From a virus: a stretch of DNA of 36,690 nt. Shown here piece after piece: positions 1 to 36,690 of this stretch. Where the stretch lies: positions 1 through 36,690 of the IMG/VR virus record IMGVR_UViG_3300043570_004187; one strand, written 5' to 3'. The notes below the pieces were generated by a model, which saw nothing but the letters and a program-made list of their open reading frames with translations, had not been told where the DNA came from and did not search any database. Every line of letters starts with the position of its first letter. Position 1 is the first letter of the stretch. Both the position numbers and the translations under genes were made by a program.

Positions 1-3000
1 TTCTAGAAGGAAGATCCTTACCAACAATCGTTCTAGAATAATATCTAGCTGTTATTTCCAAATCGAAAGAGAATCTCTCTTTATTGATAGGATTGCTGTA
101 TATATCGAAACCGATTTTCTTTGTGTAAACTAAATTAGCATTTTTAGAGAAGTTTCTAATTCCTGCAACATTACCAATCCCAACATTACCAACACCGAAA
201 TAATCAGTCATTCTATATTGAAAAGTAACAGGAATAGTTATTGCTTGTTCTTCACCGAAAGTGATTCTTCTAACAGATAAAGAATCTGATCCATCAACAA
301 CGATATCTGAATGTGAAGTAGGATTCATAAATAAATAAGCTCCTACCGATTTAGGTCCTAGAAGATATTGATCATTTACATCGAAAGCTACTTTAGAATA
401 TCGATCTCCAGTTCCGCCAGTTCCTTCAAAGAATAAAGGAGTTTGGTATAGAGATCCAGTAGATCCAGAAATAACATTTCCTAAAATAGAATTTCTTACA
501 TCCAAATTAGCTGAAGCATTAGGAATTGATGTTGTATTCCAATCATCTATAGCAGGATGATCGATATGAATAAGGATTGTATTATCATAATCGTTAATTA
601 CAGATCCATCCGATAAAGGAATAACATCTGAAATTGTTGTAGGTCCTGTTAAAGATCCTTTCCAAATAAAATCGGATGCGGAAGATCCAATTCCAGCAGT
701 AGCCGATATAGCATTTTGTATTGTAAGATCATTTATCCACTCTAAATCATCGATATTCGATGCAAAATAAGGTGTAGTATTGGATATTTGTGAAAATGCA
801 TCAACTACTCCATTTGTAGCTCCACTAACAGCTCCATAAAGACTAGATTTTCCGTCAATCGAAACATATCTAGAAGAAATAAATTCACCAAGAACTTGAG
901 AAGATTGTTGAGGAAGTTCTCTAACAAATCCATAAGCAGCTACATCATCAGATGAAGGATTAGAAAGTCCTAAAGGAACTCTATCATATCTTCTAGTTAA
1001 GTTATAATCTGTATCATTTGGATTGTAAGCAGTTCCTCCTGCCCAAGATTCATTGGCTTTGAAAATTCTATTTCCCCAATATCTTGCATACATTTCAAGA
1101 GAACTTGCAGAATCATTAAACATTTTTATGAAATAATTCTTAGAAATAATTGCTCCTTTTTTAACTGTTCTTTGAGCAACTTCATCTTTATAATTACCAG
1201 CGAAAAGTTTCACTGTTGTATTTGATTGAACTTGATATTCTGTTCCTGCTTCATCAACAACTCTAACAACAAGAACACCTCTCGAAGCTTCAAGTAGAGC
1301 AGTTAATCTAGCGATTTCTGAATCCATAGCTATTAGCTTATCGAAAAGAGCAATAACATTTTGTTCAGGTGATAAGAATCCAGAAGCAATTTCTGTTGCA
1401 GGGTGAGCAAAGAATTTACCGTTTTGTTCAAATTGATTTGCGACATGTTTCTTAATTCCTAATGCATCAAGATCTTGTTGTAGCTCAACTCTTACTTTTT
1501 CGTCTTTAGCTTCTGAAAGAATAACCCCAGCATCAGGAGATGATTCAAATTCCGGCGGAAATTCCACTTTCATGATTTCTGACCAATCTGATTCTTTAGG
1601 TGATACTGGCCATCCGGATTCCGATAGAGATTTAATTCTAAATTCCACAGATTCACCAAACGAGATAGGAATATCTACTGAATTTATATTAACCGAATCA
1701 GCATTTTCTAGATCTTCAATAGCCCATGTTATTTGACCGGTTGTAGGATCTGTTTTTCTTTGTCTTACTTCAGATCGAACTTCAACCCAAGTAGAGAAAG
1801 TTCCTCTACGAGTCTGACCGTCCTGATCTAAGAAATTAATTTGCTCAGGTTGATTAGCTCCTCCTTCTTTACTCAAATATCTATATTGTACAATAAATTG
1901 TACAACTTCTTGAGGGGATGTTCTATCCGACGATTTTGCAATAGGCATAGGGAAGAATCCTCTAATTCTATATTTCGGAGTAAGTTGATCAACTGAATTC
2001 GAGACTCCAATGGCATTAATATCATCAATAGTAGAAGCAAATAGAGAAGAAAGAGAATCTCTCTGATTGATCAAAGTACTTAATTGATTTTGGTCTGTAT
2101 CTTTTAATTGTTGAGATGTATATTGAGTTGTTTGTATCTTTGATCTAAGTTCTTTAATAGATTTATCTGTCGAATTTAGATCTGATTGAATTCTTTGCTT
2201 ATCCGATTGGAGTTTTTTCAAATCAGAAAGAACTGAATTGTCAGTTAAATGTTGATTAACTTGAACAACTTTGAAATTTTCTAAATTCAAATCCGGTTCA
2301 TCCGGTGTGATCCCTAAAGAAGTAGGAATTACTCCATCTTTAGCTATTGAATAAAGATAAGATCCAAAATCAACAACCTCATTTTGGTAATATGTGCTAA
2401 GTGCAATATCTTCACCAACATCATTTTTTGTTTTAAGATCTGATGTATAAAATCCAACACCAGGGGACCAATTTACAGCTGCAATTTTAGAATCTGGATC
2501 TATTGGTTTAATGAAAACAACAGTGTATTCATCGAAACCTATATTAACATTTACGTTAACTGGAGCTTCATCTGCTGAATAAATCGAGAATATGTTGGTT
2601 CCTATTGTAATAGGATCAGCACCTTCAATTAATCTAACACCTACAGTTCTTGTAGAAGATTCGATTTGTGTAATCTCATATCGAGTATTTTGTCTTCCTG
2701 AATTAACAATAAGAGAATCTCCTATTTTAAGAGATTGTGTTCCTAGGAATTCAGATTGTGAATCGTTATACGTTAAAGAATCAAGTTGAACTCTTATAAC
2801 TCTTTTTGAATAATTAACGTTATCAATTTGTTCAGTAACTGTATCATCAGTAATTTTTGTTACTGCAAAGTTACCGAAATATCTTAATGATCTTGGAGGT
2901 AAAGCAACTACGTCTTGATCTAAAAAGTAAGTTATTCCATTAGCAATAAGAACTTTAGCAAAATTTTCATATTGAATATCTGCTTTACTTAAGAAGTTAT

Positions 3001-3505
3001 TATTGAATACTTGCTTTTGTGCATCACTATCTATGTTTAGAATATATCGAGAAACTTCAACGTTTTCTGTGTTGTATTTAACTTGATCACCTAAATTAAA
3101 AGAAACATAAAGAAGGGGATTCAAAAAAGATTCAAAGAACCAATTTTCTCTCGTATTGAAAGAAATAGGAATTGGCATAGATTTAATATCTGCAGCTTCT
3201 CTTTGAAAATTACTAACTAAGATTTTTCTAAAAGATCCATCGGAAAGTCTAACTGAAGATTCTGTTTCGCCGATCCCTGCAATAGATTTAACATCAGATT
3301 CTAAACGAGTAAGTTGATCTTTTATAGCTCCAAAAGAAGGAACTTGTACAGATTGAATTACTCCATTAGCATCCATAACCGGCATTTCAATTGTGTCCGA
3401 TTTAGAAGATACCAAATCAGATACCTTAGAGATGATCTGATATGAATTGTTTTGTAACCTTAGAAGGTCATTTAATAGTGTTGTTAGCGAGTATTTAGTA
3501 TCCAT
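1..3505 (-). CDS. Large virion structural protein, coiled coil plus FN3-like domain (C-terminus beyond window)
   Basis: The frame is open from an ATG at the 3505 end to the window edge, giving at least 1168 residues; the C-terminus is missing. The start (MDTKYSLTTLLNDLLRLQ) lies 1 base after the preceding stop. The N-terminal ~430 residues are mixed with no domain I recognise. Around residues 435-475 is a Lys/Gln/Leu-rich heptad-like stretch (LKKLQSDKQRIQSDL), probably a coiled coil. Residues ~525-650 look like a fibronectin-III-type sandwich (WVEVRSEVRQ, then SVEFRIKSLSESGWPVSP). The rest is Ser/Thr/Gly-rich beta sequence without a motif I know. Position at the end of the baseplate series, after the wedge genes, suggests a peripheral baseplate or fibre-attachment role. 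That role is inferred from context; only the open frame and sequence character are directly seen. Confidence 0.82.
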   Translation of the reverse strand, partial: MDTKYSLTTLLNDLLRLQNNSYQIISKVSDLVSSKSDTIEMPVMDANGVIQSVQVPSFGAIKDQLTRLESDVKSIAGIGETESSVRLSDGSFRKILVSNFQREAADIKSMPIPISFNTRENWFFESFLNPLLYVSFNLGDQVKYNTENVEVSRYILNIDSDAQKQVFNNNFLSKADIQYENFAKVLIANGITYFLDQDVVALPPRSLRYFGNFAVTKITDDTVTEQIDNVNYSKRVIRVQLDSLTYNDSQSEFLGTQSLKIGDSLIVNSGRQNTRYEITQIESSTRTVGVRLIEGADPITIGTNIFSIYSADEAPVNVNVNIGFDEYTVVFIKPIDPDSKIAAVNWSPGVGFYTSDLKTKNDVGEDIALSTYYQNEVVDFGSYLYSIAKDGVIPTSLGITPDEPDLNLENFKVVQVNQHLTDNSVLSDLKKLQSDKQRIQSDLNSTDKSIKELRSKIQTTQYTSQQLKDTDQNQLSTLINQRDSLSSLFASTIDDINAIGVSNSVDQLTPKYRIRGFFPMPIAKSSDRTSPQEVVQFIVQYRYLSKEGGANQPEQINFLDQDGQTRRGTFSTWVEVRSEVRQRKTDPTTGQITWAIEDLENADSVNINSVDIPISFGESVEFRIKSLSESGWPVSPKESDWSEIMKVEFPPEFESSPDAGVILSEAKDEKVRVELQQDLDALGIKKHVANQFEQNGKFFAHPATEIASGFLSPEQNVIALFDKLIAMDSEIARLTALLEASRGVLVVRVVDEAGTEYQVQSNTTVKLFAGNYKDEVAQRTVKKGAIISKNYFIKMFNDSASSLEMYARYWGNRIFKANESWAGGTAYNPNDTDYNLTRRYDRVPLGLSNPSSDDVAAYGFVRELPQQSSQVLGEFISSRYVSIDGKSSLYGAVSGATNGVVDAFSQISNTTPYFASNIDDLEWINDLTIQNAISATAGIGSSASDFIWKGSLTGPTTISDVIPLSDGSVINDYDNTILIHIDHPAIDDWNTTSIPNASANLDVRNSILGNVISGSTGSLYQTPLFFEGTGGTGDRYSKVAFDVNDQYLLGPKSVGAYLFMNPTSHSDIVVDGSDSLSVRRITFGEEQAITIPVTFQYRMTDYFGVGNVGIGNVAGIRNFSKNANLVYTKKIGFDIYSNPINKERFSFDLEITARYYSRTIVGKDLPSR

Positions 3506-3506
3506 G

Positions 3507-5576
3507 TTATCTTATTACGTCTACGTTAAATAGATATTGATTTTCGTCTGTGCAGTAAATTTCAAATATAGGTCTATCAGAAAGTAACATTGCAGGAGAA
3601 ATAATAGCCATTATTTTTCCATAAGTTCCATTACCTAAAACATTTTGTGAATCAGTTCTGAATATGATATTAAAACCACCATTGTTTATTTTCTCATTGA
3701 AAACAAATTTAAGCATTTGTCCATTTTTCCATCTAACATTTTTATCGTCTATATTTATATACACGGTGTCAGCAAAAGTTTCAATTCCTGTAACAGGATC
3801 CGGATTTTGATTAGTTTGTCTAAATGAATTTGTAAATGTTCCTAACACAAGAATGTTATTATCAACAAGATTTGTAGTTGCATAATTCTGTCCATTACTT
3901 GTAGTTGTTTCTATATTATTAGATGTATTACCACATAACATAAAGTTATTGTAAGCCTGAGTACGATTAATTATTTTTACTTGATTAGGAACTGATTTAT
4001 CAAGTAGAATACCGTCTCCTCCTTTAAGAACATCCGTGTTATAAGTTAAATTAGTTGATAAATTTCCTGAGATAATCAAATTGATATTATCTGCATTCAT
4101 ATTAATCAAATCGAGTAAAGTTGTACTTGATTGAAAAGCTAATTGAGCATTATTCAAAGAAGATTCTAAAGCAGATAATCTTTGAGAAAGTCCTGTGATA
4201 TCACCTTGAGAAAAATAGTATTGTTGTAAAGCTGATATTTGTTGCTTAATTTCAATAATCTGTAGATTTTGAGATAAGAACATTTCAGCAGCTTCTTGCA
4301 TTCTCGTTGAAGCATCAATGAATAAGTCCATGGAGAATGTGTTATAATCATTGATGATAGTTTCAACACCTACATTATCAGCAGAAGTATCAAATTTAAC
4401 ATTCAATTTTAAACCATATCCATTACCGTTAAGTTTAGTAATTTTATTTGGTTTGTATTTATCGAATCTTTTAAGGTAAGAAGGTGCTGATACTTGATTT
4501 ACATAATCATCTAAAACAAGAATACCATATAGGTTTCTTGCTCTATCCATTGGATTAGATGAACTATAAACATCATAATAAACAAGTGCAGCATTGAATG
4601 CAAAATCTTCAGAAGCATCAGAAGCATTAAATTCTGATATTAAAGAGATGTTCGGATCATCTACGATAGGTTTATATGAATCAGCATCAGTATCAAGAAT
4701 TATTCCATCCATTCTAGAAAGAAGAACCGGTTGTGTTGATAGTGCAGTTGATGCAGCAAAAAGTGCTATATTTGCTGGATTTCCAAAAGTCGATGAAGAT
4801 AAGTATGCATCAATAACATCATTATCGTAATAAGCTGTTAATGAAAGTCCAGTAGGGTGAACAGACCCGGCATCTCTACCGTCAATATAAACATTACCAT
4901 TGCTCCATTGTCTGCCAGGAGCATAATTAGAATCTTGATAAGTTTTGAAAAGAACTAAAGGTGTATTACCATGTGTTACCGGAACATTAAGATAAACTTC
5001 ACTATATGAATGTCCATCTCTAGAAACTGAATTAACGATATCAACATCACCAATATATTTAACAACTCTCTTATAGAAAGAAGATTGATCTTCTTCTGTG
5101 AATCTATTTGTAACCGTTGATTCAGCTGCAGTAGCATTTCTGAATCTCATCGCATTTATATTAGCCATCCACTTCCAAAATAACCTTTCAGAAGTTGACC
5201 ATTTTTGACTCATATCGTAAGCCTGTGCAAGATTATTACTTCCGTCAAGTATAAGTTGCTCATAATTCAAAACATAATTTTGAAAAGATTGTGCAAGATT
5301 TATGTTATTGTCGGAATTAATATCAGCTGCAGGAACTGATGAATTAGGATATGTAGTAGGACTTGGACTATTTAATACTCCTAAAGCTTCCCATACAATA
5401 TAATTTTCATTTGATGAAGGAGTCGCAACGTCAGGGATATCTAATAAAGCAAATTTAGAGAATACAAATCTAGCATCGTCATCTGTAAATGTTTTTGAAA
5501 TATCATTCGATGCCGAAGTAAATGTGTAAAACGTTCCACCTTGGACTCTTAACGCATTAATTAGCGGAGTTGCCAT
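3507..5576 (-). CDS. Virion structural protein, probable baseplate/fibre component with central coiled coil
   Basis: 689 residues starting at ATG after an A/T-only leader. I do not recognise a named family. The N-terminus (INALRVQGGTFYTFTSASND) is of a type often seen in myovirus virion proteins. Residues ~430-480 are rich in Gln, Leu and Ser in heptad spacing (IIEIKQQISALQQYY, LSQRLSALESSLNNAQ) and probably form a coiled coil, which would suit a trimer. The C-terminal ~190 residues are beta-rich and Asn-rich, as in phage fibre or wedge-associated proteins. It sits between the short fibre-like gene and the very large structural gene at the left edge, in the operon part that follows gp6/gp7-like wedge genes. 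A receptor-proximal or wedge-periphery role is inference. Confidence 0.85.
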   Translation of the reverse strand: MATPLINALRVQGGTFYTFTSASNDISKTFTDDDARFVFSKFALLDIPDVATPSSNENYIVWEALGVLNSPSPTTYPNSSVPAADINSDNNINLAQSFQNYVLNYEQLILDGSNNLAQAYDMSQKWSTSERLFWKWMANINAMRFRNATAAESTVTNRFTEEDQSSFYKRVVKYIGDVDIVNSVSRDGHSYSEVYLNVPVTHGNTPLVLFKTYQDSNYAPGRQWSNGNVYIDGRDAGSVHPTGLSLTAYYDNDVIDAYLSSSTFGNPANIALFAASTALSTQPVLLSRMDGIILDTDADSYKPIVDDPNISLISEFNASDASEDFAFNAALVYYDVYSSSNPMDRARNLYGILVLDDYVNQVSAPSYLKRFDKYKPNKITKLNGNGYGLKLNVKFDTSADNVGVETIINDYNTFSMDLFIDASTRMQEAAEMFLSQNLQIIEIKQQISALQQYYFSQGDITGLSQRLSALESSLNNAQLAFQSSTTLLDLINMNADNINLIISGNLSTNLTYNTDVLKGGDGILLDKSVPNQVKIINRTQAYNNFMLCGNTSNNIETTTSNGQNYATTNLVDNNILVLGTFTNSFRQTNQNPDPVTGIETFADTVYINIDDKNVRWKNGQMLKFVFNEKINNGGFNIIFRTDSQNVLGNGTYGKIMAIISPAMLLSDRPIFEIYCTDENQYLFNVDVIR

Positions 5577-5595
5577 TCAATTATTTTTTATTTTA

Positions 5596-6162
5596 TTATA
5601 GGATTATCCAAGTACTTCCACCGGCAGTTGCACTAGATCCTGTACATCCTTTGAATTGATTTGTTGTTACGTCGTATACAATAGATCCTTCAAGGGGACT
5701 TACGATTGAATCGATATCCGCAGTAGTCATCCTAGGTAATGTCGCATAACCTACAGGTCCTGAAGTAGTAGGACCAGTAGCACTAGATCCGGAGAAATTA
5801 ATCGTAGGGATTGTTCCAGAAACAGCATAGGTTCTAGTTAATTTTTCAAAATAAATAGAATTAGATCCTGCACCAATTTGTAAGAGGTTATTTGCGCCGA
5901 TAACGACATTTCCTGCACCTACTGATACATTCCCTGATATAACATTAATACCTCCACCAACAGAACCTCTAACGATAAGATCCTCAGTTTCCATATCGTT
6001 ATTACTTCCATATCCGTAGTTATTAATTTTTCCGGTTGCAATGTCAATAATGCTCAATACATCATTTAATGCATCAACGATCGTGTTAAAGTTGTCATTA
6101 AGGGTAATCCTTGAAGCTGATACTGAATCTGTTCCATTCAGATTTGTTGTTGTGATTGCCAT
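5596..6162 (-). CDS. Short fibre-like virion protein
   Basis: 188 residues. The N-terminal ~60 residues (ASRITLNDNFNTIVDALNDV) form a predicted amphipathic helical segment of the kind used to trimerise or anchor small phage fibres. The middle is a repetitive beta segment (GGGINVISGNVSVGAGNVVI), consistent with a triple-beta helix. The C-terminus (LPRMTTADIDSIVSPLEGSI, followed by VYDVTTNQF and a terminal Trp) matches the common tail-fibre ending in which LPR-T precedes GxxVYdxTTNxF. It also contains a Gly-Pro-Thr motif shared with its neighbours. It follows the large wedge-like gene with a 1-base gap. A short tail fibre or baseplate pin is the best guess; no receptor can be named. Confidence 0.85.
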   Translation of the reverse strand: MAITTTNLNGTDSVSASRITLNDNFNTIVDALNDVLSIIDIATGKINNYGYGSNNDMETEDLIVRGSVGGGINVISGNVSVGAGNVVIGANNLLQIGAGSNSIYFEKLTRTYAVSGTIPTINFSGSSATGPTTSGPVGYATLPRMTTADIDSIVSPLEGSIVYDVTTNQFKGCTGSSATAGGSTWIIL

Positions 6163-6163
6163 G

Positions 6164-9100
6164 TTAAATTATTTTTATTATTTCTTTTTTTGTTACTGAT
6201 TTCTTATTACCGTTAGTATCTTCTAGTTCAAGTGAAACGGTGTAACTACCCTTTTCGTTGAACATATAGGAGAAATACTTATTATTGTAGTATATATCCG
6301 TGAAGTTCGAATCTCCCTCTTTTGTAAGAGTCCATTTAGGATTCTTCTTTCCGTTTATTATTGAATTATCGTATGTAAAATTAACCACTGTACATAGAGG
6401 TAAATTTTGTGCATATTTAAGAACTCTAACTTCATCCCATGTTGGATTTTTGATTATCGATCTACCATATGAGGTTCCAATAATATCTACAAATTCGATT
6501 GTTGTTTCACTCGGACTAGTAAATGCTTTTGAGATAGCTTGAATTTTTATCTCAGAAGGAGTTATAGACGATGTAGTAGGTCCTGTGGCTCCTGAATATC
6601 CTAGAACAAGATTGTATTGGAAATCATTTATTCCATCTATGCTCTGAGCAGTAGGTCCATTAAGTTCATCAGCCAAATCGGTTAAATTAGTAGAAGTAAT
6701 CTCATAAGGAGAACTCATTCCATTTATTAATATGCTACTTGTCGGTCCTAGAGACTCAATTTTATAAATTTCAAAATGTGTAGGAATATCACCAACATAA
6801 CCAAAGTAAACAGTTTCATAAGATTTGTTATCTCCAGTTGCACCATCAAATTTGATTTTATGTCTTCCACCTCTATCAAAGTCTTTAGAAACAGCTCGAA
6901 TATAAGGCATTAATTGATAATTGCTATCATAATCTTCGTTGTAGTAATAGATGAAATCATTCAAAAAAGGATGATTAATTCCATCGTTAGGCATAACTTG
7001 ATTAAGCTCTTTTGTGATAGAAAGAATTTTTGAAGCAGTAGATCCTGTAAGTCCTGTTATCTCATAAGAATCAACCAAATCGATTATATAGACCCAATCA
7101 GTTCCATCATATTGATAAGTTCTTCTATTTGCATTAGAAACGATTATATCACCTGTAGATCCTGTAGATCCGGTAACTCCATAAGCTCCTGTATATCCAG
7201 TAGGTCCTTGTTCATATAAAACATTAATCGAATTAATATCTAAAACAGTATTTCCTTTAGTCATAAAGATGTGAGCAGTAGGTCCTGATACATCTTTAAT
7301 TTCCCATTGAGTTATTTTAGTTCCTATTCCATCCCACCAAAGATGATAAACATCATCCCATTTAGGAAGAAGACTCATTAAGTTATATGTGTAAGGGAAT
7401 CTATCAACTAAAGGATTGTCCGAAGGATTAACGATCGATTGATAAAATTCAGCAGAATCAAGAGAATTATAACTCATATCAGCCATATCCATTGATTCAT
7501 TAGGATGTAAAGGGAGATCCCATGTAGATGCATATTCATCCCAAGTCAATAGAGGTTTAAGTGGAGCAATTCCGTTTAGAGGTGGAGGTGGAACAAAATC
7601 CAATTGCACATCATATTTTCTTGTGTCTAATTTATAATCAAGTTCTCTAAATTGATACCATCCAATAAAATCAGATTCTTTCATTTTAACTTCAATCATA
7701 TCTTCATTTATCAAGAATGATTTTGTATTATAACCATCCCACATATAAAGCTCAACTTTATAGAATCCTACATAAGGAAGAATTACTGGATAATTATCTC
7801 CTTCTTCAATACTAACTTTTCCACTATCGAAAGAGAAAGCAGGAGTCTCATCAGCAACCTTAGTTATAATCCATTGCATTTCGTAATAACCGTAATATCC
7901 TAGATTTTGCCAACTATAATTAAATTGAGAAGGGAATAAAGTAGGAAATCCTGTTACTCCTACATACATAGGATTACTTGTGGAACCTGGAGAAGATGTC
8001 CAACCTGATATAATTTGTGATAGATTAAATGCTCCATATAAAGTTCCAGTTGTAGGACCAACAAGATCAATTTGATTAAAAGTTACATTAGCATCATCCC
8101 AATTAATATCGAAAGTTTTATTGTTAAGTGTGATTGGATAACCGATTGGAATATCTTCATCATCATTTAATTGTCTTACAGGAATATTTGCTTTATCAAA
8201 ATAACCTAAAAAGCAATCAGCAAAATAACTTATAGGTGCACCTGAAGCTCCAAATGAACCTGAAGGTCCTGTCGAAACATTTATAGAAGATGCTGTACCT
8301 CCACCTCCTGATATAGTAGGATATGTGTATTGTATAGTTGCAGCAGGGAAAGCTCCTGAAGTATTACTCTGCCAAGTAACATAAATTGAACCATCTCCTA
8401 TTGCTTCTTTTTGTACTATTCGAATTGTTCCAGAATTTCCTCCTTCTTGATATATTGTAAAATTAGATCCAACATAAGAATCTGCTCTAAGAGATTCAAT
8501 AATCAAATCAGCAACTTCGAAATTAGTGTATATGTATTTCCCTGTATCGGGATCCCTTTGAATTACCGTATCTACCGTTGCAGTTGTTCCTGTAGGAATA
8601 TAGAAAATAAACCTAAAAGTCTGAACAGTATCGAGAGGTAAAGGCATACCACCTACATTAATTCCATTTGGATTTAATGTAACATACCAAGAAAGTATAT
8701 TTGTTTGACCGCCTATTGTTAGATCTGGACCTACAGGACAACCAAAGAAATTTAAGTATCTTAAATCTTGTAAGAATCCCGTAGCTGAAGGAAGAACCTC
8801 GAAAGTAGGCTTAAGTCCTAGCTCTATTTTATCAATTCTATATTGATCATTCCATATGTTTGTGTCGTATTTAGCAAAGTAAACTGCCTCTCCTATGATA
8901 TCTACGATTTTTGCATTAACGGGTAAAAAATAATTCTGAAGTTTTTTCTTCAATGCGAAGATTTTAATCAAAATTTCTTGAGGGCTATATGAAAAAACTT
9001 CTTCTACTATAGGAATTCCATCATTGTCATATTGTCCAGATTCCACTGTGATATCATAATAAAGACCAAATTTATTTGTCTTCTTATAAATTTTACTCGG

Positions 9101-9979
9101 AATAAGAGATGTATTATTGAAATTTGCATCTTCAGTAAAAACATCAGCGATATTCATCTGTTTGAATTTACCAAAATATACACTTTCTGAATCGATATTT
9201 AACCAATACTCCTTCATTCTTAAATTCTGATAACCAAAGAATTTAATGATATTTATGAGTGCTTTATAAGATCCTAAGTAAGGGTAAATGTTAGAGAATT
9301 CAAGTAACATTTCCTTTCTCTTCTTATTGAATAGAGACCAATTTGTTTTAATTTCGTTAACGTCGGATTCGTCGAAGATGGATTCATCTTGAGGTAGAAG
9401 ATCTCCTCCTAATGCAGCTAACCAATCCCTTAATCTTTGATCTTCCTCTTCCCCTTCACCATATAGAAGAATTTCAGCAAATATATTATCATTTGCATCT
9501 TTAATAAAAATAACTGAGCTATAACCTCTTTCCGTCGTTGGAGAAAATCCAAAATTTAATTGAATGGGGGTTGAATTGATAGTTGTAACTTCTTTTATTC
9601 CATCTTTAACTCCTGAGGTTCCTATAGAATATGCTACAGCATCGAATCCATATTGCATTGAATATGATTTAGTCAGAGTATTTGCAGTTGAACCTAAATC
9701 AAAATCATAAAGAAACATTTCTGTTATCGGATTAGTAGGTTCAAAATATGCATCTATTTCATTACTAATAATAGTAGTAGATCCTATAGGATATGCATAT
9801 TCATAAGATTGTGAAGTGGAATTATATACCTCTTCCATAACATACAGCTGAAAGTCTTCAATAAGACCTTCTGATACGGTATTGAAATCTATACGACCAA
9901 CCCATTTATCACTTGCTTCAAGATATTCAAAATTGCAGTATTCGCCTTTTTTGTTGAAAAAGTTAAGATATTTGTACAT
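6164..9979 (-). CDS. Giant baseplate wedge-like protein (gp7/gpI-like region) with PKD-like domains
   Basis: 1271 residues. Around residues 217-260 there is a segment (FSNIYPYLGSYKALINIIKF) resembling the conserved helical part of P2 gpI / wedge proteins that act next to gp6/gpJ. Two PKD-like beta-sandwich segments are visible: ~690-766 (GFYKVELYMWDGYNTKSF) and the C-terminal ~75 residues (KGSYTVSLELEDTNGNKKS). Near residues 922-943 is a short collagen-like insert (GPTGYTGAYGVTGSTGSTG), and Gly-Pro-Thr tripeptides recur in several other loops. Position directly after the gp6-like gene and a small 82-residue gene parallels T4 gp6-gp7 and P2 J-I order. The wedge role rests on context and the gpI-like stretch; the PKD calls are by eye. 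Confidence 0.85.
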   Translation of the reverse strand: MYKYLNFFNKKGEYCNFEYLEASDKWVGRIDFNTVSEGLIEDFQLYVMEEVYNSTSQSYEYAYPIGSTTIISNEIDAYFEPTNPITEMFLYDFDLGSTANTLTKSYSMQYGFDAVAYSIGTSGVKDGIKEVTTINSTPIQLNFGFSPTTERGYSSVIFIKDANDNIFAEILLYGEGEEEDQRLRDWLAALGGDLLPQDESIFDESDVNEIKTNWSLFNKKRKEMLLEFSNIYPYLGSYKALINIIKFFGYQNLRMKEYWLNIDSESVYFGKFKQMNIADVFTEDANFNNTSLIPSKIYKKTNKFGLYYDITVESGQYDNDGIPIVEEVFSYSPQEILIKIFALKKKLQNYFLPVNAKIVDIIGEAVYFAKYDTNIWNDQYRIDKIELGLKPTFEVLPSATGFLQDLRYLNFFGCPVGPDLTIGGQTNILSWYVTLNPNGINVGGMPLPLDTVQTFRFIFYIPTGTTATVDTVIQRDPDTGKYIYTNFEVADLIIESLRADSYVGSNFTIYQEGGNSGTIRIVQKEAIGDGSIYVTWQSNTSGAFPAATIQYTYPTISGGGGTASSINVSTGPSGSFGASGAPISYFADCFLGYFDKANIPVRQLNDDEDIPIGYPITLNNKTFDINWDDANVTFNQIDLVGPTTGTLYGAFNLSQIISGWTSSPGSTSNPMYVGVTGFPTLFPSQFNYSWQNLGYYGYYEMQWIITKVADETPAFSFDSGKVSIEEGDNYPVILPYVGFYKVELYMWDGYNTKSFLINEDMIEVKMKESDFIGWYQFRELDYKLDTRKYDVQLDFVPPPPLNGIAPLKPLLTWDEYASTWDLPLHPNESMDMADMSYNSLDSAEFYQSIVNPSDNPLVDRFPYTYNLMSLLPKWDDVYHLWWDGIGTKITQWEIKDVSGPTAHIFMTKGNTVLDINSINVLYEQGPTGYTGAYGVTGSTGSTGDIIVSNANRRTYQYDGTDWVYIIDLVDSYEITGLTGSTASKILSITKELNQVMPNDGINHPFLNDFIYYYNEDYDSNYQLMPYIRAVSKDFDRGGRHKIKFDGATGDNKSYETVYFGYVGDIPTHFEIYKIESLGPTSSILINGMSSPYEITSTNLTDLADELNGPTAQSIDGINDFQYNLVLGYSGATGPTTSSITPSEIKIQAISKAFTSPSETTIEFVDIIGTSYGRSIIKNPTWDEVRVLKYAQNLPLCTVVNFTYDNSIINGKKNPKWTLTKEGDSNFTDIYYNNKYFSYMFNEKGSYTVSLELEDTNGNKKSVTKKEIIKII

Positions 9980-9980
9980 T

Positions 9981-10229
9981 TTATAGATTTATGCTTCCGT
10001 CGTTTTTGTCTAATGTGTAATTGTTATAGAATTGAATTGTTTTAACCGAATCCGTCATTTCAACAAAATATGGCTCTATTCTACTTAAAAATCCATCCAT
10101 TACAGGATTTCCGAACATTCGGTTTGAAAGGAATTTATCAATCATTCCTTCAGTTCTGTAATTATAACCTGTTTCTTTTAATTTATCGTTAGATTGATAA
10201 ATTTTTGTGTAAACTGAATTTTTGTACAT
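9981..10229 (-). CDS. Small baseplate-cluster protein, unknown
   Basis: 82 residues, starting at an ATG that overlaps the stop of the gp6-like gene (TAATG) and ending 1 base before the giant wedge-like gene. This arrangement suggests translational coupling. The sequence is Tyr/Asn/Asp-rich with no signal peptide or membrane segment (e.g. TKIYQSNDKLKETGYNYRTE, then NPVMDGFLSRIEPYF). I do not recognise a family. It may be a small wedge subunit, or an N-terminal piece that in other phages is fused to the gp7-like protein. Neither can be shown from the sequence. Confidence 0.8.
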   Translation of the reverse strand: MYKNSVYTKIYQSNDKLKETGYNYRTEGMIDKFLSNRMFGNPVMDGFLSRIEPYFVEMTDSVKTIQFYNNYTLDKNDGSINL

Positions 10230-11995
10230 TATTTAAGTGCTGTTTTATTTGCATTCATTTGTTTGATGGCTATTGTCTCTTTTATGACCTCTTTAACAAT
10301 TATATTCACTGAAGAATAAGTTGAATCACTCAATCCATCTTCAAAATAATTACCAAATCGATCATACCATCCACCTCGGATAACTGGCATTTCATTTTTA
10401 CCAATAACTATATCACCAAAATCGTCTAATCCGAGATTAGGATCCGTGTTAGTAGGAACTAAAACTTTTACGTCTTGTACCGTTTTAATTCCTCTTATCG
10501 CATCGAAACTTTCTATTTTTTTGAAATAATATCCATCGATTATAGCTTTTTCGTTAGCTTCAGAAACAAAAGAAAGGTTAACAGAATCCACACCCTTTAT
10601 GTTTTCAAGAATTGCTATTATATCCGATTTAGGGATTTTATCTCTTCTTTTAACTCTTAGAAGATAATCCGTTATTTGTGAAGTAACATCATTAGATACA
10701 GAAACAGGATTTGCTGTATCATAAATTCTAAGAAATACATTCATAACATATTTAGTAAGAATCGGATCTATTATCGATAATTCAGAAGAAATGATTTGTT
10801 GACCTGAAGAATTAACGTATCGATATAATGCTGCTTTCTCTTCCTCATCTAAATAGAAATTAATTAGATTTGTTGTGAAATAATCTGAATTTTTTTGAAG
10901 TCTTTTTTCGATATTTGGAATCAAGAATAGATAAATTACATTATCATCGTCGATATATTCATCATCGTAAGTTGTATAAGCATCAACATATGAATAATTG
11001 AATCTTGAAAAGAAATTTACATAATTTTCAGGATTAGCTAAAACAAAAGATCTACTTGTTTTTGGTGCTATTAGCTTAGTTAATTCAGGCCCTTCGGCAT
11101 CTGCTCCAAGAACTATAGGTTTATTTATAGTAACATTAATATATTCGTTAGGATCAATTTCTTCACCTGTATTTGTATACAAAGGCTCTGCCCATTTCCA
11201 TGTAACATCTTCTGTTTTCCCAAATATATTACCACCAAATCCGTCAGTAGTAACATATTCAACCGTTATATTAGCACCTCTATTAGGAATTGTTCCAAAA
11301 TCTCTATTTCCAAAATAGATATCGATTCCATCAGTTAATCCTGTTTTAACCATACATTGTTTACTCCCTTTAGTCATATCATAAAGTGAATCAACAATTT
11401 CGTAAGGTTCTCCATTTACTGTAATTTTTATATTTTCGTTATCAATCTCTTTATTTGCTAGAATACTGAAAGATTGAAGTTCTAATCCAGTTCCTGTCTT
11501 TGTTTGTTGTTCTAAAGACCCTTGAATAATTTTTAGAGGAATTAAAGCCCTTTCAGATTTTTTGACCTTAATACTATCCATATCATTAGAAATTCTAATG
11601 ATGTAAGGTAGTCCGTTATAATCACAATTTATTACAGTTTTGTCAGGGATAGTAGCATAAGAAAAATTAACTTCAGATATTGAAGGTTTCCATTTTATGT
11701 TTATAGTTCCTTCTGCTGAAATGGATCTAGTTGGATTGTGTCCAGCAAGCCTAGCAAATCCATATATAGATCTTCTTTTTGTTGCAGTGTAGATATTTAA
11801 TTCAACTAAAGAATCTTCTAAATAAAGAAAGATCAACTGAACAAAATTTTGCATTACTACTAAAATTTGTCCATATGGAGAAGCTGCTGAAAATATATCC
11901 CCAGCTTGATTATATGTTTCTACAAGATAGTTTTTTATCTGTAGAAATATCTCTCCAAATTTAAGTTTATTGGGTCTTAGAATGTTATTACTCAT
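10229..11995 (-). CDS. Baseplate wedge protein, gp6 / gpJ-like
   Basis: 588 residues. It has the overall pattern of the baseplate J/gp6 family, which forms the ring joining wedges around the hub. The N-terminal helices (VVMQNFVQLIFLYLEDSLVE) are followed by a segment with the typical LAGHNPTRS and a beta region. The C-terminal domain (VSVSNDVTSQITDYLLRVKR, then DIIAILENIKGVDSVNLSFV) matches the helix plus 'I..I..V.GV..v..v' end of the family. It follows the gp25 gene by 2 bases, the same pairing as T4 gp25/gp6 and P2 W/J. Length is close to T4 gp6 (about 660 residues). Confidence 0.85.
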   Translation of the reverse strand: MSNNILRPNKLKFGEIFLQIKNYLVETYNQAGDIFSAASPYGQILVVMQNFVQLIFLYLEDSLVELNIYTATKRRSIYGFARLAGHNPTRSISAEGTINIKWKPSISEVNFSYATIPDKTVINCDYNGLPYIIRISNDMDSIKVKKSERALIPLKIIQGSLEQQTKTGTGLELQSFSILANKEIDNENIKITVNGEPYEIVDSLYDMTKGSKQCMVKTGLTDGIDIYFGNRDFGTIPNRGANITVEYVTTDGFGGNIFGKTEDVTWKWAEPLYTNTGEEIDPNEYINVTINKPIVLGADAEGPELTKLIAPKTSRSFVLANPENYVNFFSRFNYSYVDAYTTYDDEYIDDDNVIYLFLIPNIEKRLQKNSDYFTTNLINFYLDEEEKAALYRYVNSSGQQIISSELSIIDPILTKYVMNVFLRIYDTANPVSVSNDVTSQITDYLLRVKRRDKIPKSDIIAILENIKGVDSVNLSFVSEANEKAIIDGYYFKKIESFDAIRGIKTVQDVKVLVPTNTDPNLGLDDFGDIVIGKNEMPVIRGGWYDRFGNYFEDGLSDSTYSSVNIIVKEVIKETIAIKQMNANKTALK

Positions 11996-11997
11996 CT

Positions 11998-12396
11998 TTA
12001 TACATTAAGTGATATTTGTGAATCCGGATTAGGTGTTGCAGCGATACCCAAAACTTTTCTACCGTCAATTTCGATGTCAACTAATATCGAATCGGAGACA
12101 TCCCCTTTAACGAAATTAACATCGACACTAAAAGGAATAGACATTTGGCTATTACCACAAAATCTTCTGATCTGTGATGTTATGTCGTTTTTTATTGTTC
12201 CTACTGTTATATATGGATTCCAAAGATATCCTTCAAGATTACACCCTAATTCAGGTTCTCCTAGTACTTCTCCAGGGACTGTAGTCAACATCATTTCTAT
12301 CATTTGAACAAAATTACTAATATCATCTTCCACTTCTAGAAAATTAGCATTGTAATTTGGGTCTTGTGGCAGTCGTAAATAGATATCCAGAGCCAT
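11998..12396 (-). CDS. gp25 / gpW-like baseplate wedge protein
   Basis: 132 residues, the usual size for the GPW_gp25 family, whose members start sheath assembly at the wedge and are shared by contractile phages and type VI secretion. The family core is visible: an N-terminal region with DISNFVQMIEMMLTTVPGE, then EPELGCNLEGYLWNP, the conserved motif ending in a turn before the helix TIKNDITSQIRRF, and a C-terminal beta hairpin (ILVDIEIDGRKVLGI). The family's usual 'R...P..G' loop appears here as ELGCNLEG, so the arginine is absent. It starts at ATG after a 68-base gap, the longest in the window, so it might begin a translational sub-unit of the operon. Confidence 0.88.
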   Translation of the reverse strand: MALDIYLRLPQDPNYNANFLEVEDDISNFVQMIEMMLTTVPGEVLGEPELGCNLEGYLWNPYITVGTIKNDITSQIRRFCGNSQMSIPFSVDVNFVKGDVSDSILVDIEIDGRKVLGIAATPNPDSQISLNV

Positions 12397-12433
12397 ATAT
12401 AGTATATTATTATTTTATTATTTTAGTTCATTA

Positions 12434-12472
12434 GAGGTCATCTTATAGATCCTCTTGATCAAATCTATGATC
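12434..12472 (-). other. Two small RNA stem-loops before the gp25-like gene
   Basis: On the minus strand, GATCA and TGATC pair around a 6-base loop that contains the upstream gene's stop codon (12457-12472). Just after it, GAGG/CCTC plus ATCT/AGAT can pair around an ATA loop with a 2-base bulge (12434-12454). No U-run follows, so this is not a standard terminator. It may be a processing or spacer element; stability is modest and chance formation is possible. Confidence 0.3.
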
Positions 12473-13250
12473 CTCCTGATGTAAAGAAGAAATCCATTCC
12501 TTCATCAGCCTTAATTTCTTCTTCAATTTTAGTTAATTCTTCCTGTCCTTCAGAACGAATCAAATCATAATTAATTTGTATATTTCCTGGTAGATTGAAG
12601 TTAAAAGTTCCTAAGATTCTCGAAAGTTGCATTTTACATTTAGCAACTACATATCGATAGAATATCTCATCAGCAAAAAGGAATTCAAAAGGAAGTTTTA
12701 TATATGCTTGACAAACACAATCTCTATCCGGAGTTTCTCCTGCAAAGAATAGCTTATGTGAATTACGGTTATAATTGTAACTTACTGTGTGATTAATTAT
12801 ATGATTAGCTAAATCCAACCAAGATAAGTTAAGTACATAATACATCATGTTTTCTGTTCCTTGTCCAATAGAAACGGAATCAGATAAGAATAAACGTTCG
12901 ATACCAAAGTCACCTGTACCATCAAATGAATATGTTCTACCAAAATCCTCTCTCATTTTCTTAACAGAGAAAATAGAGAATACACAATCAGGAACAGTTA
13001 CAGTTCGACTCTTCTTGAATTCAGCAGATTGAAACATAGTTTTTGGAATAACAACAAATCTTTCTTCTACTGCATCTTCATATTTTTTATAGAACCAATC
13101 AGCAGAAAATTTAATAATCCTTTCAATTTCTTTTACTGGAACTGTGAAGGGTAATGCACAAGCAACAGATATCTCTTGTTGTACTAAAGCAATAAATTCT
13201 TCGTTAGTATAAGATTGACCATTATCACATTTATCATATTCAAAACTCAT
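12465..13250 (-). CDS. Conserved-looking virion protein, unknown (connector- or baseplate-like)
   Basis: 261 residues, with the start ATG overlapping the stop of the preceding gene (ATGA). N-terminal helices (EEFIALVQQEISVACALPFT, EIERIIKFSADWFYKKYEDA) are followed by beta strands and a final helical region (VVAKCKMQLSRILGTFNFNL, then EELTKIEEEIKADEG). The style, with a strand-rich middle (NRNSHKLFFAGETPD) flanked by helices, recalls small head-tail connector or neck proteins, but the neighbours here are baseplate genes. I do not recognise a named family. It has no signal peptide or membrane helix, so it is probably an intracellularly assembled virion part. Confidence 0.82.
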   Translation of the reverse strand: MSFEYDKCDNGQSYTNEEFIALVQQEISVACALPFTVPVKEIERIIKFSADWFYKKYEDAVEERFVVIPKTMFQSAEFKKSRTVTVPDCVFSIFSVKKMREDFGRTYSFDGTGDFGIERLFLSDSVSIGQGTENMMYYVLNLSWLDLANHIINHTVSYNYNRNSHKLFFAGETPDRDCVCQAYIKLPFEFLFADEIFYRYVVAKCKMQLSRILGTFNFNLPGNIQINYDLIRSEGQEELTKIEEEIKADEGMDFFFTSGGS

Positions 13251-14614
13251 GGTTTAATATATTTTTTTGTAGGGATTATTACAGTATCACCAGCAACAAA
13301 ATACCCAGGTTTTAATCTTTCATATTCAATAACTTTTGTATCTTTGCTTATTTCAGCATAGATTCCTAATTTACCTTTATAAAAAACTCCACCATTCATT
13401 TTAGCGTTTAAGACCGAATTCATACCATCAACATCTGTATTATTTAACACAATTGTTCTGTTTGCCATTGAATTAAGTAGAAGACATCGATTGATTATAG
13501 AATCTAAATAAATGTTACATTCTATTAATCGGCAATCATTTATCTCACAATCATAAAAAACACAATTTTGAAAGTTTCCGTATTGTATCTTACAATTTAC
13601 AAATTCAATATCCTTGATTGTCCCTGTTGATTTAATTTCACCATCTCTAATTTGTAATGCAGAAAGTGATGTGTCATAATTCATCTCTAACTCATTATCT
13701 TTGAATTTTGCAGATATTAAGAAATCAAAGATTCTATCTCTAAGAACAGAATAGTAATACTCAAGAGTTTTAGGATGTTCTACTAAATCTACAGTAAAAT
13801 TAATCTTAGGGAATTTTTGTTTGAATACTGCATAATCTAAATATGATTCTCTTATTTTAGTTTGCTTTAAAACAAGTTTTTCAAAATTTAAGATATTTTC
13901 TTTTGTGTATTGAGGACGGAAAGTAGCATTCCAAGAAACAACACAGAATTCACTAATAATATCAAGAATTTCTGTAGGTTTCTTTTCATATTCTTTACCG
14001 CCTATATATTGAAGTCTTAAGAATCCTTCAGTTAGTAATTCAAAATTAACTCCACATTCTTTAGTGTTAGGAACTGAATAGAATTTCGGATCTACTACAG
14101 ATTCTTCCTTCGGAACAAACCTTTGATTTATATCGAAATTCTTAATACTTTTTGTATTGAATCCATATTTCCTAGATGGAAAAGATTTATAAACAGCATC
14201 TTCGTTAAATTCTAGAATGAATTTAAGCTTATCAATTTTTTCAATTGAAATGCCTTTGAAGAATAAAGTTCCTTTAAAAGGACCTGCTTCTTTATCGATA
14301 AATTTAATATCAACAAAAAAGTTATTATTTTTTTCGGTGAATCCGTTTCTTTCAATCCAAGCAAAAAGATTAAGACAAAGAAGTCTAGAATCTCTATATG
14401 TTAGGTATGTAGTTTCTAAACGATAAACACCATCATCACCACGACTTATGTTAGCATTATAAGCTCCTGGTGCATCTGTCGAAACTTTACGTTTCAACGA
14501 TTTAGATAACCCCTTCAATACATTAGAAGGGGTCATATCAGAGTTAAATTCCGATATGACCCTCACTAAAGTGTTTTCTAATAATGGGGAATATGATAGA
14601 CTGTCGAATTTCAA
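13247..14614 (-). CDS. Amidoligase-like N-terminal region fused to Cys-ladder pentapeptide beta-helix
   Basis: 455 residues if the TTG at 14614 is used. A GAAGG lies 5 bases upstream, the clearest ribosome-binding site in the window; the next ATG is residue 27. Residues ~50-250 (DDGVYRLETTYLTYRDSRLL, then ...LQYIGGKEYEKK) resemble proteins called putative amidoligase in T4-like phages, but the place where a His-rich strand is expected reads NNFFVDIKF, so activity is doubtful. Residues ~335-380 form a pentapeptide-type beta-helix with cysteines at 341, 351, 356, 361 and 366 (e.g. NCVFYDCEINDCRLIECN), an exact five-residue ladder. It lies between the S1 gene and the gp25 gene group, so a virion role is likely. 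The amidoligase link is from memory of related phage proteins and is weak. Confidence 0.8.
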   Translation of the reverse strand: MKFDSLSYSPLLENTLVRVISEFNSDMTPSNVLKGLSKSLKRKVSTDAPGAYNANISRGDDGVYRLETTYLTYRDSRLLCLNLFAWIERNGFTEKNNNFFVDIKFIDKEAGPFKGTLFFKGISIEKIDKLKFILEFNEDAVYKSFPSRKYGFNTKSIKNFDINQRFVPKEESVVDPKFYSVPNTKECGVNFELLTEGFLRLQYIGGKEYEKKPTEILDIISEFCVVSWNATFRPQYTKENILNFEKLVLKQTKIRESYLDYAVFKQKFPKINFTVDLVEHPKTLEYYYSVLRDRIFDFLISAKFKDNELEMNYDTSLSALQIRDGEIKSTGTIKDIEFVNCKIQYGNFQNCVFYDCEINDCRLIECNIYLDSIINRCLLLNSMANRTIVLNNTDVDGMNSVLNAKMNGGVFYKGKLGIYAEISKDTKVIEYERLKPGYFVAGDTVIIPTKKYIKP

Positions 14615-14648
14615 AGTAACCTTCTTTTTTTCTATATATTCAAGTTAG

Positions 14649-15824
14649 TTACATAGTAAAGTCGACTTTCTTGGATTCTTTGTCTATTTTTACTATTTTT
14701 ACTTCAATTTCCTGTCCTACTTCAAATTCATCATTTTCATCTAAATGAGATTTGTGTAGAAGACCTACAATTTTAGGTTCGATTTCTACGAAGATTCCGT
14801 ATCGAACAACTCTTTTAACTTTCCCTGTTACAACTGAAGGAATTTTGAAACGATTTTCAATATCATCCCAAGCATTGATTTGTGGTGCAGGTAAAGATTG
14901 ACTTAAAACAATTTTATCATTGTCGATGATTTCTGAAACGTAGAAGTTAATTGAATCACCAGCTTTAATTCTACGATTCTCAAAGTCGTCCATTGAATTA
15001 CTAGAAATATCTTTCTTAGCAATCAGACCGGTTAAACATTCATTGAATTCCACAAAGACTCCATGTTTACTAACACCTGTTACAAAACCAGAGTATTCAA
15101 CTCCAAATTGTAAAGATTTAATACTTTGAGGGATAAGAGTTTTGAGGTAATCTCTATGAGAAACAACAATATAATCTTTCTCTTTCGAGTAATTGATTGG
15201 AACTACATAGATGTTTTTACCAATTAATGAATCAAAGTTAACTAGCTTATTCATACCACCAAGTGAACCTGGCATAAAACAACGGATTCCATCGACTTCG
15301 ACGAAGTAACCTCCGTGAATAAGTTCTTTAACTGTAGCAGCATAAGCAACTGGTTCTCCGATTGATGCCATAATTTCATCTTTCTTCTTAGATAAGATAT
15401 TCTTAGAATAAGAAGCTTGAATAGATAATGAATGTCTCGTTGGAACCTTCGAAACTCTTTCGATAAGAACTTCGATCGGGAATCCTTCTTGAATATATTT
15501 CAAGTAAGATGGATCCTCTTTAGAAAGATCTAACATAGCATCTTCTCTCCAATTAACATCGATAATAGCAAATTCGGCACCTACCGATAAAACTTTACCA
15601 TTAACAACTGAACCTTCTAACGGTTCTTTTAGATCTAACGTTTTACCATAATATTGCTCATAAAGATCTTGTGCATATGGTAAATGACAGTAAACTTTAG
15701 AGTTATCTCCAGGATGTTTTTTGATTGACTTGTTTTGTCTTAGTTTCGGTGAATCAGCCTCATAAGCAATCCAATCAAATCCAGGGATACCTTCAGTTTG
15801 AAATTCTTTTTTTAATCTTGACAT
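14649..15824 (-). CDS. Ribosomal protein S1-like protein with four S1 RNA-binding domains
   Basis: 391 residues. After a ~65-residue N-terminal extension come four OB-fold S1 repeats: about 70-136 (VNGKVLSVGAEFAIIDVN), 156-226 (ATVKELIHGGYFVEVDGIRC), 240-309 (YSGFVTGVSKHGVFVEFNEC) and 329-391 (VTGKVKRVVRYGIFVEIEPK). Repeats 3 and 4 have the classic G.V..V...G.FVE....GL...S motif. S1 proteins bind single-stranded A/U-rich mRNA and help 30S subunits capture leaders lacking strong Shine-Dalgarno sequences; bacterial S1 is usually longer, with four to six repeats. Here the gene is embedded between spike and baseplate genes. It may favour translation of the phage's A/T-rich leaders, or be packaged. 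Both are inferences; the domain call is strong. Confidence 0.9.
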   Translation of the reverse strand: MSRLKKEFQTEGIPGFDWIAYEADSPKLRQNKSIKKHPGDNSKVYCHLPYAQDLYEQYYGKTLDLKEPLEGSVVNGKVLSVGAEFAIIDVNWREDAMLDLSKEDPSYLKYIQEGFPIEVLIERVSKVPTRHSLSIQASYSKNILSKKKDEIMASIGEPVAYAATVKELIHGGYFVEVDGIRCFMPGSLGGMNKLVNFDSLIGKNIYVVPINYSKEKDYIVVSHRDYLKTLIPQSIKSLQFGVEYSGFVTGVSKHGVFVEFNECLTGLIAKKDISSNSMDDFENRRIKAGDSINFYVSEIIDNDKIVLSQSLPAPQINAWDDIENRFKIPSVVTGKVKRVVRYGIFVEIEPKIVGLLHKSHLDENDEFEVGQEIEVKIVKIDKESKKVDFTM

Positions 15825-15854
15825 TTGTTTTTATTTTAAGGGGTTATTAAATTA

Positions 15855-16352
15855 CTAGGAAAGTCCTCCATTGAGGACAGGGTTAAGTGGGTCTCCTGTT
15901 AAAGGGAGAGGTAATACATTTGGAATGGCAGCAGGTCCTGCACCTTGAGCAACAAGTCCAGGTGGAATTGTAACTTTTACAATAGCTGTTTTTAGATATT
16001 TGTCAACTTCGTCAGCAATAGCTTTTGCAAGAATAGGAGCAATTTCTGAAGACATCCATTCACATATAGAATCCGAAATCGCATTTGACCATTCATTTGC
16101 AGTTATTTTTTTAACTAAGGTTTTAGCAACGGTTTGTGAAGCAACATTATCTGAACTTCCGGCATTAACTGCTGATGCAGCATTTGAAATGTTACCTAAA
16201 GCTTTAGATATGTTTATAGCTGAAGTTTTAGCACCTATTGCTGTACCTCCGTCTAGTTGTTTACGTAGAGAAGTCTTTACGGAATCTTTTTTCAACTCAG
16301 TTTTTAGAGTATTTTCTAATGCTGATTGTAAAGTGGATTTAATTAGTGCCAT
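15855..16352 (-). CDS. Small Ala-rich virion protein next to the spike, unknown
   Basis: 165 residues, starting 2 bases after the spike gene's stop. The N-terminal two-thirds is Ala/Lys/Ser-rich and mostly helical (ALIKSTLQSALENTLKTEL, then EIAPILAKAIADEVDKYLK). The C-terminus is a strand (AIVKVTIPPGLVAQGAGPA) followed by a Pro/Gly/Leu-rich tail ending NGGLS. No family recognised, no signal peptide and no membrane helix. Tight coupling with the spike suggests a spike- or hub-associated component, or something delivered with the spike. That is context only. Confidence 0.82.
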   Translation of the reverse strand: MALIKSTLQSALENTLKTELKKDSVKTSLRKQLDGGTAIGAKTSAINISKALGNISNAASAVNAGSSDNVASQTVAKTLVKKITANEWSNAISDSICEWMSSEIAPILAKAIADEVDKYLKTAIVKVTIPPGLVAQGAGPAAIPNVLPLPLTGDPLNPVLNGGLS

Positions 16353-16354
16353 AT

Positions 16355-17122
16355 TTATTTAGTTACGACTTTTTGTTGACTTAAATGAGTAGGTGTCATA
16401 GGAGTGATTGGTGGACCTGTTGGAGCACCTAAATTTCCAAGATGAGTATGGGAATTGAATAAGGTCATGAATTTATTTCCAAGGATAACTTTCTCAGTTG
16501 CTCCTTTGCCTAATTCAATAGTATTCGCATGATCGATGATAACATCTTTAGCTTTCACGTTTACAGCTTTATCAGTGGTTATATTAATATCATTCTTTTG
16601 TGTGATGTTAATGGTTCCGTCGTCCAAAATCTCTACTTTACTATCACCTGAAGCAGTTTGAATAAGAACAGATTTATCATTTTTTATATTGATTTGTGTC
16701 TGTTGATAATCGAGCATTAGCCCTTTAGCTTCAGTAAAGAAGATTTTTACGGCACCGGCAGTCACGGTATCATAAACTATTATATGCGCATTCTCATACG
16801 AGTTTTCAATTTCAGCCTTAACTTCCGTAGATATTTTTTGATTGAAGAAGTATTCAGGATGATATATGTTTCCATTATCAAAACGAATAGAAACAATAGA
16901 TCCTACTTTAGGAACAGAAAAGAATCCACCACCAGAATCAGATCCTCCTGTGTTATTATTTCCCGGATAAGCCCAAGGAATATCTTCATCTGGAATTTCA
17001 TCGAACTTCCCAAAGACTTTTACTTTAGCTCTACCTAGAAATAAAGGATCCGCAACATCTACAACTTCTCCTAACCAGGCAGTTGAATCTAAATCATCTT
17101 TCCAAAAATTCTTTAAAGGCAT
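16355..17122 (-). CDS. Tail spike, gp5-OB / gpV-type central puncturing protein without lysozyme
   Basis: 255 residues. The N-terminal OB-fold (AWLGEVVDVADPLFLGRAKV, then WAYPG, VPKVGSIVSIRFDNG and HPEYFF) is the gp5/VgrG/gpV oligonucleotide-binding-like domain. It is followed by short-period beta repeats (VEILDDGTINITQKNDINIT, KAVNVKAKDVIIDHANTIEL) that would form the trimeric beta-helix needle. Near the C-terminus is FNSHTHLGNLGAPTGPP, a His-x-His tip like the iron-binding tip of P2 gpV-type spikes. Unlike T4 gp5 there is no lysozyme domain; the length matches the lysozyme-free gpV/Mu gp45 type. It acts at the tip of the contracted tube to pierce the outer membrane, in line with a Gram-negative host. 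Confidence 0.88.
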   Translation of the reverse strand: MPLKNFWKDDLDSTAWLGEVVDVADPLFLGRAKVKVFGKFDEIPDEDIPWAYPGNNNTGGSDSGGGFFSVPKVGSIVSIRFDNGNIYHPEYFFNQKISTEVKAEIENSYENAHIIVYDTVTAGAVKIFFTEAKGLMLDYQQTQINIKNDKSVLIQTASGDSKVEILDDGTINITQKNDINITTDKAVNVKAKDVIIDHANTIELGKGATEKVILGNKFMTLFNSHTHLGNLGAPTGPPITPMTPTHLSQQKVVTK

Positions 17123-17144
17123 ACTCTATTTATATGTAATTTAC

Positions 17145-18683
17145 TTATCCGTTACTCAATGAAGCGGAACCATCTCCATAATTTCCATTAGGTGGAACAT
17201 CTACTGAATTAGGTGCATCGTTAGTTCCTATTGGTTGAGGAGATAAATGTCCATCATTAGATAACGAAGGAATAAAATCATCAAAGTATTTTGCTGCTCC
17301 AAAGGTTCCTGAATTATTAGAAAGTGAAGGATTTTCTGGCGAAGACCCTTGATTTGTTGCTTTTGATGATCCGTTTTTGTTTAATAGGGAAGAATTTCTA
17401 CCTACAGCATCTCCAGAAGAAGATTCAAAAGTTGTAAGTGGATTATCTGCAAACGGATTTACTTGATCTTTAGTGTTATTTTGCTTAGAAGCATTTTTAC
17501 CAACTTCGTTTACTAAAGATATAGCTCCACTCACACCTCCATTTACTAAAGCAGAAACTGCTCCTGCAGGATTGAATCCATAAACATTCCCTAAGAATAA
17601 ATTGTTTAATGTACTAGAAAGAACTTGTTGGAGTTGTGAAATTCCTTGAGCTATTGCACCATTTACATAAGGACCTAAAGCATCTGGAACATTTTGAAGT
17701 AAATTAGGTTTATCTAAAGCTAATCCATCTAAAGTACTAACAATAAAGTCAGTAACTTTTTTATCATGATGGAATCTATATATGTTATCCTCAGCAACAT
17801 TTCTATAACTGAATGCTATTTTTTGTGCTTTAAGACCAAATTCTTTATTTGATACACTTGCAACGGTTCCATTTGATTCATCTGGCAAAAATTCACAATA
17901 TTCGAAATTGAAAAGAACTCTAGATATGTTATCATTAATAACATCTGATTTTTTATCCATTAAACCACCTAAAGCTCCTGCGAAACCATCTTCTTTAGCT
18001 CCTGATATGATATTACCAATAACACTATTATCAACAGGATCTGCACCGAAATACTTATCCATTTCATTCTTTCCTTGTTTAAGAATAGAAGGAACTAGAG
18101 CTTGTGCTGCTTCACCATATTGAGACATAGAGAAAGGAAATCCCCATTTGTTAAATGATCTACCTTCATAAACATAAACAGATGCTTTGAATCTTCTAAG
18201 ATTAAGAGGAACTATCTCTCGTCTATTTGGCCAATCGAAACAAGCCTTTCGATATAAGTCCATAAGAGCAGTCATTCTCATATCAACAGATTCATCCAAA
18301 CAATTTATAGTTATTTTCCTATCTGTTCCGAGAATTGGTTTGAAATCTGCTTCTTGATAAAGGTGTTTCCATGCTTCGTCTAAACCCTCGATTGATTGAA
18401 AGAACCATGGTGTTTGTTGATTTATCTTCTTAAATAATTCAACAAACTTTTTAAGATATTCGGCTTTTTGATCATAACCTCTATTTATTAAGTAATGATA
18501 AGCGGTATTAGGTAAATCTTGTGCAGAAAGTAATCCACATCCTGGCTGATCAAATATGAAGAAAAATTTGAATCCTAAATAAGTAGGATCCTGGTATCTT
18601 AAAAAAGGATCCGTTTCATAATACATATTCGTTTTTTTGAATGTATTCATTGCCGGATCGGCATATCTTGTAAAAGCTGGCAT
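17145..18683 (-). CDS. Tail tube/baseplate-junction-like virion protein
   Basis: 512 residues lying between hub and spike genes. The N-terminal part (YQDPTYLGFKFFFIFDQPGC) starts with a beta segment, and a central segment (NLRRFKASVYVYEGRSFNKW) and later strand (ISRVLFNFEYCEFLPDE, then LKAQKIAFSYRNVAEDN) look like tube-type beta proteins such as gp48/gp54/gp19 relatives. The last ~130 residues are low-complexity Ser/Asn/Gly/Pro, ending DGSASLSNG. This tail is probably flexible. No motif gives a certain family, so tube-initiator or hub-accessory role is inferred from neighbours and strand patterns. Confidence 0.8.
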   Translation of the reverse strand: MPAFTRYADPAMNTFKKTNMYYETDPFLRYQDPTYLGFKFFFIFDQPGCGLLSAQDLPNTAYHYLINRGYDQKAEYLKKFVELFKKINQQTPWFFQSIEGLDEAWKHLYQEADFKPILGTDRKITINCLDESVDMRMTALMDLYRKACFDWPNRREIVPLNLRRFKASVYVYEGRSFNKWGFPFSMSQYGEAAQALVPSILKQGKNEMDKYFGADPVDNSVIGNIISGAKEDGFAGALGGLMDKKSDVINDNISRVLFNFEYCEFLPDESNGTVASVSNKEFGLKAQKIAFSYRNVAEDNIYRFHHDKKVTDFIVSTLDGLALDKPNLLQNVPDALGPYVNGAIAQGISQLQQVLSSTLNNLFLGNVYGFNPAGAVSALVNGGVSGAISLVNEVGKNASKQNNTKDQVNPFADNPLTTFESSSGDAVGRNSSLLNKNGSSKATNQGSSPENPSLSNNSGTFGAAKYFDDFIPSLSNDGHLSPQPIGTNDAPNSVDVPPNGNYGDGSASLSNG

Positions 18684-18697
18684 ATCTAATCTTTATT

Positions 18698-20320
18698 TTA
18701 TCCTTGTTGAGAATGTTTAGCAGGAATCGGCCATTCTCTTCTTATTAGAGTTAATCTCTGTTTTACACCCGAACCTGTTACATACGTAAATTTCATATCA
18801 GCTATAACATAATAACCACTCAAAAATTCATTTTTTACTTGATCCTGAATTTCTGGCATAGATTGATTTGTAGGATCCGGTTTATTCTTTTCATTTGAAG
18901 TTGCATTACCTGAACCAGCAAACATACCTGTTTGTGTATTTGGATCTTGAGTTCCTTCAGATTCACCTAAAGCTTTATCTCTAGTTTGCATATTTGCAGC
19001 ATTCTGATTCACTGAAGATTCATAGATCATAACAGGAATTCTTTGATATTTATACAAGTAATGATTCATTCCCGCTAAATCTACAACTAGTCGTGTCTTT
19101 CTTAGTTCTTCTAAGTTTTGATGATTAAGAACTTGAGCATAGCAATAATTATCATGAACATTTCCGCCAAATGAATTTCCACCTTGTTTTCCCATCCATT
19201 TATATCTAGATTCCTTTAGGTAAAGAGGAGTTGGGAAATTTGGCGGTCCATCTGCTTTACGTCCTTTAAGGAGTCTAAAATTTTCTTCAGCACCCGGAGT
19301 AGTAAAAGGATCAACAAAAGCCTTTTGATATTCTATAGATTCTTCTTCTATGTTTAACCATTGAGCATATCGACGATAACCGTTATTTAACCAAACAGAA
19401 CCTGAATTATTTTCAAAGCTATATTCTTCTATGAAAACATTTTTACCTGACATATTATTCAAATTAGTAAGAACTAAACTTCCTTTGATTCCATCTTTAT
19501 CATTTCTATCGGGATCTACACCGAGAGCACCGGAAGTTGGAAATGCATCTGATATATTAACATCTTCAGTTTTATCCTCTAATGAGAATTGTTTATTAAC
19601 ATTGACTAAACAAAGATAGTAATAAGGATCTATATACCAATCGAAAAAAGAATCTTCGTCTTTGTATGTAGAAGAAACAGTTTCATTGACAAAGGTTTCG
19701 TATGTTTCTGCAGGAATAATCCTTTTCATCATATCATCCGTTGAAGTTTCATTAGAAGCAAAACCTAAACCTATATCTTCACAAACATCCTGTAAATGTT
19801 CAAAAGATGTATTTTCTGGATATGATCTAAAAGCTTCAGAAAAGAACCTATGGATTTTCATAGAACCTAAAATGAAATAGGTCTTATTAACAGGATCACC
19901 TAGAATTCTTACAATATTAAAATCTATTCTAATTGGTTTTTGATTATCTGCATCTCCAGGTCTAAGGTAAATCGAAATAACATCTCCATCTATTGGTGCT
20001 CCAATAGAAAAGTGATTAGATTTATCAACAAAATTCATTAACAATTTAGGAATAGAATCACTCAAATCTATTTCAAAATCTTCAATCTCATCTTCTCCAA
20101 GAATTAAAGAATTTATTGCAATAACAGGCATAGCAGAACCTGCTCTAGACGAAGCCTTTGTATCTAGAGGACGTAAATTGCCTTGGTATGTGTCTTTAGC
20201 TTCTGGAGATTCTGTATCAGTTATAAAAACCTCGTCTAAAACTAGCTTACCTTGAGAAGTTGCTCCTAATTTGAAATTTGGTTCAAGTATAGAGACTATA
20301 GATCTTTCATATGTACTCAT
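18698..20320 (-). CDS. Baseplate hub protein, gp27/gpD-like
   Basis: 540 residues, start ATG overlapping the preceding gene's stop. The N-terminal half looks like the hub fold shared by T4 gp27, P2 gpD and VgrG: a first beta region (IEDFEIDLSDSIPKLLMNFV, then GDVISIYLRPGD, IRIDFNIVRILGD), followed by the helical piece SFEHLQDVCEDIGLGFASNE and a second region (DEDSFFDWYIDPYYYLCLVN) typical of hub D proteins. The following ~150 residues are linker-rich, with an Asn/Gln/Thr-rich stretch near residues 450-500. The C-terminus (YYVIADMKFTYVTGSGVKQR) is a beta strand pair. The hub trimer would adapt the tube to the spike encoded two genes downstream. Family call is from pattern, not from a search. 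Confidence 0.78.
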   Translation of the reverse strand: MSTYERSIVSILEPNFKLGATSQGKLVLDEVFITDTESPEAKDTYQGNLRPLDTKASSRAGSAMPVIAINSLILGEDEIEDFEIDLSDSIPKLLMNFVDKSNHFSIGAPIDGDVISIYLRPGDADNQKPIRIDFNIVRILGDPVNKTYFILGSMKIHRFFSEAFRSYPENTSFEHLQDVCEDIGLGFASNETSTDDMMKRIIPAETYETFVNETVSSTYKDEDSFFDWYIDPYYYLCLVNVNKQFSLEDKTEDVNISDAFPTSGALGVDPDRNDKDGIKGSLVLTNLNNMSGKNVFIEEYSFENNSGSVWLNNGYRRYAQWLNIEEESIEYQKAFVDPFTTPGAEENFRLLKGRKADGPPNFPTPLYLKESRYKWMGKQGGNSFGGNVHDNYCYAQVLNHQNLEELRKTRLVVDLAGMNHYLYKYQRIPVMIYESSVNQNAANMQTRDKALGESEGTQDPNTQTGMFAGSGNATSNEKNKPDPTNQSMPEIQDQVKNEFLSGYYVIADMKFTYVTGSGVKQRLTLIRREWPIPAKHSQQG

Positions 20321-20877
20321 TGTGTAGTATCGTTAGAGGAAGGAAATCTAGGACTAGAAACTGAAGGAGCAAATATCAATCTATTACCATCTGTACTAAA
20401 CGGAACCTCTCCAGGTCGTAAAAGATTAGTAGGTTTTGGTTCAGAAGATCCATTTTTTCTCTTAGCAGAAAGCTTAGAGAGCTGTTTCATTCTTTCAATA
20501 TCCTTTTTACTAGCTCTAGTAGGATCGAGAAATAGTGCTTTAGTGTCCCTTATTAATTTCGAATTCCTATTTATTTTTTTATATGCTTTTTGTAGAGTAG
20601 ATTCTTTTGGTATGATTATTAAGTCATAAAGTTGCATTGAAAATGGATTAGAAATTTGATTAAATTTAAGAAATGAGTCAAGATAATCGAGATTTCTATA
20701 ATACTCCCAAACAATAAGATCAGGTCTACATAAGTGTTTTTCTTCTACGAGAATAACACTCTTAATGATAAAATCACTAGATAAGTAATTCACTTCGAGA
20801 TTAAGTTCTAGAAAGTCTATCATAGTTACACCGTCTCGAACCATTTCATCTTTTAAGTCTATAAGTTTTAAGTACAT
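20317..20877 (-). CDS. gp53 / LysM-like baseplate protein
   Basis: 186 residues. Residues ~70-110 show the signature of T4 gp53-like and LysM-type baseplate proteins: RPDLIVWEYYRNLDYLDSFL followed by KFNQISNPFSM and YDLIIIPKE. The pattern is 'DlI..eYY....YwWlIlkfNnisdPf...gd.l.IP'. In T4, gp53 strengthens inter-wedge contacts; in related phages LysM-like proteins sit at the hub. The C-terminal ~70 residues are basic then Ser/Pro-rich (KKDIERMKQLSKLSAKRKNG) and probably disordered. It precedes the hub gene with an ATGA overlap, indicating translational coupling. Confidence 0.83.
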   Translation of the reverse strand: MYLKLIDLKDEMVRDGVTMIDFLELNLEVNYLSSDFIIKSVILVEEKHLCRPDLIVWEYYRNLDYLDSFLKFNQISNPFSMQLYDLIIIPKESTLQKAYKKINRNSKLIRDTKALFLDPTRASKKDIERMKQLSKLSAKRKNGSSEPKPTNLLRPGEVPFSTDGNRLIFAPSVSSPRFPSSNDTTQ

Positions 20878-20889
20878 ATCTATTAATTT

Positions 20890-23118
20890 TTAATAAATTC
20901 CTTGAGCTGAATTAGCCAGCAATTCATGAACGTTTTTATGATTGGGAAATCTATCTAATAACAAATTTACTGCTTCTTCTGCATCAGCTGATGAGACTTG
21001 TTGTCTTTTATCTTGAGCAGAAGTAGCTCTATATTTAGATCTTGTTCCTTTATTCTTTTTATTTCCTGGATATTTTTCAGCAGGACTTAAAGTTGTATAA
21101 GTTCTACCTCCTCTATGGAACATTGCCATCATATCCGAACGATCTCTAGGTCTAGCAGGTTTTAGAGTACAAGTAACAGTTAATTTCGTAGGGAAATCAT
21201 CAGCACCTAAAGCACCATGTAAATAATATTCGGATTTTTCTAAAATCAAGTTTCCAATAGAAACTATAGGATTTGCAGGATTACCGACCATAACATGCCA
21301 TTCACCAGTTTCTTCACCTGTAAGTAACGAGTTTACAGCTTGAGCTCCTGCTGCACCTCCACCTCCTTGAGCTCCATCTAATGCTCCACCAATGATATTA
21401 GACATTAAGTTACCTCCAATATTTTTAGCAGCATTACCAATTCCTTCAAGTGTAAGTCCTTCACCTCCAGTAAATTCTTTAATTCTCGTTCCTATATTAT
21501 CTGTTAGTGATTTGAAGTAACCTGTATAATCTCCAGCAAGTAATTTCGCCGGATCACCTAAAGGTCCAACCGTTTTACTAGCTGAGTTAGCTCCACCACC
21601 TCCACCAAAATGTCTAATATCACCTCCCCAGAATTCACCTCTATTAGCCGTCATAACAAAAACGTTAGAGAGTAAATCGATCATAGCTATTTTCGGGTTT
21701 ACTCCATCAATAGATCGAAGTTCATATTCGAATTTAAGAGTAAAAGCTTGTTCAAACAATAAACCTTTTTCTCTCATCATCATGGTTTTTATAACATCTA
21801 AAGGACCATAAACAACGTTTTTGTTAGCGTAAGGATCATTACCTGAACCTCCATTATTATTTGTTTTGTCAGTAAATGCACCTGGAGGAGATCCTGGTGG
21901 TTTTTGTGTGATCCAAGAAACAGCTTTAATTGCATTTCCTAAACCACCACCAATTGCAGCACCCTCATTCCCTTGTTTAGTTTTATTGTGAGAAACTAAT
22001 CCATTTGATATGTATGTGTGAGCATCTCCAATTTCTATAATCATAACTTCACCAAACCCAATTGCTTTAATAGAAGTTATCATTTGATTTCCAGAGATTC
22101 CTTTTATTAGATCTCCTATTTCTAGATCATGTGATCTCTTCCAATTACCAAAAGAATCCATGAATTTATGTGTAGTCGAAACAACTATATTCGATCCATC
22201 TCTAAATTCAATTGAAACTTTAGGTTGTGTTGTTCTCTCGATATAGGTAACTGGGAATCTTCCCCACTTTCCTGTGTATTCATGTAAAGTCCAAACAGTA
22301 TCACCAACTTTAAGTTTTCCTGCTTTTATAGAAAGTTTTTCATTTATCATGATCGGTGTTTCGGGATCAGGACATCCACCACCACCAGAAAGAGTTTGAA
22401 CTTCTGATTCTAATTCTTTCCATTTCATAGCTGATGAAAATTTAAGACCGACTGACTCCCATGTATTAGCTTCTCCGTCTACCCATGTAATTAATCTGGA
22501 AATATCTGGTAGGACTATTTTTTGCCAATCTAGAAGATCATCTGTAATAGGTTGAGTAAATCTTCTTAGAGTAACCATATAATTATTTGGAACGATTCCA
22601 TAATTCTTACACCAAAGAAAATCCTCCCATGCATATTCAACAGCATTAGTTCCTATTCTCGGATCCCCTGGACTTGCAGTCGACCAATTTATTAAATTTT
22701 TTGCAGTAGGATTATTTAGAACATTAGCTAATCCTTCCGAAGGTCCTTGAGACGAACCTAAAGAAACACCACCTCCTTCATTACCAACAGGAGCAGATGT
22801 ACCTAGATCAACTGGTCGGATCAAATCTCCAAGACGATTAGGTTTATCGATATAAGGTTCGGGATTAGGTCCCAAAGTTAACGAATTGTAATAAAAAAGA
22901 GAATATCTATTGAATATAGATTGAGTTGCTCTTCTAGGAGAAGGATTCTTCGTAGTAAGAGATCCATCTGCCATAATTCCAGTTACGCCTTTTGGTAGAG
23001 GAATATCGATCATACTATCCGGATTCTGATCATAGAAACTCTGTAAATATGATTCATCATTATTCGAAGAAAGATCGTAGTAAGCTTGCTCTCTACCTGT
23101 AAAACCTTGAACGGCCAT
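20890..23118 (-). CDS. Tail/baseplate structural protein interrupted by a Hint (intein-like) domain
   Basis: 742 residues. Residues 1-248 and 379-742 are virion-like. The N-part contains NYGIVPNNYMVTLRRFTQPI; the C-part has GEWHVMVGNPANPIVSIGNL and later LTVTCTLKPARPRDRSDMMA, a pattern I associate with myovirus tube/baseplate-junction proteins. Residues 249-378 are a separate 130-residue Hint domain. The flanking sequence is Gly-rich (SGGGG before it, GNEGAAIGGGLGN after), as in an exposed loop. If the Hint domain splices, the mature protein would be ~612 residues; if it cleaves, two fragments result. It is the first gene of the baseplate block after the small unknown genes. Structural role is inferred from neighbours. 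Confidence 0.85.
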   Translation of the reverse strand: MAVQGFTGREQAYYDLSSNNDESYLQSFYDQNPDSMIDIPLPKGVTGIMADGSLTTKNPSPRRATQSIFNRYSLFYYNSLTLGPNPEPYIDKPNRLGDLIRPVDLGTSAPVGNEGGGVSLGSSQGPSEGLANVLNNPTAKNLINWSTASPGDPRIGTNAVEYAWEDFLWCKNYGIVPNNYMVTLRRFTQPITDDLLDWQKIVLPDISRLITWVDGEANTWESVGLKFSSAMKWKELESEVQTLSGGGGCPDPETPIMINEKLSIKAGKLKVGDTVWTLHEYTGKWGRFPVTYIERTTQPKVSIEFRDGSNIVVSTTHKFMDSFGNWKRSHDLEIGDLIKGISGNQMITSIKAIGFGEVMIIEIGDAHTYISNGLVSHNKTKQGNEGAAIGGGLGNAIKAVSWITQKPPGSPPGAFTDKTNNNGGSGNDPYANKNVVYGPLDVIKTMMMREKGLLFEQAFTLKFEYELRSIDGVNPKIAMIDLLSNVFVMTANRGEFWGGDIRHFGGGGGANSASKTVGPLGDPAKLLAGDYTGYFKSLTDNIGTRIKEFTGGEGLTLEGIGNAAKNIGGNLMSNIIGGALDGAQGGGGAAGAQAVNSLLTGEETGEWHVMVGNPANPIVSIGNLILEKSEYYLHGALGADDFPTKLTVTCTLKPARPRDRSDMMAMFHRGGRTYTTLSPAEKYPGNKKNKGTRSKYRATSAQDKRQQVSSADAEEAVNLLLDRFPNHKNVHELLANSAQGIY
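21985..22374 (-). other. Hint / intein-like domain (BIL-type) inside the 742-residue structural protein
   Basis: Residues 249-378 of the host protein. It begins with Cys249 (CPDPETPIMINEKL), has KAGKLKVGDTVWT and a block-B-like STTHKF with His317, and ends DAHTYISNGLVSHN with His377-Asn378. These are the Hint landmarks for N-S acyl shift and Asn cyclisation. No homing endonuclease is inserted (130 residues). The next residue is Lys379, with Thr380 after it, so the Cys/Ser/Thr nucleophile required at +1 for canonical splicing is missing. This fits bacterial intein-like (A-type BIL-like) domains better than a standard intein; cleavage or non-canonical splicing is predicted. Confidence 0.9.
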
Positions 23119-23143
23119 AATAAGATATTATTTTTTCTATATA

Positions 23144-23689
23144 TCAAATATACGAAAGAAACTCGTCAATATCTTTCGAATCCGTAAATTTATCCGAAAA
23201 AGATCTTTTCATTCTTTCATTATATTCAATACCAGATTGAATCTTTAGAGGACCTTCATATAGAGTTCTCATGGTAGATTCTTTAACCAGCCTCAAATGC
23301 TTTATTATAAGATATTCTTCGATCTTATTAAAAAGAGAAGACATTTCAATTTTAGTTCGAGTAACAAAATTAGATTCAACACAAAACCTATGAGTGCATT
23401 CATCTAAAAACCAAGATTCCAGATCATTCACAGTTTTGAATTTAGGAACAGCGAAATGTTTAGGTTTATCTCCAAATTTCAAGAGAAAAGGTTTTCCTAT
23501 GAAATGTTCTTTAAGGAAATTTATGTTATCGTAGAATTTGATTAGCTTAATAGAATAAAAAGGGATATCTTCTTGAAAATGAATATCTTCAACAATACCC
23601 TTAATTGGAATTATTGTTTCCGGGTCTTGAGATGAATAAATTATAGCGTGACATATTGATTTTTTGTCTAGTAAATCAGACTTTATCAT
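23144..23689 (-). CDS. Hypothetical protein, unknown
   Basis: 181 residues from the ATG at 23689, which overlaps the upstream gene by 14 bases. An earlier in-frame ATG (23743) would add 18 residues but force a 68-base overlap, so I prefer the later start. Sequence: mixed alpha/beta first half (IIPIKGIVEDIHFQEDIPFY, GKPFLLKFGD), then a helical C-terminal half (SSLFNKIEEYLIIKHLRLVK). No signal peptide or membrane helix. Family not recognised. T4-like phages carry small hub-assembly factors in a comparable position, but I see no motif to support that here. Confidence 0.75.
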   Translation of the reverse strand: MIKSDLLDKKSICHAIIYSSQDPETIIPIKGIVEDIHFQEDIPFYSIKLIKFYDNINFLKEHFIGKPFLLKFGDKPKHFAVPKFKTVNDLESWFLDECTHRFCVESNFVTRTKIEMSSLFNKIEEYLIIKHLRLVKESTMRTLYEGPLKIQSGIEYNERMKRSFSDKFTDSKDIDEFLSYI

Positions 23690-24056
23690 ATTCCATTGTT
23701 TGTATACTGTAAAATTTCTCTCTGAATTCCACATTAGAATCATCCGTAACGAGATGATAATTTATAGGATATTCACAAGATGAAAAAAGTGTTTTCAATC
23801 CATCAACAAAATCTGAAGTTAGATCTTCTTGATAAAAGAAAAGAAACTCACTTTTTTTGCATCTCGTAAATGAATTAATTCTTTTTATTATTTGAAATTG
23901 AACAATCTCAGGTGAAGGTGGACTTTTGAATACATCGTTATTGGTAAGTCTTTCTCTTATATCATTATGATTTATGATATCAGAATTCCTTTTCTTGGAA
24001 AAGTTCTTCTCGAAATTTTCTCTATCGCACTTAACGATGAATACATTTTTAATCAT
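23676..24056 (-). CDS. Hypothetical protein, unknown
   Basis: 126 residues, start ATG overlapping the end of the preceding gene by 8 bases and its own end overlapping the next gene. It begins with a strand (MIKNVFIVKCDRENF), continues basic and Asn-rich (NSDIINHNDIRERLTNNDVF), and ends with FFYQEDLTSDFVDGLKTLFS and a further strand. Alternating strand/helix pattern suggests a small alpha/beta fold. No family recognised and no catalytic motif seen. Confidence 0.75.
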   Translation of the reverse strand: MIKNVFIVKCDRENFEKNFSKKRNSDIINHNDIRERLTNNDVFKSPPSPEIVQFQIIKRINSFTRCKKSEFLFFYQEDLTSDFVDGLKTLFSSCEYPINYHLVTDDSNVEFREKFYSIQTMEYDKV

Positions 24057-24399
24057 TTAACTCCTTCTTCAATTCTTTTTTATATTCGTTAAGTTCTTTT
24101 AACTCTTCTTTAAGGGATTTAATCTTCATATTTATTTCTTCTTCAGACGGTAAATAAGAAAGTCCCCAATCAACATCAAAAACGAGTTGTTCGGAATCAA
24201 AATTACTACCAAGATCTAGACCTAAATCTCTAGAAATATCGGTTAGGATTTCTATTAGCTTATCAAAGTATTGTTCAGAATCTTCATCTATTTCATATAC
24301 TTTGACTATATCAATAGATTGATCTGCACCATTATATTGATTATCTGTTATGGTTTTTATGATACCGTTATCAGCATTAGTTAACTGAATTTTAATCAT
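24049..24399 (-). CDS. Hypothetical acidic protein with C-terminal coiled coil
   Basis: 116 residues. Strongly acidic first two-thirds (VKVYEIDEDSEQYFDKLIEI, then DLGSNFDSEQLVFDVDWG) followed by a Lys/Glu/Leu helix (EEINMKIKSLKEELKELNEY) that should be a coiled coil. Overlaps the next gene by 8 bases. No family recognised. The acidic-plus-coil design is common in phage assembly factors and in regulators; the sequence does not tell which. Confidence 0.75.
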   Translation of the reverse strand: MIKIQLTNADNGIIKTITDNQYNGADQSIDIVKVYEIDEDSEQYFDKLIEILTDISRDLGLDLGSNFDSEQLVFDVDWGLSYLPSEEEINMKIKSLKEELKELNEYKKELKKELND

Positions 24400-24406
24400 A
24401 ACAGTC

Positions 24407-24745
24407 TTATTTGTTTTCTTCCTCGTATTCTCTCTCAGCTTCTTTCCAAGTTAATGGTTGTTCGTCAGAACCCCATAAACGAAGAGTCTTAACCCAGATA
24501 GCGATGTATTTATTTATCTCTTCCTCGGTCTTTCCGTTATTTCTCATATCGGAAATGATTTTAGTTTGTAAAGCTTCTAGTGATTCTTCTTCTTTATTTC
24601 TAACAGAAGTAGTTTGATTATCCATAAGCTGTTTTCCTCTTAAGTGACTATTAGCTTTCCATTCTTTATAAGCAGCAATGTTATTTTTCTTTAACCAAAG
24701 TTCGTAAGAACGACGTTGCTTTCTCGCTTGTGATGTGTTTTTCAT
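24407..24745 (-). CDS. Hypothetical charged helical protein
   Basis: 112 residues, beginning with a very basic N-terminus (SQARKQRRSYELWLKKNNIA) and becoming acidic towards the C-terminus (WKEAEREYEEENK). Nearly all helix-forming; several Trp residues. The basic head could contact nucleic acid, but there is no recognisable DNA-binding motif. It sits 7 bases upstream of the acidic coiled-coil gene and 2 bases after the 64-residue gene. Confidence 0.72.
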   Translation of the reverse strand: MKNTSQARKQRRSYELWLKKNNIAAYKEWKANSHLRGKQLMDNQTTSVRNKEEESLEALQTKIISDMRNNGKTEEEINKYIAIWVKTLRLWGSDEQPLTWKEAEREYEEENK

Positions 24746-24747
24746 TT

Positions 24748-24942
24748 TTATTTCTTTTTAGGTTTTACTTCTGATATTCTATAAATTAGTGGAGGTAATT
24801 CTTCTCCATCTTCTTGGCACATCTTGATATACTTAATCATATGTGTTAAACTATCTCTTAATTCTTCTATATCTTTTATAGATTCGAATTCTATTTGAAA
24901 ATTCTTATCGCAATAAGGATTATCCTCCAGTCTGCATTTCAT
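24748..24942 (-). CDS. Hypothetical small protein
   Basis: 64 residues with ATG start. Three Cys (CRLED..YC, then MCQED) are too scattered for an obvious zinc site. Central helix ESIKDIEELRDSLTHMIKYI, final strand PLIYRISEV and a Lys tail. Looks like a small beta-alpha-beta protein. No family recognised. Support is its tight fit between neighbours (2 and 21 bases) on the same strand. Confidence 0.68.
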   Translation of the reverse strand: MKCRLEDNPYCDKNFQIEFESIKDIEELRDSLTHMIKYIKMCQEDGEELPPLIYRISEVKPKKK

Positions 24943-24963
24943 TATAGTGAATTTTCTTATTAT

Positions 24964-25539
24964 TTATTCACTTTCTACATCTGGCAATAGATTTTTTATC
25001 GATTCTTTGATATTTTCTTTAATTATTTCGTTGATCTCTTCGATTGACATTTGACTTAAAGCAAATTCAACAATTTCTTCTATAACCTCATCTTCATCAA
25101 ACATCATCATCATAAATTCAATTGCCTTTTCACTAGGAAAATTAAATTCAAACGGAATGCTGATATCTTTAACCGATTTCTTCTTTTGTTTTTCGAGAAT
25201 TATTCTAATTGGAGATTTTTCTTCAACTAATTTCGGTAATGATTGTTGATGTGATATTCCGTTAGAAGGATTAGGAGGACTTATAGAGTTAGGGGTAGGA
25301 TTACCTAACATATTTTCCCATTGAGAAAATTGATCAATTTTAGCCGTTTGATTATTGATATAACTCGTATATTCCTGTTCGCTAACAGAACTTAATTTCT
25401 GTTCTATTTCTGATTTTGGAACTGAATTTCCTGATTCAAACCAAATTCTTTCTTCATCTTCTGCTAGATAAGCTTCAATGACTCCAGTTTCAGGCCCTAC
25501 ATTCCAACGATAACATTTTTTTATTTCGAATGTTTCCAT
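24964..25539 (-). CDS. Hypothetical protein with acidic helical C-terminus
   Basis: 191 residues. The N-terminal ~50 residues (ETFEIKKCYRWNVGPETGVI then EAYLAEDEERIWFESG) look like a small beta domain. A Pro/Asn/Ser-rich linker follows (GNPTPNSISPPNPSNGISHQ). The C-terminal third is helical and acidic (EEIVEFALSQMSIEEINEII), with a run of four Met just before. No family recognised. It is the first of six small unknown genes after the glycosylation genes, with a 46-base gap upstream. Confidence 0.75.
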   Translation of the reverse strand: METFEIKKCYRWNVGPETGVIEAYLAEDEERIWFESGNSVPKSEIEQKLSSVSEQEYTSYINNQTAKIDQFSQWENMLGNPTPNSISPPNPSNGISHQQSLPKLVEEKSPIRIILEKQKKKSVKDISIPFEFNFPSEKAIEFMMMMFDEDEVIEEIVEFALSQMSIEEINEIIKENIKESIKNLLPDVESE

Positions 25540-25585
25540 ATAATTTATTATTGATATATTATGTAAAAAATCTCTCTAGGATTCA

Positions 25586-26173
25586 TTACAACCTAACGAC
25601 AAAGCTAGAATCAGGGAAAGTTGTAATTTTATGTGTCTGTGCAAAAATTTCATTTACAGCTTCATAAACTTGAATTCCTGGATCGTATCTATAATCATGT
25701 CCAGAGATAAATCCTCCAGGCTTAACTTTCGGAATCCAAGCTAAAATATCTTTTTTAACATTCTCATAATCATGAGCAGCATCTATATAAACGAAATCGA
25801 TAGATGCATCATCGAATTGATTAGCAGCATCAACACTACTCCCTTTGATTTTTGTAACGTGATCATATTTAGATGCCATTTTATCGAATGACCATTCAGC
25901 AAATTCCACGATTTGTTTATCTGTTATTTCCCAATAAGGATCCCAAAGATCTACGCAATAAAGTTTCTTACAATGTAAAGCAAATAGCTCTGAACTAATT
26001 CCTGAAAATGATCCAATTTCAACAACCGTTGACTGATCATTAACATATTCTTCAATTAACATTTTAAGACCTTTGAGACTGTTTACTTTGAAGTTGTATG
26101 CGTCGTAATTTATATCAACATAAAACATTCTAGGAATCTGTAATAATTCCTCTATTTTTCTTTCTTTTTCCAT
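25586..26173 (-). CDS. Class I SAM-dependent methyltransferase (Methyltransf_24-like)
   Basis: 195 residues from the ATG at 26173, 13 bases after the end of the giant glycosyltransferase gene; a TTG further upstream would overlap that gene, so I reject it. SAM-binding motif I reads VVEIGSFSGISSELFALHCK; the motif-II acidic residue follows in LYCVDLWDP, and DFVYIDAAHDYENVKKD plus VKPGGFISGHDY are the later motifs of this family. Members methylate sugars and small molecules, often next to glycosyltransferases. Its core resembles the methyltransferase domain inside the neighbouring 1549-residue enzyme, so the two may be ancient duplicates. Probable job: methylating the glycan built by the neighbour (inference). 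Confidence 0.88.
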   Translation of the reverse strand: MEKERKIEELLQIPRMFYVDINYDAYNFKVNSLKGLKMLIEEYVNDQSTVVEIGSFSGISSELFALHCKKLYCVDLWDPYWEITDKQIVEFAEWSFDKMASKYDHVTKIKGSSVDAANQFDDASIDFVYIDAAHDYENVKKDILAWIPKVKPGGFISGHDYRYDPGIQVYEAVNEIFAQTHKITTFPDSSFVVRL

Positions 26174-26186
26174 GATTTTGTTTATT

Positions 26187-29100
26187 TTATAATTTGTGTA
26201 TTGGTACAATAATTTCATCTTCATTTTCATCAAATCTTAATTCATATTCACCGTCTGGATGTAAATGACTGATTCTATAATGTTCTCTTATATCGATGAG
26301 ATCGAATCCTAATTTATGAATTTCATGAGATTGGCTTATTTGTCCTAAATTTTCTTCATTTTCATATCCATCGAATTTATTTTTATTGCTAGGAAGACAA
26401 TTATTTTTTAGAAATAAAGTTTCTAAAGCTTTAGAAGTAATTACTCCAGTTGCATTACCTGCATGTTTTTGCCATCCAGTTTGTTCATCTCTAACAATTC
26501 CACATAAATATCCAGGATTTTCTGTTTTGTTTAGGATATCAATCATTATCTCGTCGAAATTTTCTTTTACATAAACATGATCATCTTCCATAAAGAAATA
26601 ATAATCAAATTCTGTTCTGTATTTTTCATAAACATCTGAGAAAGCTCCATAACTAAGTCCGATATTTTCTCGAACGATAATTTCAACTGTTGCTCCTTGT
26701 ATTTTAGAAGGAATTACATCCTTTGCTTTAATTATGTAATTGATTTCATCTAAAGTAGAATTTGTATTTATCGTAAAAACAATATGATCTAAATTATGCT
26801 TAAACTTAGTAAGATATTCAACTTGTTTCTTTATGAAGAATAGTCGATCTTCGTCATATTCCTTAAAATATAATCTACGATCGCCAAAATAAGTATGTGC
26901 TAATAAACAAGATTTTTTTGGTTTGTGTTGTATGAATCCAATTCCACCGAAATTGGAATTAGGCTCTATAAAATCATGTTTGTTTCCTTTAAGTTCACTC
27001 CAAAGTCTATCAACTCCACAATTAGCATTTCTATGATATTCAGTATCTTTTGTGTCGTGGAATCCTATCCAACCTCCAGGTTTAACGAATTCTTTATACA
27101 TTTCATAATCTTGTTTAACACCTTCATATGTATGATCTCCATCTATAAATAGAAAATCTAATTCAGTTCCATTGAGGCTTTCTTTAACTCTATCCTTCAT
27201 TGATTCTTCATGGGAACTTCCGTGAAACATTGTTACATCCGAACCCAAAGATCTAAGATAATTATCTCTTTCATTAACATCATAAGTATTAACTCCATAA
27301 GCTCCATGTGGCATATCAACAGAAATCCTCTTTCCATCTTTAGATAGCTTACTCCATATTGCAAAAGTTCCTCCTTGATCAGTTCCGATTTCCATAAAAT
27401 TCTTAACGTTTAGATTCTTAAAAAATTCAGCAGCTTCGAAAATCTCTTTATGATTTTGAACCATACCTAAATCGTAAGATTCTTGAACTATAACATCTAC
27501 ACTCTTTTTAGAAATTTTTCCATTTGAATAAAATTCTTCGATAGAATTTATAACATCACTCCCTTTTATAGATTTCGAACATTCAAATTGTCTAGGTGTT
27601 CCTTTTTGATCAGGACACCAATTCCAATCTCCGGCATCTAATCTATGTCGATTGAAACATCCATTACAAACACTTCCGTTGAATATACGAATAACATTTT
27701 CATCTGTTGCTTCTGTCATTGGTGTACTGAATCCAGAAATTATAGTAGTCGGAACATTTAATGCCCAAGATAACCAACTTAATCCACTACCAATACCGAT
27801 AAACATTTCAGAATGTTGAAGATAATTGATTGTACTATTAAGGCTTCTTTCTCCGTGAATTTTAGTAACACCTTTAGGGTAATGATTACCCATATAGCCG
27901 TCTTCTTCTAAACTTAACATTACGACTTTATAGCCCTTTCCTAAGAAATAATCAGTTACTTCTTGCCATCCGGTTGGATTGTTCCAATATTTCGATTGTG
28001 CAGTGGAATGCATACCAATACAAACATAAGGTTCTTTGATAGGAGGGATCGAAATAGGTTTAACAATACGAGGTCGTAAAGCTGTATGTTCGAGTCCTAG
28101 AATATCTGTTGTAGTTGCTTGCATAGGAATGGTTTTGAAATCTCTAGGATGGAGATGTCTATTAAAATCAGATCCATCATAGAACCAACCTATTAGATAT
28201 GTTGCATATGAATCATTGATTGATTGTCCAGGTTTAATGAATCTTAGATTTCGATAATTAGATTCAAAGAGTTCATTTTTGAAAGTACTCACATAAACTT
28301 TACAATCATGTTTCTTCTGAAATTCTTCGATATGAGCAAACCAAGCTATTGAATCACCTAATGATCTAGATTCCATAGAAATTTTAACTCTCTTACCTTT
28401 TAGATCCATTTTATACTCTTCAATCTCTCCAGATATTAGATCTTTTATTCGAATCAACCAATCAATGTAGTATTTTATTGAACATGAAGTCCAACAATTC
28501 ATTCCTATATTAGAAGAATATAAGATATTTCCATTCTCATTGTTGATAAAATCAACTTGAAAGTATCGAGTTCCGGAACCTAAGATTTCAACCCTAGGGC
28601 CGTTATTAAAATCGATATTTACTTTTTTCTTAGGAGATTCGAATCCTATTTCTTCCATCCAAACTCTACTATTTAGATTGCTATTTGCAATCTTTGTTGT
28701 CAAATCATATTTTCTTCGTTCGTTATAATCAGGTAAATTAACTGAGAATCCGATTTCTAACATAGATTTAGGAATACTTAAGAGTACCATCGGTTTTTGA
28801 CTAGAATCCGCAATAAATTCAGATTGTTGTCCTTCGTATTCAATAACAAATTTAAGAGGTTCTTCATTTGAACCTAGAGCACATAGAATATATTCTCCTG
28901 TTTGATTTTCTTTTGTGAGATAAAGATAACTAGGATTTTTAGAATTAGTTTTTATTAAAGGATATACAGAAAGAACATATGAATTTAAGCAATTTTTATC
29001 TGTAATTTCTTTTATATCACTTAAACATATCGATAATTCATTATCAGTAAAAGCTTTATGTAGAAAATCTTCAAGAATAACAATTCCCGGAAATGAGAAA

Positions 29101-30836
29101 TAATCTTGTTTTGAATTGAATCTTTCTAGACTTTTAAGAATAAGATCAGTTTTCCCAGAAAAGAATCCAGAATTAAGAGATCTTCCTCCCGGATTCCAAT
29201 TGTAAGAGAATATATCAAATTCTTCTAGTTTAGTAGAATGATTCTCTAAAACCGAAGGATCTTTTATAACATAATCATAATTAACAAAATGTACCTTTTC
29301 ATATTTATTAACACTAGCTATAGAGAGTCCATTCTTTATAAGTTTAAGAGCAGCATATCCATGATTAAAATCAAAAGAATAAGCAAGTTCAAATTCTCCA
29401 TATTTTATGTAATGAATCGGAACCGTATTAGATAAAGATGCATATTCATCAGAAAAAACAATTGGATTTTCTTTATCGAAAACAACGTAATCAGCTATAT
29501 CATGAATTCTCTTAGAAACAGGAATATGAGAAGAAACTATAACAGGATATCCTTGTCTCTTCAAAGATAAAATAGATAACCTAAGAAGTTCCTCTTTCTC
29601 ATCAGTATCAGCATGTGACATAACAACAGTTGCATCCTTTTTAATCGGATGTGTTATCTCATATTCGCTTACATTAAGTAACTCTAGATAAGCTCTATTG
29701 GCAACATTTTCCCATGAGAAACGAGTTCGGATTTCTTCTTTTTGAGATTCTGCAAGCCATTGATATGTTTCATATTTTTCGAAAACATCTCTCATTTTTC
29801 TTCCTAGGTCTTCGAAATTAGGTTCTGCATAAAGTCCTGGAGTATGTCCAGCGAATCCTAAATCAGCACCAATAGAAGCAGGTAATTCTCTTTCAATTGA
29901 AACGGGAATTCCTTTACCTTCAGCAAATTCTAGTTGAGCACCCCAATTCGAATAAATTGAAGGCGTTCCTGAAGCCATTGCTTCGATGAGTGGTATATTC
30001 CAACCTTCACTCCTTGCACAACTTAAAAAGACATCGCCTCTTTTTATATAAGTAACATAATCTTCTCTAGAAACGAAGTGTTTAACTTTAATTCTTTCAT
30101 CGTTTAGACCATAATGAGATAATCTTTCTTCTGTGGAATTCATTCCATCAATCGAAAAGGGATTATCCGCACTAAGAATTAGATCAACTGGTTCAGAAGA
30201 ATCAAAAGTGTTTAAGAAAGTTTTAAGTATTTCAGGAACTGATTTTCTATAATCCCATCGACCAAAGAAAACAAATTTGAATCTACCATCTTCTAATTCA
30301 GGAATCACTGAGGTCGTTTCATTATGACAAAATTCATCATTAACACCTTCATTGACAACAAATACTCGATGTGCGGGATAACCTTGTTCGATTATCATAC
30401 GTCTATGCCATTCAGTTACTACCCAAACAAAATCAAACTTAAGAAGTTGATTAAAGAATCCTTCTTCAAGTTCTGTACTTTCCCATACAGTAAAAGCAAT
30501 TTTAGTAGGTGCATTATAATCTTGATAGAAATACTTATGATGCATATCCATTAGAACGATATCAACATCGGCAACAAATCCTTCTGATTTATTCTTCCAA
30601 GGGAAATTAGGGAATGATCTACTTATAGGGAAATCCTCTTCACCGTTTGGTGTTCCTAGAGTTATTGTATCAATTAAAGAAAAATCTGTTTCATTTAAGT
30701 ATTCAGGATTAGAATCCCATGTGTAATTTCTTACTCTTAAATCTACATGTTTTGAAAATTCTCTAAAGAAAGATCTTGCATGAGCAGCAAATCCGGTTGT
30801 TCCTAGGTAGCATGTGTGTGCCCTAACTTTTATCAT
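26187..30836 (-). CDS. Five-domain glycosyltransferase/methyltransferase with TibC-type (BAHTCr) heptosyltransferase domain
   Basis: 1549 residues, cytoplasmic (no signal or membrane segment). Domains in order: (1) ~1-390 GT4, GT-B fold, with FFGRWDYRKSVPEIL and the E-x7-E pair Glu277/Glu285 in SEGWNIPLIEAMASGTP; (2) ~402-620 GT-A-like (SILSLKRQGYPVIVSSHIPV, FVNYDYVIKD); (3) ~745-1100 autotransporter O-heptosyltransferase type, with DLKGKRVKI, LGDSIAWFAHIEEFQKKHDC, LIGWFYD, DILGLE and four cysteines 1057, 1060, 1074, 1086 (VCNGCFN, WNWCPDQK, QFEC), matching the family's iron finger; (4) ~1145-1262 SAM methyltransferase (FMEIGTDQGG, FLFIDGDHTYEGVKQD); (5) ~1310-1545 GT-A with acidic FFMEDDHVYV. 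TibC-family enzymes add heptose to Ser/Thr of autotransporters. Here the substrate may be a virion fibre. Substrate and sugar are inference. Confidence 0.9.
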   Translation of the reverse strand: MIKVRAHTCYLGTTGFAAHARSFFREFSKHVDLRVRNYTWDSNPEYLNETDFSLIDTITLGTPNGEEDFPISRSFPNFPWKNKSEGFVADVDIVLMDMHHKYFYQDYNAPTKIAFTVWESTELEEGFFNQLLKFDFVWVVTEWHRRMIIEQGYPAHRVFVVNEGVNDEFCHNETTSVIPELEDGRFKFVFFGRWDYRKSVPEILKTFLNTFDSSEPVDLILSADNPFSIDGMNSTEERLSHYGLNDERIKVKHFVSREDYVTYIKRGDVFLSCARSEGWNIPLIEAMASGTPSIYSNWGAQLEFAEGKGIPVSIERELPASIGADLGFAGHTPGLYAEPNFEDLGRKMRDVFEKYETYQWLAESQKEEIRTRFSWENVANRAYLELLNVSEYEITHPIKKDATVVMSHADTDEKEELLRLSILSLKRQGYPVIVSSHIPVSKRIHDIADYVVFDKENPIVFSDEYASLSNTVPIHYIKYGEFELAYSFDFNHGYAALKLIKNGLSIASVNKYEKVHFVNYDYVIKDPSVLENHSTKLEEFDIFSYNWNPGGRSLNSGFFSGKTDLILKSLERFNSKQDYFSFPGIVILEDFLHKAFTDNELSICLSDIKEITDKNCLNSYVLSVYPLIKTNSKNPSYLYLTKENQTGEYILCALGSNEEPLKFVIEYEGQQSEFIADSSQKPMVLLSIPKSMLEIGFSVNLPDYNERRKYDLTTKIANSNLNSRVWMEEIGFESPKKKVNIDFNNGPRVEILGSGTRYFQVDFINNENGNILYSSNIGMNCWTSCSIKYYIDWLIRIKDLISGEIEEYKMDLKGKRVKISMESRSLGDSIAWFAHIEEFQKKHDCKVYVSTFKNELFESNYRNLRFIKPGQSINDSYATYLIGWFYDGSDFNRHLHPRDFKTIPMQATTTDILGLEHTALRPRIVKPISIPPIKEPYVCIGMHSTAQSKYWNNPTGWQEVTDYFLGKGYKVVMLSLEEDGYMGNHYPKGVTKIHGERSLNSTINYLQHSEMFIGIGSGLSWLSWALNVPTTIISGFSTPMTEATDENVIRIFNGSVCNGCFNRHRLDAGDWNWCPDQKGTPRQFECSKSIKGSDVINSIEEFYSNGKISKKSVDVIVQESYDLGMVQNHKEIFEAAEFFKNLNVKNFMEIGTDQGGTFAIWSKLSKDGKRISVDMPHGAYGVNTYDVNERDNYLRSLGSDVTMFHGSSHEESMKDRVKESLNGTELDFLFIDGDHTYEGVKQDYEMYKEFVKPGGWIGFHDTKDTEYHRNANCGVDRLWSELKGNKHDFIEPNSNFGGIGFIQHKPKKSCLLAHTYFGDRRLYFKEYDEDRLFFIKKQVEYLTKFKHNLDHIVFTINTNSTLDEINYIIKAKDVIPSKIQGATVEIIVRENIGLSYGAFSDVYEKYRTEFDYYFFMEDDHVYVKENFDEIMIDILNKTENPGYLCGIVRDEQTGWQKHAGNATGVITSKALETLFLKNNCLPSNKNKFDGYENEENLGQISQSHEIHKLGFDLIDIREHYRISHLHPDGEYELRFDENEDEIIVPIHKL

Positions 30837-30843
30837 TCTAATT

Positions 30844-30873
30844 TTTCTATATTATATGCACATAACATAGAAA
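30844..30873 (-). promoter_or_regulatory. Long hairpin just upstream of the giant glycosyltransferase start codon
   Basis: A 30-base inverted repeat. On the minus strand the outer arms are TTTCTAT and ATAGAAA, and pairing continues inwards with two G-U pairs to give ~13 pairs around a TGCA loop. It ends 7 bases before the ATG at 30836, inside the expected ribosome footprint, and no U-run follows. It could tune translation of the enzyme or be an RNA-processing site. Function is inference; the symmetry is directly visible. Confidence 0.5.
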
Positions 30874-30887
30874 GTTTTCGATTACTC

Positions 30888-32168
30888 CTAGATACTGTAT
30901 ATTTCCGTTCTTTTATATTCGAATGTATTATTTGAAGGGTCCCATTCAGTAAATTCTATTCTCCAATAACGATTTTCTTTAGGATCTCTCGCTATTAGCT
31001 TCATTTTCAATATATTCTCATATTTTTCACCAACTGTTTGTGCTAATCCTGTAAAATTTCTGTCTCCTAGATTATAGAGATTTGTCCATCCGTCAGAATT
31101 CCATCTAAGTCCTAATGGATAATTTTCTCCATTCTCAGAAATCCACATATTACCATATTCGTTAGGAGATCTAGGACTAGATTCTAATAAAGGATTGAAA
31201 AGTTCTCCCTCCTCCATTCTTAAAGGAATGGCCCCTATAGAATCATCATTAGCATCGCCGCCTAAATTATTGTATTTAACTTTTGATCCAAGATTAACAG
31301 TCCAATTTTTAACGTAAGGGATTCCTTCACCATCTCCTAAAGTTGTAGAGGGATATCTAGAAGTAAATTGATCAATTAAAGAAGAAATTCTCTTTAATGA
31401 CATCATATCACCTATAAGTTTAGAATTCTGAAGAAGTGTGATAGATGGATTAATCGTCCCTTCTTTTAATTCTAAAAGGCGTGTTATTATCATTTCGAGA
31501 GAAGAAGGATCACTAGAATTTTCATCTAAAGAAAGGTCTTTTACTTTCTCGTTTTGTACAATCCACTCATATTCTGCTTTTGCTTCGTCATATTGTTTTC
31601 TAATCGTATTGTATTTCGAAGAGATTTCATCAAAGGATATTTCCGATCGATTTTCAATAGGAACTAAATAATGTGAAAATTTCTCTGTGTAATTAAATTT
31701 ATCATATTGATCTAATTTCGTTCCTATCTGAAAGGGCTTCACTGAAAAAGTTTCGATAAAACTAGTGAATCTTTTAGATGTAGGAATCTTTATTGTTATA
31801 TTAAAAGAAAGTTGATAGCTTTTTTCAGTGGTAATTTCCCAATATTTTTTTATAAACGAATAATAATCTTCATTAGAAAGAATATTGGAAAAATCCAGAT
31901 AGTAGTAATAAAAATTTGAACCTTCTCCACTAGATCCAATATCCGTAATAGAACTTTCACTTTGAATTAATTTTAATGAAAATGTTTTTTCTAATTGATA
32001 CCAAACTATGGTTTTACTACTAATCTCGCCTTTTATACCACCATCCCTATCTGAAGTAAAATTCACAGAAACCGTTATTGTAGGATCTAGTCCTTGTAAC
32101 GTATCATATTCTATAAAGCTAGAGTCGTTATCATTTAAGAAATCGATTCTTATTCCATTTTTTTCCAT
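30888..32168 (-). CDS. Virion structural protein with central coiled coil, unknown
   Basis: 426 residues. N-terminal ~160 residues are beta-rich (PTITVSVNFTSDRDGGIKGE, SYQLSFNITIKIPT). Residues ~185-265 are helical (YNTIRKQYDEAKAEYEWIVQ, then MIITRLLELKEG), probably coiled coil. The C-terminal part is again beta with Trp/Asn-rich loops (NMWISENGENYPLGLRWNSD) and ends EWDPSNNTFEYKRTEIYSI. No signal peptide. No family recognised. Lying between the fibre-tip genes and the glycosyltransferase, it is probably a fibre or fibre-attachment protein, perhaps a trimer through its coil. Confidence 0.82.
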   Translation of the reverse strand: MEKNGIRIDFLNDNDSSFIEYDTLQGLDPTITVSVNFTSDRDGGIKGEISSKTIVWYQLEKTFSLKLIQSESSITDIGSSGEGSNFYYYYLDFSNILSNEDYYSFIKKYWEITTEKSYQLSFNITIKIPTSKRFTSFIETFSVKPFQIGTKLDQYDKFNYTEKFSHYLVPIENRSEISFDEISSKYNTIRKQYDEAKAEYEWIVQNEKVKDLSLDENSSDPSSLEMIITRLLELKEGTINPSITLLQNSKLIGDMMSLKRISSLIDQFTSRYPSTTLGDGEGIPYVKNWTVNLGSKVKYNNLGGDANDDSIGAIPLRMEEGELFNPLLESSPRSPNEYGNMWISENGENYPLGLRWNSDGWTNLYNLGDRNFTGLAQTVGEKYENILKMKLIARDPKENRYWRIEFTEWDPSNNTFEYKRTEIYSI

Positions 32169-32190
32169 TCTTTCTTTTTAATTTTTATAT

Positions 32191-32412
32191 CTATCTAAAA
32201 ACTGCAGTAGCGAATTCTTCAGATGTTGAATACATTACACCATCTAGACTAGCAGTTTCAACACACATTCCATATATTTGTTCGTTTAATTCAATAGTTA
32301 AATTTATCGGATCTAATGCTTCGTATCCGTTTTCATAATAAAGATTAGTGAAGAATTTATCTTCACCATTCCAACTAAGTCCATTTTCAATTTTTGTTAC
32401 TTCTAATATCAT
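32191..32412 (-). CDS. Small hypothetical protein, fibre cluster
   Basis: 73 residues, ATG start 1 base after the preceding fibre-tip gene's stop. Acidic, beta-like (ILEVTKIENGLSWNGEDKFF, PINLTIELNEQIYG). No membrane segment. Family unknown. The tight coupling to the three related fibre-tip genes suggests a chaperone or small accessory of the same fibre, but nothing in the sequence proves it. Confidence 0.75.
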   Translation of the reverse strand: MILEVTKIENGLSWNGEDKFFTNLYYENGYEALDPINLTIELNEQIYGMCVETASLDGVMYSTSEEFATAVFR

Positions 32413-32413
32413 T

Positions 32414-32932
32414 TTAGTATTCCCATATTTTTAAGTAGAGGTGATTTAATCTATCCGCCGTACTAGCTAATTGTCCGGATGCAAATATCCACACATCGGC
32501 ATTCCAATTTATAGCAAGATTTGACGCTACGGAACTCCGCATTTCCGAAAAAAGCCCTGTGAGGGGATCGGATGCTTCAGTTCCGAGTTCTATTCCAGAT
32601 CCTCCCCCTGAAGCATTTTTTATATAGAGATGTCTTCCTCCCATATCTATATATAGGTTTCCGGAAGAAGTCGCTCTAACTAGAATTTGAATAGCTCCAG
32701 TCAATCCAGAACCAGTAGGATCATTAGGACTAGCCCAAAGTCTATAAGTAAAAGTTCCTGCGGATCCTATTTTTTCAAATAGAGCTTGTGCTATAAGAAG
32801 ATCCCCATTCGTATAAGTTCCTGCAGGAATTAAAACTTTTTGTAGGATTACGACACCTGATGTTCCTGATATACCTACAGATGTAGTGTTATAAAACGTA
32901 TTTGGACCGACGCCTGTTATTTTTGGATTCAT
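32414..32932 (-). CDS. Fibre-tip-like protein, third member of a tandem paralogue set
   Basis: 172 residues. Its ATG overlaps the previous gene's stop (ATGA). The pattern VLIPAGTYTNGDLLIAQALF, GTFTYRLW, a middle strand GRHLYIKN and the ending INWNADVWIFASGQLAST...LYLKIWEY align by eye with the two genes upstream. Gly/Ser/Thr-rich, beta-sandwich-like, no signal peptide; a GTSG-like element (GISGTSGVV) sits near the N-terminus. Probable small fibre head or capsule/receptor-contact protein. The paralogy is directly visible; the role is inferred from the adjacent collagen-like fibre. Confidence 0.82.
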   Translation of the reverse strand: MNPKITGVGPNTFYNTTSVGISGTSGVVILQKVLIPAGTYTNGDLLIAQALFEKIGSAGTFTYRLWASPNDPTGSGLTGAIQILVRATSSGNLYIDMGGRHLYIKNASGGGSGIELGTEASDPLTGLFSEMRSSVASNLAINWNADVWIFASGQLASTADRLNHLYLKIWEY

Positions 32933-33420
32933 ACTTCTAAGCTTATATTTATTAATTGCAAAGTATCTGTACCAGAGCCTCTAAATCCAGTTACAAAGAA
33001 AACACCTCCACCTACTAACCAATTTGTGAATGTAAAAGTTGCAACAGTAGCTCCTACAACATCACCTACGTCATTAGAAGTAGAAAAAGTCGATGCAAGA
33101 CCTCTTGCTGTTGTTGTATTCGTAAACACAAATCTTCGATAGATATTAGGTGAAAAATCTCCAACTCCAGCGGAGAAAGTTCCTAATTGAAGAGCACCTG
33201 TAATATTTGCTGTCGTATTAAAATAGAGTTTATATGTAAAAGGTGAAGATGTTGATGATTTTGTACATGAATTTCTTACCGTAATTATTGCTCCAGAAGA
33301 TAAAAAATCAGGAGGTAAAGTAACAGATCCTAAGATCGTCTCGGATGCACAGGCAAAAGTAGACCCTACTTGAGCATTAGCTGTTATCCGTAAGTTTTGA
33401 CCGTTAGCTTTTCTTATCAT
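32929..33420 (-). CDS. Fibre-tip-like protein, second member of the tandem set
   Basis: 163 residues from the ATG at 33420, whose ATGA overlaps the preceding stop. A longer reading from a TTG 36 bases earlier would overlap the previous gene by 40 bases and is rejected. The family pattern is VTLPPDFLSSGAIITVRNSC, PFTYKLYFNT, YRRFVFTN and a final FTNWLVGGGVFFVTGFRGSG ending LINISLEV. Same probable beta sandwich as its neighbours. No motif for catalysis. Fibre tip or head is the best inference. Confidence 0.82.
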   Translation of the reverse strand: MIRKANGQNLRITANAQVGSTFACASETILGSVTLPPDFLSSGAIITVRNSCTKSSTSSPFTYKLYFNTTANITGALQLGTFSAGVGDFSPNIYRRFVFTNTTTARGLASTFSTSNDVGDVVGATVATFTFTNWLVGGGVFFVTGFRGSGTDTLQLINISLEV

Positions 33421-33920
33421 GATCCTTGTATGAAATCTGTTATTATATAAGGGCAATATACAGTATCGGCAGAATTAGTACATTGAGAAGTGATTATTAT
33501 ATATTGATCATTTGCCCAATTGATTGTGGTGATATTTTGCCAAGAAATTGTAGGTCCCGCATGATCCCAGGCATTCGATGTAGTTACACTAGGAGCATAA
33601 GTTGAATTAGTTAGATTATTTATACTCAATCTCCTCATTATAGGAATTAATGTTCCTGTAGAATTTGTGGCAGTGTAAGTTGCTACTAATTGTTGAGATG
33701 TATTCACTGCAGTTCCTATCCGGATTCTTATCGTTGCAGTTCCTACAGTTCCTACTTTCCTTAATCTTGAATCTATTCCAAGTAGATCATATTGTTTTAA
33801 GCTTCCTCCTGGAATAAGAAGTGAATTAACTACTCTTTCAGTAGTAACTCCCGTATATCCAGTAGTATCTCCTACAGTTCTAGGTGGATTATATTCTATT
33901 CCTTTTACTTTTGAAATCAT
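33417..33920 (-). CDS. Fibre-tip-like protein, first member of the tandem set
   Basis: 167 residues, starting 9 bases after the stop of the collagen-like fibre. Its leader has AGGAAGAG directly before the ATG, unlike most genes here. Pattern: SLLIPGGSLKQYDLLGIDSR, GTATIRIRIG, MRRLSINN, INWANDQYIIITSQCTNSAD and final YIITDF. Also a short G-Y-T-G element near residue 21. The three genes in a row suggest duplication and divergence of one small receptor-contact or fibre-head module. Named function not recognised. Confidence 0.82.
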   Translation of the reverse strand: MISKVKGIEYNPPRTVGDTTGYTGVTTERVVNSLLIPGGSLKQYDLLGIDSRLRKVGTVGTATIRIRIGTAVNTSQQLVATYTATNSTGTLIPIMRRLSINNLTNSTYAPSVTTSNAWDHAGPTISWQNITTINWANDQYIIITSQCTNSADTVYCPYIITDFIQGS

Positions 33921-33929
33921 CTCTTCCTA

Positions 33930-36690
33930 TTAAATTTCTACCCAATCATTTGAAGGATTGAAGTAAATTATATCGTTTGTGGCACTTATTTGATATCCTA
34001 CAACTCTTACAATATCTGAAGCTCCTGTAGGTGCAGTACTTGTAACGTTACCTGTAGTTGCAGCAGAGAGATAAAGAATTTGTCCATCAGTAGCAGTGAA
34101 TAATGTAGTGTTTCTTACATATCCTCTTACAAGCATACCATCGGAAACGGCGGTTCCTAAAGCCACAGCTAACATTCCAGTAGCGGAAGAAGCTGCATTA
34201 GCATCTGTTAGAGTCCATACGAGACCAGTACTTAGGTAGTAAACTTTACCTTGAGTAAGTGAACCCGAAGAAGTTCCAAAAGTTACCTCATCTCCATAAC
34301 CAACACCACTAGATATCAAAGGTGAATTAGGATTATGAACGGTTTGGAAAGATCCTCTAACATCTAATTTCGTTGTAGGAGTAGATGTTCCTACACCAAT
34401 AGCATCCGCTGATACATCGGCAACGAATAAGCTAGCATCCGTATCACCTAAAATCTGAACGTCTGAAGTAGCATCCTGTCCAGTATTAAATCTAGTACGT
34501 CCGGCAATTATCCTTAATGCGTCATTGACCGAATTTGCTCCACTAACAGAAATTTCGATTCCGTAGTATTCTCTACCAGTCCCAGATAAAGTAATCTTAC
34601 TTCCATATTTGTATGTTAAAGAAGTATTTCCATTATCAGTTCCTATTATCTCTTGTCCATAAATTGTTTGAGCAGCACCTGGACTAGACGCTGGTGAACT
34701 AATTCGAATTTTTTGACCCCAGTTATTCCAACCTGATGTATTAGTTACTCGAATATCAACTCCCGTATTTGTAGATGAAGCACCAACTACCGATATATTT
34801 TGTCCATAACTATCTCTAGATAATTCCGATACATATATAGAAGATCCAAATTTATATGTGTATACAGCTTCACCAACTCCATCAATTGTTATATGTTGAC
34901 CCCATATATTAACTGTAGTATAAGGGGAAGGATCAGCGATTGAATTTGTGATTTTTGATCCATAATTAGATATTCCTATAGAACCGGTTAGTAATATTTT
35001 GTCTCCATAATTCTCACTACTACCATTAGCGATTAATAATTCAGTTCCTATACTAATACTCGAAACTCCATTAATAGCACCGTAGAGGATGCTGTTTGTT
35101 GAAGGTGATCCTGTAAGAGATCCGTCGATATAACCGTAGAATGCAGTATTAGCAGCTTTATCCATAGATGTCGAATTACCTATATTTGCTTCATATCCTG
35201 TAGCTACCGTTGAGTTTCCATCTATTTGGAAACTCGACCCATATCCAGCACCAATTCCTCCGACTACGTTACCGTAGATTCCGTAAGATTGGACTGAATT
35301 GGCACCTGCTATATCAATATTATGTGCAATGGCTGTATAATCTTGAGATCCTCCAGTTGAATCTATAGCTATATCGGTTCCTTTTTGTGTTGTTCCTGTT
35401 CCTACTGATGTATTTCTTACATATAAACCGATATCGCTACCTGTACTAGATCCTAAATTTGATCTATAACCTACATTGGAATTTGTACCTCTAATTACAG
35501 TAGTTTGAATTCCCATTCGGTCTAAAGTAGTTGAATCATCACCTTCATTAAAGATATCAATAGAAGAATATGGTAAACCTGAACCTAAAATAGATGTTGT
35601 TTCTATATATAGAGATCTATCAGTTGCTCCTATAGCATCTATTATTTCACCAACTCCGGTAAGACCCATAAGTTGAGCAGGTCCATCGAATGTGAAATTT
35701 GATTCAGCAACTATTCCACCAGCACCATTTGATGTTAAGACCTCATTATTAGCTCCTGGTACTAATGGAGTTGTTCCACTTGTTCCATTTGTTCCACTTG
35801 TTCCTGAAGTACCGGAATTACCACTAGAACCACTCGTTCCACTCGTTCCTGTATTACCAGAAGAGCCACTTGTTCCTGATGTTCCTCTTGTTCCTGAAGT
35901 ACCACTAGTTCCTGAACTTCCGCTACTTCCTGAACTTCCGCTACTTCCTGATGTACCACTAGTTCCTGAATTACCAGAAGATCCAGAGGTTCCACTTGTT
36001 CCTGAATTACCAGAAGATCCACTAGTTCCAGATGTTCCTCTTGTTCCTGAGGTACCACTAGTTCCTGAATTACCAGAAGATCCACTAGTTCCTGAAGTAC
36101 CACTGGTCCCTGAAGTTCCAGAGGTTCCACTTGTTCCTGAATTACCAGAAGATCCACTTGTTCCTGAAGTACCACTAGTTCCTGAATTACCAGAGGTTCC
36201 ACTTGTTCCAGATGAACCTGAACTACCACTTGTTCCTGAAGTTCCACGAGTTCCTGATGTACCTGATGTACCACTAGATCCACTTGAACCTGAAGTTCCG
36301 CTTGTTCCGGATGAGCCTGAACTACCACTAGAACCACTCGTTCCACTAGTTCCGGATGAACCTGAACTACCACTTGTCCCACTAGTTCCACTAGATCCGG
36401 AAGAACCACTTGTACCCGAAGTTCCACGAGTTCCTGATGTACCACTCGTTCCTGAATTACCGGAAGATCCTGATGTACCACTCGTTCCTGATGAACCACT
36501 TGATCCCGAAGAACCACTTGTTCCGCTAGTCCCTGAATTACCTGAACTACCACTTGTTCCTGAAGTTCCTGAAGCACCTACAGCACCAGAAGTTCCACTT
36601 GTTCCGGATGAGCCTGAACTACCACTTGTTCCTGAAGTTCCACTAGATCCACTAGTTCCACTTGTTCCTGAATTACCTGAACTACCACTT
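33930..36690 (-). CDS. Long tail fibre: collagen-like Gly-X-X tract, YG-repeat shaft, C-terminal head (N-terminus beyond window)
   Basis: Open from the right edge, at least 920 residues; the 5' end is outside. The frame passes through the internal Met at 35669 without a stop, so that Met is not the gene start. Order: ~102 Gly-X-X triplets; linker TTPLVPGANNEVLTSNGAGG; a shaft with about ten [Y/W/F]G-x2-[I/L] units (NYGDKILLTG, SYGQNISVVG, YKYGSKITLSG); then GVGTSTPTTKLDVRG, the usual phage-fibre segment; and a terminal head (GKVYYLSTGLVWTLTDANAA, GMLVRGYVRN). The fibre would be trimeric and bind host surface. It leads the tandem tip genes and the glycosylation locus, which suggests a common virion-surface module. 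Confidence 0.88.
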   Translation of the reverse strand, partial: SGSSGNSGTSGTSGSSGTSGTSGSSGSSGTSGTSGAVGASGTSGTSGSSGNSGTSGTSGSSGSSGSSGTSGTSGSSGNSGTSGTSGTRGTSGTSGSSGSSGTSGTSGSSGSSGTSGTSGSSGSSGSSGTSGTSGSSGSSGTSGTSGTRGTSGTSGSSGSSGTSGTSGNSGTSGTSGTSGSSGNSGTSGTSGTSGTSGTSGTSGSSGNSGTSGTSGTRGTSGTSGSSGNSGTSGTSGSSGNSGTSGTSGSSGSSGSSGSSGTSGTSGTRGTSGTSGSSGNTGTSGTSGSSGNSGTSGTSGTNGTSGTTPLVPGANNEVLTSNGAGGIVAESNFTFDGPAQLMGLTGVGEIIDAIGATDRSLYIETTSILGSGLPYSSIDIFNEGDDSTTLDRMGIQTTVIRGTNSNVGYRSNLGSSTGSDIGLYVRNTSVGTGTTQKGTDIAIDSTGGSQDYTAIAHNIDIAGANSVQSYGIYGNVVGGIGAGYGSSFQIDGNSTVATGYEANIGNSTSMDKAANTAFYGYIDGSLTGSPSTNSILYGAINGVSSISIGTELLIANGSSENYGDKILLTGSIGISNYGSKITNSIADPSPYTTVNIWGQHITIDGVGEAVYTYKFGSSIYVSELSRDSYGQNISVVGASSTNTGVDIRVTNTSGWNNWGQKIRISSPASSPGAAQTIYGQEIIGTDNGNTSLTYKYGSKITLSGTGREYYGIEISVSGANSVNDALRIIAGRTRFNTGQDATSDVQILGDTDASLFVADVSADAIGVGTSTPTTKLDVRGSFQTVHNPNSPLISSGVGYGDEVTFGTSSGSLTQGKVYYLSTGLVWTLTDANAASSATGMLAVALGTAVSDGMLVRGYVRNTTLFTATDGQILYLSAATTGNVTSTAPTGASDIVRVVGYQISATNDIIYFNPSNDWVEI
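35769..36690 (-). repeat. Collagen-like Gly-X-X tract encoded by 9-base-type repeats
   Basis: About 922 bases of near-tandem 9-base units (Gly-Thr-Ser, Gly-Ser-Ser, Gly-Asn-Ser and similar), continuing past the right edge. X positions are almost only Thr, Ser and Asn, with a few Arg (GTRG) and one GAVGAS block. I see no Pro in any triplet. A different frame of the same DNA is also open (35762-36577) and gives a Val/Gln/Glu-rich nonsense protein. The frame that joins to the shaft without a stop is the real one. Such tracts are prone to length change by slippage. Confidence 0.93.

Follow-up and report, generated by a model that had tools for sequence, protein, structure and literature searches.

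A Hint domain in a phage tail-region protein

The window, by which we mean the entire stretch of DNA analysed (IMG/VR record IMGVR_UViG_3300043570_004187, positions 1 to 36,690), encodes on its minus strand a 742-aa protein that contains an intein-like Hint domain. The residue that follows the terminal Asn of this domain is a lysine. Below, Hints with Lys at the first or second residue after the junction (+1 or +2) are called Lys-class Hints, and the features discussed are the following.

20890-23118, minus strand: 742-aa ORF with the Hint, a tail-region protein that is conserved among Bacteroidota jumbo phages
22375-23118, minus strand: N-flank (N-extein), residues 1-248, ending in SGGGG; 64% identity to the homologue L002
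21985-22374, minus strand: Hint (intein-like) domain, residues 249-378, 130 aa, without room for a homing endonuclease
22372-22374, minus strand: Cys249, the position 1 nucleophile, invariant in 41 Lys-class Hints
22168-22170, minus strand: His317, the block B catalytic histidine (STTH), invariant in the same 41
22039-22041, minus strand: Ile360, block F position 4 (F:4), mostly Asp in canonical inteins
21985-21990, minus strand: His377-Asn378, block G, the C-terminal cleavage residues, invariant in the same 41
21982-21984, minus strand: Lys379, the +1 residue; Lys at +1 or +2 is the class signature
20893-21984, minus strand: C-flank (C-extein), residues 379-742; 75% identity to L002
20317-20877, minus strand: adjoining gene with a weak match to baseplate wedge and tail sheath families (phrog_7145, phrog_15542)
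16355-17122, minus strand: T4 gp5-like baseplate hub OB-fold protein (PF04717, phrog_430)
10229-11995, minus strand: T4 gp6-like baseplate wedge protein (phrog_219)

With a slash marking each end of the Hint, the junctions read SGGGG/CPDPETPI...STTHKF...HTYISNGLVSHN/KTKQGNEG, and block B reads S-T-T-H, an S-x-x-H pattern in place of T-x-x-H. The earlier note on this DNA had placed a Hint at 21985-22374, residues 249-378 of the 742-aa ORF, and both coordinates and residues proved exact. Translation of the minus-strand ORF likewise confirms that Cys249, STTHKF and the terminal His-Asn are intact and that Lys379 (nt 21982-21984) takes the place of Cys, Ser or Thr after Asn378, and the predicted fragment lengths, 248 and 364 residues for a 612-residue joined product, are correct.

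When the whole 742-aa protein is searched, the Pfam families PT-HINT and Intein_splicing both match below threshold; the isolated domain gives better matches, with an E of 9e-6, and a Hint HMM whose seed contains the window domain itself matches it with an E of 4e-28. An AlphaFold2 model of the isolated Hint, built with 40 related Hints, adopts the Hint fold with a mean pLDDT of 93 and aligns to known Hint structures with Z scores of 18-21 (best about 21). In short, the Hint match in this ORF is not a chance one. A second Hint was sought across the window and none was found. Purifying selection is stronger on the Hint than on the protein that carries it: between the window and L001, dN is 0.030 for the Hint and 0.072 for the host protein, and dN/dS is 0.057 against 0.10.

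What kind of Hint is this? The modelled fold, Cys249 and the block-B His317 place the domain in the Hint superfamily. Its His-Asn C-terminus (His377-Asn378) is that of a class 1 intein, but the Cys, Ser or Thr that such an intein has at +1 is replaced by Lys379, as it is in L001, L002 and L003, and the F:4 Asp that is usual, though not universal, in class 1 is absent (Ile360). Like an A-type bacterial intein-like (BIL) domain, it is an intein-like Hint with a His-Asn end and no +1 nucleophile, and it lies in a variable region of its host protein, here a Gly-rich loop, not in an active site. A conserved lysine (Lys379) that might act as does the flank Lys of isopeptide-forming, BIL2-like BILs is present as well. 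Two other identities were considered and ruled out: a class 3 intein, which has no N-terminal Cys or Ser and has a Cys at F:4 within a WCT motif, by Cys249 and Ile360, and a Hog-Hint by the His-Asn and the conserved C-flank of a phage protein that follows it.

Host protein and empty sites

Homologues of the host protein are found in viral contigs and in jumbo phages, mostly of Bacteroidota, among them PAU (gp269), Tenacibaculum phage PTm1 (ORF-011), pT24, Chryseobacterium phage MA9V-1 and the Lak phages. In the alignment, L004, L005, L006 and L008 are devoid of the Hint and display a natural empty site, ESEIQSL-QAQEGYGNEG against the occupied ESEVQTLSGGGG-Hint-KTKQGNEG. Thus, the insert is located in a variable loop, which is empty in the Hint-less homologues, and the Gly-rich loop anticipated in the earlier note is borne out. 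Placement in a variable loop is typical of BIL domains, not of inteins.

Pfam and PHROGs searches with the flanks of the host protein and with its Hint-less homologues returned no convincing family, and an AlphaFold2 model of the whole 742-aa protein (8 sequences) has a pLDDT of 37. The neighbouring genes match a gp5-like hub, a gp6-like wedge and other baseplate families, so that, from these neighbours alone, a tail or baseplate role is likely; that the gene belongs to a tail protein, as the earlier note had it, agrees with its position in a tail/baseplate gene cluster. Because several phages keep the protein without a Hint, its processing cannot be essential to the protein in general, and a processing step that would act as a baseplate maturation switch is speculation. 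The Lak megaphages L281 (Lak-A1, 4001-4432) and L286 (Lak-B9) encode an apparent stand-alone Hint; it measures about 160 aa, has tiny flanks (MKTNLNGG/C...HN/SGTNF-stop) and is separated by roughly 14 kb from their homologue of the window protein.

The same site can hold very different Hints. In L001 and L003 the Hint is nearly identical to that of the window, whereas L002 carries at the same position a very different one (CFVEGT...HNYFANGVLVHN). Between the window and L002, identity is 64% in the N-flank and 75% in the C-flank but only 23% in the Hint, and both Hints end in HN/K. Given that the Hint evolves more slowly than the host protein, plain divergence is an unlikely cause of such a low value, and replacement would be the likelier origin of the difference. 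The best tree splits the two Hints, but an AU test leaves a common clade unrejected (p-AU 0.19), and for that reason we do not claim that they were gained independently.

A lysine rule at Hint junctions

Lysine at the junction is far from private to this locus. We scanned viral contigs for the motif H-x-Y-x-x-N-G-h-h-x-H-N, where h is any codon with T as its middle base, and read the residue that follows. This unbiased scan gave Cys 55 times, Ser 29, Thr 26, Lys 9, Arg 1 and Val 1 at +1, which means that Lys occupies +1 in 9 of the 11 Hints that lack Cys, Ser or Thr there. Viral scans in which the next codon was fixed retrieved 106 stretches with Lys at +1, against 34 for any codon starting with G (Val, Ala, Asp, Glu or Gly) and 9 for any codon starting with C. 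In stretches with a residue other than Lys at +1, the second residue is often Lys (GK, AK, VK, LK, RK). Lys is found at +2 in 19 of the 37 remaining Hints without Cys, Ser or Thr at +1, a dereplicated set that was not selected for Lys at +2 (binomial p 4e-14 against a 6% background), compared with 4% of the canonical inteins of the same scans. From +3 onwards, the pooled Hint table contains no Lys enrichment.

Bacterial genomes follow the same pattern, with 10 of 11 genuine Hints without Cys, Ser or Thr at +1 obeying the Lys +1/+2 rule, mostly in Flavobacterium. Seven Flavobacterium-type loci have HN/YK or HN/IK junctions, Stakelama has HN/IK, and HN/K is found in one Lysobacteraceae genome and one Riflebacteria genome. 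As one of the scans required Lys at +1, the pooled Hint table overcounts it, and the bias-free counts are those of the unbiased viral scan, the Lys +2 count and the bacterial scan only; since Hints are related to each other, even these are not fully independent. The rule also has exceptions. Among HTYxVG-type Hints without Cys, Ser or Thr at +1, Lys occupies +1 in L411 (twice) and L414 and is missing in three others, and some Hints without the usual nucleophile have no Lys nearby at all. Base composition can be ruled out as the cause of the lysines, given the absence of enrichment at +3, the 4% at +2 in canonical inteins and 17 cases that obey the rule in GC-rich contigs (51-70% GC). Text searches of the literature found no Lys rule after Hint junctions, though the papers of Dassa, Amitai and Chiarini may mention the lysine. 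Judged from these sequence counts, a large class of Hints, found in phages and in some bacteria, has Lys at +1 or +2 as its conserved signature, and the conservation of this Lys at the junction suggests that it is involved when the protein is cut or re-joined.

These Hints sit in varied protein settings. On Flavobacterium-type chromosomes (L308, L320, L327, L354, L364, L372, L398) a protein has its Hint at the C-terminus, frequently preceded by a Gly-rich linker and followed by a short tail that begins HN/YK or HN/IK. A Riflebacteria ORF of 807 codons (L316) encodes an exported-looking protein with three tandem Hints, every one ending in HN/KG, within a Gly-rich linker ahead of a likely membrane segment. 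Phage proteins of L024, L043, L161, L199, L215 and L237 have two Hints in tandem, the first ending in HN/R and the second in HN/K plus a stop codon, with HN-A-P or HN-S-P just ahead of the first Cys. Another family of viral proteins (L030, L095, L148, L157, L211 and relatives) has a Hint ending in HTYLANGFVSHN/KG, immediately followed by a stretch that resembles PIPWTNLVCYLEP and might be a LamG-like domain. Finally, in the long phage proteins of L147 and L165, single or tandem Lys-class Hints are followed by the flank HN/KDP[LI]AQTFT.

A second property accompanies the lysine. The F:4 Asp is present in 1 of 59 Lys-class Hints and in 70 of 98 canonical ones; the count of the related YD motif differs with a Fisher p of 7e-18, computed without removing relatedness. 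This Asp is known to aid the attack by the +1 nucleophile (PMC10663303), and replacing it increases C-terminal cleavage (PMC12245125). At the same time, Cys1, the block-B His and the His-Asn are invariant across 41 diverse Lys-class Hints, and the class thus looks tuned, not decayed. In a tree of 112 Hints, in which numerous inner forks are unresolved, the window Hint falls in a clade of 21 rows (SH-aLRT 98) that all have Lys at +1 or +2, and the Lys switches between these positions within the clade. This mobility favours a role for the side chain, because the alpha-amine of a residue at +2 is never freed by Asn cyclisation.

Proposed mechanism and its alternatives

To explain these results we propose that the window Hint is a catalytically intact, A-type-BIL-like domain in which a lysine amine resolves the thioester, re-joining the flanks through a peptide or isopeptide bond or releasing them, a reading to which we give a probability of roughly one half. 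First, Cys249 would form an N-terminal thioester with Gly248, assisted by His317. Asn378 would then cyclise and free the C-flank, and this step would be uncoupled from transesterification because there is neither a Cys, Ser or Thr at +1 nor a block-F Asp. Lastly, an amine of Lys379, either the one on its side chain or the alpha-amine that has just been freed, would attack the thioester, and the flanks would become re-joined via an isopeptide or a peptide bond. Hydrolysis of the thioester would yield, as side products, cut pieces of 248 and 364 residues. The anatomy of the domain, the empty site, purifying selection, the Lys rule and the loss of the F:4 Asp are observed, whereas all of these chemical steps, and the role of the Lys, are our inference. 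The view in the earlier note of an intact, A-type-BIL-like Hint, and of self-processing as a possibility, stands; its treatment of the lysine as merely a missing nucleophile does not, given a Lys conserved at +1 or +2 and a lost block-F Asp.

The main rival is an A-type BIL that only cleaves. Asn cyclisation and thioester hydrolysis would cut the protein into pieces of 248 and 364 residues that stay together during assembly, and the Lys at +1 or +2 would just tune cleavage, for example by its charge or through the lower pKa of a nearby amine. BILs without a +1 nucleophile do mostly cleave (PMC7664689; PMC4031507), and the loss of the block-F Asp favours C-terminal cleavage (PMC12245125). Moreover, a position at the C-terminus of the protein is common among Lys-class Hints: in about a third of the class the protein ends within 10 residues of the HN (HNK-stop, HNGK-stop, HNLKPEF-stop). 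With tails of 1-10 residues there is little to re-join, and therefore not every Lys-class Hint can be there for the sake of ligation; such tails weaken the ligation of large flanks as a general purpose of the Lys. A Lys kept in spite of so small a tail fits a residue tied to the chemistry of the Hint itself. Cleavage alone, however, leaves unexplained why a Lys should be kept at either of two positions, and both window flanks are conserved and form a continuous protein in the Hint-less homologues. For the window, cleavage without re-joining is a possible but, on balance, doubtful account.

Could the thioester instead be passed to another molecule? If the C-terminal cut were slow or absent, it might link the Gly at the end of the N-part to a Lys elsewhere, on another subunit or on the host surface, much as in the BUBL proteins with their ubiquitin-like domains. 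The Gly-rich ends ahead of Cys1 and the C-terminal Hints with a Lys in their short tail would suit such a conjugation, and BIL2 joins its N-flank to a Lys of its own C-flank or of other proteins (PMC8616854). We regard it as a long shot, since the N-part and the C-part form one chain in the Hint-less homologues and no partner is known. Nor does an inert insert, a folded Hint tolerated in a loop in which it no longer acts, seem at all probable: several homologues do without the Hint, so the host protein functions in its absence, and the motifs stray from those of canonical inteins in having SxxH and in lacking both the block-F Asp and a +1 nucleophile, but the core catalytic residues are all retained across a very diverse class and the Hint is more constrained than the host protein. 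A canonical intein that recently lost its +1 nucleophile and is decaying would explain a fold that is the same as in class 1 inteins, and is very unlikely in view of a 21-row clade with Lys at +1 or +2 throughout, Lys as the rule and a dN/dS of 0.057.

Returning to the re-joining or release of flanks by a lysine amine, the Lys rule and the F:4 Asp loss, repeated in unrelated hosts, mean that selection maintains an amine at the junction. More tentatively, we envision that the Lys-class Hints could form a mechanistically distinct self-splicing class, present in phages and some bacteria, that uses the Lys at +1 or +2 as acceptor in place of Cys, Ser or Thr to produce isopeptide-joined flanks in virion proteins, although we would not bet on it. 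If an isopeptide bond does form between the N-flank and this Lys, phages would own a compact, ATP-free means to cross-link or re-join their structural proteins, and Lys-class Hints would be a source of new ligation tools.

Relation to known systems

Class 1 mini-inteins (gp41-1, DnaB, Mtu RecA) share the fold and the core catalytic residues of the window Hint but have Cys, Ser or Thr at +1 and usually Asp at F:4, where the window has Lys379 and Ile360. The Hog-Hint of Hedgehog resembles it in fold (Z 18) and in its N-terminal thioester chemistry. However, the Hog-Hint uses the first step only (PMC7664689), whereas the window Hint retains the terminal His-Asn and is devoid of a sterol-recognition region.

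A-type BILs are closer. Like the window Hint, the Clostridium thermocellum BIL (PDB 2LWY; Z 19.4) combines Cys1 and a His-Asn C-terminus with the lack of a +1 nucleophile, and the two are alike in small size and variable-region placement. In the literature consulted, the +1 residue of A-type BILs is described only as a non-nucleophile, for example Tyr (PMC4031507), where the window has Lys, and type A BIL splicing has been proposed to proceed by attack of a freed alpha-amine on the thioester (PMC4031507).

Among solved structures, the profile of the Lys class matches best the BIL2 of Tetrahymena (E 2e-26), with the C. thermocellum BIL at 6e-24 and gp41-1 at 5e-19. By fold, the BIL2 of Tetrahymena thermophila BUBL1 (PDB 6Y75, 6TMM) is top or joint top with a Z of 21.2; DnaB inteins tie with it in score, so that the fold by itself would not pick out BIL2. 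BIL2, too, has no Cys, Ser or Thr at +1 (it has Met) and no F:4 Asp, and according to its authors it splices by a peculiar mechanism, with an isopeptide bond to the epsilon-amine of a Lys (PMC8616854). Unlike the window Hint, with which it shares only about 22% identity, it resides in a ciliate protein, between ubiquitin-like domains, and is regulated by zinc. Its junction is followed by Met-Gln-Val-Ser, and its acceptor Lys must therefore lie elsewhere in the flank, not at +1 or +2; an acceptor Lys fixed at the junction would thus be a variant of the BIL2 theme. The view of Hints without a +1 nucleophile has hitherto been that they are kin of inteins, prone to cleavage, in which the next residue is variable. 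A-type BIL-like Hints as such are known, and a junction Lys as their conserved signature would be a new variant.

Follow-up and report, generated by a model that had tools for sequence, protein, structure and literature searches.

BAHTs, the O-heptosyltransferases of TibC/Aah type (TIGR04414; crystal structures 4rap and 4rb4), are already known, as are phage glycosyltransferases and the glycosylation of mycobacteriophage virions. The phage domain considered here shares with TibC and Aah the fold, with its beta-barrel plus GT-B layout, the catalytic Asp, the donor Thr and Lys, the Trp and the four cysteines of the iron finger. It differs in belonging to a separate clade, in the loss of Arg286, in a shorter thumb, in being phage-borne and in its fusion to four other domains. 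With WaaC and WaaF (GT9) it has in common the GT-B heptosyltransferase core, but those enzymes have neither iron finger nor N-terminal beta-barrel, their substrate is LPS, and GT9 controls were without (GTS)n tracts. The mycobacteriophage virion glycosyltransferases (Freeman et al. 2023, cited in PMC12619734) are likewise phage-encoded and involved in virion-protein glycosylation, though the glycans are on capsid and tail tube, unlike the fibre proposed below, and to our knowledge none of those enzymes has a TibC domain. Bacillus BclA is a collagen-like protein with Thr-rich Gly-X-Y (Gly-X-Thr) repeats whose O-glycans include a methylated sugar; it is, however, a bacterial spore protein and other enzymes are responsible. 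Phages L005, L017 and Microcystis phage Mel-JY01 have GT4, GT-A-like and TibC-type domains in one locus, but there the genes are separate or only partly fused, and the C-terminal GT-A fusion is absent. Has the combination been described before? The literature searched yielded no paper on TibC/BAHT-type domains or O-heptosyltransferases in phages, none on fusion of a BAHT with other glycosyltransferases and a methyltransferase, and none tying a BAHT branch or heptosyltransferase to collagen-like repeats or substrates, though for each of these, papers beyond the scope of the search are not excluded.

The window, i.e., the whole stretch of DNA analysed, is an entire linear IMG/VR virus record of 36,690 nt and is probably a fragment. 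The phage is of freshwater type, and nearly all the large ORFs are on the minus strand (Table 1). The 1549-residue ORF is real and has an ATG start (protein P0001). Virion genes in the window comprise one for a Phage_base_V protein, the Collagen fibre gene and one with a weak gp25-like baseplate match, and in other phages the neighbours of TibC genes match PHROG tail fibre, collagen-like minor tail and virion structural families; the virion/tail-gene context of the enzyme is shown by computation. The fibre, with about 97–102 Gly-X-Y triplets, is of (GTSGSS)n type. Ser and Thr make up 56% of its first 345 residues and 36% of the entire protein, versus 10–25% in every other ORF counted. The products of the three small genes are possibly fibre-tip or other virion proteins, a function that is inferred only. 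A plus strand ORF at 35692–36690 is not a gene candidate, being an antisense shadow of the collagen repeats. Elsewhere on the minus strand, positions 14649–15824 encode a ribosomal-protein-S1-like protein (PF00575, 107 bits) within the tail gene block, and the product of 2–3505 matches PHROG 29329, of unknown function, at 532 bits. A structural-looking protein (20890–23118) has a Hint/mini-intein-like insert (GGGCPDPETPI...VSHN, then Lys) with weak PT-HINT/Intein_splicing matches only; because the +1 residue is Lys, a resemblance to a BIL-like domain rather than to a splicing intein is suggested.

Table 1. Positions in the window of the enzyme gene, its parts and its neighbours
Feature	Position	Strand	Basis
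Five-domain glycosylation protein, 1549 aa	26187..30836	-	ORF list, Pfam, NCBIfam, PDB sequence matches
Domain A, GT4 (GT-B), residues 1-393	29658..30836	-	Pfam, PHROG, ExxxxxxxE at 277-285
Domain B, residues 394-735: GT-A-like (394-620), then beta-rich linker	28632..29657	-	AF2 model
Domain C, TibC-type (BAHT) O-glycosyltransferase, residues 736-1110	27507..28631	-	NCBIfam, PDB, AF2
Iron-finger cysteines C1057, C1060, C1074, C1086	27579..27668	-	Kept in 72/72 viral and 17/17 genome loci
Domain D, class I SAM methyltransferase, residues 1111-1304, EIGTDQG at 1149	26925..27506	-	Pfam
Domain E, GT-A-like, residues 1305-1549	26190..26924	-	AF2 model
Second Methyltransf_24 gene, free-standing; overlaps 3' end of the 1549-aa gene	25586..26233	-	Pfam
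426-aa gene, function unknown, directly upstream of the enzyme gene	30888..32168	-	ORF list, Pfam scan
Three small genes (172, 175 and 167 aa; 19-25% Ser+Thr) between fibre and enzyme	32414..33920	-	ORF list
Collagen-like fibre gene, 5' end beyond the window	33930..36689	-	Pfam Collagen, 146 bits

Along the chain the order is GT4, GT-A, TibC-type, methyltransferase and GT-A (A-B-C-D-E). Domain A meets the Pfam threshold for Glycos_transf_1 (PF00534; E 1.1e-10, 41.8 bits, gathering score 26.4) and matches the glycosyltransferase family PHROG 2170 (E 3.7e-29), and domain D does the same for Methyltransf_24 (PF13578; residues 1149–1262, 1e-15, 58.9 bits, gathering score 26.3). For domain B the GT-A fold of residues 394–620 is a prediction, from an AF2 model spanning domains B and C (residues 394–1110, pLDDT 89), with Z about 15 to several GT-A enzymes and the GT-A family unresolved. 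The model of domain E is of moderate confidence only, having been made from a two-sequence input (mean pLDDT 58, about 77 over the first 120 residues), and resembles GT-A/nucleotidyltransferase folds with Z about 12. An EDD at residues 1417–1419 is kept in the sole homologue found, the 38% identical product of a separate gene in another TibC phage (L257); the viral-contig search gave no close relatives of this domain, and the homologue surfaced only on reading G013.

Is the central domain really of TibC type, and not merely one more GT9 enzyme? Residues 736–1101 score 311.1 bits against TIGR04414, for which the NCBI equivalog cut-off is 200, and match the TibC crystal sequences at 1e-61, a signal far beyond chance; Pfam Glyco_transf_9 is over its cut-off, and TibC_1st, at 21 bits, is under its cut-off of 27. 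In contrast, heptsyl_trn_I gives 22.7 bits with a cut-off of 185, so that the domain does not qualify as a WaaC/WaaF enzyme. The model superposes on TibC with Z 40.4 and rmsd 2.5 over 364 residues, the N-terminal beta-barrel being kept, as against Z about 19 for the WaaC/WaaF structures. Residues of functional importance in TibC were taken from the structure paper (PMC4358343) and transferred to the phage protein through the alignment of domain C with the crystal sequence. D110, T226, K230 and W305 correspond to Asp828, Thr945, Lys949 and Trp1021, and the four phage cysteines align with the iron-finger cysteines C339, C342, C358 and C370, where the spacing is x2, x15, x11; that alignment is shown, while iron binding is inferred. 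The positions of D110, K230, W305 and all four cysteines are invariant over 72 non-redundant viral loci and 17 loci from genome collections. The domain identities, the TibC fold, the conservation of catalytic and iron-finger residues and the clade membership are accordingly shown by computation. The preliminary description, made from the sequence alone, fares well here: its five domains in one 1549-residue ORF held (the strand being minus), as did exactly its C-x2-C-x13-C-x11-C, and the motifs LGDSIAWFAHIEEF, LIGWFYD and DILGLE are all present. Its TibC/BAHT-type assignment of the central domain survived the profile search it had itself named as a possible refuter, and the fold check on the cysteine region, an alignment that spans the iron finger (without sulphur–sulphur distances), also favours TibC. 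Its placing of the gene in a virion block is supported by the Pfam and PHROG matches in the window and by the neighbours in other phages.

One departure from TibC deserves separate consideration. Arg286 of TibC contacts adenine, a matter of ADP-sugar selectivity, and is reported to be highly conserved in the family (PMC4358343). Its position is occupied by Thr1002 in the phage protein; in phages it is mostly Val, and Arg is present in only 6 of the 72 viral loci. The thumb beta-hairpin is three residues shorter than that of TibC, with Tyr-Met at its tip (the TibC dodecamer has two hydrophobic tip residues). These two changes could be taken to mean that the domain is inactive, or that it merely provides the other domains with a scaffold or a module for peptide binding. 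That is very unlikely, as the counterparts of D110, T226, K230 and W305 are all kept and are nearly invariant over the 72 phage loci. Loss of R286 as evidence against ADP-heptose was also dropped: phages with HldE-like genes directly beside TibC have lost it too, having Val there, so that the loss leaves the donor undecided. Because R286 is replaced, domain C is best filed as a homologous but divergent TibC-type subfamily, and not as a classical BAHT or a proven ADP-heptose enzyme.

Among uncultivated phages TibC domains are common, and the rare part is the fusion. Relatives turned up on at least 590 IMG/VR stretches in a profile-guided scan, but annotated phage records with the domain number just 4 of 50,697, these being Microcystis phage Mel-JY01 and three huge-phage records. 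In a freshwater-type lineage defined by its terminase, TibC was present in all 23 loci that had at least 6 kb upstream. Across 128 loci whose architectures were assigned by sequence search, domain C stands alone in 79, with the other architectures being B-C (34), A-B-C (6), A-B-C-D (6) and A-C (2). Some contigs are counted twice in that set, and since L001 and L050 are one contig, the A-B-C-D fusion is known from five distinct other contigs; domain E is fused in the window chain only. The domains are also found encoded separately in other phages, which argues for one shared pathway. In the tree, a lower-scoring bacterial group joins TibC in one clade (100/100), and a second clade unites the phages, the window sequence among them, with both bacterial groups that are linked to tracts of the kind described below; the phage-type domain clade is thereby shown to be distinct from classical TibC and the autotransporter-linked BAHTs. 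Members from genome collections include L033 and L034, which look like phage contigs. The former (CAIWBA010000291.1) is a 254-kb contig in a Bacteroidetes MAG, apparently a binned phage, and has the phage-type B-C architecture with collagen-like tracts at both contig ends. Two neighbouring families may be recorded in passing. A 38-member family (fam3; e.g., L070:7575-10268) of large variable-length proteins, about 640–1480 aa with an N-terminal nucleotidyltransferase-like domain, has a conserved place between TibC and terminase, and in a group of gammaproteobacterial loci a DUF6502 gene of unknown function (L044:5087-5926, L046, L047) is a conserved neighbour immediately upstream of TibC.

What, then, is the acceptor? 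The stronger evidence, as weighed here, comes from bacterial loci and not from phage loci. In 12 of the 17 genome loci, a tract of at least six G-[STAN]-[STAN] triplets lies no more than 1.2 kb from the TibC gene. In five of six bacterial genomes of 2.3–5.5 Mb (G039, G045, G047, G048 and G050) all pattern matches are beside TibC, and in the sixth (G049) 25 of 26 are. Bacterial clade members have secreted (Gly-Thr/Ser/Ala-Ser)n proteins for neighbours, and frequently the genome has no tracts of this kind elsewhere. For a Methylobacter-family sample, which overlaps the 17 genome loci, a tract of at least four triplets was within 1.5 kb in 7 of 8 phage-like members and of at least six in 5 of 8, whereas none of the 9 lower-scoring members and none of the 28 GT9 control loci had one. 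L376 is a phage-like member that lacks a tract. Four of the six lower-scoring loci that were read further out adjoin genes for AIDA-type strand-loop-strand proteins of 900–2900 aa; BAHTs are known to have partners of this kind, and the finding supports taking the neighbour as substrate. What is new, and shown, is the separation of the phage-domain clade from classical TibC, with bacterial members of the former beside (Gly-Thr/Ser/Ala-Ser)n proteins and the classical ones mostly beside AIDA-type adhesins. As a further difference from TibC and Aah, an NCBIfam scan of eight window proteins found no AIDA/autotransporter-type repeats, the record being a fragment. That the fibre is O-glycosylated and methylated is inferred, since the clade pairs with (GTS)n proteins and the window holds a (GTSGSS)n fibre.

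Phage loci are less telling. Strict tandem Gly-Ser/Thr tracts are in 25 of 40 TibC phage records (none with a reversed-pattern control) and 15 lack them, and conversely 104 of 120 stretches with GTSG repeats have no TibC domain within the DNA fetched. Microcystis phage Mel-JY01, the sole cultured phage with the domain that was found, gave no strict (GTS)5 tract match. A corrected permutation test shows fibre adjacency within phages to be statistically weak and barely above chance (10 versus 7.9 expected, p 0.22; mean distance p 0.048). A first version (p 0.02 and 0.0001) was discarded as biased, TibC always being at the locus centre. A BLAST family of fibre-like ORFs (fam1, 53 loci) was not used as evidence either, inflated as it was by low-complexity matches, and strict tract counts were used in its place. 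This weak proximity, with the many TibC phages devoid of strict (GTS)n tracts, is one point in favour of an alternative, namely that the acceptor is some other virion protein, whether one of the small Ser/Thr-containing proteins, the baseplate or the tail. The small genes do sit between enzyme and fibre, and it is capsid and tail tube that are glycosylated in mycobacteriophages (Freeman 2023, cited in PMC12619734). Nevertheless, bacterial clade members pair specifically with (GTS)n proteins, and we consider that alternative unlikely.

A heptose donor is likely for part of the family but is not shown for the window phage, the 36.7-kb fragment having no ADP-heptose genes. Among 89 non-redundant loci, HldE-II-like genes were found in 15, about 3 bp past the TibC gene, and HldE-I-like ones in 14; their best NCBIfam matches are HldE domains II and I, both under the NCBI cut-offs. 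The HldE-kinase-like gene of a 735-kb phage (LR756501.1, W02) has 306 bits where the cut-off is 345. No GmhB was found among 40 phage records. SIS matches in G009 and G019 were rejected as GmhA, as they look like KdsD; one in a 636-kb phage is possibly GmhA-like. G009, the closest large relative, carries genes read by eye as Gmd, GDP-fucose synthase, KdsD and KdsA. Two further observations concern these phages: in LR756501.1 the Gly-Ser/Thr tract pattern is matched 1085 times on the reverse strand, and at G009:C1:40000-59999 (L132) a large glycan cluster lies directly before the tail genes, with methyltransferases and, again by eye, a fucosyltransferase besides GDP-fucose synthase, Gmd, KdsD and KdsA.

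The KdsD/KdsA- and Gmd-like genes of G009 are relevant to the chief rival explanation, that during infection the enzyme alters the surface of the host (LPS, O-chain or capsule) and so blocks superinfection. There is precedent for such a reading: glycosyltransferases and rfaE in the host-recognition clusters of pelagimyophages were taken to modify the O-chain of the host (PMC7029224), and the heptosyltransferase gene of a huge phage was assigned to LPS (PMC10747093). However, the domain is of BAHT and not WaaC/WaaF type (Z 40 versus 19, with iron finger and N-terminal beta-barrel kept), the BAHTs that have been characterised modify protein Ser/Thr (PMC4358343), the gene is in a tail block and its clade pairs with bacterial (GTS)n proteins; host-surface remodelling is in our judgement improbable. 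Hyperglycosylation of phage DNA bases against restriction is a role commonly suggested for phage glycosyltransferases, but the scan of window proteins brought up no recognisable gene for DNA modification, BAHTs act on proteins and the context is that of tail genes, making it very unlikely here.

The reading we lean towards, by a modest margin and in the absence of biochemistry, is that of a single-chain enzyme that adds methylated sugars to the collagen-like fibre of the phage itself. Modification would take place in the cytoplasm late in infection, ahead of assembly. The TibC-type domain would act first, attaching to Ser/Thr of the Gly-Thr/Ser-Ser repeats a sugar from a nucleotide donor, with heptose or something related as the most likely candidate; the GT4 and GT-A domains would then extend it, and the methyltransferase would be last, capping or decorating the glycan. 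The benefit to the phage may be fibre protection, stiffness or altered surface recognition. The acceptor, deduced from the genome associations of clade members in bacteria and phages, is an inference, and so are donor, order of action and purpose. The order corresponds to the 'initiate-extend-methylate' of the preliminary description, which is reasonable as an inference though heptose as donor is not shown. Two further points amend that description: the TibC domain is widespread and only the fusion is rare, and the clade is separate from the autotransporter-linked BAHTs, its bacterial partners being collagen-like (G-T/S-S)n proteins and not AIDA-type repeats. A bolder reading is that a phage-type BAHT branch is dedicated to O-glycosylating Gly-Thr/Ser-Ser collagen-like repeats, that many uncultivated phages sugar-coat their fibres, some making their own ADP-heptose, and that the window has a whole methylated-glycan pathway in one polypeptide; taken jointly, these propositions could as readily fail as hold.

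Aquatic phages frequently have collagen-like (GTSGSS)n fibres. Were these fibres indeed O-glycosylated by this BAHT branch, a chemistry of bacterial surface glycosylation would become one of phage virions also, and the current assignment of some phage 'heptosyltransferase' and 'rfaE' genes to host LPS would have to be revised. A single enzyme and a single synthetic peptide would then suffice for a direct test of what modifies the (GTSGSS)n repeats, and a chain that unites GT4, GT-A, BAHT-type and methyltransferase domains would offer a compact means of producing defined O-glycoproteins.
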